A stretch of DNA of 64,000 bases from Sphingomicrobium flavum (lineage in GTDB: Bacteria > Pseudomonadota > Alphaproteobacteria > Sphingomonadales > Sphingomonadaceae), in assembly GCF_024721605.1 (NCBI RefSeq), contig NZ_CP102630.1, positions 682,001-746,000 of the forward strand. The letters run 5' to 3'. The position numbers and the translations under genes are program-made. Numbering within the stretch: the first letter of the stretch is position 1; each line of letters opens with the position of its first letter. Under the pieces are notes generated by a model. The model ran no database searches. It was not told the origin of the DNA and saw nothing but the letters and a program-made list of their open reading frames with translations. Shown here piece by piece: positions 1 through 64,000 of the stretch.

Positions 1-1
1 T

Positions 2-934
2 GCCAACGGGCGCACCGAAGGCATTCTGCTCCGCGGCCTGCAGCAGTCCGAAATCCAGACGAACCCGCTGATCGCCGACAATGTCATCGAAGGCGATCTC
101 GCCCAGGTAACGCCGGGAAGCGAGAACATCGCCATCGGCTCGCAGCTAGCCAACGCACTCGGCGCCTATCCGGGTGCGGAAATTGCGCTGATCAGCCCGG
201 AAGGGCGAGCGACCCCGGTCGGTACCGTCCCGCGCATCGTCAGTTACCGCGTCGCCGCCATCTTCGAAGTCGGCATCTTCCAATATGACCAGGCCTATGT
301 GCTGATGCCGATGAGCGATGCGCAGAATCTGCTGATGCTGGGCAATGAAGTGGGCCTTGTCGAAATCGAAATCACCGATCCCGATCGGGTCGGCGAAATT
401 ACCGCTCCTATCAGGCAGGCGGTCGAGGGCAGGGCAGTGCTGGTCGACTGGCGCCAGCTCAACAGCGCGCTGTTCGAAGCTTTGGAGGTCGAGCGTGTGG
501 TGATGTTCATCGTATTGTGCATCATCATTCTCGTTGCCGCCTTCAATATCGCCTCCTCGCTGATCATGTTGGTGCGCGCCAAGCGCCGCGATATCGCCAT
601 CCTGCGGACCATGGGCGCCAGCCGGAAGGGGATGAGCCGCATCTTCATGACCGTCGGCCTCACCATCGGCATTGTCGGCATCGCGCTGGGCGCGCTGCTT
701 GCCGCCATCACGCTCTTCTTCCGCCAGAAGGTGGTCGATTTTGTGCAGCTGATCACGGGACAGGAATTGTGGGATCCCTCGGTCCGCTTCCTGACCCAGC
801 TTCCCGCCCGCACCGATCCGGTCGAGGTCGCGGGCATCATCCTGGTGACCCTGTTGATGGTCTTCTTCTTCACGCTTTTCCCCGCGCGCAAGGCGGCGTC
901 GACCGATCCTGTCGAGGTGCTGCGCTATGAATGA
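2..934 (+). CDS. lolC: Lipoprotein-releasing ABC transporter permease LolC/LolE, 5'-truncated by window edge
   Basis: The reading frame is open from base 2 and runs 310 codons to a TGA, so only the C-terminal three quarters of a protein normally near 415 residues is present. The first part is a periplasmic MacB-like domain. After it come three hydrophobic segments, at about codons 170-190, 215-240 and 275-300, with the typical FtsX/LolC-fold stretch [16 protein letters not shown]. The family forms the inner-membrane part of LolCDE, which releases lipoproteins to LolA. The next gene, lolD, starts 8 bases before this stop, which fixes the assignment to the Lol system. LolC and LolE cannot be told apart here; many alphaproteobacteria have a single fused-type subunit. 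Confidence 0.9.
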
Positions 935-1601
935 TCTCGTCCTCGATGTGCGCGGCCTCAAGCGCAGCTTCACGCAGGGCGATGTGACGATCCATGTCCT
1001 GCGCGGGCTCGATCTTGCGATCCGCCCGGGCGAAATTGTCGGCCTGCTCGGCCCCTCGGGTTCGGGCAAATCGACACTGCTGCAGGCGGTCGGCCTGTTG
1101 GAAGGCGGCTATGAAGGCTCGATCCGCATTGCCGGCAAGGAAGCCTCGCAGATGGACGGCGATGCGCGCACCGAATTGCGCCGCGATACGCTGGGCTTCG
1201 TTTACCAGTTCCACCACCTGCTGCCCGATTTCGACGCGCGTGAAAACGTCGTCCTGCCCCAGCTGATCGCGGGCGCCGAGCGCGATGTCGCCGATGGCCG
1301 CGCCAGCGAGCTGCTGTCGCGGCTCGGGCTTGCCGACCGGCTCGATCACCGCCCCGCCAAGCTTTCGGGCGGTGAGCAGCAGCGCGTGGCGGTCGCCCGC
1401 GCGCTCGCCAACAAGCCGCCGCTGGTGCTGGCGGACGAGCCCACCGGCAATCTCGACGAGGCGACCTCCGAACGCGTGTTCGCCGAATTTCTCGACTTAG
1501 TGCGCGCCGAAGGCAGCGCCGCGCTCGTCGCCACCCATAACGAACGCCTCGCCGCCCGCATGGACCGCGTCGTTCGGCTGAAGGAAGGTGTGCTGGTATG
1601 A
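927..1601 (+). CDS. lolD: Lipoprotein-releasing system ATP-binding protein LolD
   Basis: This 224-residue ABC ATPase has a Walker A motif (GPSGSGKST, about residues 42-50), a Q-loop ([11 protein letters not shown]), a signature motif ([15 protein letters not shown]), a Walker B motif ending [10 protein letters not shown] and an H-loop (ATHNE). Its length is normal for LolD. The family powers extraction of outer-membrane lipoproteins from the inner membrane with LolC/E. The ATG overlaps the permease gene by 8 bases, and the stop overlaps the following peroxidase start by 4 bases (ATGA), so the three are probably one transcript with coupled translation. MacB-type ATPases are related, but the adjacent permease supports LolD. 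Confidence 0.94.
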
Positions 1602-2080
1602 CCGACATCTACACCATCCCCGTGACCAAGCCCGGGGGTGAGCAGACCACGCTGGCCGACCATCAGGGCAAGGTGCTGCTGATCGTCAATACGGCCTCCA
1701 AATGCGGCTTCACCCCGCAATATGACGGGCTGGAGCAATTGCAGAAGGACTATGGCCCGCGCGGCTTTTCCGTACTGGCCTTCCCCTGCAACCAGTTCGG
1801 CGGGCAAGAACCCGGATCGGACGAGGAAATTTCGGGCTTTTGCGCCACCAATTTTGGCACCAGCTTTCCTTTGTTCGCCAAGGTGGACGTCAATGGCGAT
1901 GCCGCCGCGCCGCTGTTCAAACATGTGAAGAAGGAAGCGCCCGGCCTGCTCGGATCGACCCGGCTCAAGTGGAATTTCACCAAATTCCTCGTCGATCAGA
2001 AGGGGCTGGTGGTCGAACGCTACGCGCCGACGACCGAGCCTGCCGCTATCGCGAAGGATATCGAAAAACTGTTGGGATAG
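1598..2080 (+). CDS. Glutathione peroxidase (cysteine type)
   Basis: This 160-residue thioredoxin-fold protein contains [12 protein letters not shown] with the peroxidatic Cys36, then [12 protein letters not shown], which supplies the conserved Gln, and [10 protein letters not shown], which supplies the catalytic Trp and Asn. It uses Cys, not selenocysteine. The family reduces hydrogen and lipid hydroperoxides; bacterial Cys forms often take electrons from thioredoxin rather than glutathione. There is no signal peptide, so it is cytoplasmic. The ATG overlaps the lolD stop by 4 bases. The link with lipoprotein export looks positional only. Confidence 0.92.
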
Positions 2081-2092
2081 GGGGAATTGTCC

Positions 2093-2611
2093 ATGATCAC
2101 GCTGCTAGCTGCCGCTTTGCTGGCCCAGGACGCCCAACCCGCAACCCCGCCCGCGCCGCCACCTCCGCCCTGTGAGAGCGAGGCCCATCAGGCCTTCGAT
2201 TTCTGGGTCGGCGAATGGGAGGTGACGCCCAACCAGGACGGCGCCGCCAAGGCCGCCGACAGCAAGATCGAGAAGCTCTACCGCGGCTGCGCCGTGCGCG
2301 AGAATTGGATGCCCTTGCGCGGAGCCGGAGGCGGCAGTCTCAACAGCCTTCGCCCCGATGGCCTGTGGCACCAGCGCTGGGTCGGCTCGGGCGGCGAGAC
2401 CGTCGATTTCGTCGGTGGGCCGGTGGGCGAAAATGTGATGGTTTTGCAGGGCTATTGGCGCGGCGCTGCCGGCCCCGGCAGCAATCCGCTGGTGCGGATG
2501 ACCTATACGCTGCGTGAAGACGGTTCGGTGCGCCAGCATGGGGAACAGTCGCTCGATCATGGCCTGACTTGGGGGGCCAGCTTCGACCTCATCTACCGTC
2601 GCAAAAATTAG
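2093..2611 (+). CDS. Secreted protein of DUF1579-like type, function unknown
   Basis: This is a 172-residue protein with a short hydrophobic leader (MITLLAAALLAQD), a proline-rich linker (PPAPPPPPCES) and a domain opening FDFWVGEWEVTP, which resembles DUF1579-like beta-barrel proteins. The start was chosen at ATG 2093 because a GGGGAA ribosome site ends 6 bases upstream; an in-frame TTG at 2087 lies too close to that site. It follows the peroxidase gene closely and may share its transcript. No catalytic residues can be named. Export is inferred from the leader only. Confidence 0.7.
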   Translation: MITLLAAALLAQDAQPATPPAPPPPPCESEAHQAFDFWVGEWEVTPNQDGAAKAADSKIEKLYRGCAVRENWMPLRGAGGGSLNSLRPDGLWHQRWVGSGGETVDFVGGPVGENVMVLQGYWRGAAGPGSNPLVRMTYTLREDGSVRQHGEQSLDHGLTWGASFDLIYRRKN

Positions 2612-2672
2612 TTGGGGATAAGTCGGCCCGCGCGCCTTTTCAGGCGGGTCGAGCCGCGCCATAGTGCCCCGC

Positions 2673-5600
2673 ATGGTCTATGTCCCGCTGCGCATCTTTT
2701 CCTCCTTCACCATGCTGGAAGGGGCGATCGAGCCCAAGGCCATTGCGTCTCTCGCCAAGGAACTGAATTTCCCCGCCGTCGGCGTTGCCGATCGCAACGG
2801 GCTTTATGGCGCGATGGGCTTTTCCGATGCCTGCATCAGGGAAGGCGTGCAGCCAATCATCGGCACGCTGCTGGGCGTCAAACGGCCTACGGGGATGGGG
2901 CAGGGGGACGAGATGGATTGGCTCGCCCTCTATGCGCAGGACGAGGCGGGCTATGACAATCTGTGCAAGCTGGTTTCCGCCGCACATTTGGATCGCCCAG
3001 TCCATGATGTGCCGCACGTCACGCTCGATTTCCTGTTCCAGCATAATATCGGGCTGATCGCACTGAGTGCAGGCAGCGAAGGCGCGATTGCGCGCCTCTA
3101 TGCCGATGGCCAGGCCGACAAGGCGGGCGACTATGCGCGCAAGGTGGCTGCCGCTTTCGAAGGCTGCTTCTATATCGAGCTGTCGCGCCGCGGCGATCCG
3201 ATCGAGGAAGCGGCTGAGGAAGCACTAATCGACCTCGCTTACGCCGAGGGCTGGCCACTGGTCGCGACCAATCCCGCGCAATACGACAAGCCCGATTTCC
3301 ACGCCGCCCATGACACTATGCTGTGCATCGCCGGATCCACCTATGTCGAAAATGGCGACCGCAAGACGAGCTCGCCCGAAGCCTGGCTCAAGCCCGCTGC
3401 GATCATCGAACAACTGTTTGCCGACCTGCCCGAAGCCATCACCAATTCCGGCGTGATCGCACAGCGCTGCGCGGTGCGCAGTCCCAAGCGCCGCCCGATC
3501 CTGCCGACCATGTCGGCGGACGAGGATGACGCGCTCAAGAAGGCCGCGCATGAGGGGTTGGAAAAGCGCATCGCTGCCAAGGCGGAGGAAGAGAAAGCGC
3601 CCTATCGCAAACGGCTCGATTATGAGCTGGATATCATCGCGCGCATGGGCTTTTCAGGCTACTTCCTGATCGTTGCCGACTTCATCCAATGGGCCAAGGA
3701 TAATGACATTCCGGTGGGCCCGGGGCGCGGCTCGGGCGCAGGCAGTGCGGTCGCCTGGGCGCTGCTCATCACCGATCTCGATCCGCTCGAGCTCGACCTG
3801 CTGTTCGAACGCTTCTTGAACCCCGAACGCGTGTCGATGCCCGACTTCGACATCGATTTCTGCGAAACCCACCGCGACAAGGTCATCTCCTATGTGCAGG
3901 AGAAATATGGCCGGGATCGCGTGGCGCAGATCATCACTTTTGGGCGCTTGAAGGCGCGCGCCGTCCTCAAGGATACAGGCCGCGTGCTGCAGATGAGCTA
4001 TGGCCAGGTCGATCGCCTCGCCAAGCTGGTGCCCAACCTGCCTGCCGATCCGTGGGACCTGAAACGCGCATTGAACGGCGTGTCCGAACTCGCCGCCGAA
4101 GTGAAGAACGATCCCGAGGTCAGGAAGCTGTACGAACTGGCGATGAAGCTGGAAGGCCTGCCGCGCCACAGCTCGACCCACGCCGCGGGCGTGGTGATCG
4201 GCGATCGCCCGCTCGACCAGCTCGTCCCGCTCTACCGCGATCCGCGTTCCGACATGCCGGTGACCCAGTTCGACATGAAGCATGTCGAGCAGGCCGGGCT
4301 GGTGAAATTCGACTTTCTTGGCTTGAAGACGCTGTCCGTCCTCAAGGAAGGCCAGCGCCTCCTCAAAAAGCGCGGGATCGAACTGGATTATAGCGCGCTC
4401 CCCTGGGACGACGAGCAGGTCTATGCCCTGATGCAGCGCGGCGACACGGTCGGCGTCTTCCAGCTGGAATCCGAAGGCATGCGCCGCACGCTGGCCGCCG
4501 TCCGCCCCACCAGCTTTGGCGACATCATCGCGCTCGTCTCGCTCTATCGCCCCGGTCCGATGGACAATATCCCGCTGTTCGGCGACCGCAAGAATGGCCG
4601 CGCCGACCTGGCCTATCCGCACCCCATGCTCGAGGATGTGCTGAAGGAAACCTACGGCATCTTCGTCTACCAGGAACAGGTGATGCAGGCCGCGCAGGTG
4701 CTGGCCGGATACAGCCTTGGCGATGCAGATTTGCTGCGCCGCGCCATGGGCAAGAAGATCCAAAAGGAAATGGATGCGCAGCGCGAACGCTTCGTCTCCG
4801 GCGCGGCGAAGAATGGTATCCCTGCGCAAAAGGCCAACGAACTGTTCGACTTGATCGACAAGTTCGCAGGCTATGGCTTCAACAAATCGCACGCTGCAGC
4901 TTACGCGCTGGTCGCCTATCACACGGCTTATCTGAAGGCGCATTATCCCGCAGAATTCTACGCCGCTTCAATGTCTTACGATATGAACCTCACCGACAAG
5001 CTCGGCCATTTCGTGGAGGATGCGCGGCGTTCGGGTGTCGAGGTGCTGCCCCCCGATATCAACCATGCCTGCGCCGATTTTGACGTGCAGGACGGTAAGG
5101 TCCGCTATGCCTTGGGGGCGCTGAAAGGCGTCGGCGAAAAGGCGATGGACCTGCTGGTTGAAGAGCGCACGGCCAATGGCCCGTTCGACAGCCTTGAAGA
5201 TTTCGCCGGTCGGATCGATCCCAAATGGCTCAACCGTCGACAGCTGGAGGGGCTGGCAGCCGCGGGCAGCTTCGATGCCATCAATGACGACCGCGCCAGC
5301 GTGCATGCGGGGGCGGAGACCATCTTGCGCCATGCCCAACAGGCCGCAGGCGAACGCGAAAGCGGGCAGGTTGCTTTGTTCGGTGGGGATGACAGCGCCG
5401 ATATCGCCACCATCCGCCTGCCGCAGGCACAATGGACGGTGGCCGAGCGGATGACCGCGGAAAAGGACGCCTTCGGCTTCTATTTCTCCGCACACCCTGT
5501 GGACGCGCAGCGGCATCTGCTCGCCGCGCACAAGGTCAAGCAGTTTGGCGAACTGGGCGCCATGCCCGCCGCTGCTGAGGGAGCACGCACACAGACAATG

Positions 5601-6119
5601 ATGGCCGGGATGGTCGAGGAAGCGCGTTGGCGCACCTCGCAGCGCGGTCGCCGCTACATGATGGCGACGCTGAGCGACCCGTCCGGCCAGTTCACCGCCA
5701 TGGCCTTTGACGACATGGCCTGCGAAGCCGTGGAGGAAGCCGCCAAATCAGGCGAATGCGGCCTCATCACCGCCGAACTGGATCGCAAGCCGGGCGAAGA
5801 AGAACCGCGCGTCACCATCAAACATTTCAAGCCCCTATCGCAGATCGCGGAGACGCAGCGGCTGAAGCTGGATATCCGACTGGTCGATGCTGCGGCATTG
5901 CCGCTCATCGCCGAAGTGCTGGAGCGCGGGGGCAGGGGCGTGGTGCGGATCACGGTGCCGATCGATGGCCGCCGCGATGCAATGCTGCTCATCGGACGCG
6001 ATTTCATCCTCGATGCCGATGTCGCCGACAAATTGACGCGCCTGCTCGGCGAGGATGCGGTCGAACTGGGGGCCGACACGCCGGCAAGACCGACGCTGGC
6101 CTACTCCGCCGCGGGCTGA
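2673..6119 (+). CDS. dnaE: DNA polymerase III alpha subunit
   Basis: This is the replicative polymerase subunit, 1148 residues if started at ATG 2673. The N-terminus YVPLRIFSSFTMLEGA opens the PHP domain. The polymerase core holds GPGRGSGAGS and MPDFDIDF, with catalytic-type aspartates at about residues 391 and 393. HSSTHAAGVVI, GVFQLES and GYGFNKSHAAAYA follow, and an OB-fold region lies near the C-terminus. A GTG at 2664 is an alternative start adding three residues; neither has a strong ribosome site. The length and motif order are those of DnaE1, not the mutagenic DnaE2. The last 19 bases overlap the convergent mtgA gene. Confidence 0.97.
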   Translation: MVYVPLRIFSSFTMLEGAIEPKAIASLAKELNFPAVGVADRNGLYGAMGFSDACIREGVQPIIGTLLGVKRPTGMGQGDEMDWLALYAQDEAGYDNLCKLVSAAHLDRPVHDVPHVTLDFLFQHNIGLIALSAGSEGAIARLYADGQADKAGDYARKVAAAFEGCFYIELSRRGDPIEEAAEEALIDLAYAEGWPLVATNPAQYDKPDFHAAHDTMLCIAGSTYVENGDRKTSSPEAWLKPAAIIEQLFADLPEAITNSGVIAQRCAVRSPKRRPILPTMSADEDDALKKAAHEGLEKRIAAKAEEEKAPYRKRLDYELDIIARMGFSGYFLIVADFIQWAKDNDIPVGPGRGSGAGSAVAWALLITDLDPLELDLLFERFLNPERVSMPDFDIDFCETHRDKVISYVQEKYGRDRVAQIITFGRLKARAVLKDTGRVLQMSYGQVDRLAKLVPNLPADPWDLKRALNGVSELAAEVKNDPEVRKLYELAMKLEGLPRHSSTHAAGVVIGDRPLDQLVPLYRDPRSDMPVTQFDMKHVEQAGLVKFDFLGLKTLSVLKEGQRLLKKRGIELDYSALPWDDEQVYALMQRGDTVGVFQLESEGMRRTLAAVRPTSFGDIIALVSLYRPGPMDNIPLFGDRKNGRADLAYPHPMLEDVLKETYGIFVYQEQVMQAAQVLAGYSLGDADLLRRAMGKKIQKEMDAQRERFVSGAAKNGIPAQKANELFDLIDKFAGYGFNKSHAAAYALVAYHTAYLKAHYPAEFYAASMSYDMNLTDKLGHFVEDARRSGVEVLPPDINHACADFDVQDGKVRYALGALKGVGEKAMDLLVEERTANGPFDSLEDFAGRIDPKWLNRRQLEGLAAAGSFDAINDDRASVHAGAETILRHAQQAAGERESGQVALFGGDDSADIATIRLPQAQWTVAERMTAEKDAFGFYFSAHPVDAQRHLLAAHKVKQFGELGAMPAAAEGARTQTMMAGMVEEARWRTSQRGRRYMMATLSDPSGQFTAMAFDDMACEAVEEAAKSGECGLITAELDRKPGEEEPRVTIKHFKPLSQIAETQRLKLDIRLVDAAALPLIAEVLERGGRGVVRITVPIDGRRDAMLLIGRDFILDADVADKLTRLLGEDAVELGADTPARPTLAYSAAG

Positions 6120-6979
6120 TCGGCAGGCGGGGGCGGGGGTTCCTCTGCCGGAACGGTCGCGTCGTCCAGTTCCGGCGGCATGGGCAGCGGCACCGGTTCC
6201 GGCTGTTCGGGCGCGATCTCCGGTTCCGCCTGTTCAGGCGCTGGCGCGCTGCGCGGCTGCGGCGGTTCCGGGCGCTTCTCCAATGATCGGGACGGTTCGG
6301 TCTCACCAGTAGGATAGACGCAGGCATCCAGCCCATCGCGCGCCACCACCCCCATCCGCGCTGCAATGGTTGATCCATAACGCGCAGTGAAGCCGGAAGG
6401 GTTACGCCCCGGTCGTTCCTTGGGCAGCGGCAGCACGGCGGCGATGGCGGCGGCCTCGCGCTGGCTCAGCTGGCCCGCGCCCTTGTCGAAATAGCGCTTT
6501 GCGCCTTCTTCCACGCCATAGGTGCCGATCCCCGTCTCCGCGACGTTGAGATAGACTTCCATGATCCGCCTTTTTCCCCACATTTTTTCAATGAGGAAAG
6601 TGAAATAGGCCTCCACGCTTTTGCGAAAATAGCCGCCGCCCTGCCAAAGGAAGACGTTTTTGGCGGTCTGCTGCGAAATGGTCGATCCACCGCGAATCCG
6701 TCCGCCGCGCGCATTGCGTTCGCGCGCTTTCTCGATCGCTTCCCAGTCAAAGCCGTCATGGCTGCAAAATTTGCTGTCTTCGGCGGCGATCACCGCGCGC
6801 ACCATGTCGCGGTCGATATTTTCGAGCGGCTCCCAGTCGCGGGTGATGCTGTTCTCGTCCATCACCATCGTCGCGGTCCAGTAGACCGGCACGAAGCGAT
6901 AGAAGCCTACCATCACGATCGACGACACGAACAGCAACAGCCCGATCCAGAAGGTCCATTTGAAGAGCTTGCGCAGCAT
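6101..6979 (-). CDS. mtgA: Monofunctional biosynthetic peptidoglycan transglycosylase
   Basis: This 292-residue glycosyltransferase-51 protein has one membrane anchor at about residues 12-32. The catalytic Glu lies in AVIAAEDSKFCSHDGFD, and the second family motif is GGSTISQQTAKNVFLW. The family polymerises lipid II into glycan strands on the periplasmic side. After the catalytic domain ends near residue 225 there is an unusual Pro/Glu/Ala-rich tail of about 65 residues, most likely disordered. That tail is what overlaps the dnaE 3' end by 19 bases. Typical MtgA proteins end soon after the GT51 domain, so the tail may be a lineage-specific extension. Confidence 0.93.
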   Translation of the reverse strand: MLRKLFKWTFWIGLLLFVSSIVMVGFYRFVPVYWTATMVMDENSITRDWEPLENIDRDMVRAVIAAEDSKFCSHDGFDWEAIEKARERNARGGRIRGGSTISQQTAKNVFLWQGGGYFRKSVEAYFTFLIEKMWGKRRIMEVYLNVAETGIGTYGVEEGAKRYFDKGAGQLSQREAAAIAAVLPLPKERPGRNPSGFTARYGSTIAARMGVVARDGLDACVYPTGETEPSRSLEKRPEPPQPRSAPAPEQAEPEIAPEQPEPVPLPMPPELDDATVPAEEPPPPPADQPAAE

Positions 6980-7016
6980 GGCCCGTTGCTAGTCCTTCCG
7001 CCCCGCCCGGTCGAGC

Positions 7017-8225
7017 CTATTTGTCCTTGGCCGCCGCCAGTACGTCGCGCAGCTGGTCCTCGGGCAGCGCCTTGACCAGGATGCCGTTGGCGCCCTCCAT
7101 GTCCTCGGCCGCTACCATGGCGTTGATGATCGCTTCCTCGGTCGCCTCGATCGTGGCGTTGAACAGGATGGACAGATTGTTGTTGGGCCAGGCGGTCAGC
7201 CCTTGGCCCAGCGCATTTTCGGACATTTTGCCGCTATTGGCGGTGGAAAAAGCGATGAAGATGTCGCCTGACCCGTCGCTGGCAATCCCGCCAATCCGCC
7301 CGATGGCGAGCGAGGGGCGCTTGGCGATGCGGTTGAGCTGGTGCGGCAGCAAGGGTGCGTCGGTCGCGATCACGACGATGATCGACCCGTCGCCCGAACG
7401 CTCGCCGCCTTCATTACCTTCGGCGCAGGCGGGGATTTCGGCCAGCCAGCCATCGTCGATCGAAGGATCGGTGCGGCAGATGCGCGCTTCTTCGGTCATG
7501 CTGCGCACATCGACGCCCGCTACCGTGCGCATGGCGCGGTCGCCGCCATAGTTGCACTGCACCAGCACGCCCACCGTATAGCGTCCGCCCTGCGCTTCGA
7601 TCACGCGCGAGGAGGTGCCGATGCCGCCCTTGAAGCCGTTGCAGATCATGCCCGTGCCGCCGCCGACATTGCCTTCGGCAACCTTGCCGCTTTTGGCCGC
7701 CGCCAGCGCGCCCAGCGCATGATCCCGGGTCACATGATAGCCATTGAGGTCGTTGAGCATGCCATCTCAGGTTTCCGCCACGATCGGCGCATGCCAGTCG
7801 GCGGTCCAGCCGCTGTCGACCATCCATTTGACTGCCGCATCGCGCACCACGCCCACGCTATGCGTATTGGTGATCATGATCGGCCCGTCGACCATGCCGC
7901 GCTCCTGCAGCCAGGTCGTGCCCGTCATCTCGCCCGACGCGTTCAAGGTGAACCAGCCGCCAAAAACCGGCTCGGTCGATGCCTTGCCGCGCGGGTGGAT
8001 GGCGGTCACCCCGGTGCGGATCGGCCCTTTGCCGGGCTCGACCTTTCCGTGTCCCTCGATCAGCGTGACATGGCCCACTTCCACCCCAGCCACATCGGTG
8101 ATGGCGTTGTTGGGGCCGGGCATGCCGTCAAAATCGGCGCCCAGGTCGCGCGCGCGAACATCCTGCGCGGCGGCAGGTTGGCACAGCGCCGCCATCGCGG
8201 CCGCAAGGATCATCGCTCGTGACAT
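7017..8225 (-). pseudogene. P1-family (DmpA-type) peptidase gene interrupted by one in-frame TGA
   Basis: The gene starts at ATG 8225 with a signal peptide ([20 protein letters not shown]) and reads through clear P1-family sequence, including PGPNNAITDVAGVEVGH and PIMITNTHSVGVVRDA. It then meets a TGA at 7767-7769. The same frame resumes at once with DG, then LNDLNGYHVTRDHALGAL, GNVGGGTGMICNGFKGG and IGTSS, the region of the self-cleavage nucleophile. It runs on to a stop at 7017. Family members usually have Trp or another aromatic here (ET-W-DG), so TGG to TGA is the simplest change. The full frame is 403 codons. DmpA-type enzymes are secreted aminopeptidases that self-cleave into alpha and beta chains. 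A sequencing error is possible. Confidence 0.82.
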
Positions 8226-8375
8226 GAAACACCCCCATTTGCTGCGCAGCACGGACCGGCCGCCTGTTGGCGCCACGCTAATCCAGCGCATGAGGCAAGG
8301 AAATCCCTTAAAAGAGGCGCAGTCACGGGCCCGCTTTCTCTTGCCGCGATGCAGCATGGGCTCTACATCGCCCCC

Positions 8376-11027
8376 ATGACCTCGACCAACGATATCCGCC
8401 GCAGTTTCCTCGATTATTTCGAAGGCCAGGGCCATGCGCGCGTCCCATCCGCGCCGCTGGTGCCGCATAACGATCCCACGCTGATGTTCGTCAATGCCGG
8501 CATGGTACCCTTCAAGAATGTCTTCACGGGCCTTGAAAGCCGCGATTACACCACCGCGACGTCGAGCCAGAAATGCGTGCGCGCCGGGGGCAAGCATAAC
8601 GACCTCGACAATGTCGGCTATACCGCACGCCACCATACCTTCTTCGAAATGCTGGGGAATTTCTCCTTCGGCGATTATTTCAAGGAAGAGGCGATCACCC
8701 ATGCCTGGACGCTGCTGACCAAGGAATGGGGCATTCCCGCCGACAAATTGACCGCCACCGTCTATCATACCGACGATGAGGCGTTCGACCTGTGGCGCAG
8801 GATTTCGGGCCTGCCGGAACAGCGCATCATCCGTATCCCGACCAAGGATAATTTCTGGGCGATGGGCGCCGATGGTCCCTGCGGGCCGTGCAGCGAAATC
8901 TTCTACGATCATGGCGACCATATCCAAGGCGGCCCCCCGGGCAGCCCCAATGAGGATGGCGACCGCTTCGTCGAAATCTGGAATTTGGTCTTCATGCAGT
9001 TCACGCAGGAAGCCGACGAAATTGTCGGCAACCTGCCCAAGCCCAGCATCGATACCGGCATGGGGCTGGAGCGCATCGCCGCGGTGCTGCAGGGCGTCCA
9101 TGACAATTACGACACCGACCAGTTCAAGGCGCTGATCGCCGCTTCGGAAGAATTGACCAAGACCAAGGCCGAGGGCGAGCAGCAAGCGAGCCACCGCGTC
9201 ATTACGGATCATCTGCGCTCGTCCAGCTTCCTTGTCGCCGATGGCGTGCTGCCCGCCAACGAAGGGCGCGGCTATGTGCTGCGCCGTATCATGCGCCGCG
9301 CCATGCGCCACGCGCATATTTTGGGCGCAGAGCAGCCGCTGATGCACCGCCTGGTGCCCGAACTGCTGAGCGAAATGGGCGCGGCCTATCCCGAACTCGT
9401 GCGCGCCCAGCCGCTTATCGAACAGACGCTGGAGCAGGAAGAGGTGCGCTTCCGCCGCACGCTCGCCAATGGCCTCAAGCTGCTCGACGAGGCGACCGCA
9501 GGCATGGGCGCGGGCGACAGCCTGCCCGGCGAAACCGCCTTCAAGCTCTACGACACTTATGGTTTCCCCTTCGACCTCACCGAAGATGCGCTGCGTCGCG
9601 ACGGCATGAGCGTGGACAAGGACGGCTTCGATGCCGCCATGGCCAAGCAGAAAGAGGCCGCACGCGCCGCCTGGAAGGGCTCAGGCGAACAAGCCTCGGA
9701 TGAACTGTGGTTCGACATTGCCGATGAAGTCGGCGCGAGCGAATTTACCGGCTATGTCAGCGATGAAGGCGAAGGCGTGGTCCAGGCCATTGTGAAGGAT
9801 GGCGCGCGTGTCGATACCGCAGGCGAGGGTGAAGAGGTCATCATCGTCCTCAACCAGACGCCCTTCTATGGCGAAAGCGGCGGCCAGGTCGGCGATGCCG
9901 GCACGTTGAGCTCGCTCGGCGGCCTCCATGCCAAGGTCAGCGATACCTCCAAGCCGCTCGGCAAATTGCACGCGCTTCATGCCAGGATCGGCAAGGGCAG
10001 CGTGAAGCTTGGCGATACGCTGCACCAGAATGTGGATGCCGATCGCCGCGACCGCACCCGCGCCAACCATAGCGCGACCCATCTCCTCCATGCCGCTTTG
10101 CGCAACCAGCTCGGCGGCCATGTCACCCAGAAGGGTAGCCTGGTCGCGCCCGACCGCCTGCGCTTCGATTTCTCGCACCCCAATGCGCTCGGCGCCGATG
10201 ACATCGCCGCGATCGAGCGTGAGGTGAATGAGGAAATTCGCGCCAATGAAGCCGTCGGCACGCGCCTGATGACCCCCGACGATGCGGTCGAAGCAGGCGC
10301 GTTGGCGCTGTTCGGCGAAAAATATGGCGATGAGGTCCGCGTCCTGTCGATGGGCCGCACCACCGACAAGACCTATTCAATCGAACTGTGCGGCGGTACC
10401 CATGTGCGCGCCACCGGTGATATCCAGTTGTTCAAGATCGTCTCGGAAAGCGCCGTCTCCTCGGGCGTGCGCCGCATCGAGGCGCTGACCGGCGAAGCCG
10501 CGCGGCAATGGCTGATCGACCGCGACAACAAGCTCAAGAGTGCCGCCGCCAGCCTCAAGGCCGCGCCCGACGAGGTGCCCGAGCGCATTGCGGCTCTGGT
10601 GGAAGATCGCAAACGCCTCGAACGCGAACTGGCCGATGCCAAGAAGGCGCTCGCCATGGGCGGCGGCTCTGCGCAGGCGGCAGGTCCTGAAGATGTGGCG
10701 GGCACCGCTTTCCTCGGCCGCGTGGTCGAAGGGCTTGAGCCCAAGGCGCTGCGCCCCACGGTCGATGAGATGAAGGGCGATGTGAAATCGGGCGTCGCGG
10801 CACTGGTCGCGGTCAATGACGGCCGTGCCAGCGTTGCTGTGGGCGTCACCGACGATCTGACCGGCAGCATCAGCGCAGTCGATCTGGTCAAGGCGGCGGT
10901 CGAAGCGCTGGGCGGGCAGGGCGGCGGTGGCCGTCCCGACATGGCGCAGGGCGGCGGCCCCGATGGCGACAAGGCCGATGCGGCGCTGGCAGCCGTCAAA
11001 GACGCACTCGCCAAAGTCAGCGCGTGA
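8376..11027 (+). CDS. alaS: Alanyl-tRNA synthetase
   Basis: This class II synthetase has 883 residues from ATG 8376 ([15 protein letters not shown]), the usual start of the family; an upstream in-frame ATG at 8349 adds nine residues of no family likeness. Visible elements are the catalytic core ([17 protein letters not shown]-type sequence, [17 protein letters not shown]), the editing domain with [12 protein letters not shown] and [12 protein letters not shown], and the C-terminal oligomerisation domain with a glycine-rich [16 protein letters not shown]. It charges tRNA-Ala and hydrolyses mischarged Ser and Gly. The stop overlaps the next gene's GTG by 4 bases. Confidence 0.97.
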
Positions 11028-12202
11028 CCCCCGCAGCCCGCGTCCAGGCGGCGATCGAAATTCTTGACGAGATCATCGTCGCCGCGCGCGACAATGGTCC
11101 GCCCGCCGACACGCTGGTGCGCCGCTATTTCAAGGATCGCCGCTATGCCGGCTCCAAGGATCGCCGCGCCGTGCGCGAATGGGTCTTTGCTGCCATCCGC
11201 CGCGCCGGTGATCGCCCCGAAACGGGCCGCGCCGCCATGGTCGGCATGGCGCGCGAAGACGAGGCGCTGTCCCAGCTCTTCACCGGTGATGGCTATGGCC
11301 CCGCCGCCATCGATGCCAGCGAAGCCGGCGCGCCGGTCCAGCTGATCCCCGAATGGATTCAGGTCGAATTGTCGCCCCTGGTCAGCCTCAACGAATGGCC
11401 TGCCTTGCTGTCCCGTGCCCCGGTGGATTTGCGCGCCCACGCCGCCCGTACCACGAGAGAAGCGATGCTGCGCGAGGTGGAGGATGCGGAGGCCACTCCG
11501 CACAGCCCTTGGGGCCTGCGCCTGCCGCCCGACAGCCGGATCGACAATCATCCCGCTTATCGTGATGGCCTGATCGACGTGCAGGACGAAGGCAGTCAAT
11601 TGATCGTCGAGGCTGCCGATCCGCGCGACGGCATGACCATCCTCGACCTGTGCGCCGGGGCAGGGGGCAAGTCGCTCGCGCTCGCCGCGCTGGCGCCCGA
11701 GGCGCGCATCATCGCCAGCGACACCAGCCGCGCCCGCCTCTCCCAGCTTCCCTCACGCGCCGAACAGGCGCAGAGCGGCAATATCGAAACCCGGCTGCTG
11801 GATATGCCCAAGGAAGCCGAACAGCTGGCCGATCTTGATGGCCAGTGCGACATCGTCCTCATCGATGCACCTTGCTCGGGCTCGGGCACCTGGCGGCGCA
11901 ACCCCGAAGGCCGCTGGCGGCTGTCGCCTGACCGCCTCGACCGTCTGGTCGAAACGCAGGCGCGCCTCATCGATTTGGCGATGCCGCTCGTCAAACCCGG
12001 CGGCAAACTGGTTTATGCCGTCTGCTCATTGCTCTCCAAGGAGGGTGAAGGGCAGATGGAGGCCGCATCAAGCCGCTATTCATCATTGCAATGGCAGGAT
12101 GCGCTCAATGTCGGACGCAAGGCAGGGAAGGGATATCTGTTGACGCCAGCACATGATGGCACCGACGGCTTTTTCTTCGCTGTCGCCAGAAAAGCATGCT
12201 AA
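11024..12202 (+). CDS. RsmB/NOP-family RNA (cytosine-5) methyltransferase
   Basis: This is a 392-residue protein starting at GTG 11024, overlapping the alaS TGA by 4 bases. The S-adenosylmethionine site is [15 protein letters not shown]. The catalytic pair of loops is seen as [18 protein letters not shown] (the PCSG cysteine) and VYAVCSLL (the second Cys that releases the product). This is the layout of 16S rRNA m5C967 methyltransferases. The N-terminal NusB-like RNA-binding part is present but less conserved, so the exact target is inferred. Confidence 0.88.
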
Positions 12203-12228
12203 CCGGCTCTAAAGCGTTGGAGAATTTT

Positions 12229-12717
12229 ATGCGTTTCAGTCCGCTCAGCCTCGGCCTTGCCCTTGCCGCATCGACCATCGCGGCGCCCTCGCTTGCCAGC
12301 CTGCAGGCGGTCGACCCGGCCTCAAAGGCGCTGGTCGAACGCGCCGAAGCGCAGCTGAAGGCGGGCGACTTTGTTGCTGCCGACGACACGCTTGAGGCCG
12401 CCTTGGTGCTCGATCCCAAGAATGGCGATGCCTTCACCGCCATGGCGAAGGTCGCGATCAAGCAGAAGCTTTACGGCCAGGCGATTAAATATGGCCGCAA
12501 GGCGCTGACCATCGATCCCACCGATCGCGCCGCGCTGGCGGTGCAAGGTGAAGCGATGGTGGAACTGGGCGCACTCGGCCGAGCCCGCCAGAATCTCGAT
12601 AAATTGGCCAAGCTCTGCCCCGACAATTGCACCGAGCGTCAGCAGCTTTCGGCGGTGATCGAGCGCGGTCCGGTGATGGCCCAGGCCAAGACTGGCGATG
12701 CGCCTAAGGCCAATTAA
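12229..12717 (+). CDS. Exported tetratricopeptide-repeat protein
   Basis: This is a 162-residue protein. ATG 12229 gives a clear signal peptide (MRFSPLSLGLALAASTIAAPSLAS) and has a TTGGAG ribosome site just upstream, so the in-frame ATG at 12196 is less likely. Two to three TPR-like helical pairs follow (for example AEAQLKAGDFVAADDTLEAA and GQAIKYGRKALTIDPTDRAA), which usually hold protein partners together. Two cysteines (LCPDNC) near residue 130 could form a disulfide in the periplasm. It overlaps the convergent rsmA by 4 bases. The partner is unknown. Confidence 0.8.
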   Translation: MRFSPLSLGLALAASTIAAPSLASLQAVDPASKALVERAEAQLKAGDFVAADDTLEAALVLDPKNGDAFTAMAKVAIKQKLYGQAIKYGRKALTIDPTDRAALAVQGEAMVELGALGRARQNLDKLAKLCPDNCTERQQLSAVIERGPVMAQAKTGDAPKAN

Positions 12718-13532
12718 ACCGACAACAAGCGGGCCATTGCGACAAATTCATCGACGCTGATCGTCTCCGCACGGCGCGTTTCCTCGATCCCGATATCGCG
12801 CAACGCATCGAGCGCTCCCGGTAGCGACTTGAGGCTTTGCCGCAGCATCTTGCGCCGCTGGCCAAACGCGGCAGCGGTCAGGCCGGCCAGCAGCTTGGGA
12901 TCGACACCGTCTGGCGCCTGCTTGGGCACCACATGCACCACCGCCGATTCCACCTTGGGCGGCGGCACAAAGGCGGAGCGGCTGACCTTCATCGCGATGC
13001 GCGGCACCGATCGCCACTGCGCCAGCACGGCGAGGCGTCCATAAGCGCTGCCTCCGGGCTCGGCGACGATGCGCTGCGCGACCTCGCGCTGGAACATTAG
13101 CGTCAGCGACTGCCAGAAAGGCGGCCATTCCTCGCCATCGAGCCAGCCGGTGAACAAGGCGGTGCCGACATTGTAGGGCAGGTTGGATACGATATGCGCG
13201 CCGTCGCCCACCAGCGCGCGCGCATCCACTTCCATCGCATCGCCCTCGACGATGGTCAGTCGCTCGCCAAATTCCTCTTCGAGTTCGGCCAGCACGGGCA
13301 TGCAGCGCGCGTCGCGCTCGACCACCGCCACCTTCGCGCCGGTGTCGAGCAGGGCGCGCGTCAGTCCGCCCGGTCCCGGCCCGACCTCAAAGACAGGCTG
13401 GCCATCCAGGTTACCGGGGATGGCAGCAATTCGCGCCAGAAGCTGGCGGTCGAGGATGAAATTCTGGCCCAGCGTCTTGGAGGCGGACAGGCCGTGGCGC
13501 GCAATCACCGTGCGCAGCGGCTCGACGCTCAT
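12714..13532 (-). CDS. rsmA: 16S rRNA (adenine1518/1519-N6) dimethyltransferase
   Basis: This 272-residue protein starts at ATG 13532 (MSVEPLRTVIARHGL) and overlaps the pdxA stop as ATGA. It shows LGQNFILD, the S-adenosylmethionine site VFEVGPGPGGLTRALL and the adenine-handling motif NLPYNVGTALF. The family (KsgA) dimethylates two adjacent adenines in helix 45 during late 30S assembly; loss gives kasugamycin resistance. It is the last gene of lptD-surA-pdxA-rsmA, an order conserved widely in Proteobacteria. Confidence 0.95.
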   Translation of the reverse strand: MSVEPLRTVIARHGLSASKTLGQNFILDRQLLARIAAIPGNLDGQPVFEVGPGPGGLTRALLDTGAKVAVVERDARCMPVLAELEEEFGERLTIVEGDAMEVDARALVGDGAHIVSNLPYNVGTALFTGWLDGEEWPPFWQSLTLMFQREVAQRIVAEPGGSAYGRLAVLAQWRSVPRIAMKVSRSAFVPPPKVESAVVHVVPKQAPDGVDPKLLAGLTAAAFGQRRKMLRQSLKSLPGALDALRDIGIEETRRAETISVDEFVAMARLLSV

Positions 13533-14563
13533 TTGTCCACGGCCATGCCGGTTCGGCCCGCTTCTGCCAGCCGCTGGCGATGGCCGGCCGCTTCCAGCGC
13601 GCAACGCATCGCGGCCGCCATCGCGGTGGGATCGGCGCGGTCCAGCCCGGCGATATCGAAGGCGGTGCCATGATCGGGCGAGGTGCGCACGATCGGCAGG
13701 CCAAGGGTGATGTTCACGCCTTCTTCGAAATGCAGCGCCTTTAACGGGATCAGCGCCTGGTCATGATACATGGCGAGCGCCGCATCATAGCGCGCCCGCG
13801 CCTTTTCGTGGAACATGGTGTCGGCAGGGTAGGGCCCAGACACGTCCCAGCCTTCCTCGCGCAGCAATGTGATTGCGGGCGCGACGATTTCGCGGTCTTC
13901 CGAGCCAAGCGTCGCATCCTCCCCCGCATGGGGGTTCAATCCGGTCACCGCCAGCCGGGGACGCTCAATCCCGAAATTGCGGATGAGCCCGCGCAGCGCA
14001 GTCCGACCCTTGGCAGCGATGAGATCGATCGACAGTTCTTCAGACACCTTGCTCAACGGAATGTGCACCGTGACAGGCACCGCGCGCAGCGTCGGCCCCG
14101 CCAGCATCATCGCGACGTTCTGCTTGGCCACCCCGCAGCGTTCGGCGACGAATTCGGTTTGCCCAGGGTGGGTGAAACCGATGGCGTAAAGCTGACTCTT
14201 GGACACCGGGCCCGTGACAACTGCCGAGGCCGATCCCGAGCGCGTCAGGCCGACGGCGAGTTCCAGCGCGTCGAGTGCGCAGCGCGCGCCTTCGTGGCTG
14301 GGCTTGCCGGGCTGGATCGGGCTTTCGGCCGAAATGCCCAAATATGGCAGCCCCTCGTCAAAACGCTTTGCGGCCTCCTCGGGGCTTTCGACGGCAATCA
14401 ACGGCACGTCGCTCACTGCGCGCAGCGATTCCGGATCGCCCACCGCGACGAATTCCGGAATGCCGCGGATGCTGCGTTCCTGCCAGCACTTGGCCGTGAT
14501 CTCCGGGCCGATACCGGCCGGATCTCCCAGCGAGACGGCAAGGGGCAGTGACGGCTGCGTCAA
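13529..14563 (-). CDS. pdxA: 4-hydroxythreonine-4-phosphate dehydrogenase
   Basis: This 344-residue enzyme of pyridoxal-phosphate synthesis opens SLGDPAGIGPEI, the family hallmark, and has metal-ligand histidines in FTHPGQTEF, VHIPLS and MYHDQALIPLK. It oxidises and decarboxylates 4-phosphohydroxy-L-threonine for PdxJ. It lies 12 bases after surA and overlaps rsmA by 4 bases. The length is slightly above the usual 330. No unusual residues were seen. Confidence 0.95.
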   Translation of the reverse strand: MTQPSLPLAVSLGDPAGIGPEITAKCWQERSIRGIPEFVAVGDPESLRAVSDVPLIAVESPEEAAKRFDEGLPYLGISAESPIQPGKPSHEGARCALDALELAVGLTRSGSASAVVTGPVSKSQLYAIGFTHPGQTEFVAERCGVAKQNVAMMLAGPTLRAVPVTVHIPLSKVSEELSIDLIAAKGRTALRGLIRNFGIERPRLAVTGLNPHAGEDATLGSEDREIVAPAITLLREEGWDVSGPYPADTMFHEKARARYDAALAMYHDQALIPLKALHFEEGVNITLGLPIVRTSPDHGTAFDIAGLDRADPTAMAAAMRCALEAAGHRQRLAEAGRTGMAVDK

Positions 14564-14575
14564 TGCGCCCGAGCC

Positions 14576-15916
14576 CTAGCGGAAGTCGATGATAGCGTCG
14601 CGGCGAAGATCGCGAAGATAGCGGCGCGCGCGGCTCTCAACGCGCTGCTGGTTGATCTGGTCGGCGACCTGGTCGGCCGAGGGCAGACCCGGCGTCTCTT
14701 CGTCGCGGCCACAGATGACAAGGCTGCGCACGCCCTCTTCCAGCGATCCGAAGGGACGCGTGGCCTGGCCGACCTGCATCGGCAGCATCATCTGCTGCAA
14801 TGCGGGCGGCAAATCGCGCAGACGGATATTGTCCGACTGCACCACGCTGCCGCCAAAGCGCGACGCCACGGCTTCGCTATTGCCGCAGCCGCCGATATTG
14901 GCGACGGCCTCGGCAAAGGATTCGACGCGCGGCGTGGCCTGCGCTTCGGTCAGCCCGGGCTCGAATTCGATGGTGATCTGCTTAAGGCTGAGCAGGGCAT
15001 TGCGCGGGTCTGCGGTCAGCAGCGTACGGCGATCCTGCACGGCGATGATCGAATAGCCCCCCGGAATGGCAATCGGGATGCTCACCGCGCCTGGGCGCAG
15101 CTGCACCACGGCCTCGGCAATCTGCTCAGGCAGTTGTTCGGGACGCAGCCAGCCCAAATCGCCGCCGACGATCGCTGCGGTCGATTCACTGTGGACGCGC
15201 GCGAGTGCGCCGAAGCTGGCACCCTGGCCGAGCTGTTCGAGGATGGTCTGCGCCCGTTCGCGCACCTGCGCGTCGGTCGACGGATTGGACGCCAGATAGA
15301 TTTCCGATACGCGATATTCGGTCGTGCCCTTGGAGGCTTCGAGCTTCTTGATGATTTCGTCGACTTCATCATCGCCCACGGTGACCGTGCTCTCGATCTT
15401 GGCCTGGCGCAGGCGCGCCCACGCCATCTCGCCCTGGATCTGCCGCGTGATGGAGCGCAGCGAACTCCCGCTGCCCCGCAGATATTCTTCAAGTTCGGTG
15501 ATGCTGCGGCCATTGCGCTCGGCGACATTCTTGAGCGTTTCGGAGATTTCCGCCGCGGTCAGCTCGATTTCCTCGCGCTGCGCGGCCTGGATCTGCAGCG
15601 TCTCGTCAATAAGGTTGCGCAGCGTCTGCTGGCGCAGCTGGTTGAGCTGATCGCTCGTCGCGGTCGCTTCGCTCGACGCAAGCACGAGCGCGACGCGCTG
15701 TTCGATGTCGGTCGCGGTAATAACCTCGCCATTGACGATGGCGGTCGCCTTTACGACCGGCGGCAGCGCCTGTCCGTAGATGATGGGATTGTCGGGCAGG
15801 TTCAGCACGCCCGCGCTGTTCATGCGCTCGTCAAGGTCTTGGGCACCCGCCATGCTGGCAAGTGCCAAGCTGATCATCCCCGCACCGGCCAGACGGCCAA
15901 CCTTCCTGAAATTCAT
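14576..15916 (-). CDS. surA: Periplasmic chaperone / peptidyl-prolyl isomerase SurA
   Basis: This is a 446-residue protein from ATG 15916 with a signal peptide (MNFRKVGRLAGAGMISLALASMAGA). The N-terminal chaperone domain (AIVNGEVITATDIEQR) precedes a parvulin domain around YRVSEIYL to GGDLGWLRPEQLP. A second, degenerate parvulin-like region follows. SurA escorts unfolded barrel proteins across the periplasm, and LptD is among its best-known clients. The neighbouring lptD, 55 bases upstream, fits that role. The reading frame is open much further upstream, but that part is antisense to lptD in composition and lacks family likeness. Confidence 0.92.
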   Translation of the reverse strand: MNFRKVGRLAGAGMISLALASMAGAQDLDERMNSAGVLNLPDNPIIYGQALPPVVKATAIVNGEVITATDIEQRVALVLASSEATATSDQLNQLRQQTLRNLIDETLQIQAAQREEIELTAAEISETLKNVAERNGRSITELEEYLRGSGSSLRSITRQIQGEMAWARLRQAKIESTVTVGDDEVDEIIKKLEASKGTTEYRVSEIYLASNPSTDAQVRERAQTILEQLGQGASFGALARVHSESTAAIVGGDLGWLRPEQLPEQIAEAVVQLRPGAVSIPIAIPGGYSIIAVQDRRTLLTADPRNALLSLKQITIEFEPGLTEAQATPRVESFAEAVANIGGCGNSEAVASRFGGSVVQSDNIRLRDLPPALQQMMLPMQVGQATRPFGSLEEGVRSLVICGRDEETPGLPSADQVADQINQQRVESRARRYLRDLRRDAIIDFR

Positions 15917-15971
15917 AAGTAAGTCCCTATAATCTTTCGTCTCTTCTGGCCGGTCGAAGCTGAACCCCCGC

Positions 15972-18197
15972 TTAGCGGCCCAGGCCTTTGAGATTGAATC
16001 GGATCTGGAATGTCGAACCCTTAGTAAAATCGCCGACCCGTTCATAGTCGCGTCGCCAAGAAAGGCCAATTTCGATGGTATCGTCCTCATAGGTGACGCC
16101 GATGCGGTGGCGCGCAGGCTCAAACCCGTCGGCCAGCGACAGCGGATCTTCGTCTTGGCTGGTGAGGTCGAGCACGGTCGACCCGAAGATCGACCAATAG
16201 TCGGCAAATTTGACGCGTCCGGCCAGTCGCAATTCTTCCTTGTCGCGCAAATCCTCGAGGCTGGGGTCGATATTGCGGTCAAGCCGTAGATAGCCGATCT
16301 GCCCATAGGTCTCGACCGTGCCGAAGGTGAGGTCGACTTCGTTGCGGCGCACCGCCAGATTGTCCTTGTCGACGCGATAACGGTGGGTGAGATCGATCAA
16401 CCTGCCAAACCGCACCCGCGTGCGCCCGACCACATCGGAAAAACGGTCGGTGAGGCCGGTGCCGTCGGGGAAAATTTCGGGTGAGCGGTTGAGGCGGTAG
16501 CTTTGCCCGACATTGGCGCGCACCGAGAAATTGGGCCGGTCGAGCAGATATTCCATGCCGTAGGTGACGCGGCTGCCATCTTCCCAGCGGTCGTAGCCCG
16601 GGAAGCGGTTGAGCGCGAAAAGGTTGCTGTCCTCCAGGTCGATGGCGCGCGCATCTTCGTTGGGGATGGAAAAATTGGGCGTCGGCGGGGTCAGTACGAG
16701 CTGCACGCGCGGCACGATGCGCTGCGTCCCGCCAAAGGCCTCGCCGATCAGCGGATAGCGAAGGTCCGCCGCCAGCGCGCCGATCCCGCGGAAATGCCAG
16801 CCCTCCTCGCCGCGATAGAAAGCGTTCGTATTCAGGTCGACATCGTTGGTGCGGTAGATATCGCCCCGACCATAAGCGGTCAGTGTCAATTCCTGCCCGC
16901 CATTGGTGAGGAAGCGACGATCCCAGCGTGCCCCGGCAAAGGCGCGCTGCGTATCCTGCCCGTCGACGCGCAGGATCGCCAGGCTGTTGGCCTGCAATTC
17001 CACGCGTCCACCGGCCCATGGATCGTCGAGGCGAAAGCGCGCGTCGATGGCGGGAAGTGCGATCGGGATTTCGTCCTGCACGTCATCCACGCGCAGGCCC
17101 TGGAAAGCCCAACCTGCAATAGAGATATAGCTGTTGCGGTCGATCCGCTCGGCATTGATGAAATTGCGCAGACGGTCGTCGCGGGTGATGTCGTAGCGGC
17201 GCGTCACCGTCTTGTCGGTGGCCAACCGAGCCGACCCCGTCACGCGCCAATAGGGATTGAACTGATAGCGGCCATTGGCCTCGAAATAAGCGCGGATATC
17301 GTCTTCCAGCACGGGATCGATCTCGTCCACGTCGGGATTGTCGATTTCGCCATAGGTCGCGAAACCGCCGACCTGAAACGCACCCTGGCTGGTCAGCTGG
17401 CGATAGCGCGCCTCGATGGCGGGCAGCTCGCTGGTGTAGATGCGCGGCGAGACGGTAAGATCGCGGTTGCGGCCAAGCCGGAAATAATAAGGCAGGGTCA
17501 GCTCAAGCCCGTTGATGCCGGAAATGCTGATATCGGGCACCAGTGCCCCGCTGACGCCGCCCTCATTGCCAGGCTGGCCGATGCTGAAGACGGGCAGCAA
17601 CGGAATATCAACCCCGAAGATGGTCAAGCGACCGCCAGTGAAACTCAGCCGGCCCGTCTCATCGTCGCGCGTCACTTCAAGCGCCTTGATCCGCCAGCTC
17701 GATCCACCGCAACCCGGCGTGCTCGATACTGTGCAGGGCGCATAGACAGCGTTTCTCAACGTGATCTCGCCATCGCCCCGCTCAGCGCTGCGCGCGGCGA
17801 TCCGCCCGCCCGTATCGAGCGTAAACAGCAAATCTTCAGCAAGCCCGGCCTGGAGCGCCTCGTCCAGTTCGATATTCTCGCCGATCAATTTGTCGCCGCG
17901 CGGGGTCAGCAGCACCACGTTGCCGCTGGCGCTGATCTGGCCCGAATTGCGGTCCCACACCACCCTGTCGGCGGCCAGATAGTAGCCGTCGCGGTTGGCG
18001 CGGACGCGGCCGCTGGCGATCAGCTGGTTGGTCGGTTCTTCATAGATGACCTCATCGGCGGCAAAAGCGATGACGTCGGCTTCGGCCTCGGTGTCGGCCG
18101 CTGCTTCCTGCGCATGGGCGATGCCCGGCTGGCATAGGGCCAGCACGCCAAGGCTCACGCCCGCCGCCAGTCGCAGGATGGTCACTCCCTCTCGCAT
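15972..18197 (-). CDS. lptD: LPS-assembly protein LptD
   Basis: This 741-residue outer-membrane protein has a signal peptide (residues 1-29, ending AHAQ). An OstA/LptA-like domain covers about residues 35-160 (VIAFAADEVIYEEPTNQLIASGRV is its start; only the opening is given here). The rest is a large beta-barrel rich in alternating aromatic residues, ending in the pattern FQIRFNLKGLGR. With LptE it inserts lipopolysaccharide into the outer leaflet. Two cysteines in CTVSSTPGC lie at the domain junction, where LptD proteins often use disulfides. It heads the operon and is divergent from pepA. Confidence 0.94.
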   Translation of the reverse strand: MREGVTILRLAAGVSLGVLALCQPGIAHAQEAAADTEAEADVIAFAADEVIYEEPTNQLIASGRVRANRDGYYLAADRVVWDRNSGQISASGNVVLLTPRGDKLIGENIELDEALQAGLAEDLLFTLDTGGRIAARSAERGDGEITLRNAVYAPCTVSSTPGCGGSSWRIKALEVTRDDETGRLSFTGGRLTIFGVDIPLLPVFSIGQPGNEGGVSGALVPDISISGINGLELTLPYYFRLGRNRDLTVSPRIYTSELPAIEARYRQLTSQGAFQVGGFATYGEIDNPDVDEIDPVLEDDIRAYFEANGRYQFNPYWRVTGSARLATDKTVTRRYDITRDDRLRNFINAERIDRNSYISIAGWAFQGLRVDDVQDEIPIALPAIDARFRLDDPWAGGRVELQANSLAILRVDGQDTQRAFAGARWDRRFLTNGGQELTLTAYGRGDIYRTNDVDLNTNAFYRGEEGWHFRGIGALAADLRYPLIGEAFGGTQRIVPRVQLVLTPPTPNFSIPNEDARAIDLEDSNLFALNRFPGYDRWEDGSRVTYGMEYLLDRPNFSVRANVGQSYRLNRSPEIFPDGTGLTDRFSDVVGRTRVRFGRLIDLTHRYRVDKDNLAVRRNEVDLTFGTVETYGQIGYLRLDRNIDPSLEDLRDKEELRLAGRVKFADYWSIFGSTVLDLTSQDEDPLSLADGFEPARHRIGVTYEDDTIEIGLSWRRDYERVGDFTKGSTFQIRFNLKGLGR

Positions 18198-18314
18198 TCT
18201 GGCTCAAGCCTATGTCAGCTTGCAGCGGCAGGGGCAATCCGCCTTTGCCTTTTTGCGCCAGCCCGTCTTAAAGAGCGGCCAACTTGTCCACCATCAGACG
18301 CAAAAGGTGCCTTC

Positions 18315-19778
18315 ATGCAGATCCGCTTTTCCGACAGCCGCCCCGCCGGGGATTATGCCCTTGTCCTGCCCGCTTCGGGCCAGGGCGATGACAAATTGGA
18401 AGGGCTGGGCAGCGATCTCGACATGGTGAAAGCCGCGATGCGTCGTCAGCGTTTCGAGGGCAAGGCCAGGCAGACCGCCAGCGCCTGGCTCGGCGCGGAC
18501 AATGGCCGCCAACTGCTTGTGCTGGGGGAAGGCGACGGTGATGCCAAGGCCGCCGAGGCGCTCGGTGCCACGGTTTCCGCCCAACTGCTCACCAGCGGCG
18601 AGACCCATGCCGTGATCGACCTTTCCGGCACTGAATTCGACGCCGATGCCGCCGCCCGCCTCGCGCTCGGTGCCACGCTGCGCAGTTGGCGCTACGATCG
18701 CTATCGCACCAAGCTGAAGGACAAGCAGAAGGTCAGCCTCGTCTCGATCACCATCGTCGGCGCTGCCGATGGCGCCGAAGATCGCTGGAATAATCGCTAC
18801 CAGCCGGTCGCCGCGGGCACCGCGCTCACCCGCGAGCTGGTCACCGAGCCCGCCAACATCATCTACCCCGCAAGCTTCGTCGAACGGGTGCAGCAGCACA
18901 ACCAGGATACCGGCCTCGAAATCTCCTTCCTCGGCCAGCAGGAAATGGAAGAATTGGGCATGGGCGCGCTCCTGGGTGTCAACCAGGGTTCGGTCCGCGA
19001 ACCGCGCCTGCTCGTCATGAAATGGATGGGCGCCGGCGGCAGCGAGACGCCGACCGTGCTGATCGGCAAGGGCGTCACCTTCGACACGGGTGGCATTTCG
19101 ATTAAGCCGGCAGCCGGCATGGAATCGATGAAATGGGATATGGGCGGCGCGGGCGCTGTCGCAGGCGCGATGCGCGCGCTCGCCGGGCGCAAAGCCAAGG
19201 CCAATGTCATCGGCATTTGCGGCCTTGTCGAGAATATGCCCGATGGCAATGCCCAGCGCCCCGGCGACGTTGTCACCTCGATGAGCGGCCAGACCATCGA
19301 AGTCATCAACACCGATGCCGAAGGCCGCCTCGTCCTTTGCGACGCCATCACTTATGCGCAGAAGGAATTCTCTCCGACACGCATCATCGACCTCGCCACG
19401 CTGACCGGCGCCATGGTGATCAGCCTTGGCCACGAACATGCGGGCATCTTCTCCAACGATGATGATCTTGCCGAAGATCTGATCGATGCGGGCAAGAAGA
19501 CCGGCGACCATCTGTGGCGCCAGCCTCTGGGCGAAGCCTATGATAAATTGATCGACAGCCCGATCGCCGACATGAAGAATGTAGGGCCCCGTCCGGCAGG
19601 CTCGATCACCGCCGCGCAATTCCTGCAGCGCTTCATCGAGGGCGAAACCAAATGGGCGCATCTCGACATTGCCGGCATGGCCTGGTCGGACACCGCCAAG
19701 ACCAATTATGACAAGGGCGCGACTGGCTTTGGCGTGCGCATCCTCGACGCCTTCGTCGAAGACGAGCTAGAGGGCTGA
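18315..19778 (+). CDS. pepA: Leucyl aminopeptidase (M17)
   Basis: This 487-residue protein has an N-terminal macro-like domain and a C-terminal catalytic domain. The two-metal site is visible as LIGKGVTFDTGGISIKP, MKWDMGGAGAV and the signature NTDAEGRLVLCDA. It removes N-terminal residues in the cytoplasm, and some family members also bind DNA. The next gene, holC, follows within two bases of the stop, as in many Proteobacteria. The start ATG 18315 follows an AAGGTG ribosome site. Confidence 0.96.
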   Translation: MQIRFSDSRPAGDYALVLPASGQGDDKLEGLGSDLDMVKAAMRRQRFEGKARQTASAWLGADNGRQLLVLGEGDGDAKAAEALGATVSAQLLTSGETHAVIDLSGTEFDADAAARLALGATLRSWRYDRYRTKLKDKQKVSLVSITIVGAADGAEDRWNNRYQPVAAGTALTRELVTEPANIIYPASFVERVQQHNQDTGLEISFLGQQEMEELGMGALLGVNQGSVREPRLLVMKWMGAGGSETPTVLIGKGVTFDTGGISIKPAAGMESMKWDMGGAGAVAGAMRALAGRKAKANVIGICGLVENMPDGNAQRPGDVVTSMSGQTIEVINTDAEGRLVLCDAITYAQKEFSPTRIIDLATLTGAMVISLGHEHAGIFSNDDDLAEDLIDAGKKTGDHLWRQPLGEAYDKLIDSPIADMKNVGPRPAGSITAAQFLQRFIEGETKWAHLDIAGMAWSDTAKTNYDKGATGFGVRILDAFVEDELEG

Positions 19779-19780
19779 TC

Positions 19781-20224
19781 CTGCGCGTCGATTTCTACCA
19801 GCTTGAAGGGGAGGGCGCGCGCGCTTCGGTGCTCGCCGCCCTCGCCGCCAAATTGACCGGCGAGGGGCAGCGCCTGCTTGTCGTCGCCGAAAAGGAATCG
19901 CTGCTGGCCAGCCTGAATCGCCAGCTCTGGACCGGCGGTGCGCCCTCCAGCTTCCTCGCCCATGGCCGCGAAGGCGGCAGCGATGACAAGCGCCAACCGG
20001 TGTTGCTGTCCACCCGCACCACTGCGCCCAACCAGGCGCGCAACATCGCGCTGGTCGATGGCGAATGGCGCACTGCCGCGCTCAACTATGACCGCGCATT
20101 CTACCTGTTCGACGCCGCCACCATCGACCTTGCCCGCACCGCCTGGAAATCGCTCGGCGATGAAGCGGGGGTGGAGCGCCATTATTGGGCGCAGGAGGAT
20201 GGCCGCTGGGTCGAAAAGGCTTGA
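19781..20224 (+). CDS. holC: DNA polymerase III chi subunit, apparent CTG start
   Basis: This is a HolC-like protein of 147 residues if it starts at CTG 19781, giving (M)RVDFYQLEGEGARASVLAA. That N-terminus matches the family's usual VDFYQL opening. No in-frame ATG, GTG or TTG occurs there; the first is GTG 19829, which would delete the first beta strand. AGAGGG at 19769-19774 is a good ribosome site at 6 bases from the CTG. Further likeness includes KLTGEGQRLLVVAE and a C-terminal HYWAQEDGRW. Chi links the clamp loader to single-strand binding protein. Confidence 0.82.
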   Translation: MRVDFYQLEGEGARASVLAALAAKLTGEGQRLLVVAEKESLLASLNRQLWTGGAPSSFLAHGREGGSDDKRQPVLLSTRTTAPNQARNIALVDGEWRTAALNYDRAFYLFDAATIDLARTAWKSLGDEAGVERHYWAQEDGRWVEKA

Positions 20225-20284
20225 GCCTTCCCCTCCGCACGGCTAGGGGGCGCGGCAAATCCAGCCCCCAAAGGAGTTACCATC

Positions 20285-20707
20285 ATGGCGGTCACCCGCA
20301 CCTTTTCGATCATCAAGCCCGATGCCACCCGTCGCAACCTGACCGGCGCGGTCACGCAGAAGCTTGAAGAAGCCGGCCTTCGCGTCGTCGCATCCAAGCG
20401 CATCCACATGACCCGCGAACAGGCCGAAGGCTTCTACGCCGTCCACAGCGAGCGCCCCTTCTTCGGCGAACTGGTCGAATTCATGATGAGCGAACCGGTC
20501 GTCGTCCAGGTGCTCGAAGGCGAAGACGCCGTGAAGCGCAACCGCGACATCATGGGCGCCACCAACCCGGCCGAAGCCGATGCAGGCACCATCCGCAGGG
20601 AACATGCCCTGTCGATCGGTGAAAACACGGTCCACGGTTCGGACAGCGATGAAAACGCCAAGATCGAAATCGACTTCTTCTTCAACGAAGACGAGATTGT
20701 CGGCTAA
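20285..20707 (+). CDS. ndk: Nucleoside diphosphate kinase
   Basis: This 140-residue protein has the full family pattern: [14 protein letters not shown], the nucleotide-binding [11 protein letters not shown] and the phospho-histidine motif NTVHGSDS. It balances NTP pools by transferring phosphate through that His. The start has an exact AAGGAG ribosome site 9 bases upstream. A strong hairpin terminator follows at 20731, so pepA-holC-ndk probably ends here. Confidence 0.97.
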
Positions 20708-20730
20708 GCGTTTCCGCCAAGCGAATAAGG

Positions 20731-20764
20731 AAGGCCGCTGGGGATACCTGGCGGCCTTTTTTGT
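20731..20764 (+). terminator. Rho-independent terminator after ndk
   Basis: A perfect 8-base stem (AAGGCCGC with GCGGCCTT, positions 20731-20738 and 20751-20758) is extended inside by wobble and G-C pairs. A run of T follows immediately (20757-20762). It sits 24 bases after the ndk stop. Confidence 0.88.
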
Positions 20765-20942
20765 TTGAAGCGGTCCGGAAGGCGGACTTTTCGAAATGAG
20801 CCTTTGACTAGTCTAGTTTGCCCTGATGCGTTTTCCCGAGCCTTAATGAGAGACTGTTGTCAATTTACATTCTAGCTGGACTAGCAGCTACTTCTCAGAA
20901 TATGCCTTCTTGCGATTGATTTCGTTCGACGGGGGGCTGCTA

Positions 20943-21605
20943 GTGGAACTCAGTAAAACGACTAAGAATGCGCGTGCGTACTTCTGGGTATTGGTCGCCA
21001 TCTGGATCTATTGTCTCGTGGCATTTGGGGGTATCGCTTTCGTCCAAGAAGGTCGGATTGCTCGGTACACACCCCTCGTAGTTTCGCATGGCCTTCTTGT
21101 TATGGCCTGGATTGCGTTAGCTGCGTTCCAGGCTTGGGCTATCACGCAGGGGAAGTTTGCCAACCACCGACTATTCGGAAGGATGTCAGCGGTCCTTGTG
21201 TTTCTGATGATAGCAGTCACTGGATGGGTACTTTTCAATTTCGATGTTGAATTTGGCCGTCGGGGCACGACCGTCGGGGATGGCCTGACTCTGCTGGCTT
21301 TCATAGTTTTCTATGGCGTGGCCATTTTTATGGCGAGACGAAAAGCAATCGATTGGCACAAGCGCTTCATTCTGATGGCTACCCTGTCGTTGCTAGCCCC
21401 AGCTCACGCACGCTTCCTTGATGTGATCGGAGTATCTAGAGTGGCGACAATCGGATTGGTACTTTTCACGATGATTGTCCCTTTGTTGGCGCTCGATATT
21501 TTGGAGCGCCGGAAGCTTCACAAAGCTTCTGTCGCGGCGATAGCGATCGCCCTCACAACCTTTGTTGCGCAAATCTACTTCTTCGTAAAACTCGAGGGCT
21601 TTTGA
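20943..21605 (+). CDS. Multi-pass membrane protein, uncharacterised family
   Basis: This is a 220-residue protein with about seven hydrophobic segments. Histidines sit at helix ends in SHGLLVMAW, NHRLFGRM and DWHKRFILMA, a pattern seen in a widespread uncharacterised membrane family; a heme or metal role is possible but unproven. GTG 20943 was chosen because GGGGGG lies just upstream; TTG 20910 lacks a ribosome site. Base and codon use are clearly more A/T-rich than in the neighbours, including codons such as TTG, CTA, AGA and GTA that are rare around it. Together with the lone position behind a terminator, this suggests recent acquisition. Confidence 0.72.
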   Translation: MELSKTTKNARAYFWVLVAIWIYCLVAFGGIAFVQEGRIARYTPLVVSHGLLVMAWIALAAFQAWAITQGKFANHRLFGRMSAVLVFLMIAVTGWVLFNFDVEFGRRGTTVGDGLTLLAFIVFYGVAIFMARRKAIDWHKRFILMATLSLLAPAHARFLDVIGVSRVATIGLVLFTMIVPLLALDILERRKLHKASVAAIAIALTTFVAQIYFFVKLEGF

Positions 21606-21663
21606 GGGCAGCGATAAACAAGTTTTGCCCTTGCGATCGCCGCGATAGGGTTCGGCTCCGACA

Positions 21664-22560
21664 CTAATTTGCCGCAGCCACCATCCCCACAATGGCAATG
21701 CGCTCTCCATCCGGGCTCACCGCAATCCGGTAGCCACCCTCAATCCCATGCGCGTCCAGGTCCGAAATCTCTTCCCAGCCATCGCCGCCTTCGCGCCAAC
21801 GGTGGAGCTTGTTGTCTTCGATCTGCAGGATCGATCCGTCCGGGGCCCAAGTATAGTTGGCGTTGGTGCCGACGATGGGGGCTAGCGGGCGCACGGCCTT
21901 AGTTTCGGGGTCGAACGCCTTGATCCACACTTGCTCATTGGTCTGGCGGTGGACGAAGCTGAATTCGTTGGCGCCGGGGATCAGATGCGGGGTGGAGGGC
22001 ACCGCGTGGCCCGATACGAAGTGATTGCCGCCGTCGGCGTCCCTATACGCGACGTTGAAGCCGAAGCGCGACCAGTAGAGCGCCTCGCCGGTCGCGAAAT
22101 TGCGCGCGAAATAGCCGACCGGTTCGACCACGCCCGGCGCTTCGAACACCCAGCGCGGCGCGTCGGGCGCCGATCGTTCGATCTCCCACACTGACCCGTT
22201 GCGCTCGAACACCATCGAGATGGTGCGATTGTCGGGCGAGGGCGTGGGCGAATATTCATTCTCCGGCGTTTGGGTGATGCGCGTGTGCGTGCCGGCGGCG
22301 ATGTCATATTCATAGATATCGATCTGCTCGCCATCGTCGCGGACATAAAGGAAGGTCGCACTATCCTTCGTGAAGAAGGGTTGATTGTCATAGCGCGGCT
22401 GGTCGGTGACGTTTCTGCCGTCTGACAATACGTCCGAATCATTGTCGGCATCATAGGCGAACAGGAAAATGTCGGGCTGCGGCGGCGCGTCCTGTGCCAG
22501 CCCCGCGCCACTGAGTGCCAGCACTCCACCTAGGGTCAGCAGCAAATGGCGTCGCAGCAT
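21664..22560 (-). CDS. TolB-like beta-propeller protein, exported
   Basis: This is a 298-residue protein with a signal peptide (MLRRHLLLTLGGVLALSGAGLAQ). Repeated WD40/PD40-type strands follow (TRITQTPENEYSPTPSPDNRTI, given as a short stretch by position 95-115; AVSPDGERIAIVGM near the end), as in TolB propellers. ATG 22560 is favoured over ATG 22566 because the AGAGGA site is 8 bases away. Propellers of this kind bind peptides or sugars; no enzyme site was seen. It is convergent with the A/T-richer membrane gene. At roughly 300 residues it is shorter than TolB and has no Pal or TolA neighbour, so it is not the Tol-system subunit. Confidence 0.72.
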   Translation of the reverse strand: MLRRHLLLTLGGVLALSGAGLAQDAPPQPDIFLFAYDADNDSDVLSDGRNVTDQPRYDNQPFFTKDSATFLYVRDDGEQIDIYEYDIAAGTHTRITQTPENEYSPTPSPDNRTISMVFERNGSVWEIERSAPDAPRWVFEAPGVVEPVGYFARNFATGEALYWSRFGFNVAYRDADGGNHFVSGHAVPSTPHLIPGANEFSFVHRQTNEQVWIKAFDPETKAVRPLAPIVGTNANYTWAPDGSILQIEDNKLHRWREGGDGWEEISDLDAHGIEGGYRIAVSPDGERIAIVGMVAAAN

Positions 22561-22710
22561 GAGCATGTCCTCTTATATTGAACCAGCAATTGGCAAATCC
22601 TGCGCGAACATGACGAGAAGGGCAAGCGGAGGTCGGTAGTTCAGATAATTCGCCTCCACCCTTCCCAACGTGCGCATCGATCCCCAGATCATCGGCGAAA
22701 GGAATATGGA

Positions 22711-23097
22711 ATGCCCGCCAAGATCGATCATCTCACGATCATGAATAGCGACCGCGAAGCCGCGGACAGGCATTATGGCATCATCTTGCCACTCGTCGGT
22801 TTTCGCGAAGAAAAGCGCGGCATCTGGACCGACGGCGAGGGCTTCTATCTGCAGTTCCTGACCGCCAAGAAAGACACGCTGGCCTATGAACGCTACGGCG
22901 CAGGGCTCAACCATTGGGGCTTGTCGATGGACAGCGTCGAGGCGGTCGAGAATTTACGCGAACAGCTGATCGAAGCGGGCATTGACGCGCAGCCGCTGCA
23001 AGATCTGGACGGGGCGACCGCGCTCTTCCTTCCCGATCCGGACGGCTTGCGCGCCGAATTCACCTATTACCCGCCGGGCATGCCGCCGGTAGGCTGA
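22711..23097 (+). CDS. VOC-fold (glyoxalase/bleomycin-resistance type) protein
   Basis: This is a single 128-residue VOC domain: KIDHLTIMNSDREAADRHY at the start, GAGLNHWGLSMDSVEAV in the middle and FLPDPDGLRAEFTYYPP at the end. The His in DHLTI, the His in LNHWG and the Glu in RAEF are in the places of the family's metal ligands. The substrate cannot be told: the family spans isomerases, dioxygenases and antibiotic-binding proteins. An AAAGGA ribosome site precedes ATG 22711. It stands alone between oppositely oriented genes. Confidence 0.82.
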   Translation: MPAKIDHLTIMNSDREAADRHYGIILPLVGFREEKRGIWTDGEGFYLQFLTAKKDTLAYERYGAGLNHWGLSMDSVEAVENLREQLIEAGIDAQPLQDLDGATALFLPDPDGLRAEFTYYPPGMPPVG

Positions 23098-23137
23098 TAG
23101 CCCGCCTGCTTGCGAATGGCGCTGCACTGCGCAGCTG

Positions 23138-23737
23138 CTAGGCGTGACGCTCGATCCACCTTATCGCAAGATCGCAAAGACTGCCCGCGGGAAAGCCGAA
23201 GCCACCCGAAGAGCCGCGCGCCTTGGCAGCTTCGCATGCTTCCAACGCTTCGCTGGAGCGCCCGGCGAGGATCAGCGCCGGTACCAAGGCGGAAAGATAG
23301 CTGTCTGCGTCGGCGCCGTGCATGCGGCACGATGTGATGAAGTCCTCCATCGACCAAAGCTCCAGATCGTTGAGCGCACGATCTGCCAGGTCGCACAGAC
23401 GCACTGCCACGGCCTCGGCATTCTCGACCTCCTCAATGCCGGATTCGCGGAATGCGGGTGCCCGGCAGCTGAACGCCCCGGTGAGGCGGAAGGAGAGCGG
23501 CTGTTGCCTGTTTTCGGGCAGCCCGACGATGTCCCAGAAAAGCGGGTCGATCGTCATCGGCTTGACCTGTATGACCCCGCGAGACGAGGTGTTGTTGAGC
23601 GCGACAACCGGCGAAGCGCTGACGAACCAGTCGCCGGATTGCCGGTAAAAGCATCCTTGTGTCGAGCGCCACCTGCTGCCCTTGCCGGCCGACCGAACGG
23701 CCTTTGCCACGTCACGTCGAAAATGGGTTCGTGTCAA
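23138..23737 (-). CDS. Conserved-looking protein of unknown function, TTG start
   Basis: This frame of 199 residues was not recognised. TTG 23737 has GAGGAG seven bases upstream, which decides it over TTG 23755. The N-terminal half is strand-rich, with TQGCFYRQSGDWFVSASPVV, then VIQVKPMTIDPLFWDIVGL and PLSFRLTGAFSC; it vaguely recalls DUF4304-type proteins. The C-terminal half is helical and TPR-like (SALVPALILAGRSSEALEACE). No signal peptide or membrane segment is seen. It is expected to be cytoplasmic. It lies 35 bases before the purN stop on the same strand, so it may be read with the purMN transcript. Confidence 0.62.
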   Translation of the reverse strand: MTRTHFRRDVAKAVRSAGKGSRWRSTQGCFYRQSGDWFVSASPVVALNNTSSRGVIQVKPMTIDPLFWDIVGLPENRQQPLSFRLTGAFSCRAPAFRESGIEEVENAEAVAVRLCDLADRALNDLELWSMEDFITSCRMHGADADSYLSALVPALILAGRSSEALEACEAAKARGSSGGFGFPAGSLCDLAIRWIERHA

Positions 23738-23772
23738 AGCCCGTCTCCTCGGCAACGCCTCGTTTCAAGCCG

Positions 23773-24732
23773 CTAGAATTCCGCCGCCACCTTGTGCAAT
23801 TTCGCCAGCCGCGCCGGCGCGCATTCCAGCCAGCTTCGCTGCAGCCATTGGTGGACATGATCCCAGTCGGTATCGGGGCGATCCAGCCGGATGCCGATCC
23901 AGTTGGACGGGCCATAATATTGCGGGCGGAAATAAAGGTCGCCATCGGCCTCGATCAGCTGCGCCATTTCCTCCTGCCCGCTGCATTTGACCAGCAGGCC
24001 CACGCTTTCCTCGCCATGATGGCGCATCCACATGATGGCGAAGAATTTGCCCGACGATGGGGACCCGACGCGCCAGGCCGGGGCGCCATGGCTGGTCTTG
24101 TACATGGTTTCGGGCAGGGCCAGCGCGCGCCGCCCGACTTCCTCGCTGATCCAGTCGGGATCGAGCGCGCGGCCGAGATAGTCGCTCAGCACGCGAGGGT
24201 AGAGCTGATGTTCAGCGATCAATACGCGTTCGGCGAGGCTGTCGGCGCTGTCGCCGGGCATGATGGCGACTTCGACCTGTCCCAACACCTCGCCCGAATC
24301 CAGTTCGGGGATGACCATATGCACCGTCGCCCCGGTCACAGCATCGCCGGCATCGAGCGCCGCCTGATGCGTGCCAACACCCTTATATTTGGGCAGCAGC
24401 GAGGGGTGGATGTTGACGATCCGCCCGTCCCAGCGGCTGATGAAATCATCGGGGATGATCCGCATGAAGCCCGCCAGCGCGATCATCTCGACCTTGTGGG
24501 CGCGCAGCGTCTCGTCCAGTTTTTCCCAGAAATCCTTGGCCTTGCCATCAAGCTTGGCGGTCGTTACGCCCTCGGCCTCGGCCAGCGCCAGTCCCGCCGC
24601 ATTGGGCTTGTTGCCCGTCACCAACACCGGCTCATAAGGGCAATCCTCGGCCCGCGAGGCGTAGATCAGCGCGGCCATGTTCGACCCGCGCCCCGAAATC
24701 AGGATGGCAAGGCGGGTGCGCCTAGCCGTCAT
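23773..24732 (-). CDS. purN: Phosphoribosylglycinamide formyltransferase fused to an MmcQ/YjbR domain
   Basis: This is a 319-residue protein in two parts. Residues 1 to about 195 are Pur[25 protein letters not shown], the catalytic Asn-His-Asp set in [12 protein letters not shown] and AGATVHMV-type sequence with LDSGEVLGQ. PurN transfers formyl from 10-formyl-tetrahydrofolate to glycinamide ribotide. Residues from about 200 carry an MmcQ/YjbR (CyaY-like) DNA-binding-type domain: [46 protein letters not shown]. coli PurN has 212 residues, so the tail is a fusion. The start overlaps the purM stop by 11 bases. The role of the second domain is unknown. Confidence 0.9.
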
Positions 24733-25792
24733 GGCTCGCCGACCAGCCCTCTCCGCTGACGGTGCAGCCGCGCGTGCCGGCTTCAATCATACCAATCCGC
24801 ATCGGTGCTTCGCCGGCCTGCGTGAGCGCGTCCATCACCGCATCGACCATCTCGGCCTTTACCAGGGCAACCATGCCGATCCCGCAATTGAAAGTGCGCA
24901 CCATCTCGCCATTGGCGACATCGCCGCCCTCGCGCAGCATGGCGAACAGCGGCGGCAGTTCCAGCGCCGACACATCGACGATCGCGCGCACGCCCTCGGG
25001 CAGGATGCGCGGCAGATTTTCCAGAAGGCCACCGCCCGTAATATGTGCCAGCGCCTTGATGTCGCCCGCGCGCACCAGCGGCAGCAAAGATTTTACATAA
25101 ATCCGCGTCGGCTCAAGCAGCGCTTCGCCCAGCGTCTTGCCGGCATCGTAGGGCAGGGGATCGCTCAACGCCCAGCCATTGCGCTCGATGATCCGCCGCA
25201 CCAGCGAAAAGCCGTTCGAATGCACGCCCGAACTGGCCAGCCCGATCAGCACGTCGCCGGCTTGCGCCTCCACGCCGATCAATGCATTGGCCCGGTCCAC
25301 CGCGCCGACGCAGAAACCGGCAAGGTCATAATCGCCTTCGCCATACATGCCCGGCATTTCCGCCGTTTCGCCGCCAATCAGCGCGCAGCCGGCCTGGCGG
25401 CAGCCATCGGCGATCGAGGCCACCACTTTGGCCGCGACATCATTGTCGAGTTTGCCGGTGGCGTAATAATCTAGGAAGAAAAGCGGCTCGGCGCCCTGGA
25501 CGATCAAGTCATTGACGCACATCGCGACCAGGTCGATGCCGACCCCGTCATGGCGCCCCGCCTCGATTGCCAGCTTCAACTTGGTGCCCACGCCATCATT
25601 GGCCGCGACCAGTAACGGGTCTTCATAACCCGCAGCCTTCAAGTCGAAAAATCCCCCGAATCCGCCCAATTCGGCGTTGGCGCCAGGGCGCGCGGTGGAT
25701 TTGGCGAGCGGGCCGATGGTTTTCACCAGCGCATTCCCGGCATCGATGGAGACGCCGGCTTCGGCGTAGGTCAGGCCCTTCTTTTCGCTCAT
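24722..25792 (-). CDS. purM: Phosphoribosylformylglycinamidine cyclo-ligase
   Basis: This is a 356-residue enzyme of purine synthesis from ATG 25792 ([20 protein letters not shown]). It shows the ATP- and substrate-binding patterns [49 protein letters not shown] and [15 protein letters not shown]. It makes aminoimidazole ribotide from FGAM. The frame stays open upstream but loses all likeness. It overlaps purN by 11 bases, and the pair is co-transcribed as in many bacteria. The DUF2066-like gene starts 65 bases away in the other direction, so promoters lie in that short gap. Confidence 0.96.
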
Positions 25793-25856
25793 GGAGGCCC
25801 TGCTAGCCATATCAAGCTTGGATTTCCACGCCATTATCGCCAAAAGCAGCTTCGAC

Positions 25857-27071
25857 ATGTCGAAAAGCACGCCCCCCATGCGCTGGCTCGCCGCGCTCCT
25901 GCTCGTCATCGGGCTCGGATCCATTGCTGCCGCGCAGATGGAAAGCGGCGATCGCGGGATCGCCCCCGTCGATAGCGAAGGATTGCTCGAAGTGCAGGGC
26001 ATCAAGGTCGATGTCGGCGGCAGTTCGGCGCAGGATGCGCGCTATAATGGCTGGCGCATTGCGCAGCGCGAAGGCTTCGCGAAATTATGGGCGCGCAGTT
26101 CCGGGCGCAGCGAATCCGCCGCGCCGCGCCTGTCCGATTCCACGCTGGACGGCCTCGTCAGCGCGGTCGTGGTGGAAGAAGAGAAAGTCGGCCCCAATCG
26201 CTATGTCGCCACGCTGGGCGTGCTGTTCGACCGTGCCCGCGCGGCCCAATATGTCGGGCTGTCGGGCAATCGTCGGCTGTCATCGCCCATGCTGCTGATC
26301 CCCGTCACCGTCACCGGCGGCGGCGAGTTCGTGGTCGACCGGCGCAACGAATGGCAGCGCGCCTGGGCGCAACTGCGCACCGGCGAAACACCGGTCGATT
26401 ATGTCCGCGTGTCGGGGCATGGCGCAGATCCGCTGCTGATCAACGCGGCCAGCGCGCGCCGCCGCAGCATCGATTGGTGGAAATCGGTCGCCGACCTCTA
26501 TGGCGCTGCCAATATCCTGGTCGCGGAGGTCAAGCTGGACTGGTCCTATCCCGGCGGTCCGGCAAAGGGCCGCTTCACCGCGCGCTACGGGGTCGACCGC
26601 GAAGTGCTCGGCAGTTTCGAGCTCAGCAGCAGCGGCGATGACGATCTTGCGCGCATGATGGCCGAGGGCGTTGCGCGGATGGATGCGATCTACAGCCGCG
26701 CCTTCAACCGCGGCGATCTCGATCCCGACTCGCGCCTCATCTTCCGCGAAACCCCCAAGGAAGTGGAAGAGGTCGAGCTGTTCGCCGCCATTCCCTACCA
26801 GATCCAGCTGGAAACCCCGACGGCGGCCTATCTCAGCAGCGCGGTTGCCCGGCTGCGCTCGATCCCCGGGGTCGAATCGGTCTCTGAATCCAGCCTCGCC
26901 ATCGGCGGCACGACGCAAATCACCATCACCTATCGCGGCGATCTCAATACGCTGCGCAGCGCGCTGGCGCAGGGCGGCTGGGGCACCGATTATCAGGGCG
27001 GCGTGCTCAACATGCGCGCCGGCGCGCCCAATCCGACCCCGCAACCGGTGACGGAGCCTGCCGAACAGTGA
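25857..27071 (+). CDS. DUF2066-like exported protein
   Basis: This is a 404-residue protein with an N-terminal hydrophobic leader ([20 protein letters not shown], from residue 8). It then has the DUF2066-like body: [50 protein letters not shown] and [17 protein letters not shown]. The C-terminal part ([19 protein letters not shown]) looks like a small ferredoxin-like fold. ATG 25857 fits the leader; earlier starts do not. Its stop overlaps hda as GTGA. In Proteobacteria such genes often accompany purM and hda, but no function is known. Confidence 0.8.
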
Positions 27072-27694
27072 CGGGTACTGACCAGATCGCCCTACCGCTC
27101 GACTGGCCGCAAAGCCGCGAAGGCAGCCGCTTCATTGCCGCCGATGCCAACAAGGCCGCGCTCGATCATCTGGCGCGCTGGAACATGTGGCCGGTGAAGG
27201 CGACCATCCTCACCGGCCCCCGCCGTTCGGGCAAAAGCCTGCTCGCGCGAACCTTTGTCGAAAAGGTCGGTGGCCGCCTGTTCGACGATGCCGAGGATCA
27301 TGAGGAAGAGGCGCTCTTCCACGCTTGGAACGCTGCGCAAGATGCGGCCAAACCGCTGATCCTGGTGGCTGACAAGGTTCCGCCGGCCTGGGAGATCACG
27401 CTGCCCGATCTGCGCACCCGGCTTGCCGTGACGCCGGTGGCCGAAATCGACCATCCGGACGACACGCTGTTCCATCGCCTCCTCGCGCTCCATTTCGAGG
27501 ATCGCGGCCTTTATCTGGGCGATGATGTCGCCACCTACCTCGCCAACCGGATCGAGCGCAGCTATTTCGCCGCCGAACGCGTCGTCGAAGCCATCGACCG
27601 CTTCGCCATCGCCGAACGTGCGCGCATCACCATCCCCACCATTCGCCGCGCGCTCGAGCGGATGGGCATCGATGGATCGCGCGGCGCAGCATGA
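27068..27694 (+). CDS. hda: DnaA-regulatory protein Hda (AAA+ DnaA homologue)
   Basis: This 208-residue protein has the sliding-clamp-binding motif QIALPL at residues 6-11 and a Walker A motif in TGPRRSGKSLLAR. An acidic LFDDAED follows in the Walker B position, then LPDLRTRL with the arginine-finger-type Arg, and a helical lid (TIPTIRRALERM). It lacks DnaA's DNA-binding domain IV. In the family it acts with the clamp to make DnaA hydrolyse ATP after initiation. It starts at GTG and overlaps both neighbours by 4 bases. It is about 25 residues shorter than E. coli Hda. Confidence 0.88.
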   Translation: MTGTDQIALPLDWPQSREGSRFIAADANKAALDHLARWNMWPVKATILTGPRRSGKSLLARTFVEKVGGRLFDDAEDHEEEALFHAWNAAQDAAKPLILVADKVPPAWEITLPDLRTRLAVTPVAEIDHPDDTLFHRLLALHFEDRGLYLGDDVATYLANRIERSYFAAERVVEAIDRFAIAERARITIPTIRRALERMGIDGSRGAA

Positions 27695-29823
27695 CGCTGG
27701 AGGAGATCAGGGCGCGCGGCCCGGGCCGCTTCATCAACCGCGAATTGAGCTGGCTCGCCTTCAACCGCCGCGTGCTGGAAGAATCCGCCAACCCCGCGCA
27801 TCCCTTGCTCGAACGGCTGCGCTTCCTGTCCATCTCGGGCTCGAACCTCGATGAATTTTTCATGGTGCGCGTCGCCGGCCTCAAGGGCCAGCAGCTCCAG
27901 CATATCGACGACCTTTCGGCCGATGGCATGACGCCGACCCAGCAGCTCGATGCCATCGCTGCGAATGTCGATACGCTGGTCGCCGACCAGCAGGCGATGT
28001 GCGACCTCATCGATGCCGCGCTCGACGAGGCTGGCGTCTCGGTCGTCACGCGCAGCGAACTGTCGGATGAGGACCGTGCCTATCTGGCCGCGCGCTTCGA
28101 TACCGAAATCCTGCCCGTGCTGACCCCGCAGGCGATCGACAGCGCCCATCCATTCCCCTTCGTGCCCAATGGCGGCTTCGGCCTTATCTTCAACCTGTGG
28201 AATGCGGCGGCCAAGGAACAGGTCATCGAGCTGTTGATGATCCCGCCTACGCTGCCCCGCTTCATCGCGCTGCCGAGCGAGCCGGATCGCACCCGCTTCA
28301 TCGCGATCGAATCGCTGGTGCGTGAATTTTTCGGCCGGCTCTTCCCGGGCTTCGAGAAACATTCGGCGGGATCGTTCCGCCTGCTGCGCGACAGCGACCT
28401 AGAAGTGGAGGAAGAAGCCGAAGACCTCGTCCTCACCTTCCGTTCCGCCATCAAGCGCCGCCGCCGCGGCCGCGTTATCCGGCTGGAGTTCAGCAACGAT
28501 ACCCCCGAAGCGCTGGCCAACCTGGTCCATGATGGGGTGGAGGCCGAACATGCGCTGATTTCCGAAAGCGCGCGCTTCATCGGTATCGCCGACCTCGCGC
28601 ACATCGTCGCTGCCGACCGGCCGGAACTCAAATTCGCTCCCTTCAGCCCGCGCTTTCCCGAACGCATCAAGGATTATGACGGCGATTGCTTCGCCGCGAT
28701 CCGCGCCAAGGACATCATCGTCCACCATCCGTACGAGACCTTCGACGTGGTGGTCTCCTTCCTGCGCCAGGCCGCCGCCGATCCCGATGTGGTCGCGATC
28801 AAGCAGACGCTCTACCGCGCCGGTCGCCAGTCGCAGATCATCGAAGCGCTCGCCGCCGCCGCTGAAGCGGGCAAATCGGTCACCGCGGTGGTCGAACTGA
28901 AGGCGCGCTTCGATGAGGAGCAGAACCTTCTGTGGGCCTCGCGGCTCGAACGGGCGGGGGTTCAGGTCGTCTACGGCTTCGTCGACATGAAGACCCATGC
29001 CAAGGTTTCGATGGTGGTCCGTCGCGAAGAAGGCGGGATGCGCACCTACTGCCATTTCGGCACCGGCAACTATCATCCCGATACCAGCCGCCTCTACACC
29101 GATCTCAGCTTCTTCACCGCTTCGCAGGCCGCCGCGCGCGATGCGGGCAAATTGTTCAACCTCGTCACCGGCTATGTCGAACCGGAGGGGCTCGAACTGT
29201 TGACGCTCAGCCCCAAGGGCCTGCGCGCCTCGATCCTCGAGCTGATCGACAATGAAATTGCCAATGCGAAGGCGGGCAAGCCCTCAGCCATCTGGGCCAA
29301 GATGAATTCGCTGCTCGATCCCGAAGTCATCGACCGGCTCTATCTGGCCAGCCAGGCCGGGGTGTCGATCGTGCTGATCGTGCGCGGCATCTGCTCGCTA
29401 CGCCCCGGCATCGAAGGATTGAGCGAAAATATTCGCGTGAAATCCATCGTCGGGCGGTTCCTTGAGCACAGCCGCATCTTCGCCTTCGCCAATGGCGAAC
29501 GATTGCCCCACCGCAATGCCAAGGTATTCATCTGCTCGGCCGACTGGATGCCGCGCAATTTCGACCGCAGGGTCGAGGCGATGGTGCCGCTCGCAAATCC
29601 TACCGTTCATGCGCAGGTGCTCGACCAGGTCATGATTGCCAACCTCATTGATAACGAACAAAGCTGGGTGCTGGACGGCGAAGGCAATTATGAGCGGATG
29701 ACAATCAAGAAGAAACGCTTCAACCTGCACGAATATTTCATGACCAACCCGTCCCTGTCCGGGCGCGGGGCGGCGCTGGCGGGCAAACAGGTGCCCAAGC
29801 TGAAGCTGACCGAGCGCGGATGA
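27691..29823 (+). CDS. ppk: Polyphosphate kinase 1
   Basis: This is a 710-residue PPK1: FINRELSWLAFNRRVLEE at the N-terminus, SGSNLDEFFMVRVAGLK, the HKD-type catalytic site in TYCHFGTGNYHPDTSRLY with His455 (the E. coli His435 equivalent), and a second His region in FLEHSRIFAFANG. It makes polyphosphate from ATP, reversibly. It overlaps hda (4 bases) and ppx (4 bases), so synthesis and breakdown enzymes are coupled. Confidence 0.96.
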   Translation: MTLEEIRARGPGRFINRELSWLAFNRRVLEESANPAHPLLERLRFLSISGSNLDEFFMVRVAGLKGQQLQHIDDLSADGMTPTQQLDAIAANVDTLVADQQAMCDLIDAALDEAGVSVVTRSELSDEDRAYLAARFDTEILPVLTPQAIDSAHPFPFVPNGGFGLIFNLWNAAAKEQVIELLMIPPTLPRFIALPSEPDRTRFIAIESLVREFFGRLFPGFEKHSAGSFRLLRDSDLEVEEEAEDLVLTFRSAIKRRRRGRVIRLEFSNDTPEALANLVHDGVEAEHALISESARFIGIADLAHIVAADRPELKFAPFSPRFPERIKDYDGDCFAAIRAKDIIVHHPYETFDVVVSFLRQAAADPDVVAIKQTLYRAGRQSQIIEALAAAAEAGKSVTAVVELKARFDEEQNLLWASRLERAGVQVVYGFVDMKTHAKVSMVVRREEGGMRTYCHFGTGNYHPDTSRLYTDLSFFTASQAAARDAGKLFNLVTGYVEPEGLELLTLSPKGLRASILELIDNEIANAKAGKPSAIWAKMNSLLDPEVIDRLYLASQAGVSIVLIVRGICSLRPGIEGLSENIRVKSIVGRFLEHSRIFAFANGERLPHRNAKVFICSADWMPRNFDRRVEAMVPLANPTVHAQVLDQVMIANLIDNEQSWVLDGEGNYERMTIKKKRFNLHEYFMTNPSLSGRGAALAGKQVPKLKLTERG

Positions 29824-31286
29824 GCGCCAAGGTCCCCTTCGGCCCGGTCGGCATCATCGACATCGGCTCCAACTCGGTGCGCCTCGTCGTCTATGGCGGC
29901 ACCGAACGCGTGCCCTCGGTGCTGTTCAATGAAAAGGTCATGGCCGGCCTCGGCCGCTCGCTCGCCGATGAGGGGCGGATGGACGATGAAGCGGTCGCCA
30001 TGGCGCTGGAAGCGCTCGCCCGCTTCCGCATCGTCACCAAGCGCATCGGGGTCAAACGCCTGCGCACCGTCGCCACCGCCGCGGTGCGCGATGCCGCCAA
30101 CGGGCCGGAATTCCTCGCCGCCGTCGCCAAGCTTGGCCTGAAGCCCGCCTTGCTGTCGGGGGAGGAGGAAGCCGTCGCTTCTGCGCACGGCGTGCTCTCC
30201 GCATTTCCGACCGCGCGCGGCGTGGTCGCCGATCTTGGCGGGGGCAGCCTTGAACTGGCAGGCGTGGCGAGGGGTGGCATCGCCAATGTCGTCTCGCTGC
30301 CCCTTGGCGTGCTGCGCGTCGGGCCCGAGCCCGATGCCGAGGCGATCGCGGCGCATATTGACAAGGCGATCGCCGGCACCCGGCTTGGCGGCGCGGCCAA
30401 GGGGGCGGGCCTTTACCTCGTTGGCGGCAGCTTCCGTTCGATCGCGCAGCTGGAAATGCAACTGACCGGCCATCCGCTGCCCATGGTGCACGCCCATCGC
30501 CTGCATCTTGAACAGCTTGGCCCCATGGCCGATTATGTCGAGCAATCGAAGAACAGCGAAATTCAGACTTTCGGCAATATCAGCAGCCTGCGCGTGCCGC
30601 ATCTGCCCGCCGCCATCGCCATCCTCGAACAGTTGATCCGGCGCCTTCAGCCCGGCCGCGTGCTGGTATCGGCCTATGGCCTGCGCGAAGGGTTGCTCTA
30701 CCGCGACCTATCCGAACGCAAACGGCGCGAGGATCCGCTGCTGGCCGCCGCGCTCGATGTCGGGCGTCGCCTGGGCCGTTTCGGCGATCATGGCGCGCTG
30801 TTGGATGGCTGGATTGCGCCGCTCTTCAAGGCCGATGGCATGGCGATGAGCCGGCTGCGCCTCGCCGCCTGCCTGATGGGCGACATTGCCTGGAACGCGC
30901 ATCCCGATTTTCGCGCCGAACGCGCGGTCGATCTGGCTGTGCATGGCAATTTCGTTGGCATCGACACCCATGGCCGCGCCATGCTGGGGAGGGCGCTCTT
31001 CACCGCATTTGGCGGCGTCTCGGGCTTCGATGAGGGGCTGTCCTCGCTGCTCAGCGACAAGGATCATCACCGCGCCGAATGTTGGGGCCGTGCCATTCGC
31101 CTCGCCCAGCGCCTTTCGGCGGGCACCGCAGACCTGTTGAAGCGCACTTCAATTCGCATCGAAAAGAAGACCATCATCCTCAACGTGCCCGAACGGCGCC
31201 AGGCCATGGTCAGCGAGGCCGTGCAGAAACGGCTCGATCAGCTATCCGAAGCGATGGGACGCAAGAATGAGGTACGCTACGCCTAG
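29820..31286 (+). CDS. ppx: Exopolyphosphatase (Ppx/GppA family)
   Basis: This is a 488-residue ASKHA-fold phosphatase. The N-terminal phosphate-binding loop is GIIDIGSNSVRLVVYGG, followed by LRTVATAAVRDAANG, the catalytic Glu region SGEEEAVAS and ADLGGGSLELAGV. The C-terminal half has the HD-like helical domain. It releases phosphate from polyphosphate ends; a pppGpp phosphatase role is possible in this family. It starts at ATG overlapping the ppk stop and overlaps the convergent I78 gene by 4 bases. Confidence 0.93.
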   Translation: MSAKVPFGPVGIIDIGSNSVRLVVYGGTERVPSVLFNEKVMAGLGRSLADEGRMDDEAVAMALEALARFRIVTKRIGVKRLRTVATAAVRDAANGPEFLAAVAKLGLKPALLSGEEEAVASAHGVLSAFPTARGVVADLGGGSLELAGVARGGIANVVSLPLGVLRVGPEPDAEAIAAHIDKAIAGTRLGGAAKGAGLYLVGGSFRSIAQLEMQLTGHPLPMVHAHRLHLEQLGPMADYVEQSKNSEIQTFGNISSLRVPHLPAAIAILEQLIRRLQPGRVLVSAYGLREGLLYRDLSERKRREDPLLAAALDVGRRLGRFGDHGALLDGWIAPLFKADGMAMSRLRLAACLMGDIAWNAHPDFRAERAVDLAVHGNFVGIDTHGRAMLGRALFTAFGGVSGFDEGLSSLLSDKDHHRAECWGRAIRLAQRLSAGTADLLKRTSIRIEKKTIILNVPERRQAMVSEAVQKRLDQLSEAMGRKNEVRYA

Positions 31287-31573
31287 CCGCAGCTGACTTT
31301 CTCGACCCGATTCTGGCCATCGAGGAAGATGTTCAGCCGGTCGGGGCGATAATCCATCGTCATCACTCCGCCCGTGGGCACCCAGCGCAATGTGCCCGCG
31401 CCCGCCGCTTCCATCATCTGCGCGCCCAAATCCTGGCTCGCCTCGCGCCCGACATAAGCGTCGAGGCCGTCGGCGGAGCAGAGCTTGTCGCTCCCGCGTT
31501 CGGGGATCGGCTCGTCCACCGCGTCAACCGGCGTGCAGGCACTGAGGAGGAGGGGAAGGAGCAGGATGCGCAT
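31283..31573 (-). CDS. I78-family peptidase-inhibitor-like lipoprotein
   Basis: This is a 96-residue protein. A lipobox-type leader (MRILLLPLLLSAC) puts the lipidated Cys at about residue 13. The remainder matches the I78 inhibitor pattern: LCSADGLDAYVGREAS, TLRWVPTGGVMTMDYRPDRL and NIFLDGQNRVEKVSCG. I78 proteins form a small fold with a conserved loop that plugs serine proteases. It lies three bases after the rnd stop on the same strand, so it is probably co-transcribed. Confidence 0.83.
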   Translation of the reverse strand: MRILLLPLLLSACTPVDAVDEPIPERGSDKLCSADGLDAYVGREASQDLGAQMMEAAGAGTLRWVPTGGVMTMDYRPDRLNIFLDGQNRVEKVSCG

Positions 31574-31576
31574 GGT

Positions 31577-32746
31577 TCATTCTCCGATGCGGCTCATCTT
31601 CAGCTTGCCATTTTCGGTAGCAAAAGCGAGCCGGCCTTCGACCAGGTCGAGCGCGTCGCGCCCGAACTCCTCATAGCGCCAGCCCGACAATATATCCAAA
31701 TCCTCGCGCACCCCGGCGGCCAGCAATTCCAGATCCTGCGCCCGCGCGATGAGTCGCGCCGCAACGCCGGCTTCCTTGGAGCGAATCTTGAGCAGGAGCT
31801 TGAGCAGATCGCTCACCAGCGCGGCATCCTTGGTCAGCCCCGGGCGGCGCGGTGCGCGTTCGGGCATTTCCTCGGCGCTCAGCGGTTCTGCCTCTTCGAG
31901 CACGTCCATCAGCCGCGCGCCAATGTCATTATCCTTCCAGCCCTTCGACAGCCCGCGAATCTTGACGAGGTCGCTCTGCTTCTTGGGCGGATGATTGGCC
32001 AGTTCGCCCAGCGTGTCGTCCTTCACGATGCGCCCGCGCGGGATATTCTTGCCGCGCGCTTCCTTCTCGCGCCACGCCGCCAGCGCCTTGAGGCGGCCCA
32101 GCACCTGCGGGCTGCGGCCGGGCAGCTTCATGCGCTTCCACGCATCTTCGGGCGCGAAGGCAAAGCTCGACGGATCGGCAAGCCGCGCCATTTCCTCGTC
32201 CAGCCAGGCGCCGCGACCGGTTTCGACCAGCTCGTCGAGCAGTTTGGGGAAGAGCGTCGCCAGATGCGTCACATCGGCAATGGCATAATCGAGCTGGCGC
32301 TTGTCGAGCGGGCGGCGCGACCAGTCGGTAAAGCGCGCGCCTTTGTCGAGCGGGATGCCGAGCGCAGCCTGCACAAGGTTGCCGTAGCCCACCTGCTCGC
32401 CATAGCCCAAAGCCATCGCGGCGATCTGCGTGTCGAACAGGGGCGTCGGTACCTTGCCGGTCAGATTGTGGAAGATTTCCAGATCCTGCCCGCCGGCATG
32501 GACGACCTTCAACACGTCCTGATTCTCGACCAGCAGTTCCATCAGGACGCTCATGTCCATCCCGTCGGCCAGCGGATCGATGGCCGCGGCCTCCTCCACG
32601 CTGGCGATCTGGATCAGGCACAGTTCGGGCCAATAGGTGTTCTCGCGCATGAACTCGGTGTCCACGGCGACGAATTCATGGGTGGCGAGCCGCTCGCATA
32701 GCGCATTCAGCTCGTCGGTTTTGGTGATTAGCTTGTGAATTTTCAT
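31577..32746 (-). CDS. rnd: Ribonuclease D
   Basis: This 389-residue 3'-5' exoribonuclease has DEDD motifs: EFVAVDTEFMRENTYWP (D, E), KVVHAGGQDLEIFHN (D) and QLDYAIADVTHLATLF (Y, D). An HRDC domain follows, about residues 210-290. It trims tRNA and other small RNA 3' ends. The ATG at 32746 faces aspS across a 110-base divergent gap. Confidence 0.95.
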   Translation of the reverse strand: MKIHKLITKTDELNALCERLATHEFVAVDTEFMRENTYWPELCLIQIASVEEAAAIDPLADGMDMSVLMELLVENQDVLKVVHAGGQDLEIFHNLTGKVPTPLFDTQIAAMALGYGEQVGYGNLVQAALGIPLDKGARFTDWSRRPLDKRQLDYAIADVTHLATLFPKLLDELVETGRGAWLDEEMARLADPSSFAFAPEDAWKRMKLPGRSPQVLGRLKALAAWREKEARGKNIPRGRIVKDDTLGELANHPPKKQSDLVKIRGLSKGWKDNDIGARLMDVLEEAEPLSAEEMPERAPRRPGLTKDAALVSDLLKLLLKIRSKEAGVAARLIARAQDLELLAAGVREDLDILSGWRYEEFGRDALDLVEGRLAFATENGKLKMSRIGE

Positions 32747-32856
32747 ATAGGCGCGGGGCCTTAGCCTGTTTCACCGCCTTGACAAAGGGCCTTCATAAGG
32801 TGAAGCGCCGCCCGCGCCATTTTTTCATCGCAATCTGACACGGAACCGAGTTTCTC

Positions 32857-34641
32857 ATGCACGCCTATCGCTCCCACCACTGCGCCGAGCTTCGCGCCGC
32901 CAATGTCGGCGACACCGTCCGCCTTTCGGGTTGGATCCACCGCAAGCGCGATCATGGCGGGGTGCTGTTTGTCGACCTTCGCGATCATTATGGGATGACC
33001 CAGATCGTCGCCGATGAAGACAGCCCGGCGTTGCCCATCCTGGAAAAATTGCGCGTGGAAAGCGTCGTCACTATCGATGGCGAAGTGAAGGCCCGCGCCG
33101 AGGGCACGACCAATTCGAACCTTCCGACGGGCGATATCGAAGTGTTCGCGCGCGGCGTGACCATCCAGTCGAAAGCCGACGAATTGCCGCTGCCGGTGGC
33201 GGGCGAGCAGGAATATCCCGAGGAAATCCGCCTCAAATATCGCTTCGTCGACCTGCGCCGTGAGACGATGCACAAGAATATCATGCTGCGCTCGAAGGTC
33301 ATTTCCTCGCTGCGCCGCCGCATGCAGGATCAGGGCTTTACCGAATTCCAGACGCCGATCCTGGGTGCCTCCAGCCCCGAAGGCGCGCGCGACTATCTGG
33401 TGCCCGCCCGCCTGCACCCAGGCCGTTTCTACGCGCTGCCGCAGGCCCCGCAGATGTTCAAGCAGCTGCTGATGGTCGCCGGTTTCGACCGCTATTTCCA
33501 GATCGCGCCCTGTTTCCGCGATGAAGATCTGCGCGCCGATCGCAGCCCCGAATTCTACCAGCTCGATTTCGAAATGAGCTTCGTCACGCAGGAAGATGTC
33601 TTCCAGACGATCGAACCGGTGCTGGCCGGCGTGTTCGAGGAATTTGCCGATGGCCGCACTGTCACCCCTGCCGGTGAATTCCCGCGCATCCCCTATAAGG
33701 AAGCGCTGCTGAAATATGGCACCGACAAGCCTGACCTGCGCAACCCGATCATCATTTCCGATGTCGGCGCGCATTTTGAAGGGTCGGGCTTCGGCCTGTT
33801 CGCCAGCCTGGTCAGCCAGGGCAAGACAGTTCGCGCCATCCCGGCGCCCGGAACTGCGGAAAAGAGCCGTAAATTCTTCGACGAGATGAATGACTGGGCG
33901 CGCGGCGAAGGCTTCCCGGGCCTTGGCTATGCCACCCGCAAGGGCGGCGAATGGGGCGGCCCCATCGCCAAGAATCACGGCAGCGAAGGGATGGACAAGC
34001 TGGCCGACGAACTGGGCCTTGGCCCCGATGACGGCCTGTTCTTTGCTGCCGGCGATGAAAAGCAGGCGGCCAAGCTGGCCGGTCTGGCCCGCACCCGCGT
34101 CGGCGAAAGCCTCGGCCTTATCCCCGAAGGCGAATTCAAATTCTGCTGGATCGTCGATTTCCCGATGTTCGAATATGATGAGGAACGGCAGAGGGTCGAT
34201 TTCAGCCACAACCCCTTCTCGATGCCGCAGGGCGAGATGGAAGCGCTGGAGACGATGGACCCGCTCGATATCCTTGCCTGGCAATATGACATCGTCTGCA
34301 ATGGCTATGAGCTGTCCTCGGGCGCCATTCGTAATCACCGCCCGGACATCATGTACAAGGCGTTCGAAATCGCGGGCTACACGCAGGCCGATGTCGACCA
34401 GAATTTCTCGGGCATGATCCAGGCCTTCAAGCTGGGCGCACCGCCGCATGGCGGTTCGGCGCCGGGCATCGATCGCATCGTCATGCTGCTCGCCGATGAA
34501 CCCAACATCCGCGAAGTCATCGCCTTCCCGATGAACCAGCGCGCGCAGGACCTCATGATGGGCGCGCCGAGCCTAGTGAGCGAGCGGCAGTTGAACGAAC
34601 TGTCGATCCAGCTCGACCTGCCCGCCGAAGACGAGGAATAG
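32857..34641 (+). CDS. aspS: Aspartyl-tRNA synthetase
   Basis: This is a 594-residue class IIb synthetase with an N-terminal OB fold ([21 protein letters not shown]) and a catalytic core with [20 protein letters not shown]. The bacterial GAD insertion and the final motif 3 ([14 protein letters not shown]) are present. Alphaproteobacteria usually make Asn-tRNA through GatCAB, so this enzyme may charge both tRNA-Asp and tRNA-Asn; that is inferred, not seen. The tiny DUF2256 gene begins five bases after the stop. Confidence 0.97.
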
Positions 34642-34645
34642 GCTC

Positions 34646-34789
34646 ATGTCCGGTCGGATGCGTCGCAAGAGCGAGCTTCCGACCAAGGACTGCGCCGCCT
34701 GCGGCCGCCCCTTCGCCTGGCGCAAGAAATGGGCCAAGGTCTGGGATGAGGTGAAATATTGCTCCGACCGCTGCCGGGGCAATCGCTAG
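34646..34789 (+). CDS. DUF2256 small zinc-ribbon-like protein
   Basis: This is a 47-residue basic protein starting at ATG 34646, five bases after aspS. It holds two Cys pairs, [10 protein letters not shown] and YCSDRCRG, the expected four-Cys zinc site, with [12 protein letters not shown] between them. DUF2256 proteins have this exact plan, often near photolyase or housekeeping genes; their function is unknown. It overlaps the convergent greB by 4 bases. Confidence 0.88.
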
Positions 34790-35274
34790 CCGGCCGGATA
34801 GTCGATCCGCGCCACCTCATAATATTTCTCGCCTGCAGGTAGCCGCACCGCGCGCTCGTCGCCGACCTTGGCGCCAATGAAGGCGCGGGTGAGGGGGGCG
34901 GACCAGCCGATCCGGCCATTGCTCGCGTCGGTCTCGTCATCGCCAACGATGGTGACGATGCGCTCCGCATCGTCCTCGTCCACCAATGTCACGGTTGCAC
35001 CGAAGCGCACTTCGTCGCGCCGTTCGGCCTTGGCGGGGTCGACCACCTTGGCCTCTTTCATCACCTTGGACAAATAGCCCAGCCGCCGGTCGATCTCGCG
35101 CAGCTTCTTGCGACCATAGATATAATCGCCGTTTTCGGATCGGTCGCCATTGCCCGCCGCCCAGCTAATCACCTCGACCAGCTTGGGCCGTTCGTCGCCG
35201 AACAAGTGATCATATTCCGCGCGGATGGCGGCGAAGCCGTCAGGGGTGATGAAGCGCGGCCGCTTGCCGCTCAA
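34786..35274 (-). CDS. greB: Transcription elongation factor GreB
   Basis: This is a 162-residue protein with the GreA/GreB coiled coil carrying acidic tip residues ([20 protein letters not shown]) and the C-terminal FKBP-like domain. The tip sequence [14 protein letters not shown] and [10 protein letters not shown] match GreB rather than GreA. Gre factors enter the RNA polymerase secondary channel and help cleave backtracked RNA. The start overlaps the slt stop by 4 bases. Confidence 0.92.
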
Positions 35275-37256
35275 CCGGGCCGCCCGGCCTTACCGATATG
35301 ACGCGACACATGGACCGCGCCATAGGCAGGCACATAGGGATTGAGCCGGTCATAGACCGCCGCATTCTCGATCACCCGCTGCACATAGCTGCGCGTCTCC
35401 GAAAAGGGGATATTCTCGATCCACATCAGCGTATCGGTGCTGGCAGAGCGCGGATCGCCATAGCGCGCCGCCCAATCACGCGCGCGGCCATAGCCCGCAT
35501 TATAGCTGGCCAGCGCGAGCGGCACATTGCCGTCCCATTGCCGCAGTCGAAGCGCGAAATAATCGGTGCCGAGCCGCACATTATAGGCCGGGTCCTGCGT
35601 CAGGCGCGCAAAGCTGTAGGGGATTCCGCTGCGCCGTGCCTGGTCCTGCGCCGTGCCCGGCAACAGCTGCATCATGCCATAGGCATTGGCATGGCTGCGC
35701 ACCGCCGCATCGAAGCTGCTTTCCTGCCGCGTGATGGCATGCGCAAGGCTCCACAATTCACCGCCCGCAGGCGGCGCGTCATGCACGGGGAAAGCCTCCC
35801 GATAGTAGAAAGCGATACCATTGTTGCGCGCCGATCGGGCAACCCAGACGGCAAGGTCGGGGCGGCGGATGCTGTTGGCGAACTGGGTGATCAGGATGCG
35901 CTCGTCGCGGCTGGAAGCGGCTTCCGCCATCGCCCGCACGAACTGCGTCTGTTCATCACGGCTATTGGCGAGCCGCGCGGTGACCGCAGGCATCATGCTG
36001 GCCTGGAAGGCCGCGCGCGTTGAGGGGTTCACTTCGGCCAGCGGCATGGGCTGGGGCACCGGAATCTCGCGGCCCAACCGCTCCAGCGCCAGCTGCGAAT
36101 AGAATAGTTCGGGGGTCTCCGACGCCTTGGCGAAATATCCATTGGCGCGCGCACCATCGCCCGCCACCTGCGCCGCGCGTCCGGCCCAGTACATGCCCTT
36201 GGAATAGACCTGCAGGCTGCGCCCGCCGCCGGCATAGCGTTCGAACATGGACGCGGCATCGGCGGGGCGGTTGAGGCGGGTAAGGGCGGCATTGCCGGCC
36301 AGCCAGGCCAGGCTGGTATAATGGTCGCGCACTTCGTAGGGCTGCAGCGTCAGATCCTCGCCCGGCGGGAAGGCATCGTCGAGCTGGCGCGCAATATTGA
36401 AGGCGGTGGCATAGTCGCCGCGCCCTTCGGCCCCGCGCGCGCCGATCAGCAGCATTTCATACCAGCGCCCCACATCGGCAGGTCGGTTGGTGAACTGATG
36501 CTGGGTGGCGAGCAACGATTGCAGCTCGCCCTCATTATTATTGTCGCGATGGTAGCGCGCCCGGTCCATCATCAGCCCGGCATCGACGGTCACGAAATTG
36601 CGCACGCTGTTGTAGCGATCATTGGCGTCGGCATCGCGCCGCTGCATGGCGATGCGCGCGCTATCGATGGCGCGGCGATCGGGGCTGCCAGATTGCAACA
36701 GGCGCAGCGCCGCATCGGGCTTCTTGTCGAACAGGAGTGCATCGATCCGCGCATCATGGTCGGCGCGGGTGAGCTGGCTGGCGAAACGCGCTTCGATGAA
36801 GGCTTCGTCCATCGCGGAAAGATCGGCAGTTCGCCACGCCCCGCGCGCCGCTTCGAGCGCTTCGACCTGGCGGCCGAGCCGCTGATAGGCATAAGCCAGC
36901 TGCGCCCAGCCAGCACCCGTCTGCGGGGTCCGCAGGCGGAAGAATTCAACGATCAGGTCGGGCGAATCATTGGCGCTGATCGCCTTTTCGGCGCGCAGCC
37001 GGATGCTGTCGAACCCGCGTTCGGACCAGACGCCCGGGAAATCTGGATTATCGATGGCGAAACGCGCTGCATCGGCGAAGCCGGGATTGCGATCATTCTT
37101 CAAGGCGCGCCACCAGCCGATGGTACGGTCGATGGCCTGCACATTAGGCTGGCTTGATTGCGCAGTTTCGCTCGCCACATAGGCAATGGACGAACTGCTC
37201 ATCGGCAAGGCAATGAGGGCGGCCCCCATGATCAACGCTTTTCTCATGCTGGACAT
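35271..37256 (-). CDS. Soluble lytic murein transglycosylase (Slt-like)
   Basis: This is a 661-residue exported protein. After an N-terminal signal-type region (MRKALIMGAALIALPMSSSS) comes a long helical solenoid of about 400 residues. The C-terminal goose-lysozyme-like domain shows the catalytic Glu in HAITRQESSFDAAVRS, then AYGMMQLLPGTA, NVRLGTDYF and ALASYNAGYGRARDW. It cleaves glycan strands to 1,6-anhydro ends. MSSMRK has two in-frame ATGs; either gives the same mature protein. It is translationally coupled to greB. Confidence 0.93.
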   Translation of the reverse strand: MSSMRKALIMGAALIALPMSSSSIAYVASETAQSSQPNVQAIDRTIGWWRALKNDRNPGFADAARFAIDNPDFPGVWSERGFDSIRLRAEKAISANDSPDLIVEFFRLRTPQTGAGWAQLAYAYQRLGRQVEALEAARGAWRTADLSAMDEAFIEARFASQLTRADHDARIDALLFDKKPDAALRLLQSGSPDRRAIDSARIAMQRRDADANDRYNSVRNFVTVDAGLMMDRARYHRDNNNEGELQSLLATQHQFTNRPADVGRWYEMLLIGARGAEGRGDYATAFNIARQLDDAFPPGEDLTLQPYEVRDHYTSLAWLAGNAALTRLNRPADAASMFERYAGGGRSLQVYSKGMYWAGRAAQVAGDGARANGYFAKASETPELFYSQLALERLGREIPVPQPMPLAEVNPSTRAAFQASMMPAVTARLANSRDEQTQFVRAMAEAASSRDERILITQFANSIRRPDLAVWVARSARNNGIAFYYREAFPVHDAPPAGGELWSLAHAITRQESSFDAAVRSHANAYGMMQLLPGTAQDQARRSGIPYSFARLTQDPAYNVRLGTDYFALRLRQWDGNVPLALASYNAGYGRARDWAARYGDPRSASTDTLMWIENIPFSETRSYVQRVIENAAVYDRLNPYVPAYGAVHVSRHIGKAGRPG

Positions 37257-37343
37257 TATAGGCTACCCGTCCTTATCAGTCGCTGAACGCTCGCCCAACC
37301 GACGGTTATTTGCGCCGGAGGTTCATTTTTTCGAGGATTTGTC

Positions 37344-38222
37344 ATGTTTTTCGGTTCAATTCCGGCGCTGGTGACGCCCTTCAACGATGGTCAGGTCGAT
37401 GTTGAAGCTTTGCGCGCATTTGTCGAGTGGCAAATTTCGGAAGGATCGAACGGCCTCGTGCCCTGCGGGACCACCGGCGAAGTCGCGACCCTGTCGGCCG
37501 AGGAACATCGCCTTGTCGTCGCCACCACGGTCGAGGCCGCGGCGGGTCGGGTGCCCGTCATCGCGGGCTGCGGCGGCTACAATACCGCAGCAGTCATCGC
37601 CGCCACCAAGATGGCGGCCGATGCCGGTGCCGATGCCGCATTGTGCGTCGTGCCCTATTACAACAAGCCCAACCAGGCAGGCCTCGTCGCCCACTTCACT
37701 GCTGTCGCCGATGCCTCGCCGCTGCCGATCGTGCTCTACAATGTCCCGGGCCGCACCATCGTCGACATGAGCGTCGTCACCATCGGCGAACTTAGCCAGC
37801 ACGACAATATCGTCGCCATCAAGGACGCCACCGGCAATGTCGGGCGCGTGACCGACCAGCGACTGGCGAGCGGCGATGACTTTGTTCTGTTGTCGGGCGA
37901 CGACATGACCGCGCTCGGCTTCAATGCGACGGGCGGGGCTGGCTGCATTTCAGTGACCGCCAATGTTGCGCCCAAGCTTTGCGCCGAGCTTCAGACCGCG
38001 ACCCGTGCGGGCGACTGGGAAGATGCCCGCCGCCTCCAGGCGCTGCTCTACCCACTCCATCTTGCCATGTTTGCCGATCCTTCGCCGGGGCCGGCCAAAT
38101 ATGCATTGTCAAAGATTCGCGAAGGCTTTTCCGCCGAAGTCCGCCTGCCGGTGACCCAGCCCTCGGGCTCGGCCTGTCACATCGTCGATGCGGCGCTGAA
38201 ACATGCAGGTCTTGCCGGGTGA
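37344..38222 (+). CDS. dapA: 4-hydroxy-tetrahydrodipicolinate synthase
   Basis: This 292-residue TIM-barrel aldolase has [10 protein letters not shown], the GTTGE phosphate-type loop ([16 protein letters not shown]), the catalytic Tyr132 in VLYNVPGRT and the Schiff-base Lys160 in VAIKDATGN. It commits aspartate semialdehyde to lysine and diaminopimelate. A GAGGA site precedes ATG 37344. The stop overlaps smpB as GTGA. Confidence 0.97.
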
Positions 38223-38689
38223 GCAAGGTCTTCAACAAGGTCAAGGTGGTCGCGGACAACCGCAAGGCCCATTATGATTATGCGGTCGAGGAACGCTTCG
38301 AGGCTGGCATCGAGCTGAAGGGCACCGAGGTCAAGGCGCTGCGCGTAGGCGAGGGCTCAATCAAGGAAAGCTATGCCGCGGTAGAGGATGGCGAAGTCTG
38401 GCTGGTCAATGCCAACATCCCCCAATATTCACACGGCAACCGGCTGAACCATGAACCGCGCCGCCGCCGCAAGCTGCTGCTCCACGCGCGCGAGATCAAC
38501 AAATTGTTTGGCGCCATCAATCGCCAGGGCATGACGCTGGTCCCGCTGTCCATCTATTTCAACGGGGATGGCCGCGCCAAGGTCGAGCTGGCGCTCGCCA
38601 AGGGCAAAAAGGCCCATGACAAGAGGGCCACCATCAAGGAACGTGACTGGAAGCGTGAACAGGGGCGGCTGTTGCGCAATCATGGCTGA
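38219..38689 (+). CDS. smpB: SsrA-binding protein
   Basis: This is a 156-residue protein starting at GTG 38219 ([21 protein letters not shown]). It contains [34 protein letters not shown] and the basic C-terminal tail [19 protein letters not shown]. It escorts tmRNA to stalled ribosomes. The next gene starts 8 bases before its stop. Confidence 0.97.
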
Positions 38690-39263
38690 TCGCAAGTCCA
38701 GCTGGTTCCACCGCTTCGTCGCCAAATATGCGCCGAGCCGCGATGAGCTGCGCGAAAGCAAGTGGCTCAAGCCCTTCGGCAAGCGCATTCACAACAGCGA
38801 ATATTGGCGCTTCACCCGGCGCAGCGTGCCGCGCGCGGTGCTGACCGGCACCTTCGTCGGCATCTTCCTGATGATTCCGGGGCTGCAGATGATCGGTGCG
38901 GTCCTGCTTGCCTTGCCGACGCGGTCCAATATCCCGGTCGCCGCGGCCATGACCTGGCTCAGCAATCCCTTCACCACGCCTTTCTTCCTTGCCGCCTCGC
39001 TGCAGGTCGGCAGCATGTTCGGTTTTCATGCCGATCTCGCCGCTTTTCTTGCGCTGACCAGGTCCGATGCGGGCCTGCACGAATGGGCAGCTTGGGCCTT
39101 TTCCGATGCCGGTCCCGCGCTGATCGTCGGCCTGCTCGTCATTGCCGCTATCCTCTCCTTCGTCGCTTATGGCATATCGTTGGTCGGATGGCGCTTGTGG
39201 GTCGGCCGAAAGTGGAAACAGCGTCCCGCGCGCGAAACAGATTCTGTCTCAGGAGATGAGTGA
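38682..39263 (+). CDS. DUF2062 membrane protein
   Basis: This is a 193-residue protein with about three to four hydrophobic segments. The family motif region [21 protein letters not shown] leads into [23 protein letters not shown]2062 has no settled function. It overlaps smpB by 8 bases. The very next base after its stop begins the M13 peptidase gene. Confidence 0.85.
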
Positions 39264-41324
39264 ATGAACCGTATGCTGATTGCCCTGCTGGCCTCGACCA
39301 GCCTTGCCGCCACGGCGACCGCTGCAATGAAGGCCGACGATACCAATGATACCGAAGCCCGCATCACCGCCGCGGCTGAAAAGGGGAATGAATTGGGCAC
39401 CTTCGGGTTCGAAACGACCGGCATGGATCTGTCGGTCGATCCCGGCGACGACTTCTACGCTTATGCCAACGGCACCTGGGCTTCGACCACGGAAATTCCT
39501 GCCGACAAGTCCAACTATTCGATGTTCGGCGCGCTCGCCGACCTGTCGAACAAGCGCACCCGCATCATCATCGAGGAAGAGGCCGCCAATCCCGACAGCC
39601 GCATCGGCATTCTCTATCGCAGCTACATGGATGTCGATGCGATCAACGCGAGGGGCATCGAGCCCTTGAAGCCGATGATGCAAGAGCTGGGTTCAGTCGA
39701 AAGCCTCGATGATTATGCCGCCTTCCTGGGCGAATGGACCCAATATGGCTTGGCGGGCACATTTGCGCCCTTCGTCGGCCAGGATGACAAGGATCCCACC
39801 CAATATATCCTGCGCTTCTGGCAGGCTGGCCTCGGCATGCCCGACCGCGACTATTATCTGGAAGATAATGAGCGCATGCAGGGCATCCGCGACGCCTATT
39901 CTTCCTACATCACCGACATGCTGACCATGGCCGGGCAGGAAGATGCCGAAGCGCGCGCCGCGGCGCTGATCGCCTTTGAAACGCGCTTGGCCGATGCCCA
40001 TTGGAGCCGCGTCAAGAATCGTGACAGCGATGCGCGCTACAACAAGATGTCGGTGACCGATCTGCAGGTGCTGACCGGCGCCTTCGACGTCGTCACCATG
40101 CTTGAGCGTGCCGGCTACCCGACCGAGGGCGATGTGCTGGTCGCGCAGCCCGACGCCTTCGAGAAGATGGGCCAGATTCTGGCCGAAACCGACATGCAGG
40201 TGCTCAAGGATCATATCCTGATGTCGACGCTCACCAACTCGGCCTCGATGTTGCCGACCAAGTTCGACGAGCGTCAGTTCGCTTTCTACGGCACGACGCT
40301 GTCGGGCACGCCGCAGCAGCAGCAGCGCTGGGAACGCGCGGTCGGCTTCACTGTGGGCACCCTGACCGACGAGGTCTCCAAGGCTTATGTCGCCCGCTTC
40401 TACCCGCCGGAAACCGAAGCCGAGATGCAAAAGCTGGTCGATAATGTCGTCGATGCGATGGGCAAGCGCATCGACACGGTCGAATGGATGCAGCCGCAGA
40501 CCAAGGAGCGCGCCCGCGCCAAGCTTTTGAACTTCACCACCAAGATCGGCTATCCCAGCCAGTGGCAGGACTATAGCGACATCACGGTCACCGATGGTGA
40601 CCTGTTTGCGACCTCGATGAGCGCGGCCGAATGGGCCCATGCCGACAATCTGTCCAAGCTGGGCAGCCCGATCCGCCGCTGGGAATGGGGCATGACCCCG
40701 ATGACGGTGAATGCCTATGCCAATTTCGGCATGCAGGAAATCGTCTTCCCGGCCTCCATCCTGCAGCCGCCTTTTTTCGATCCCGATGCCGACGCCGCGA
40801 TCAATTATGGCGCCATCGGTGCGGTCATCGGCCATGAAATCAGCCATCATTTCGATGACCAGGGCGCCAAATATAATGAGCGCGGAGAGCTGGACAGCTG
40901 GTGGACCGATGCCGATGTCGAGGCCTTCACCGCCGCCGGCAAGCGTCTGGTCGATCAGTATAACCAGTACAACATTTTCGAAGGCGAGAATGTGAATGGC
41001 GAACTGACGCTGGGCGAGAATATCGGCGATCTCGCAGGCCTCGCCATCGCCTATGACGCCTACAAGGCTTCGCTGAATGGCGCAGAAGCCCCTATCATCG
41101 ACGGCACCACCGGCGATCAGCGTTTCTTCCTGGGCTGGGCGCAGGTCTGGCGTCGCAACTATCGCGACGAAGAGCTGAAGCGCCGCCTCAAGACCGACAC
41201 CCATTCGCCGTCGGTCCAGCGTGTCTGGGTCATTCGCAACATCGATGCCTGGTATGACGCCTTCAACGTCACCGAGGGCGATGCCATGTATCTGCCGCCC
41301 GAAGAACGCGTGAAGGTCTGGTAG
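39264..41324 (+). CDS. M13-family (neprilysin-like) zinc metallopeptidase
   Basis: This is a 686-residue protein. It has a signal peptide (MNRMLIALLASTSLAATATA) and an N-terminal M13 domain (VDPGDDFYAYANGTW). The zinc site is HEISHHFDDQ (His524, Glu525, His528) with the third ligand Glu585 in LGENIGDLAGL, and the family motif NAYANFGMQEIVFPA lies before it. It probably cuts peptides in the periplasm. It ends three bases before cckA. Confidence 0.95.
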   Translation: MNRMLIALLASTSLAATATAAMKADDTNDTEARITAAAEKGNELGTFGFETTGMDLSVDPGDDFYAYANGTWASTTEIPADKSNYSMFGALADLSNKRTRIIIEEEAANPDSRIGILYRSYMDVDAINARGIEPLKPMMQELGSVESLDDYAAFLGEWTQYGLAGTFAPFVGQDDKDPTQYILRFWQAGLGMPDRDYYLEDNERMQGIRDAYSSYITDMLTMAGQEDAEARAAALIAFETRLADAHWSRVKNRDSDARYNKMSVTDLQVLTGAFDVVTMLERAGYPTEGDVLVAQPDAFEKMGQILAETDMQVLKDHILMSTLTNSASMLPTKFDERQFAFYGTTLSGTPQQQQRWERAVGFTVGTLTDEVSKAYVARFYPPETEAEMQKLVDNVVDAMGKRIDTVEWMQPQTKERARAKLLNFTTKIGYPSQWQDYSDITVTDGDLFATSMSAAEWAHADNLSKLGSPIRRWEWGMTPMTVNAYANFGMQEIVFPASILQPPFFDPDADAAINYGAIGAVIGHEISHHFDDQGAKYNERGELDSWWTDADVEAFTAAGKRLVDQYNQYNIFEGENVNGELTLGENIGDLAGLAIAYDAYKASLNGAEAPIIDGTTGDQRFFLGWAQVWRRNYRDEELKRRLKTDTHSPSVQRVWVIRNIDAWYDAFNVTEGDAMYLPPEERVKVW

Positions 41325-41327
41325 GCC

Positions 41328-43721
41328 TTGCTCGAACGGCACGCCACTCTCCTCGATCCGGGGCCGCAGGATCAGGCGCTGCGCTGGCTGGTGCCAGCGC
41401 TGGTGGCTGCTGCGGCCCTTAGCGGCGCCGTTCTGTTCTATTCGGTCGGCGAGCCTGTCTTTGCCGGCCTGTTCCTTGCCGGCACCGTCGCCATGCTGGT
41501 CGCGGCCTTCATCGTCGACCGGCGCACCAGCGCGGAAAGCGCGGTGGCCGGGCCGCAGTCGGGGGAGGGGAGCCACGCCATCGCCGCGGCCGCGCTGGCG
41601 TTGAGCGAACAGGCTGCGGCCGTCACCTCTTCCTACGGCAGGCTGATCCTCGCCAATCCCTCCTACCGCGAACGCTTCGGGCCCTCGATTTCGCCTTTGA
41701 AGCTGGGCACCGACCGCGAAAGTGGTGAGGCGCTGGAAGCCGCGCGACGCATCGCCCTGCGCGACGGCCTCGGCTCGGCCTCGGGCATCACCACCGACGG
41801 ACCGCCGATCAATGTCGACCTGAAGCGCATCGGCAGCGATGCCGACCCGCGCCTTCTCTGGTTCTTCCCGCGCGCCAGCCAGCCCGATTTGTTACAGGTC
41901 GCGGCCAAGCGGCTGGCGGGCGTGACCGGCGAACGCCTCGCCGCCGCGGGCGTGATGGCCGCATTGGTCGACAAGGATGGCACCTTGCTCGCCGCCAACA
42001 AGCCGCTCGCCATGCGCGCGCTGGCGGACATGGATGAAGAGCGCCCGCTCATCACCGATATCGTCGACACCACCGAAGACGGCATGCTCTATCTGCGCTC
42101 CGATCCGCGCGCTTCGCCGCTGAAGGGCGTCCACGTCCCGCTCGATCCGGCGCAGGAAGATGGGGCGGGTACCTTCCTCCTGTTCGACGGCAGCGAGAAT
42201 GGCGGCAGCAGCGGGGTCGACCAGCTGCAGATGCTGCTCGAACTGCTGCCGCTCGGCCTCGCGCTGGTCGATCGTGACGGGCGCTTCCTTACCATGAACA
42301 TGGCCTTCCGCGTCGCAGGCGGGATCAAGGGTGATGCCATGCCGTCCTACCCGGGCGACCTGGTGGTCAAGGAAGATAAGGGCGCGGTTGCCGATGCGGT
42401 GCGCCGCAATGCGCGCGGGCCTTCGTTGTCTGCTGACGTGGCCGTGCGCCTCAACATCAATCCCAAGGAGCCGGTGGCGCTGACCGTGGCCGGTCTTCGC
42501 GGGCTTGGCGATGCTGCCGTCCTGCTTTTGCTCAAGGATAATAGTGAAGAGGCCAAGCTGAAGCGCCAGATCGCGCAGGCGACCAAGATGCAGGCGGTCG
42601 GCCAGCTTGCCGGCGGTGTCGCGCACGATTTCAACAATATCCTCACCGCCATCCTTGGCCATTGCGACCTGATGCTGATGCGGCACACGCCGGGCGACAG
42701 CGATTATGACGATATCCAGCAGATCAAATCCAACTCCAATCGCGCCGCCAACCTGACCCGCCAGCTCTTGGCATTCTCGCGCCAGCAGACGCTGCGCCCG
42801 CAGACGCTGCAACTGCCTGACGTGGTCGCCGAGGTTTCGCACCTGTTGAAGCGCCTGCTCGGCGAAACGGTACAGCTCAACGTCAAGCATGGCCGCGATA
42901 TCGGCCCGGTGCGCGCCGATCCCGGCCAGCTCGAACAGGTCATCGTCAACCTGTCGGTCAATGCCCGCGATGCGATGCTCGACAATGGCGGCGGCACGCT
43001 CACCATCCGTACCTTCTCGGTCCGCGCCGAAGATGTCGCCGATATCGGCAGCGAGATCCTGCCGGTCGCCGATTATAGCGCTCTGTCCATCACCGATACG
43101 GGCAGCGGCATTCCGCCCGCCATCCTCGGCAAGATTTTCGAACCTTTCTTCACCACCAAGGAAGTCGGCAAGGGCACCGGGCTTGGCCTGTCTACCGTCT
43201 ACGGCATCGTCAAACAGTCGGGCGGCTTCATCTTCGCCGACAGCAAGGTGGGTGAGGGGACCAGCTTCGTCATCTACCTGCCCGTCCATGTGGTCGAGGA
43301 ATCCGAGAAGAAGAAAATCTCCCACAAGGCTCCCGATCCCGAGAGCGAATTGTGGGGCAGCGGTACCATCCTGCTGGTCGAGGACGAACCGATGGTGCGC
43401 ACCGTCGCCGAACGCGCCTTGACCCGCCACGGCTATGAAGTGCTGACCGCCACCAATGGCGAGGAGGCATTGGAAATCCTCGAGCGGGGCGAGGTTATCG
43501 ACCTCCTCGTCTCCGACGTCGTCATGCCGCTGATGGACGGGCCCACCATGGGCCGCGAGGCGCGCAAGGACCGTCCCGACCTGCCGATCCTCTTCATGTC
43601 GGGCTATGCCGAGGAGCAATTGCGCAAGTCGATCGATATCGACAATGTCAATTTCCTGCCCAAGCCCTTCAGCGTCCAGGAGCTGGCCGAGGCCGTTCGC
43701 GACGTGCTGGTCGACAAATAG
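41328..43721 (+). CDS. cckA: Cell-cycle hybrid histidine kinase CckA
   Basis: This is a 797-residue kinase. It has two membrane helices (about residues 19-37 and 43-62) and two PAS-like regions, the second around [17 protein letters not shown]. The HisKA box is [21 protein letters not shown] with His433, followed by an HATPase domain ([23 protein letters not shown]) and a receiver with phospho-Asp730 ([11 protein letters not shown]). This HDFNN-type H-box plus a C-terminal receiver is the CckA plan. In alphaproteobacteria it feeds ChpT, then CtrA and CpdR. The start is TTG 41328; no ATG lies before the first helix. ChpT is in the same window. Confidence 0.92.
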
Positions 43722-43758
43722 CTTGGCGCTGGCGTTTGACCGCACTAATCTGATCGCC

Positions 43759-44121
43759 ATGGGGGACAAACGCCGCATCCTGATCGTCGAGGACGAACCG
43801 CTCATTGCGATGATGCTGGAGGATTTCCTGATCTCCATCGGCCATGACGTGCATTCGATCTGCGAGAGCCTCGAGGAAGCGCACCGGGCCATCGACGCTG
43901 GCGGATTCGACCTGGCCATCGTCGATGTGAATCTGAAGGGCGAGAATATCTGGCCCGCTGCCGCACGGCTGCACCAGAACGGGCATCCCTTCATCATCGC
44001 CACGGGCGGCCATGTCGATCCGCCGCCTGCCGAATTTGCCCAGATTCCCGTACTTTCCAAGCCCTATACCATCGACCGGGTCCGTCCCCTGATCGATGCT
44101 GCACTGGCCCCGACCGGCTAA
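43759..44121 (+). CDS. Single-domain response regulator
   Basis: This is a 120-residue receiver with no output domain: the acidic pair Glu11-Asp12 (IVEDEPL), phospho-Asp56 (LAIVDVNLKGENIW) and Lys101 (VLSKPYTIDRV). The closest described group is receivers with an FDLAIVDVNL motif, many associated with alphaproteobacterial kinases. It sits 37 bases after cckA. It is not CpdR by sequence as far as can be judged. Its partner kinase cannot be named from sequence alone. Confidence 0.85.
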   Translation: MGDKRRILIVEDEPLIAMMLEDFLISIGHDVHSICESLEEAHRAIDAGGFDLAIVDVNLKGENIWPAAARLHQNGHPFIIATGGHVDPPPAEFAQIPVLSKPYTIDRVRPLIDAALAPTG

Positions 44122-44125
44122 TTCC

Positions 44126-44140
44126 GTTCCCCTCTTGTTC
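44126..44140 (+). promoter_or_regulatory. Alphaproteobacterial SOS (LexA) box of recA
   Basis: GTTC at 44126-44129 and GTTC at 44137-44140 are separated by exactly 7 bases, the GTTC-N7-GTTC direct repeat known as the alphaproteobacterial LexA site. It is 75 bases upstream of the recA ATG. The second half-site is also the left arm of an inverted GTTC-N5-GAAC (44137-44149). Confidence 0.82.
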
Positions 44141-44214
44141 TATGAGAACAAATGCGGTACATCATCCTCACTGAAGGGCAGATCAGGACTGCCCGTTGAC
44201 GAAGGGGACATGTC

Positions 44215-45291
44215 ATGGCAGCGCAGTTGAAAGTGGTAAATCCGAACGGAGACAAAGTGGATAGCGAACGTCAGAAGGCGCTCGATGCAGCGTTGGCGCA
44301 AATCGATCGCGCATTCGGCAAGGGCTCGGCAATGAAGCTGGGCAGCCGGGAGAAGATCGAGATCGAATCCATCTCCACCGGCAGCCTCGGGCTCGATATC
44401 GCGCTCGGTATCGGCGGCCTGCCGCGCGGCCGCATCGTCGAAATCTATGGTCCGGAAAGCTCGGGCAAGACCACGCTGGCGCTCCACGCCATCGCCGAGG
44501 CACAGAAGATTGGCGGCACCGCCGCTTTCGTCGACGCCGAACATGCGCTGGATCCCGGCTATGCCAAGAAATTGGGTGTCGATATTGATGAATTGATCGT
44601 CTCGCAGCCCGATACGGGTGAGCAGGCGCTCGAAATCGTCGACACGCTGGTGCGCTCCAACGCCATCGACGTGCTGGTCGTCGACTCGGTCGCCGCGCTG
44701 GTGCCGAGGGCCGAGATTGAGGGCGAGATGGGCGACAGCCATGTCGGCCTTCAGGCCCGTCTGATGAGCCAGGCGCTGCGCAAGCTGACCGGTTCGATCA
44801 ATCGCAGCAAGACGATGGTGATCTTCATCAACCAGGTGCGCATGAAGATTGGCGTCATGTACGGCAATCCGGAAACCACCACCGGCGGCAATGCTTTGAA
44901 ATTCTACGCCTCGGTCCGTCTCGACATCCGCCGCACCGGCCAGATCAAGGATCGCGACGATATCGTCGGCAACTCGACCCGCGTGAAGGTGGTCAAGAAC
45001 AAGGTCGCACCGCCCTTCAAGCAGGTCGAATTCGACATCATGTATGGCGAAGGCGTCTCCAAGCTGGGCGAAATCCTCGATCTTGGCGTGAAGGCCGGCC
45101 TTGTCGAAAAGTCGGGCAGCTGGTTCAGCTACGATTCGATCCGCATCGGGCAGGGGCGTGAAAATGCCAAAACCTTCCTCAAGGAAAACCCCGAAATTGC
45201 CGACAAGATCGAAGCCGCCATCCGTGGCAACAAGAAGGAAGAGCTGGAAGATGCTCTGATGGCCGGTCCGGACGCGGACGCAGACGAATAA
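44215..45291 (+). CDS. recA: Recombinase RecA
   Basis: This 358-residue strand-exchange protein has Walker [15 protein letters not shown], Walker [13 protein letters not shown], the DNA-binding loop regions ([31 protein letters not shown]) and an acidic C-terminus. It also activates LexA self-cleavage. An AAGGGGA ribosome site precedes ATG 44215. The SOS box above implies damage-inducible transcription. A strong terminator lies 26 bases beyond the stop. Confidence 0.98.
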
Positions 45292-45302
45292 GGCAGACCC
45301 CT

Positions 45303-46577
45303 TTAACTGCCGTCAGGCCCCGGGCAGTGATCCGTCACTGTCCGGGGTTTCTGTATGGGGCTGCGGCCGAACAACTTGCCGCGCTCGGTCAGCAACACCG
45401 TGATGATCGCCGCGCCGCCCATCAGCGCCAGCGCGGCCAGATAGGGCATCTGCGTGCCGTCATAAGCCTGCCCGACGAGAAATCCTATGATGCTCGCGCC
45501 AATGGTGGACAAGGTGCCCTGCGTCGACGAAGCAGTGCCCGCAATCTCGGCCATATTGTCCATCGCCAGCGTGCCGAAATTTGCTGTGGTGAAAGCGAAG
45601 AAAACGAAGGTCGCCGACTGGAAGATGGCAAAGGTCCACAGGCTCTCTTCGAAACTGGCCGCCCAGATCCAGTGCACCAGCGAGACGATTGCAAAGCCCA
45701 GCATGCCTATATGCCCGACGTTGCGTAGCCCGAACCGCTCGACGATCTTGCTGTTGCCCCAGCTCGCCAGGCTCATCGGCGCGGCGATGATGCCGAAGAT
45801 GATCCCGATCGTCTCGGGTTCGCCAAAAGTCGCGCCAACAATCTGCTGGATCGAGGCGAGATAGGCCACCAGCCCGCCAAAGACGAAGGTCAGCGCCAGC
45901 GTATAGCCAAGCGACAGCCGGTCCTTGAGCGCGATCCCGATACCGTGCGTGATGCTGCGCACATCGAAACTGCGCTTAAATTCGGGCTTCAGCGTCTCGG
46001 GCATCCGCCACCCGCTCCACAGCAGCACCACCATCGCATAGAAGGCCAGGCAGAAGAAGATCAGCCGCCAGTCGCCCATGAACAGCAGCAATTGCCCCAC
46101 CGACGGCGCAATCACCGGCACGACCATGAACACCATCATGGTGAGGCTCATGATCTTGGCCATCTTCTCGCCCTCATAGAGGTCGCGCGTGATGGCGGTG
46201 ACCATGACGCGGCTGACCGCGCCCGATGCCCCCATGGCGAAGCGTGCCGCAATCAGCAGCGTGAAATCGCGCGCCACCGCCGCCAGCAGCGCGAAGATCA
46301 GATAGAAGGTCACCCCGCCCGCCAGAATCTTCTTGCGCCCATAGCGGTCGGCCAGCGGCCCCCAGATGAGCTGGCTGGTCCCGAAGCCGAAGATATAGGC
46401 AAGGATCACCAGCTGGCGCTTATTCTCCTCGGACACCCCCAATTCGGTGCCGATCTGCGGCAACGCAGGCAGCATGGTATCGATGGCAAAGGCGTTCATC
46501 GCCATGATGCCCGCCAGCAGCAGCACGATCTCCCGTTCGCCCGGGCGGCGTTTCAATCGGGGCGTGCGGGCGTCCAT
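45303..46577 (-). CDS. Bcr/CflA-type multidrug MFS exporter
   Basis: This is a 424-residue protein with 12 predicted membrane helices. It has the family start ILLLAGIMAMNAFAIDTMLPALPQIGTEL (residues 19-47; key residues Asp and Pro in DTMLPALP), the MFS motif GPLADRYGRKK and the Bcr/CflA pattern RFAMGASGAVSRVMVTAI. Proteins of this family export drugs such as bicyclomycin or sulfonamides. Substrate is not predictable. Its 3' end contains the recA terminator. The start at 46577 is divergent from the M24 peptidase, with 69 bases between. Confidence 0.9.
   Translation of the reverse strand: MDARTPRLKRRPGEREIVLLLAGIMAMNAFAIDTMLPALPQIGTELGVSEENKRQLVILAYIFGFGTSQLIWGPLADRYGRKKILAGGVTFYLIFALLAAVARDFTLLIAARFAMGASGAVSRVMVTAITRDLYEGEKMAKIMSLTMMVFMVVPVIAPSVGQLLLFMGDWRLIFFCLAFYAMVVLLWSGWRMPETLKPEFKRSFDVRSITHGIGIALKDRLSLGYTLALTFVFGGLVAYLASIQQIVGATFGEPETIGIIFGIIAAPMSLASWGNSKIVERFGLRNVGHIGMLGFAIVSLVHWIWAASFEESLWTFAIFQSATFVFFAFTTANFGTLAMDNMAEIAGTASSTQGTLSTIGASIIGFLVGQAYDGTQMPYLAALALMGGAAIITVLLTERGKLFGRSPIQKPRTVTDHCPGPDGS
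45318..45350 (+). terminator. Rho-independent terminator after recA
   Basis: A 13-base stem (45318-45330 with 45335-45347, one G-T wobble, loop TCCG) is followed by TTT. It serves recA and lies inside the last codons of the convergent exporter gene, which reads it as TDHCPG. Confidence 0.78.
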
Positions 46578-46646
46578 GCCAAGCCTGCTGGCCTATCGCG
46601 GCGCACCATGCAACAAGCGTCGCGCAACAAGCCGGAGGAGCCAGGG

Positions 46647-47918
46647 ATGCATTTCGATCGACGCGGCCTGATGAAAGCAGGTGTCATGGGCGGCCTTTCC
46701 ATGGGCGCAGCGCCCTTGCTGGCCAGCGATCACCATGAAGGCACCATCACGGTCGGCCCGCTGCCGCCTCCCATCAGCAGCGCCGAACGCATGGCCCGCA
46801 TCGCCCGCGCGCAGGAGCTGATGGACGCCAATGGCATCGGCGCGATCCTGGTCGAAGCCGGCGCCAGCCTCGATTATTTCACCGGGGTCAAATGGTGGCG
46901 ATCCGAACGGCTCACCGGCGCGGTCATCCCGGTGAGCGGCGATCCGATCATCGTCACGCCCTTCTTTGAAAAACCCTCGGTCGAGGAAAGCCTTTCCATC
47001 CCGGCCGAAGTGCGGACCTGGCACGAAGATGTCGATCCGACCGCGCTGATCGCCGATTTCCTGAAGGAAAGGGGGCTTAGCGCTGCGCCATTTGGCATTG
47101 AGGAATCTGTGCGCTACTTCAATGTCAGCGGTCTTCAGGCTGCATCGCCGGCTACGCCCATCACCAGCGCAAATCCCGTCGTGCGCGGCTGCCGCATGCT
47201 CAAGACCGCGCCCGAACTGGCGCTGATGCAGGCCGCCTCCGACATCACGCTCGCCTCCATCGCCGCCGTCCACCCCAAGGTGAAGGTCGGCATGAGCGAG
47301 GGCGACGTCAAAGCCATGATGGCCAAGGAAATGCAGGAGCGGGGCGGTTCATCGCCCTGGTCGCTCGTCCTCTTCGGCCCCGCCGCTGCGCTGCCCCACG
47401 GCACCGGCAAGCCGCAGCAACTCGAAGCAGGCCAGGTCGTCCTGATCGACACCGGCTGCTCACTCCACGGCTACCAGTCCGACATTTCTCGTACGTTCGT
47501 TGTCGGCGCGGATCCCACGCCAGAGCAGCGCAAAGTCTTCGACCAGGTCGCCCGCGGGCAGCAGGTCGCGCGGGAAGCCTGCAAGATCGGCACGCCTGCC
47601 GGCCGCGTCGACGATGCCGTGCGCGCCGCCTATGAGAGCTGGGGCTATGGCCCTGACTATGCGTTGCCCGGCCTGTCGCACCGCACCGGTCATGGCATCG
47701 GCATGGAAGGCCATGAACCCATCAATCTGGTGCGCGGCGAAGAAACGCCGCTCAGCGCAGGCATGTGTTTTTCCAACGAACCAGGCATCTATTTGCCCGG
47801 CAAGTTCGGCGTGCGCCTCGAAGATTGCTTCTTCATGGCGCAAGATGGCCCCAAATGGTTCAGTGTCCCGCCGACATCGATTGACGAGCCCATCGGCCGC
47901 TCGGGGAAAAATGCATGA
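46647..47918 (+). CDS. M24-family (Xaa-Pro) peptidase with Tat-like signal
   Basis: This is a 423-residue protein from ATG 46647, with GGAGGAG 7 bases upstream. The leader MHFDRRGLMKAGVMGGLSMG has a twin-arginine type RRGLMK motif. It has a creatinase-like N-terminal domain, then the pita-bread domain with metal ligands in LIDTGC (Asp), YQSDISRTF (Asp), HRTGHGIGMEGHE (His), FSNEPGIY (Glu) and RLEDCFF (Glu). All five ligands are present, so it is likely active as a proline-specific aminopeptidase in the periplasm. It overlaps the GST gene by 4 bases. Confidence 0.9.
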   Translation: MHFDRRGLMKAGVMGGLSMGAAPLLASDHHEGTITVGPLPPPISSAERMARIARAQELMDANGIGAILVEAGASLDYFTGVKWWRSERLTGAVIPVSGDPIIVTPFFEKPSVEESLSIPAEVRTWHEDVDPTALIADFLKERGLSAAPFGIEESVRYFNVSGLQAASPATPITSANPVVRGCRMLKTAPELALMQAASDITLASIAAVHPKVKVGMSEGDVKAMMAKEMQERGGSSPWSLVLFGPAAALPHGTGKPQQLEAGQVVLIDTGCSLHGYQSDISRTFVVGADPTPEQRKVFDQVARGQQVAREACKIGTPAGRVDDAVRAAYESWGYGPDYALPGLSHRTGHGIGMEGHEPINLVRGEETPLSAGMCFSNEPGIYLPGKFGVRLEDCFFMAQDGPKWFSVPPTSIDEPIGRSGKNA

Positions 47919-48538
47919 TCACGCTCCACCATCTGGAAGACAGCCGCTCGCAGCGCATCCTCTGGCTGCTCGAAGAACTGCATCTCGATTATGAGGTGAA
48001 GCGCTATGAACGCGATCCCAAGACGATGCGCGCTCCCGCCAGCCTCAAGAAGGTCCACCCCCTCGGCAAATCGCCGCTGCTGGAGGAGGACGCCGTGATC
48101 TACGCCGAAAGCGCGGCGATCATGGAGCATCTGGTCAGCGGCGGAAATCGCTTCGGTTCGCCCAGCGACCTGGAAGGTGCGCGTCGCTATCGCTTCTACA
48201 TGCATTATGCCGAAGGCTCATTGATGCCGCCTTTGTTCGGCCAGCTGGTGGTCCATCGCCTCGGCATTTTGGGCCGCCCCGCGAAAAAGCCGGTCAGCGC
48301 CATGCTGCACGAACATTTCGCCTTCATCGAGCAGGATCTGGAAGATCGCGAATGGTTCGCCTCCGACCGCATCACCGCCGCCGACATGATGATGAGCTTT
48401 CCGCTGGAAGCCGCGCGTGCCCGCGCCGGGCTCGACGATCGCTATCCCAACATCATGGCCTGGCTCGAACGCTGCCACAAACGCCCGGCCTATCAGCGCG
48501 CACTCGAAAGCGGGGGTGACTATAGCTATGCCGGTTGA
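47915..48538 (+). CDS. Glutathione S-transferase
   Basis: This is a 207-residue protein. The thioredoxin-like N-terminal domain has LEDSRSQRILWLLEEL, with Ser residues in the usual catalytic place, and KSPLLEEDAVIYAESAAIMEHL, which binds the gamma-glutamyl end of glutathione. The C-terminal helical domain has ASDRITAADMMMSFPLE. The substrate is unknown. It is translationally coupled to the peptidase (ATGA). Confidence 0.9.
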   Translation: MITLHHLEDSRSQRILWLLEELHLDYEVKRYERDPKTMRAPASLKKVHPLGKSPLLEEDAVIYAESAAIMEHLVSGGNRFGSPSDLEGARRYRFYMHYAEGSLMPPLFGQLVVHRLGILGRPAKKPVSAMLHEHFAFIEQDLEDREWFASDRITAADMMMSFPLEAARARAGLDDRYPNIMAWLERCHKRPAYQRALESGGDYSYAG

Positions 48539-48595
48539 CGCGCGCGAAGCGGACCGCAAAAGCTAGACACAGGCGCATAACAGGGGGATTCGAAC

Positions 48596-49900
48596 ATGGA
48601 CGTTGCCACCAAGAAAGGGGGCCTGCCGCTTCACTGGCAGATGCTGATCGGTTTCGTGCTTGGCCTCGGCTTCGGCCTGTTCGCCAACATCACCGCGCAG
48701 GATGCGGGCTGGGTCGCCTGGCTGCAGACCTATGTCACCGGCCCCATCGGCCAGATCTTCCTGCGCCTGCTCTTCATGCTGGTCATCCCCTTGCTCTTCT
48801 CGGCGCTGGTCGTCGGGATCGCCGAAATGGGCGATGCGCGTTCGCTCAAGCGCGTTGGCCTCAAGACACTGGCCTTCACCGTGATCGTCTCCGGCATCGC
48901 GGTCATCCTCGCGCTCACCGTCGCCAACGTGTTCGAACCGGGCGCGGGCGTCGACCGCGCGCTCGCCACCTCATTGCTCGAAGACGCACGTGAAGGGGCG
49001 GGGGCCATCATCTCGCGCAATGCCGAACAGCCCTCTGGCATCGACGCGCTCATCAACATCATCCCCTCCAACGTCGTCGCCGCGATGAGCGCCAACGACA
49101 TCCTCGCCGTCATGTTCTTCGCGCTGATGTTCGGCATCGGCCTGCTCTTCACCGACAGCAAGGAAGCTGACATCCTGCAGAAGGGCATCGAAGGCGTCTT
49201 CCACGTCGCGATGAAGCTCATCATGTGGGTCATCCGCCTCGCGCCGATCGCCATCTTCTGCTTCATGTTCAACCTCGCCAGCGTGTTCGGTTGGGACATT
49301 CTGCTGCGCCTCGGCGCCTATGTGCTGGTCGTGCTGCTGGCCTTGGGCGTGCACATGTTCATCGTCTATCCGATCGTTCTGCGCGTGGCGGGCGGGGTCA
49401 GCCCCATCTGGTTCTTCAAGAATGTGCAGGAAGCCATGGTCATGGCCTTCTCCACCGCCAGCTCGAACGCCACGCTTCCCTATGCGCTCAAGGTCGCCGA
49501 TGAAAATCTGAAGCTGCCGCGCGCACCCGCGCGTTTCGTGCTCACCATCGGCGCCACCGCCAACCAGAATGGCACCGCCATCTTCGAAGGCGTCACCGTC
49601 CTGTTCCTCGCCCAATTCTTCGGCGTGGATTTGAGCATCGGCCAGCAGGTCATCGTGCTTCTGATGTGCATCCTTGGCGGCATCGGCACGGCGGGCGTAC
49701 CCGCAGGCTCGCTGCCCGTGGTCGCGCTGATCCTCGCCATGGTCGGGGTGCCGCCCGAAGGCATCGGCATCGTGCTTGGTGTCGACCGCTTCCTCGACAT
49801 GTGCCGCACCACCCTGAACGTGACGGGCGATCTGGCCTGCGCCACGGTGGTCAGCCGCGGGGAGGAACGCGAAGAGGGTGAGCCTGTTCTACAGGCATGA
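48596..49900 (+). CDS. Dicarboxylate/amino acid:cation symporter (DctA/GltP family)
   Basis: This is a 434-residue secondary transporter with about eight helices and two re-entrant loops. The signature serine-rich loop is FSTASSNATLP, and the substrate-site motif is GATANQNGTAIFEG, where the more usual form is NMDGTA. The family imports C4-dicarboxylates or glutamate/aspartate with Na+ or H+. Which substrate cannot be said. The stop overlaps the HAD gene by 4 bases. Confidence 0.92.
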   Translation: MDVATKKGGLPLHWQMLIGFVLGLGFGLFANITAQDAGWVAWLQTYVTGPIGQIFLRLLFMLVIPLLFSALVVGIAEMGDARSLKRVGLKTLAFTVIVSGIAVILALTVANVFEPGAGVDRALATSLLEDAREGAGAIISRNAEQPSGIDALINIIPSNVVAAMSANDILAVMFFALMFGIGLLFTDSKEADILQKGIEGVFHVAMKLIMWVIRLAPIAIFCFMFNLASVFGWDILLRLGAYVLVVLLALGVHMFIVYPIVLRVAGGVSPIWFFKNVQEAMVMAFSTASSNATLPYALKVADENLKLPRAPARFVLTIGATANQNGTAIFEGVTVLFLAQFFGVDLSIGQQVIVLLMCILGGIGTAGVPAGSLPVVALILAMVGVPPEGIGIVLGVDRFLDMCRTTLNVTGDLACATVVSRGEEREEGEPVLQA

Positions 49901-50700
49901 CGCTCGACGACCTGCCGGATCATTATTCCACCATCCTGTGCGATGTGTGGGGCGTCATCCATGACGGGGCCAGCCTCTATCCCGGCGTCGCGAGCCGCTT
50001 CGCGCGCTGGCATGGGGAAGGCCGCAAAATCATCATCCTCACCAACGCCCCGCGCCCGGCGGACAGGGTGGAGGCTGACTTGCGCATGTTGGGCCTCGAT
50101 CCCGCTCACTGGCACGCGCTGACCTCCAGCGGGCAGGCGGGCATCGCCGCGCTGACCGATCCGCCGCGTCCTGTCGGCTTTTGCGGCACCCGCTACGATT
50201 TCGAGGATCTGGAAGCGCACGGCGTCACCTTCGCCTCCGCGCAGGAGCCGCATGACGAAATCGCGCTGACCGGCCTCGATGAATATCGCTACGAAGTTTC
50301 CGAATATGTGGCCGAGCTGTCGGCCTGGCTGGAACGCGGCATGCTGCTCCACTGCCTCAACCCCGACCGCATTGTCGTCCATCGCGGCCAGCGCCTCGTC
50401 TGCGCCGGCGCCATTGCCGATGCCTATGAGGCCAAGGGCGGCCGCGCCATCTGGTATGGCAAGCCCGAAGCGCCGATTTTCGACCATGCGCTCAAACTGG
50501 CCGGCAACCCGCCGCGCGAAGAGGTGGTGATGGTTGGCGATGGCCCGCACACCGACATGCTCGGCGCCTGCCGCGCCGGCATCGACGGTATCTTCGTCTC
50601 AGGAGGAATCCAGGAAGGCGAGGGCTATGACTGGGGCGAGGAATTCGGCGACTGGCGCCCGATCATGACCGTGCCCGGCCTAGCGCCCCGCGCGGCTTGA
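49897..50700 (+). CDS. HAD-superfamily class IIA hydrolase (TIGR01459 type)
   Basis: This is a 267-residue protein. The HAD motif I is ILCDVWGVIHDGASLYPG with the nucleophile Asp, motif II is KIIILTNAPRPADRVEADL and motif IV is VVMVGDGPHTDMLGACRAG. This NagD-like set matches TIGR01459 proteins common in alphaproteobacteria. The phosphate ester substrate is unknown. Its last 38 bases overlap the convergent flippase gene. Confidence 0.9.
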   Translation: MTLDDLPDHYSTILCDVWGVIHDGASLYPGVASRFARWHGEGRKIIILTNAPRPADRVEADLRMLGLDPAHWHALTSSGQAGIAALTDPPRPVGFCGTRYDFEDLEAHGVTFASAQEPHDEIALTGLDEYRYEVSEYVAELSAWLERGMLLHCLNPDRIVVHRGQRLVCAGAIADAYEAKGGRAIWYGKPEAPIFDHALKLAGNPPREEVVMVGDGPHTDMLGACRAGIDGIFVSGGIQEGEGYDWGEEFGDWRPIMTVPGLAPRAA

Positions 50701-51988
50701 TCCGCCGATATTCACGCCATGTTTGGACGATCATGATCGCCACCATAATGACATTGCCAAGCAGATAGGCCGCCGCTGCCCCGACAAGGTCATAGGCGGC
50801 CGATAGCGGTGCCACCAGCGCCAAGAATACCGCCACGCCCACAGCGCGCGCAATCAGCGGCGCAGACGGCTTGTCGAGCGCATAGAGGGTTGGGGGCAGG
50901 GGGAAGCTGATGAGGATCAGCAATGGCACCCCCGCCATCACCAGCAAGGGTGGGAAGGCACCGACAAATTCCTCGCCAAAGGCCAGCCGGATGATCGGCT
51001 CGCCCGCCATAGCCAGCAAGCCAAAGGCCAGCACCCCGACTGCCAGCGCCACCAGCACGCCGCGCATCAGCAAAAGCCAGGGACGCGCCGACTTCAGATC
51101 CATCCGCACCACTTCGGGATAGAAGGCCTTGGCGAACAGGTCGGCAGGCTTTTGCGCGCTGTCGGCAATCGATGCGGCTACGCGGTAAAGCGCCGCCGAT
51201 GCGGGCCCCAGCAGGCCGCCCACGATCAGCCGCGCTACCGGCCCCCAGGCCGCCTTCAGGCTGATGGTGACATTGACGTTCAGGGCAAAATTCCACGCCC
51301 GCGCCAGCGTCGTCGGGCGCAAGGTCGGTCTGATGCCGCGATGCAGTTCCTTGCGCTTCAATTCGCGCCAACCCCACCACCAGGGCAGCAACTGTCCGAA
51401 CAATTCGGTCGCGAACCAGATCAGCAGCATCCCCGCCAGCCCCCAGCCTTGCCACCAGGCAATGCCGATCAGGATGGCGCGGAGGATCGGGTAGATGCTC
51501 GACTGGATCGACAACAGGTCGAACCGATCGAGCACGCGCAGGATGCCAACCGGCGTCGCGGCTGCAAGGAAGGGGATGATCAGGCAATAAGCCAGCGCGA
51601 GGTCGATATCGCTGTCCGGGATGCCGAACCAGCCACCGATCAGCGGCAACAGGCCCATCGCCAGCAGCATGCCCGCAAGCCCGCTCCACACGTCCAGTGC
51701 AAAGGCAAAACCCGTCGCATCCTTCAGCGGCTGCGCATCGCCCTTGGCCAGCGGCCCGCCGCCATAGCGGATGATCAATTGCCAGCTCTGGAAACGCGAA
51801 ACGCCCGATGCGGCCTGCGCATAGCTCACGATCAGGATCAAAAGGCCGAACTGCTCCAGCCCCAATCCGCGCCCGGCAAAGGCCAAGGTCGCCAGGCTCG
51901 CCAGCCCCGCGACCGCCTTGGCGGCCGTCAGATAGCCGCTATTCTTCAGGAGCGACCGGAAATGCCGGTCGGCCAGCCATTGCTTCAT
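50663..51988 (-). CDS. Polysaccharide flippase-like membrane protein
   Basis: This is a 441-residue protein with about 12-14 hydrophobic helices and no other domain, of the MOP/Wzx type: KNSGYLTAAKAVAGLASLATLAFAGRGLGLEQFG is its opening (residues 16-49, key GLGLEQFG). Such proteins flip lipid-linked glycans. No glycan genes are adjacent. It overlaps the HAD gene by 38 bases, which is long for two convergent genes. Confidence 0.8.
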   Translation of the reverse strand: MKQWLADRHFRSLLKNSGYLTAAKAVAGLASLATLAFAGRGLGLEQFGLLILIVSYAQAASGVSRFQSWQLIIRYGGGPLAKGDAQPLKDATGFAFALDVWSGLAGMLLAMGLLPLIGGWFGIPDSDIDLALAYCLIIPFLAAATPVGILRVLDRFDLLSIQSSIYPILRAILIGIAWWQGWGLAGMLLIWFATELFGQLLPWWWGWRELKRKELHRGIRPTLRPTTLARAWNFALNVNVTISLKAAWGPVARLIVGGLLGPASAALYRVAASIADSAQKPADLFAKAFYPEVVRMDLKSARPWLLLMRGVLVALAVGVLAFGLLAMAGEPIIRLAFGEEFVGAFPPLLVMAGVPLLILISFPLPPTLYALDKPSAPLIARAVGVAVFLALVAPLSAAYDLVGAAAAYLLGNVIMVAIMIVQTWREYRRIKPRGALGRARS

Positions 51989-52028
51989 GCGCCTTGCCTA
52001 GCCGAGCCGGCGCTTCCTGTCTTGGCCC

Positions 52029-54059
52029 TTATTCCGCGCCCGCCCGCTCGCGTTCGACCACCTTGTCGGCCAGCGCGCCATTCAATTCGGCCAGATGGTC
52101 ATATTCGGCCTCATAGCTGGCCAGCCCGTGGCTCAGCGCGCGCATTTCCGCTTCCAGTCCATCCAGCTCGGCCGAAGGCAACAGCATGTCGACCCGGTCC
52201 CAGCCTTCCCAGCCATCGCGCGGCACCATGCCCAGCATCTGCCCGCGCCGGCTCGCCAGCGAGGAGGAGATCTTGCTCGAACTGTCGCTCGGCGACACGA
52301 CCGATAGCTTGTGCACTGGTTCCAGAAGATGCGGATGGGCCTCGGCCAGCGCCTCCTGCATCGCGATCCGTCCCGCCGTGCGGAAGGCCAGTTCGCTGCT
52401 GTCCACGCTATGATAGCTGCCATCCAGCAAGGTCACCGCGACATCGACCACCGGGAAGCCCAGTGGCCCCTTGGCCATCGCATCCTTCACCCCGGCCTCG
52501 ACCGCGGGGATATATTGCTTGGGCACATTGCCGCCCTTGACCTTCTCGTCGAACTGAAAGCCTTCGCCCCGGTTCAGCGGGCGCACCTCGATCACCACAT
52601 CACCAAACTGGCCATGCCCGCCCGATTGCTTCTTGTGCCTGCCGCGCTGCTCGACCCTGCGCCTAATGCTCTCGCGATAGGGAATGCGGGGCCGGCGATG
52701 ATCGATTGCCACGCCATAACGGTTCTGCATTCGTTGCAGCGCGATGTTGAGATGCTCCTCGCTCATGCCTTTGAGGATCAGTTCGCCCTCTTCCTGCGCG
52801 ATCCCCAGGCCCGCATCCTCCTCGATCACCTTGGCGAGCGCAGCGGACATGCGCACATCATCCTTGCGGTCGCGCGGCATGATGGCGAAGGCGGCGTTGC
52901 GCGGGCGCTTCTCTACATCGATGGCCGGGGGCAGGGGAGCATCGCCCGCCCAGTCGCCCACTTTCCAGTCATCCACCTTGGCGATGCCGACCAGTTGGCC
53001 CGTGCGCGCCTCGCTGACCTTCTCCTGCCCGCCGCCTTGCAGCGACAGCATGGAGCCGACGCGAACGCTCTCGCCCTTGGAGGTGGTAATCTCCTCGCCT
53101 TCCTTGAAACTGCCGCCCAGTGCCCGCCCGATGGTCACGCGCCCGACCGCGCTGCCATGATAGGTCTTGGCGGCATAGATGGCGCGCATTTCGACGCCCA
53201 AGCGCCGTGCGGTCACGTCCGGTCCCGGCCCGTCATGGCGCAGCGCCTTGAGCAACCGCCGCACGCCCCATTCGCCGGTCGCGGAGCCGAACAGCACCGA
53301 TACGCCCAGATTATCCTCGGTCTCATGGTGCAGATCCTCGAAAATCCGGCTGTCCTCGGGCTTCTCGTCCATCAACAGCTGCTCCAGCAGCGTGTCATCA
53401 TGATCGGCCAATTGCTCGAGCATATGGTTTCGCGCTTCCGCCTCGTCGGAGGCCAAAGCTTCAGGAATATCAATCTGCTGCGACGGTTTTCCGGGACAAT
53501 ATGTAAAGGCCCGTTCCAGCGCCAGGTCGACAAAGCCGGTGACATGATCGCCCTCGCGGATCGGCAATTGTCGCGCGATCAGCGGCGATACGCTCATCGG
53601 CTGCAGCGCCTGCAGCAATTCGCGGATGCTGCCCCGTGCTTGGTCGATGCGATTGACGAAGATGATGTGCGGAATGCCCTGTTCGTCCAGCATCCTCAGC
53701 GCCGGTGCCGCCAGCGGTGCGCGCGCCGGATCGGGGTCGACGACGACAATGCCAAGGTCCGCCAGCGCCACGGCGCGCGCCGCATCCTCGCTGAAACTGG
53801 CTGAACCGGGCGCATCGACGATGGCAAAATGCTCGCCCAGATAGTCGAAATGGAGGAAATTGCTCTCGGTCGATCCGCCGCGGGCGCGGGCTTCCGCGCT
53901 GGCATCGCCGATCGTGTTGCCATCCTCCACCTTGCCCTGTCTCGAAATCGCGCCGGCAGCGTGGAGGAGGGCTTCGGCGAGGCTGGTCTTCCCGGCACCC
54001 GCTGGACCCACCAGCGCGATCATTTTATCGCCGACAATGTCTCCGGATGGCCTGCCCAT
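52029..54059 (-). CDS. Elongation factor G-like GTPase (FusA2 type)
   Basis: This is a 676-residue protein from ATG 54059, which has a GAGGAG site 9 bases upstream. It has the five-domain EF-G plan but divergent GTPase motifs: P-loop GPAGAGKTSLAE, G3 DAPGSASFSED where EF-G has DTPGHVDF, and G4 NRID. A conserved EF-G IV-V end (GGNVPKQYIPAVEAGVKDAM) is present. It is not the canonical factor, as no rpsL-rpsG-tuf genes are near. Such paralogues are widespread, with unclear roles. Confidence 0.88.
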   Translation of the reverse strand: MGRPSGDIVGDKMIALVGPAGAGKTSLAEALLHAAGAISRQGKVEDGNTIGDASAEARARGGSTESNFLHFDYLGEHFAIVDAPGSASFSEDAARAVALADLGIVVVDPDPARAPLAAPALRMLDEQGIPHIIFVNRIDQARGSIRELLQALQPMSVSPLIARQLPIREGDHVTGFVDLALERAFTYCPGKPSQQIDIPEALASDEAEARNHMLEQLADHDDTLLEQLLMDEKPEDSRIFEDLHHETEDNLGVSVLFGSATGEWGVRRLLKALRHDGPGPDVTARRLGVEMRAIYAAKTYHGSAVGRVTIGRALGGSFKEGEEITTSKGESVRVGSMLSLQGGGQEKVSEARTGQLVGIAKVDDWKVGDWAGDAPLPPAIDVEKRPRNAAFAIMPRDRKDDVRMSAALAKVIEEDAGLGIAQEEGELILKGMSEEHLNIALQRMQNRYGVAIDHRRPRIPYRESIRRRVEQRGRHKKQSGGHGQFGDVVIEVRPLNRGEGFQFDEKVKGGNVPKQYIPAVEAGVKDAMAKGPLGFPVVDVAVTLLDGSYHSVDSSELAFRTAGRIAMQEALAEAHPHLLEPVHKLSVVSPSDSSSKISSSLASRRGQMLGMVPRDGWEGWDRVDMLLPSAELDGLEAEMRALSHGLASYEAEYDHLAELNGALADKVVERERAGAE

Positions 54060-54180
54060 AGCGTAAACTCCTCTGGCTTCGCGTGAACGAAGCGCGAGTC
54101 GCAATGGGAAGCGGCAGGCGCTTCGAAACGAAAAACGTCTGCCACTTCAGGGCTTTTGTCTAGGGGCGGGCGCGAATTTT

Positions 54181-55095
54181 TTACGCGTCGGCGCTGATGT
54201 ACCGCTGCTCGGTCGCCATTTTCAGCAATGCGGCCTGCAGTTTCTCGAACGCGCGCACCTCGATCTGGCGGATGCGTTCGCGGCTGACGCCATAGACCTG
54301 CGAGAGATCTTCCAGCGTCTTGGGGTCTTCGGACAAACGGCGCTCGGTCAGGATATGCTTTTCCCGATCGTTGAGACTGCCCATCGCTTGCATCAGCAGT
54401 TCGTGGCGAACCTGCGCTTCCTCATCGTCGGCGACGATTTCGTCCTGCAGCGGGGCCTCGCTCTCGAGGATGTCCATCCACTGGCTTTCGCCTTCGCCAT
54501 CGCCGGTGCGCAGGGGCGAATTCAACGAACTGTCGCCGCCCATCGACATGCGCCGGTTCATGTTGACGACTTCCTCTTCGGAAACGCCGAGCTCCGTCGC
54601 AATCTTGGTGACGTCATCGGGATGAAGATCACCATCCTCGAAGGCTTCGATCTGGTTCTTCATCCGGCGAAGGTTGAAGAACAGCTTCTTCTGCGCCGCG
54701 GTGGTGCCCATCTTCACCAGGCTCCAGCTGCGCAGGATAAATTCCTGGATCGAGGCGCGGATCCACCACATCGCATAGGTGGCGAGGCGGAAGCCGCGAT
54801 CGGGCTCGAATTTCTTCACGCCCTGCATCAGGCCGATATTGCCTTCGCTGATCAGCTCGGAAACGGGCAGGCCATAGCCACGATAGCCCATCGCGATCTT
54901 GGCAACCAGGCGCAGGTGCGAGTTGACCAGCTGCGCCGCCGCATCGGTATCACCGTGCTCGGTCCAGCGCTTGGCCAGCATATATTCTTCTTCCGGCTTC
55001 AGGATCGGAAATTTTTTGATTTCCGTCAGATAACGGTTGAGACCGTTTTCGCCGCCGGTTGCGGGGATCGACACCGCCGCATTGCCCTTTGCCAT
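54181..55095 (-). CDS. rpoH: RNA polymerase sigma factor RpoH (sigma-32)
   Basis: This is a 304-residue sigma factor: region 1.2 NRYLTEIKKFPILKPEEEYMLAKRW, region 2 LRLVAKIAMGYRGYGLPVSELISEGNIGLM and RLATYAMWWIRASIQEFILRSW (by motif; residues 60-130), the RpoH box QKKLFFNLR, and region 4 with YGVSRERIRQIEVRAFEKL. It directs heat-shock transcription. A 6-base hairpin lies in the leader just before the AAGGAG ribosome site. Confidence 0.95.
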   Translation of the reverse strand: MAKGNAAVSIPATGGENGLNRYLTEIKKFPILKPEEEYMLAKRWTEHGDTDAAAQLVNSHLRLVAKIAMGYRGYGLPVSELISEGNIGLMQGVKKFEPDRGFRLATYAMWWIRASIQEFILRSWSLVKMGTTAAQKKLFFNLRRMKNQIEAFEDGDLHPDDVTKIATELGVSEEEVVNMNRRMSMGGDSSLNSPLRTGDGEGESQWMDILESEAPLQDEIVADDEEAQVRHELLMQAMGSLNDREKHILTERRLSEDPKTLEDLSQVYGVSRERIRQIEVRAFEKLQAALLKMATEQRYISADA

Positions 55096-55162
55096 TCTCG
55101 CTCCTTACCGGGTGGAGAGTTTCCCCACCCAAAATCGGTCGGCCTTCATAGCCTTCCACACT

Positions 55163-56110
55163 CTATACGCCAAGTCGATTGACCAGTTCCTGAATATCCG
55201 ACGGAAGGGCACTCTCGAACGACAAACGTTCCTTCCGCGTCGGATGAATGAAGCCGAGCCGCGCGGCGTGAAGCGCCTGGCGCGAAAAACCCAGCTCTTT
55301 CAACAACGTGCGATGCGACTTTTTGCTCCTGCCATAGGTGGGATCCCCCACCAGCGGATGTCCGATATGCGCCATATGAACGCGCACCTGATGCGTCCGC
55401 CCGGTTTCCAGGCGACATTCGACCAATGCCGCTTCCCTCAAGTTCGTCAGTTTGCGCCAATGGGTTACAGCATGCTTGCCCTTATGGTCGGGCGCGACCG
55501 CCATTTTCTTGCGATTCTGCGGCGATCGGGCGAGTTGGGTGCTCACCGTCCCTTCGTTCGCCTTGGGCAGGCCGGACACGACGGCCAGATAGCGCCGGTC
55601 GATGCTATGGGCGGCGAACTGTTTGGCCAGCGCCTCATGCGCGATATCGGTCTTGGCCACCACCAAAAGGCCCGATGTATCCTTGTCGATGCGGTGGACG
55701 ATGCCCGGCCGCGCCACTCCGCCAATGCCCGACAATTGCCCCGCACAATGATGGAGCAGGGCATTGACCAGCGTGCCGTCGAGGTTACCCGCCGCCGGAT
55801 GGACGACCAGCCCCGCTGGCTTGTCGACGATCAGCAATTGCTCATCTTCATAGACGATGGTCAGCGCAATATCCTGTGGCACGGCATGGTGGGGCTTGGG
55901 TTCGGGCACGGTCAGCGTGAAGCGCTCATGTCCCTTCACCTTGAAGGCCGGATCGCGTGTAGGGCCGTCAGCGCCTTCCAGCGCGCCCTCGCTAATCAAT
56001 TTCTTGATCCGCTCACGGGAAAGTGACGTCATGACATCGGTCACGGCCCGGTCTAGCCGCCATCCGGCATGTCGCGCCTCCAGCGCGATGTCGTGAATTT
56101 CCCCCGCCAT
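55163..56110 (-). CDS. RluD-type 23S rRNA pseudouridine synthase
   Basis: This is a 315-residue protein. It has an N-terminal S4 domain (GWRLDRAVTDVMTSLSRERI) and a RluA-family catalytic core with the Asp in HRIDKDTSGLLVVAK; LLIVDKPAGLVVHPAAGN and GRTHQVRVHMAHIGHPLVGD confirm it. E. coli RluD makes pseudouridines 1911, 1915 and 1917 in helix 69. Assignment to RluD rather than RluC is by motif pattern. Confidence 0.9.
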   Translation of the reverse strand: MAGEIHDIALEARHAGWRLDRAVTDVMTSLSRERIKKLISEGALEGADGPTRDPAFKVKGHERFTLTVPEPKPHHAVPQDIALTIVYEDEQLLIVDKPAGLVVHPAAGNLDGTLVNALLHHCAGQLSGIGGVARPGIVHRIDKDTSGLLVVAKTDIAHEALAKQFAAHSIDRRYLAVVSGLPKANEGTVSTQLARSPQNRKKMAVAPDHKGKHAVTHWRKLTNLREAALVECRLETGRTHQVRVHMAHIGHPLVGDPTYGRSKKSHRTLLKELGFSRQALHAARLGFIHPTRKERLSFESALPSDIQELVNRLGV

Positions 56111-56194
56111 GTTGGTCAGATAAGATGAGTTTCGGGCGGTTCAATGGCTGGTTGAGGGTTGCATGGTCCTCGCGCTTCGCCCATCCAAGCGGCC

Positions 56195-56830
56195 ATGGAA
56201 GATATCGACTTTGCTTCGCTGCTGTGCAGCCGCCTGTGCCATGACCTGCTCTCGCCGGTCGGCGCGCTCAACAATGGCCTCGAATTGCTGGCGGACGAGA
56301 CTGATCCCCAGATGCGCGAACGCTGCATGGACCTGCTCGCCGACAGCGCCAAGGCGACCGCGAACAAGCTCAAATTCTTCCGCCTCGCATTCGGCTCTGC
56401 CGGTGGCTACGGCGCCGAAATCGACACGGGCGAAGCCCGCGCCGCGCTGCAGGGCCTGTTCGGAGAGGAAAAGCGGATCGAACTGGGCTGGATGGTGGCC
56501 GAACCCAAATTGCCCAAGGAAGCGGTCAAGCTGCTCCTTAATCTTGGCATGATCGCGGGCGATGCGCTGGTGCGCGGCGGCCGCCTCGATGTCGGGGCGG
56601 AGCAGGGGGCAGGGGGGATGGAACTGGTCATCCGCGCCGAAGGTCCGCGTCTCATCCTCGATCCAAATATCCGCGCCATGCTGGCCGATGGCGGTGCGCT
56701 ATCCACCGTCGAACCGCGCACCGCGGCCGCCTATATGGCCAACCGCTTGGCGACCGAAGGCGGCGGCTCAATCCAGATTTCGGGCGGCAATGACGAACAT
56801 CTGGTAGTCGGCGTCCTGCTTCCCGCCTGA
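56195..56830 (+). CDS. chpT: Histidine phosphotransferase ChpT
   Basis: This is a 211-residue protein from ATG 56195 (MEDIDFASLLCSRLCHDLLS), where His16 sits in the LCHDLLSPVGALNNGLELL helix. It has a four-helix dimer part and a degenerate HATPase-like part (AVKLLLNLGMIAGDALVRGG) that lacks ATP-site motifs. ChpT passes phosphate from CckA to CtrA and CpdR in alphaproteobacteria. CckA is encoded about 14 kb upstream. An in-frame TTG at 56159 adds 12 unrelated residues. Confidence 0.88.
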   Translation: MEDIDFASLLCSRLCHDLLSPVGALNNGLELLADETDPQMRERCMDLLADSAKATANKLKFFRLAFGSAGGYGAEIDTGEARAALQGLFGEEKRIELGWMVAEPKLPKEAVKLLLNLGMIAGDALVRGGRLDVGAEQGAGGMELVIRAEGPRLILDPNIRAMLADGGALSTVEPRTAAAYMANRLATEGGGSIQISGGNDEHLVVGVLLPA

Positions 56831-56839
56831 GGCGTATCG

Positions 56840-56855
56840 CTAACGGGGCTTTAAC
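56840..56855 (+). promoter_or_regulatory. CtrA-like binding box before cheA
   Basis: CTAA-N7-TTAAC differs from the published CtrA consensus TTAA-N7-TTAA(C) at one base in the first half-site. It lies 50 bases before the cheA ATG and 9 bases after the chpT stop. Chance occurrence is possible. Confidence 0.42.
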
Positions 56856-56905
56856 CAATCTTCGCCATAGAGGGGGTCAAGAAGACCAACTCTAGAGGCC
56901 TGTTC

Positions 56906-59257
56906 ATGGACGATCTGATTGCCGATTTCGTGGCGGAATGCCGGGAAATGCTGGAATCCCTGGGCGGCGAGATCGTGGCCTGGGAAGCCCAGCCCGACGA
57001 TCGCGCCCGCCTCGACAGTATTTTCCGCTTCGTCCACACCGTGAAGGGCAACTGCGGCTTTTTCGATTTTCCGCGCCTCGAAGCCTTGAGCCATGCTGCT
57101 GAAGATGCGCTGGCTGATGTCCGCAGCGGCCGCCGGCAGGCCAATAGCGCGCTGGTCACCGCCGTCCTTGGTGTCATCGACCGGATCGGCGAGATGATCG
57201 AGATTATCGATAGCGGCGAGCCGCTTCCCCAAGGCGATGACAGCGCGCTGATCGCCGCACTCGAAAAAGGTGCGGAAGTACCGGAAACCGCCGCAGCGCC
57301 GGCTACGCCCGCCAAGGATAGTGACAGCACGCCCGCACCCGCCGCCACGGGCAGCAACGCCCCGCGCACCATCCGTCTGTCGGTCGAACTGCTCGACCGC
57401 GTCATGTCGGGCGTTTCGGACATGGTGCTGGCCCGCAACGAACTGTCGCGCCGCCTGCGCGAAGCGCCCGAGGATGTCGCCGTCGCCAGCGCCTTCGAGC
57501 GCCTGTCAGGCATTATCGCCGAAATGCGCGATGCCATCACCCAGACGCGCATGCAGCGGATCGAAAATCTCTTCGTCGCCCTGCCGCGCATGGTCCGCGA
57601 CCTGTCGGCGGAACTGGGCAAGCAGGTGATGGTCGATATCGACGGCGGTGACGTCGAGCTGGACCGCGAAATGATCGAGATGATCCGCGACCCTCTGACC
57701 CATATCATCCGCAACGCCATCGATCATGGCATCGAACGCCCCGCCGATCGCCTCGCACGCGGCAAGCGTGAAATCGGCATGCTCAAGGTCTCGGCGCGTC
57801 AATCGGGCAACCAGATCCTCATCGATATCGTCGATGATGGCGGCGGCATCGATGGCGATCGCCTGGTCGAAAAGGCCATTGCCAGCGGCGCCATTACCCA
57901 CAAACAGGCCGATACGCTGACCCATGCGCAGGAACTGGCGCTGATCTTCAATCCCGGCCTGTCGACCGCCAAGCAGGTCACATCCGTCTCCGGCCGCGGT
58001 GTCGGCATGGATGTGGTGCGCTCCAACGTCGAAAAGATTGGCGGCGTGGTGGAAGTGGATTCCACCCTCGGCCAGGGCACCCGGATGACGCTGCGCGTAC
58101 CGCTCACGCTCACCATCATTCCCGCGCTCACCGTTTCCATCGCAGGCCAGCATTTCGCCATTCCGCGTACCGCGATCGAGGAGATTGTGCGTGCCAGTGG
58201 CGACGCGGTGAAGCTCGACACGATCGGCGGGGCAGGGGTGGCGACCATTCGTGGCCGCCGCATGCCGCGCCTCGTGCTCGCCGAACTGCTCGGCCTGCCG
58301 TCCGACATGCGCGATGAGGACCGCACTTTCGTGTTGCTGCGCCCGGCCGGCGGCGCGGTCTATGCACTCGCGGTCGATCAGATCCACGATCATGAGGAAT
58401 TGGTCGTCAAACCCGCAGCGCCATCGGTCATGGGCACCGGCCTTTATGCCGGCACCACCTTGGCCGACGATGGAAGCCCCATCCTGCTCTTCGACGCCTC
58501 GGGCATCGCCACCGTCGGCGGCATCAGCTTCGAGACCAAGGAAGAGGAAGAGGGCCCGGCCGAAAGCGCCGCCAATGACGATCATGCCGATATGCTGCTG
58601 TTCAAGGCCTGCGACGGCGCGCGCCGCGCCATCCACCTGGCCTGTGTCGACCGGATCGAGGAAGTGGGCGTCCACCAGGTCAGCCGCTCCGCCGGTCGCC
58701 TGCGTGTCCAGCTCGGCGACGATATCCTGCCGCTGACCGGCATCGCCGAAGACCAGCTCGACCAGCACGAAAAACTGCGTCTTTTCCGCCTGTCCGATGG
58801 CAATCAGCAGGTCGGCTATGCGTTCGATGTCGTCACCGACCAGATCAAGCTGGAACATGGCCTCATCCCCGCCGACAGCCCGGGCGAAATTGCCGGTGTC
58901 GCCCTTCTGGGCGCTGCGCCTGCCGAAATCATCGATGTCCACTGGCTGTTTGCGCAGCTGGTCGGCGCCGCGCCGATGAAGGACAAGGGGAGCCGTCCGC
59001 GCGCACGCCTGCCGCTCAACGATCCGTGGATCCAGCAGATGCTGCGCCCGATGGTTGAAGCCGCCGGCTATGAAATTGTCGGCGATGACGCCGATGCTGC
59101 CGATCTCGTCATCACCACCGATGGCGAAGAAGCAGCTCCCGCCGCGACCGGCCGCCGCCTTGTCATCCGCAGTCGCCCTGATGGCAGCGATGACAGCATC
59201 TACCGTTATGACCGCGCCGGCCTGATGATGGCGCTCAAGGCAGGAGAAGCCCGGTGA
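56906..59257 (+). CDS. cheA: Chemotaxis histidine kinase CheA with tandem CheW-like domains and degenerate receiver-like tail
   Basis: This is a 783-residue protein. Residues 1-105 are an Hpt domain with His44 (HTVKGNCGFF). No CheY-binding P2 domain is apparent, only a Pro/Ala linker. Dimerisation and kinase parts follow (SVELLDRVMSGVSDMVLARN, HIIRNAIDHGIERP, GRGVGMDVVRSNVEKIGG). There is a CheW-like P5 domain near residues 400-535 and a second CheW-like stretch near 565-690. The last 82 residues (702-783) look like a receiver that has lost its acidic pocket. CheA phosphorylates CheY and CheB. It overlaps cheW by 4 bases. Confidence 0.93.
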   Translation: MDDLIADFVAECREMLESLGGEIVAWEAQPDDRARLDSIFRFVHTVKGNCGFFDFPRLEALSHAAEDALADVRSGRRQANSALVTAVLGVIDRIGEMIEIIDSGEPLPQGDDSALIAALEKGAEVPETAAAPATPAKDSDSTPAPAATGSNAPRTIRLSVELLDRVMSGVSDMVLARNELSRRLREAPEDVAVASAFERLSGIIAEMRDAITQTRMQRIENLFVALPRMVRDLSAELGKQVMVDIDGGDVELDREMIEMIRDPLTHIIRNAIDHGIERPADRLARGKREIGMLKVSARQSGNQILIDIVDDGGGIDGDRLVEKAIASGAITHKQADTLTHAQELALIFNPGLSTAKQVTSVSGRGVGMDVVRSNVEKIGGVVEVDSTLGQGTRMTLRVPLTLTIIPALTVSIAGQHFAIPRTAIEEIVRASGDAVKLDTIGGAGVATIRGRRMPRLVLAELLGLPSDMRDEDRTFVLLRPAGGAVYALAVDQIHDHEELVVKPAAPSVMGTGLYAGTTLADDGSPILLFDASGIATVGGISFETKEEEEGPAESAANDDHADMLLFKACDGARRAIHLACVDRIEEVGVHQVSRSAGRLRVQLGDDILPLTGIAEDQLDQHEKLRLFRLSDGNQQVGYAFDVVTDQIKLEHGLIPADSPGEIAGVALLGAAPAEIIDVHWLFAQLVGAAPMKDKGSRPRARLPLNDPWIQQMLRPMVEAAGYEIVGDDADAADLVITTDGEEAAPAATGRRLVIRSRPDGSDDSIYRYDRAGLMMALKAGEAR

Positions 59258-59694
59258 ACGAACTGCTCCTCATCGTCGACATTGCCGATGCCCGCGTCGC
59301 GCTGCCCGCCGCTGCGGTCGAAAGCGTGATCGAACTCGACGCGCTGACCCCGGTCCCGCGCGCACCCAGCCACATCGCCGGCCTTTCGGCGCTGCGCAGC
59401 CGGGTGCTCACCGTGATCGACTGCCAGCGCGCCCTGGGGCTCGGCACCAGCAGCTTTGACGGCGCTATCCACGAAGCCGCCGTCGTCGAAGTGGAAGGTC
59501 ACCATTACGCCTTGTCGGTCGATGCCGTCGAAGATGTCGTCGAAGCGCGCAGCGAACCCCAGCGCATCGGCGCCGCCATGGGCGAGGGGTGGGACCGCGT
59601 CAGCCTCGGCATGGTCGAGACCGATGAAGGCCCGCTCTTGCTGGTCGATATCGCCAAGCTGATCGAGGCGGAGGAAATTTCCCTCGTCGCATAA
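59254..59694 (+). CDS. cheW: Chemotaxis coupling protein CheW
   Basis: This is a 146-residue single CheW domain starting at GTG 59254 (overlapping the cheA stop). The pattern LLIVDIADARVALPAAAVESVIE, with HIAGLSALRSRVLTVIDCQRALG, is the SH3-like coupling fold. It bridges CheA and chemoreceptors; no receptor is encoded here. Confidence 0.9.
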   Translation: MNELLLIVDIADARVALPAAAVESVIELDALTPVPRAPSHIAGLSALRSRVLTVIDCQRALGLGTSSFDGAIHEAAVVEVEGHHYALSVDAVEDVVEARSEPQRIGAAMGEGWDRVSLGMVETDEGPLLLVDIAKLIEAEEISLVA

Positions 59695-59757
59695 ACCAAT
59701 CGTTACGAATTTGCCGTTAAGGCTAATGCTCGAACCTAGTGAAAAGGCATATTCCGC

Positions 59758-60123
59758 ATGAAACGCTGTTTGATCGTCGATGATAGCAAGGTGATCCGCA
59801 AGGTCGCCCGTCACATCCTCGAAACCCTTGAGTTCAAGGTCGAGGAAGCCGGCGATGGCCGCGAAGCCCTGTCGCGCTGCGAAGAGGAAATGCCCGATGT
59901 GGTGCTTCTCGACTGGAACATGCCCGTGATGAGCGGCATGGAATTCCTAAAAATGCTGCGTGCCGGCGGCCATGCCGACCAGCCCAAGGTTGTTTTCTGC
60001 ACCACCGAAAATGACATGTCGCACATCCGCGCCGCCCTCGAAGCGGGCGCGGACGAATATGTCATGAAGCCGTTCGACCGCGAGACGCTTCACGTCAAAC
60101 TCCAGCTCGTCGGCGTAGCGTAA
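59758..60123 (+). CDS. cheY: Chemotaxis response regulator CheY
   Basis: This is a 121-residue receiver: Asp8-Asp9 (LIVDDSKVIR), phospho-Asp52 (LLDWNMPVMSG), Thr82 or Thr83 (FCTTEND) and Lys104 (YVMKPFD). The arrangement matches CheY, which binds the flagellar motor. It begins 63 bases after cheW and 9 bases before cheB, with a fair AAAAGG ribosome site. Confidence 0.92.
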   Translation: MKRCLIVDDSKVIRKVARHILETLEFKVEEAGDGREALSRCEEEMPDVVLLDWNMPVMSGMEFLKMLRAGGHADQPKVVFCTTENDMSHIRAALEAGADEYVMKPFDRETLHVKLQLVGVA

Positions 60124-60132
60124 GCGCCCGCC

Positions 60133-61242
60133 ATGGCAGGAGCCGCCGCCTCCCGCCAGCCGACCGCCCCCGCTAACAGGGGAGCGGTGCGCCTGATGAT
60201 CGTCGATGATTCGATGGTCGCACGGGCCGTCCTGTCGCGCATGATCGGCGCGGACCCCATGTTCGAAGTTCATGCCGTCGCCGGCACCGCCGAAGATGCA
60301 GTCATCGCGCTCGGCCACGCCAGCGTCGACATCATCCTGCTCGATCTGGAAATGCCGGGTGCCGGCGGTCTCAACCTACTGCCCGAAATCCTCAAAGCCG
60401 CGCACGGTGCCAAGGTGCTGATCGTCTCTTCGCAGGCCGAAGACGGTGCCGAAGTCACCTTAAAGGCGCTGGAAATGGGCGCTGCCGATACGCTGCCCAA
60501 GCCCGGCACCGGCCGCTTCGGCGGCAAATTCTCCGAAATCCTGCTGGAAAGGCTTCGCACTCTGGCCAAGGACATGGTCCGTTCAGCGCCCCGCCCGCGC
60601 GTACCCCAACCACCCGCGCATCGCGCCGCCAGCCCCGAACTCCCGCTGCGCGTCATGCCGGAAGGTCCGCTCGAACTTCTCGCCATCGGTGCGTCTACGG
60701 GCGGCATCCATGCGCTCGCCAGCTTCTTCGGCGCATTGCCCGAACGCATCGGCGTGCCGATCCTGGTAACCCAGCATCTGCCGCCCGCCTTCATGGCCGT
60801 CTTCGCGCGCCAGCTCGCCGCCGCTTCGGGCCGTACCTGCGTTGTCGCGCAGGATCACATCCCGCTCTTCGCCGATCAAGTCTATGTTGCGCCGGGCGAG
60901 AGCCACCTCATGGTCGAGAAGCGCCGCAGCGGTCTTTATGCCCGCCTGTCCAATGACGCGTCGCCCTCGGGTTGCCGTCCCTCGGTCGATCCCATGTTCC
61001 AGAGCGCGGGCGAACAATTGGGTGCTGCCGCGCTGGGCATCATCCTCACCGGCATGGGCCGCGACGGCACCATTGGCGCGGCCAGCATGGTCAAGCATGG
61101 CGCGGGCGTCATCACCCAGGACGAAGCCAGTTGCGCCGTCTGGGGCATGCCCCGCTCGGTCACCGATGCCGGCCTCGTCTGCGCCATCGCCCCGCCCGAA
61201 GAATTGGCGCGCATCGTCCTCAAGCGCGTAAGCAAGGATTGA
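60133..61242 (+). CDS. cheB: Chemotaxis methylesterase CheB
   Basis: This is a 369-residue protein with an N-terminal receiver (LMIVDDSMVARAVL; phospho-Asp in IILLDLEMPGAGG) and a C-terminal esterase. The Ser-His-Asp set is seen in AIGASTGGIHAL, VTQHLPPAFM and GMGRDGTIGA. It demethylates and deamidates receptor glutamates when phosphorylated by CheA. The stop overlaps cheR by one base (TGATG). Confidence 0.95.
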   Translation: MAGAAASRQPTAPANRGAVRLMIVDDSMVARAVLSRMIGADPMFEVHAVAGTAEDAVIALGHASVDIILLDLEMPGAGGLNLLPEILKAAHGAKVLIVSSQAEDGAEVTLKALEMGAADTLPKPGTGRFGGKFSEILLERLRTLAKDMVRSAPRPRVPQPPAHRAASPELPLRVMPEGPLELLAIGASTGGIHALASFFGALPERIGVPILVTQHLPPAFMAVFARQLAAASGRTCVVAQDHIPLFADQVYVAPGESHLMVEKRRSGLYARLSNDASPSGCRPSVDPMFQSAGEQLGAAALGIILTGMGRDGTIGAASMVKHGAGVITQDEASCAVWGMPRSVTDAGLVCAIAPPEELARIVLKRVSKD

Positions 61243-62093
61243 TGCAGGTTTCCGACAGCTCCAGCCGCATCCTTGCCGGCCTGCTTGAAGCCCGCACCGG
61301 GCAGCAGCTGACGCTCAGCCGTCGCTGGCGCATCGAAACGGCATTGTCCTCCATCCTGCGCGAACGCGGCATCCCCACGCTCGATGAACTCATCACCTTG
61401 CTGGTGATGGAAAAGGACAGCCTGCTGGCCGACCAGGTGGTCGAGGCCCTGCTCAACAACGAAACCTATTTTTTCCGCGATCGCACGCCCTTCGACATGC
61501 TGGCGACCCGCTTCCTGCCCCAGCTCGCCCATGCCCGGCAAGTCAAGCGCCACATCCGCATCTGGTCGGCCGGCTGCTCGTCGGGCCAGGAAGCCTATTC
61601 GATCGCCATGATGTTCGATGAAGAGCCGATGAAATGGGCTGGCTGGACGATCGACATCGTCGGCACCGACGTCTCGCACCGCGTTATCAAGAAGGCGCGC
61701 GAAGGCCGCTACACCCAGTTTGAGGTGCAGCGCGGCCTCGGCATCCAGCAGACCATTCGCTGGTTCGAGGAAGATGAAGAAGGCTGGCGCGTCCTGCCCA
61801 AGCTGCAGAAAATGGTGCGCTTCGACATGCGCAATATCCTCGATGCTCCGCCGCATCCGGGCGAATTCGATCTCATTCTGTGCCGCAACGTCCTGCTCTA
61901 CCTCTGCCAGGAAAAGCGCCGCATGGCGTTCGACCGGCTGGCCAGCGCACTCGCCCCCGATGGCGGGCTGATCCTGGGGGCAGGGGAGACGGTGATCGGC
62001 CAGACCGACCGCTTCGCTGCCTGCCGCGATATTCGCGGTCTTTACCGCCGCGCCGATGCGGACAAAGCGGATCGCCGCGCCACCGGGACTTGA
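61242..62093 (+). CDS. cheR: Chemotaxis methyltransferase CheR
   Basis: This is a 283-residue protein from ATG 61242. The N-terminal helical domain ends in NNETYFFRDRTPFDML, and the S-adenosylmethionine site is IRIWSAGCSSGQEAYSIAM. The later motif FDLILCRNVLLYL is typical. It methylates receptor glutamates opposite CheB. Confidence 0.94.
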   Translation: MQVSDSSSRILAGLLEARTGQQLTLSRRWRIETALSSILRERGIPTLDELITLLVMEKDSLLADQVVEALLNNETYFFRDRTPFDMLATRFLPQLAHARQVKRHIRIWSAGCSSGQEAYSIAMMFDEEPMKWAGWTIDIVGTDVSHRVIKKAREGRYTQFEVQRGLGIQQTIRWFEEDEEGWRVLPKLQKMVRFDMRNILDAPPHPGEFDLILCRNVLLYLCQEKRRMAFDRLASALAPDGGLILGAGETVIGQTDRFAACRDIRGLYRRADADKADRRATGT

Positions 62094-62100
62094 CCTTCAC

Positions 62101-62124
62101 GGCCCCTTGCGCAGATGAGGGGCC
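62101..62124 (+). promoter_or_regulatory. Hairpin abutting the amidase start codon
   Basis: GGCCCCT (62101-62107) pairs with AGGGGCC (62118-62124), and the ATG follows at once. The right arm contains the only purine-rich stretch that could act as ribosome site, so folding may limit initiation. It has no T-run, so it is not a terminator. Confidence 0.3.
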
Positions 62125-62799
62125 ATGATCGAGCGGCCCAGCCCCAATCATAATGAACGGCAATTGCCGGTATCGATGATCGTGCTGCATTATACCGGCA
62201 TGGTCAGCTGCCAGGCCGCGCTCGATCGCATGACCAGCCCCGATGCCGCCGTCTCGGCCCATTATTGCGTGGATGAGGATGGCACCACCTACCGGCTGGT
62301 CGATGAGAAACATCGCGCCTGGCATGCCGGCAAAAGCTATTGGCGCGGCGTCACCGATATCAATTCGGCCAGCGTCGGCATCGAGCTGGTCAATCCCGGC
62401 CATGCATTCGGCTATCGCGAATTTCCCGACGAACAGATTGCGGCGCTGCTGCCTTTGCTCGCGGACATCAAGGATCGCCACGGCATTACCCGTGGCAATG
62501 TCGTCGGCCATTCGGACATCGCGCCCGCACGCAAGGAGGACCCCGGCGAACTCTTCCCCTGGTGGGAGTTGGCCAAGCGCCGGCTGGCACTGCCGAGCCC
62601 GACCCGCGACCTGATGGACCCCTTCTGGACCGATGCCGGCTTCCTCCTCGCGCTCGAACGCTTCGGCTATGACGTCACCGACAGCGAAAAAGCCGTCATC
62701 GCCTTCCAACGCCGCTTCCGCCCCGACATGATCGACGGGATTATTGATGGAGAATGCAGGGCCAAGCTGCTGGCACTGCTGCTGCCAAGGCCGCAATAG
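62125..62799 (+). CDS. N-acetylmuramoyl-L-alanine amidase (AmpD-like) with C-terminal peptidoglycan-binding region
   Basis: This is a 224-residue Amidase_2 protein. Zinc ligands are His22 (VLHYTGM), His129 (VGHSDIAP) and Asp139 (KEDPGELFPW), with Glu87 (GIELVN) in the catalytic place. About 75 more residues form a helical peptidoglycan-binding-like end (VIAFQRRFRPDMIDGIIDGE, then CRAKLLALL). No signal peptide is seen, so it resembles the cytoplasmic recycling enzyme AmpD. A decayed copy of its last 90 bases lies 0.8 kb downstream. Confidence 0.92.
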   Translation: MIERPSPNHNERQLPVSMIVLHYTGMVSCQAALDRMTSPDAAVSAHYCVDEDGTTYRLVDEKHRAWHAGKSYWRGVTDINSASVGIELVNPGHAFGYREFPDEQIAALLPLLADIKDRHGITRGNVVGHSDIAPARKEDPGELFPWWELAKRRLALPSPTRDLMDPFWTDAGFLLALERFGYDVTDSEKAVIAFQRRFRPDMIDGIIDGECRAKLLALLLPRPQ

Positions 62800-62823
62800 T
62801 CGTCGTTCCCGCCTATGACGTCG

Positions 62824-62909
62824 CCCCTGCGAAGGCAGGGGCCCATGCCATTACACGTGCTCAACGTCGTCGACCTTCACGCTGACATAGACTCCTGCCT
62901 TCGCAGGAG
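62824..62909. repeat. REP-like inverted hairpin pair
   Basis: Two short palindromes face opposite ways: CCCCTGC-GAAG-GCAGGGG (62824-62841) and CTCCTGC-CTTC-GCAGGAG (62892-62909). They share the core CCTGCGAAGGCAGG in inverted orientation, separated by 50 bases. This layout is that of paired REP elements (BIME-like) moved by RAYT transposases. They lie in the 210-base gap between amidase and rluE, which otherwise shows no coding likeness. Confidence 0.7.
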
Positions 62910-63009
62910 CGACGGTATGGGTAGTGACGCAAGTCAATTTACAGCTGCTCTTACAACGGGTCTGACTCTCGCCCTCCAACCCATGCAGACATTAAGGCAA
63001 TGGAGCGAT

Positions 63010-63570
63010 ATGACTGCCGCCATGGCGCGGCTGCTTCTTTTCAACAAACCCTTTGCGGTCCTGTCCCAATTCACCGATCGCGGATCGACGACAACACGCG
63101 CGACCTTGTCCGATTTCATCTCGGTGAAAGGCGTCTATCCCGCCGGCAGGCTCGATCGAGACAGCGAGGGGCTCCTCTTGCTGTGCGACGATGGACGGCT
63201 GCAGGCGCGCATTGCCGATCCACGCTTCAAGATGCCCAAGACCTACCTCGTCCAGGTCGAAGGCGAACCTGAGGAGCAGCAGATCGAGCAACTGCGCAGG
63301 GGCGTCAAGCTCAAGGATGGCATGACGCTGCCGTGTGAGGTCACCCAGATTGACGAGCCCGACCTATGGCCGCGCGATCCTCCGATCCGTCAGCGCAAGA
63401 CTATCCCCGACAGCTGGCTCCGCCTCACCATCCGTGAAGGCCGCAATCGCCAGGTGCGACGCATGACAGCGGCAGTCGGCTTGCCCACCCTAAGGCTGGT
63501 CCGCTGGTCGGTTGGAGACTGGACAGTCGCCGGAATTGCACCGAGCCAATATGAGGAGCGCTCAATCTAG
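63010..63570 (+). CDS. rluE: 23S rRNA pseudouridine synthase RluE
   Basis: This is a 186-residue RsuA/RluE-family protein: [19 protein letters not shown], the catalytic Asp in [34 protein letters not shown] and [20 protein letters not shown]. This fits E. coli RluE, which modifies U2457. ATG 63010 has GGAG five bases upstream. The frame stays open to 62815, but that part crosses the REP-like pair and has no family likeness. Confidence 0.9.
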
Positions 63571-63596
63571 TCGCGATTTCGCATCTCGTTCTTTTG

Positions 63597-63686
63597 CGCC
63601 GCTTGCACCTCGAAATGATCGACGGCATCATTGACGACGCATGCAGGGCGAAGCTGATAGCGTTGCTATTGCCGCTGTCGAAGTAG
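63597..63686 (+). pseudogene. Relic of an amidase 3' end
   Basis: Thirty codons, including the TAG stop, align without gaps with the last thirty codons of the amidase gene (62710-62799). By hand count, 67 of 90 bases and 19 of 29 residues match, including MIDGIID and CRAKL. Upstream of the RR pair the likeness stops and there is no start codon. It appears to be the tail of a lost second amidase gene. Confidence 0.72.
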
Positions 63687-63718
63687 CTTCGATTTTGTGA
63701 TTTGTTGATGGAGAGCAC

Positions 63719-64000
63719 ATGGCCAAGGCGAAACGAAAGACGTTGCCAAAGGATTTTGAGGAACTCCTGCAGTCCGCTGATGTCAGTGCATTGAAATCGA
63801 TTTTCGACACCGTGGACGTGGATGCTCGTGGTGGCGTATTCAAGCAGACCGCGCTGGCCTTCAACAGCTGTCCCGACGAGCTATCTCGTTGGTTGGTTGA
63901 TCGGGGAGCCGACTTAAATGCTTGCGACAATTACGGCGAAACGCCGCTACATGCTCGGTCTGGCCATTGGCGAGGGAACATTGCAATTTTGCTCGAGCTC
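63719..64000 (+). CDS. Ankyrin-repeat protein, 3'-truncated by window edge
   Basis: ATG 63719 has a GGAGA ribosome site 6 bases upstream, and 94 codons are visible. The basic N-terminus MAKAKRKTLPKDFEELLQSA is followed by ankyrin-type repeats: WLVDRGADLNACDNYGETPLH, whose key TPLH and GADLN are clear, then the start of another. No signal peptide is seen. Base use is more A/T-rich than in the rest of the window. Its partner is unknown. Confidence 0.8.
   Translation, partial: MAKAKRKTLPKDFEELLQSADVSALKSIFDTVDVDARGGVFKQTALAFNSCPDELSRWLVDRGADLNACDNYGETPLHARSGHWRGNIAILLEL

Follow-up and report, generated by a model that had tools for sequence, protein, structure and literature searches.

We analysed a 64,000-nucleotide stretch of the Sphingomicrobium flavum genome (hereafter the window), in which a gene on the reverse strand joins the purine-synthesis enzyme PurN to a domain of MmcQ/YjbR type (Table 1). 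The 319-aa open reading frame has no internal stop, and its start overlaps the 3' end of purM by 11 nt. Its PurN and YjbR parts are similar in G+C content (0.634 and 0.641; window 0.632), so by that measure the tail is no recent foreign piece. The preliminary description of this DNA had read both domains as one frame without a stop, and this reading is borne out by the open frame here and by the survey below, where 85 of the family's 143 classified genomes carry the same fusion. A 205-aa ORF directly downstream of the fusion (23138-23755, reverse strand) has no Pfam match and may be no gene.

Table 1. Features of the purN–yjbR locus, in positions of the window.
Feature	Position	Strand	Remarks
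Fused purN–yjbR coding sequence	23773..24732	(-)	319 aa plus stop; ATG at 24732, stop TAG 23773-23775
PurN (formyl transferase) domain, residues 7-182	24187..24714	(-)	PF00551, E 1.4e-48; TIGR00639 above cut-off
Span with N107, H109 and D145	24298..24414	(-)	Presumed PurN catalytic Asn/His/Asp; conserved in alignments
Junction, residues 183-191	24160..24186	(-)	AlphaFold2 model: PurN helix, then YjbR helix
YjbR/MmcQ-fold domain, residues 192-317	23782..24159	(-)	PF04237 match; fold matches 2a1v, 3h9x and 2fki
SHG motif, S214 H215 G216	24085..24093	(-)	Every residue in at least 90% of aligned fused proteins
HHG motif, H238 H239 G240	24013..24021	(-)	Every residue in at least 90% of aligned fused proteins
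purM (AIR synthase), upstream gene	24722..25792	(-)	PF00586 and PF02769; 356 aa, start assumed

The domain search proposed in the preliminary description matched both PF00551 (E 1.4e-48) and PF04237 (E 2.3e-12; residues 204-301, 47.8 bits against a Pfam gathering cut-off of 30.1). The NCBIfam PurN model (TIGR00639) matches residues 7-185 with 177.4 bits, above its curated cut-off of 150.1, and the whole catalytic core resembles solved PurN enzymes (e.g. 4ds3, 1meo and E. coli 2gar) with E-values down to 8e-45. Residues N107, H109 and D145, which we take to be the catalytic Asn, His and Asp of PurN (106, 108 and 144 in E. coli numbering), are invariant in 127 aligned fused proteins and identical in the 4ds3 and human chains. 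The PurN score and these residues suggest that the enzyme part works as PurN, and purM lies directly upstream, as in other PurN systems. Unlike those PurN enzymes, the sphingomonad protein lacks the usual C-terminal tail and passes instead into the YjbR domain, with a spacing of 5-9 residues between both domain profiles in 134/134 fused proteins.

An AlphaFold2 model of the whole chain, built with the 127 aligned fused proteins, has a pLDDT of 94.8 and a pTM of 0.85. In this model, the last PurN helix (residues 163-190) and the first YjbR helix (residues 192-204) form a nearly continuous helix. The preliminary description had given the tail as residues 200-319; its domain identity stands, while its start has to be moved back to about residue 192, where the modelled fold begins. 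The YjbR part modelled separately has a pLDDT of 89.2, and PF04237 (DUF419) structures rank first when it is compared with solved structures (Foldseek, VIA-align): DR2400 (2a1v, Z 13.4), PSPTO_3016 (3h9x, also solved as 2kfp; Z 12.0) and E. coli YjbR (2fki, Z 10.6). Weaker matches, ranking below YjbR, are frataxin-like proteins of the YdhG type (DUF1801; 9t2w, Z 7.5 and 2oc6, Z 7.3), the MotA DNA-binding domain (1kaf, Z 5.4) and Drosophila frataxin (7n9i, Z 4.0); frataxin/CyaY and YdhG have a related fold. A sequence-only search of the PDB found no YjbR chain. In brief, the protein is an ordinary PurN catalytic core with an MmcQ/YjbR-fold module replacing the usual C-terminal tail. In contrast to the solved MmcQ/YjbR proteins, the sphingomonad copy is joined to PurN, has the motifs SHG and HHG and is mostly acidic (isoelectric points were computed for this branch alone). 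Structures of YjbR/MmcQ proteins have been solved and, to our knowledge, no role has been settled for them.

The preliminary description regarded MmcQ/YjbR proteins as normally free-standing. This is only partly so, because fusions to EVE, DUF1831, TerB and GNAT domains are described in the part of PMC7641849 available to us, where EVE fusions are connected with genes of defence, signalling, transport and metabolism. The sphingomonad protein resembles these in having YjbR joined as a module, but its partner is a central purine enzyme rather than one of the partners named in that part of the paper. No report of a PurN–YjbR fusion was found among the matches listed in the openly licensed PubMed Central literature; on this literature search, PurN–YjbR appears to be a new domain architecture.

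The distribution of the fusion was surveyed in 149 genomes of the family, presumably Sphingomonadaceae in the broad sense, of which 143 have a classifiable PurN region; G012 was left out for having no PurN match, and G022, G082, G097, G135 and G143 for weak or partial ones. Among the 143 classified genomes, 85 contain the fused gene, 14 contain a separate yjbR downstream of purN and in 44 no yjbR lies within 1.5 kb, so that purN and yjbR occur together, fused or separate, in 99/143. The fused frame being open in 85 genomes, neither chance nor a frameshift or sequencing artefact explains the fusion. Among the best 80 of 591 named loci, 42 are fused, 14 separate and 24 without yjbR, and 15 of the latter belong to other groups by their titles. 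The fused form is present in Novosphingobium, Sphingobium, Sphingopyxis, Erythrobacter, Qipengyuania, Sphingorhabdus, Polymorphobacter and Pacificimonas, while many Sphingomonas have separate genes. Two further draws, scored by per-genome best E-values, point to the same family: a full-length fused match is present in 82/113 family genomes and 0/83 genomes from other families in the order-level draw, and a fused match in 5/5 family genomes and 0/380 other genomes of the class in the class-level draw. The best E-values outside the family are 6e-68 (order) and 1e-77 (class), compared with 1e-139 or lower where the protein is fused. In eight non-family loci of the class draw (L332-L339), PurN is present and YjbR was not found.

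Absence of the tail was also searched for with tblastn (E <1e-3), which found no YjbR beside purN in the 44 survey loci classified as having none or in 20 order-level outgroups. Among loci classified in this way, only three named Sphingomonas loci (L214, L219 and L229) gave a match, to a diverged YjbR; they are nevertheless counted as having none in the state counts and parsimony, whereas two weak copies (L211, 46 bits; L218, 28 bits) are counted as separate. In L214 (Sphingomonas desiccabilis), a shortened, diverged YjbR tail without SHG and HHG remains in the purN frame. No YjbR was found at E 1e-3 anywhere else in the genome in 39/44 tail-less genomes; of the remainder, G094 contains a strong copy and four others weak ones. 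In the S. flavum genome, the fused copy is the sole match in an alignment-based YjbR search; a search of the same genome with the PF04237 family model missed even the known domain and is unusable as evidence of absence.

The separate genes remain closely tied to purN in position. Of 30 separate yjbR loci, 19 have their start codon in 4 nt shared with the purN stop (ATG in 16, GTG in two and TTG in one), seven overlap purN by 11-32 nt, two begin 615-645 nt downstream on the same strand and two (L211 and L218) are the weak copies, without an overlapping start. With overlaps in 26/30 loci, small indels at the junction could convert the fused into the separate state and vice versa. On a tree of PurM and PurN (FastTree, 253 rows, 75/245 branches weak), the fused label changes 28 times, and 21 of these changes are forced by starred branches. 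Equal-cost parsimony places a single gain at the root of the clade that bears YjbR (214 tips), followed by 24 losses from the fused state, nine from the separate state (one of them comprising L214, L219 and L229, although these keep a diverged YjbR), three changes from fused to separate and one from separate to fused. The ancestral state is a near tie between fused and separate (cost 37 versus 38), and dearer splitting favours separate. This parsimony analysis suggests a single origin of the purN–yjbR unit in this family and some 24 losses from the fused state; since PurN is kept in these, the tail is dispensable for PurN. The fused gene of Sphingomonas sp. Leaf339 (L201) falls within a group of separate genes on the tree and could represent an independent re-fusion. 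Four loci within the separate-gene clade (L070, L086, L087 and L088) have a PurN with a longer, more ordinary-looking tail and no YjbR; these PurNs have possibly been replaced, or the tree is in error.

Where present, the YjbR part is mostly under purifying selection. Across 25 disjoint close pairs, YjbR has a median dN/dS of 0.16 and PurN one of 0.11, with YjbR the faster-evolving part in most pairs. The YjbR value is at or below 0.34 in 24 pairs and reaches 0.74 in the remaining one (L173/L198). In this Novosphingobium pair, the PurN parts are 86% identical and the YjbR parts 47%, which might reflect a replaced domain or a tail under relaxed constraint. Residues that vary little or not at all in the fused proteins include S214 H215 G216, K229, F231, H238 H239 G240, K249, E255, P270, W278, D289, W290 and W301, and some PurN positions vary less in fused than in tail-less proteins. 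SHG and HHG occur together in the purN-linked branch, in two YjbR copies that do not adjoin purN (L154 and L320) and in L323, and are missing from most other aligned YjbR homologues. L323 (genome G812, ORF 1327-2283), from another class of the same phylum, has tandem YjbR domains in one 319-aa frame, the first of which carries the motifs. A sphingomonad-like YjbR with SHG and HHG (151 bits) is also present outside the family in L340 (genome G907, frame 5343-5735, forward strand); its frame opens directly past the stop of a gene that, read by eye, resembles a sensor histidine kinase of hybrid type; within 12 kb, no PurN match was found. A Nonomuraea copy contains SHG and a run of His, and Streptomyces and Tsukamurella copies are without the SHG/HHG pair. 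No repeated partner gene was noticed beside free-standing YjbR in a non-systematic look at a few loci. The YjbR part is mostly acidic, with a median pI of 5.9 in 133 fused proteins and 5.5 in 28 separate ones.

We also compared the evolution of both parts. PurN and YjbR distances correlate beyond those of PurM, with a partial r of 0.26 in 129 fused and 0.24 in 27 separate cases; 0/500 permutations were as high in each set, although permuting also destroys shared ancestry, and the PurM control may leave some shared ancestry in the correlation. Covariation gives no such signal: the 100 strongest covarying pairs include no inter-domain pair, versus 48 expected by area (Neff 97).

PurT, an alternative, formate-based enzyme for the PurN step, is present in S. 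flavum. In the survey, it is above cut-off in 46/85 fused genomes (and absent in the other 39), 3/14 separate and 5/44 tail-less genomes. G012, which has no PurN match, contains PurT above cut-off and may rely on it alone, or its assembly (91% complete) may be incomplete. A Pagel-type test of YjbR and PurT (138 rows) gives LR 19.1 and p 0.0008, with 0/100 simulated nulls as high (highest 14.4), compared with LR 0.5 for a PurU control and LR 8.9 (p 0.06) for genome size; PhaC, above cut-off in 129/149 genomes, was dropped as a control. In 69 further family genomes, PurT is present in 27/45 fused and 9/24 not fused, but one genus (g91) supplies 12 of the latter, all without PurT, and outside it the count is 9/12. 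Forty of the 69 were added to the test, non-randomly: 20 were chosen by genus or for missing the fusion, and the other 20 are fused genomes chosen after their PurT state was known. With these 178 rows, the test gives LR 14.2 (p 0.007) and the fitted rate of PurT loss without YjbR falls from 1.2 to 0; because the fitted rates shift between both data sets, we claim no order of losses. Among the 40 added genomes themselves there is no association, PurT being present in 8/11 tail-less, 19/27 fused and 1/2 separate. Independent pairs are not significant before or after adding genomes (median p 0.375-0.5); with the added genomes, on average 4.2 of 20 pairs run in the same direction and 1.1 in the opposite one (median p 0.375). 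One PurT match under the cut-off (G299, 498.8 versus 502.15 bits) was scored as present. The correlation of YjbR retention with PurT is therefore a lead only.

The preliminary description took the fusion as a possible clue to the role of YjbR, and the family survey turns this into a real lead. For a functional link to PurN, such as the regulation or substrate channelling that it suggested, the evidence is divided. In favour of a link are retention of the unit in 99/143 genomes, the overlaps in 26/30 separate loci, the short junction and the correlation with PurT. Speaking against tight coupling, on the other hand, are the roughly 24 inferred tail losses, the lack of inter-domain pairs among the top 100, motifs away from purN and the missing PurT link in the 40 added genomes. 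We tentatively favour, by a small margin and at somewhat under an even chance, the view that the YjbR part acts with PurN as an accessory module, perhaps one that binds a ligand or a metal. An overlapping purN–yjbR pair would have given rise to the fusion, or the fusion to the pair. The YjbR part would bind a small ligand or metal, rather than DNA, through its SHG/HHG residues, and together with PurN it could adjust GAR formylation or hand something on. It might be useful in some conditions only, which would explain why the tail is lost while PurN is kept. Besides unit retention, overlaps, junction and PurT, the confident whole-chain model, the dN/dS values, the distance correlation and the acidic pI speak for an accessory module; the faster evolution of YjbR, the 39 fused genomes that lack PurT and the weakening of the PurT link on adding genomes speak against it, as do the losses, the 39/44 tail-less genomes without YjbR elsewhere and the lack of covariation.

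Nearly as likely is a co-expressed passenger, that is, a YjbR protein that acts alone on something unrelated to PurN; its gene would have lain behind purN with an overlapping start, and small indels would have joined or split the frames to no functional effect, with tethering tolerated but unnecessary. The 28 changes of the fused label over 253 rows, 21 of them forced, fit such a passenger, as do the lack of inter-domain covariation among the top 100 pairs and the SHG/HHG motifs in YjbR copies away from purN (L154 and L320). So does the absence of PurN near YjbR homologues outside the family, in 26/26 loci (L282-L307) and 11/11 loci (L320 and L322-L331), for which at most 1.5 kb of flank was scanned on each side, some shortened by contig ends. 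However, a mere passenger accords poorly with a unit intact in 99/143 classified genomes, with separate yjbR genes that mostly overlap purN, with the distance correlation beyond PurM and, weakly, with the PurT correlation. Alternatively, YjbR could merely take the place of the usual tail (about 30 residues), capping and stabilizing the end of PurN. Such a tail past the PurN profile is present in 19/20 order-level outgroup loci (six residues in L261), and fused PurNs run straight into YjbR. We consider a cap improbable: same-family PurNs without YjbR or a long tail are common, many having fewer than 12 extra residues, so neither is needed, and a mere cap would not call for motifs as conserved as those of YjbR.

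Least probable of all is that the YjbR ‘double wing’ brings PurN to DNA or RNA or serves as an autoregulator of pur genes. Its resemblance to the MotA DNA-binding domain (1kaf, Z 5.4), the annotation of one plasmid YjbR homologue as DNA-binding and the discussion of YjbR as DNA-binding in the part of PMC7641849 available to us point that way. Yet the MotA match is weaker than those to YjbR itself and to frataxin-like YdhG proteins, and pI exceeds 8 in only 7/133 fused and 0/28 separate YjbR parts. A DNA-binding label, the one usually given to the family, is doubtful here because the YjbR part is mostly acidic and carries SHG/HHG, which most other aligned YjbR homologues lack.

A more specific form of the accessory module, which we put forward as speculation and think unlikely, is that YjbR proteins of the SHG/HHG branch act as sensors of a metabolite or metal and throttle PurN, which a cell could afford mainly where PurT gives a second, formate-based route to the same step. 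If true, the fusion would point to what some YjbR proteins do, and purine synthesis would be shown to switch between two sources of one-carbon units.

Because the pairing seems to have been split or dropped many times, YjbR is best seen as an accessory part that could help to show the role of its fold. Its tie to a well-understood enzyme across most of the family offers a defined assay, namely GAR formylation with and without the tail, for which close relatives lacking the YjbR tail are natural controls. If a ligand or metal were found, this would give a biochemical function to part of the uncharacterized YjbR/MmcQ family.
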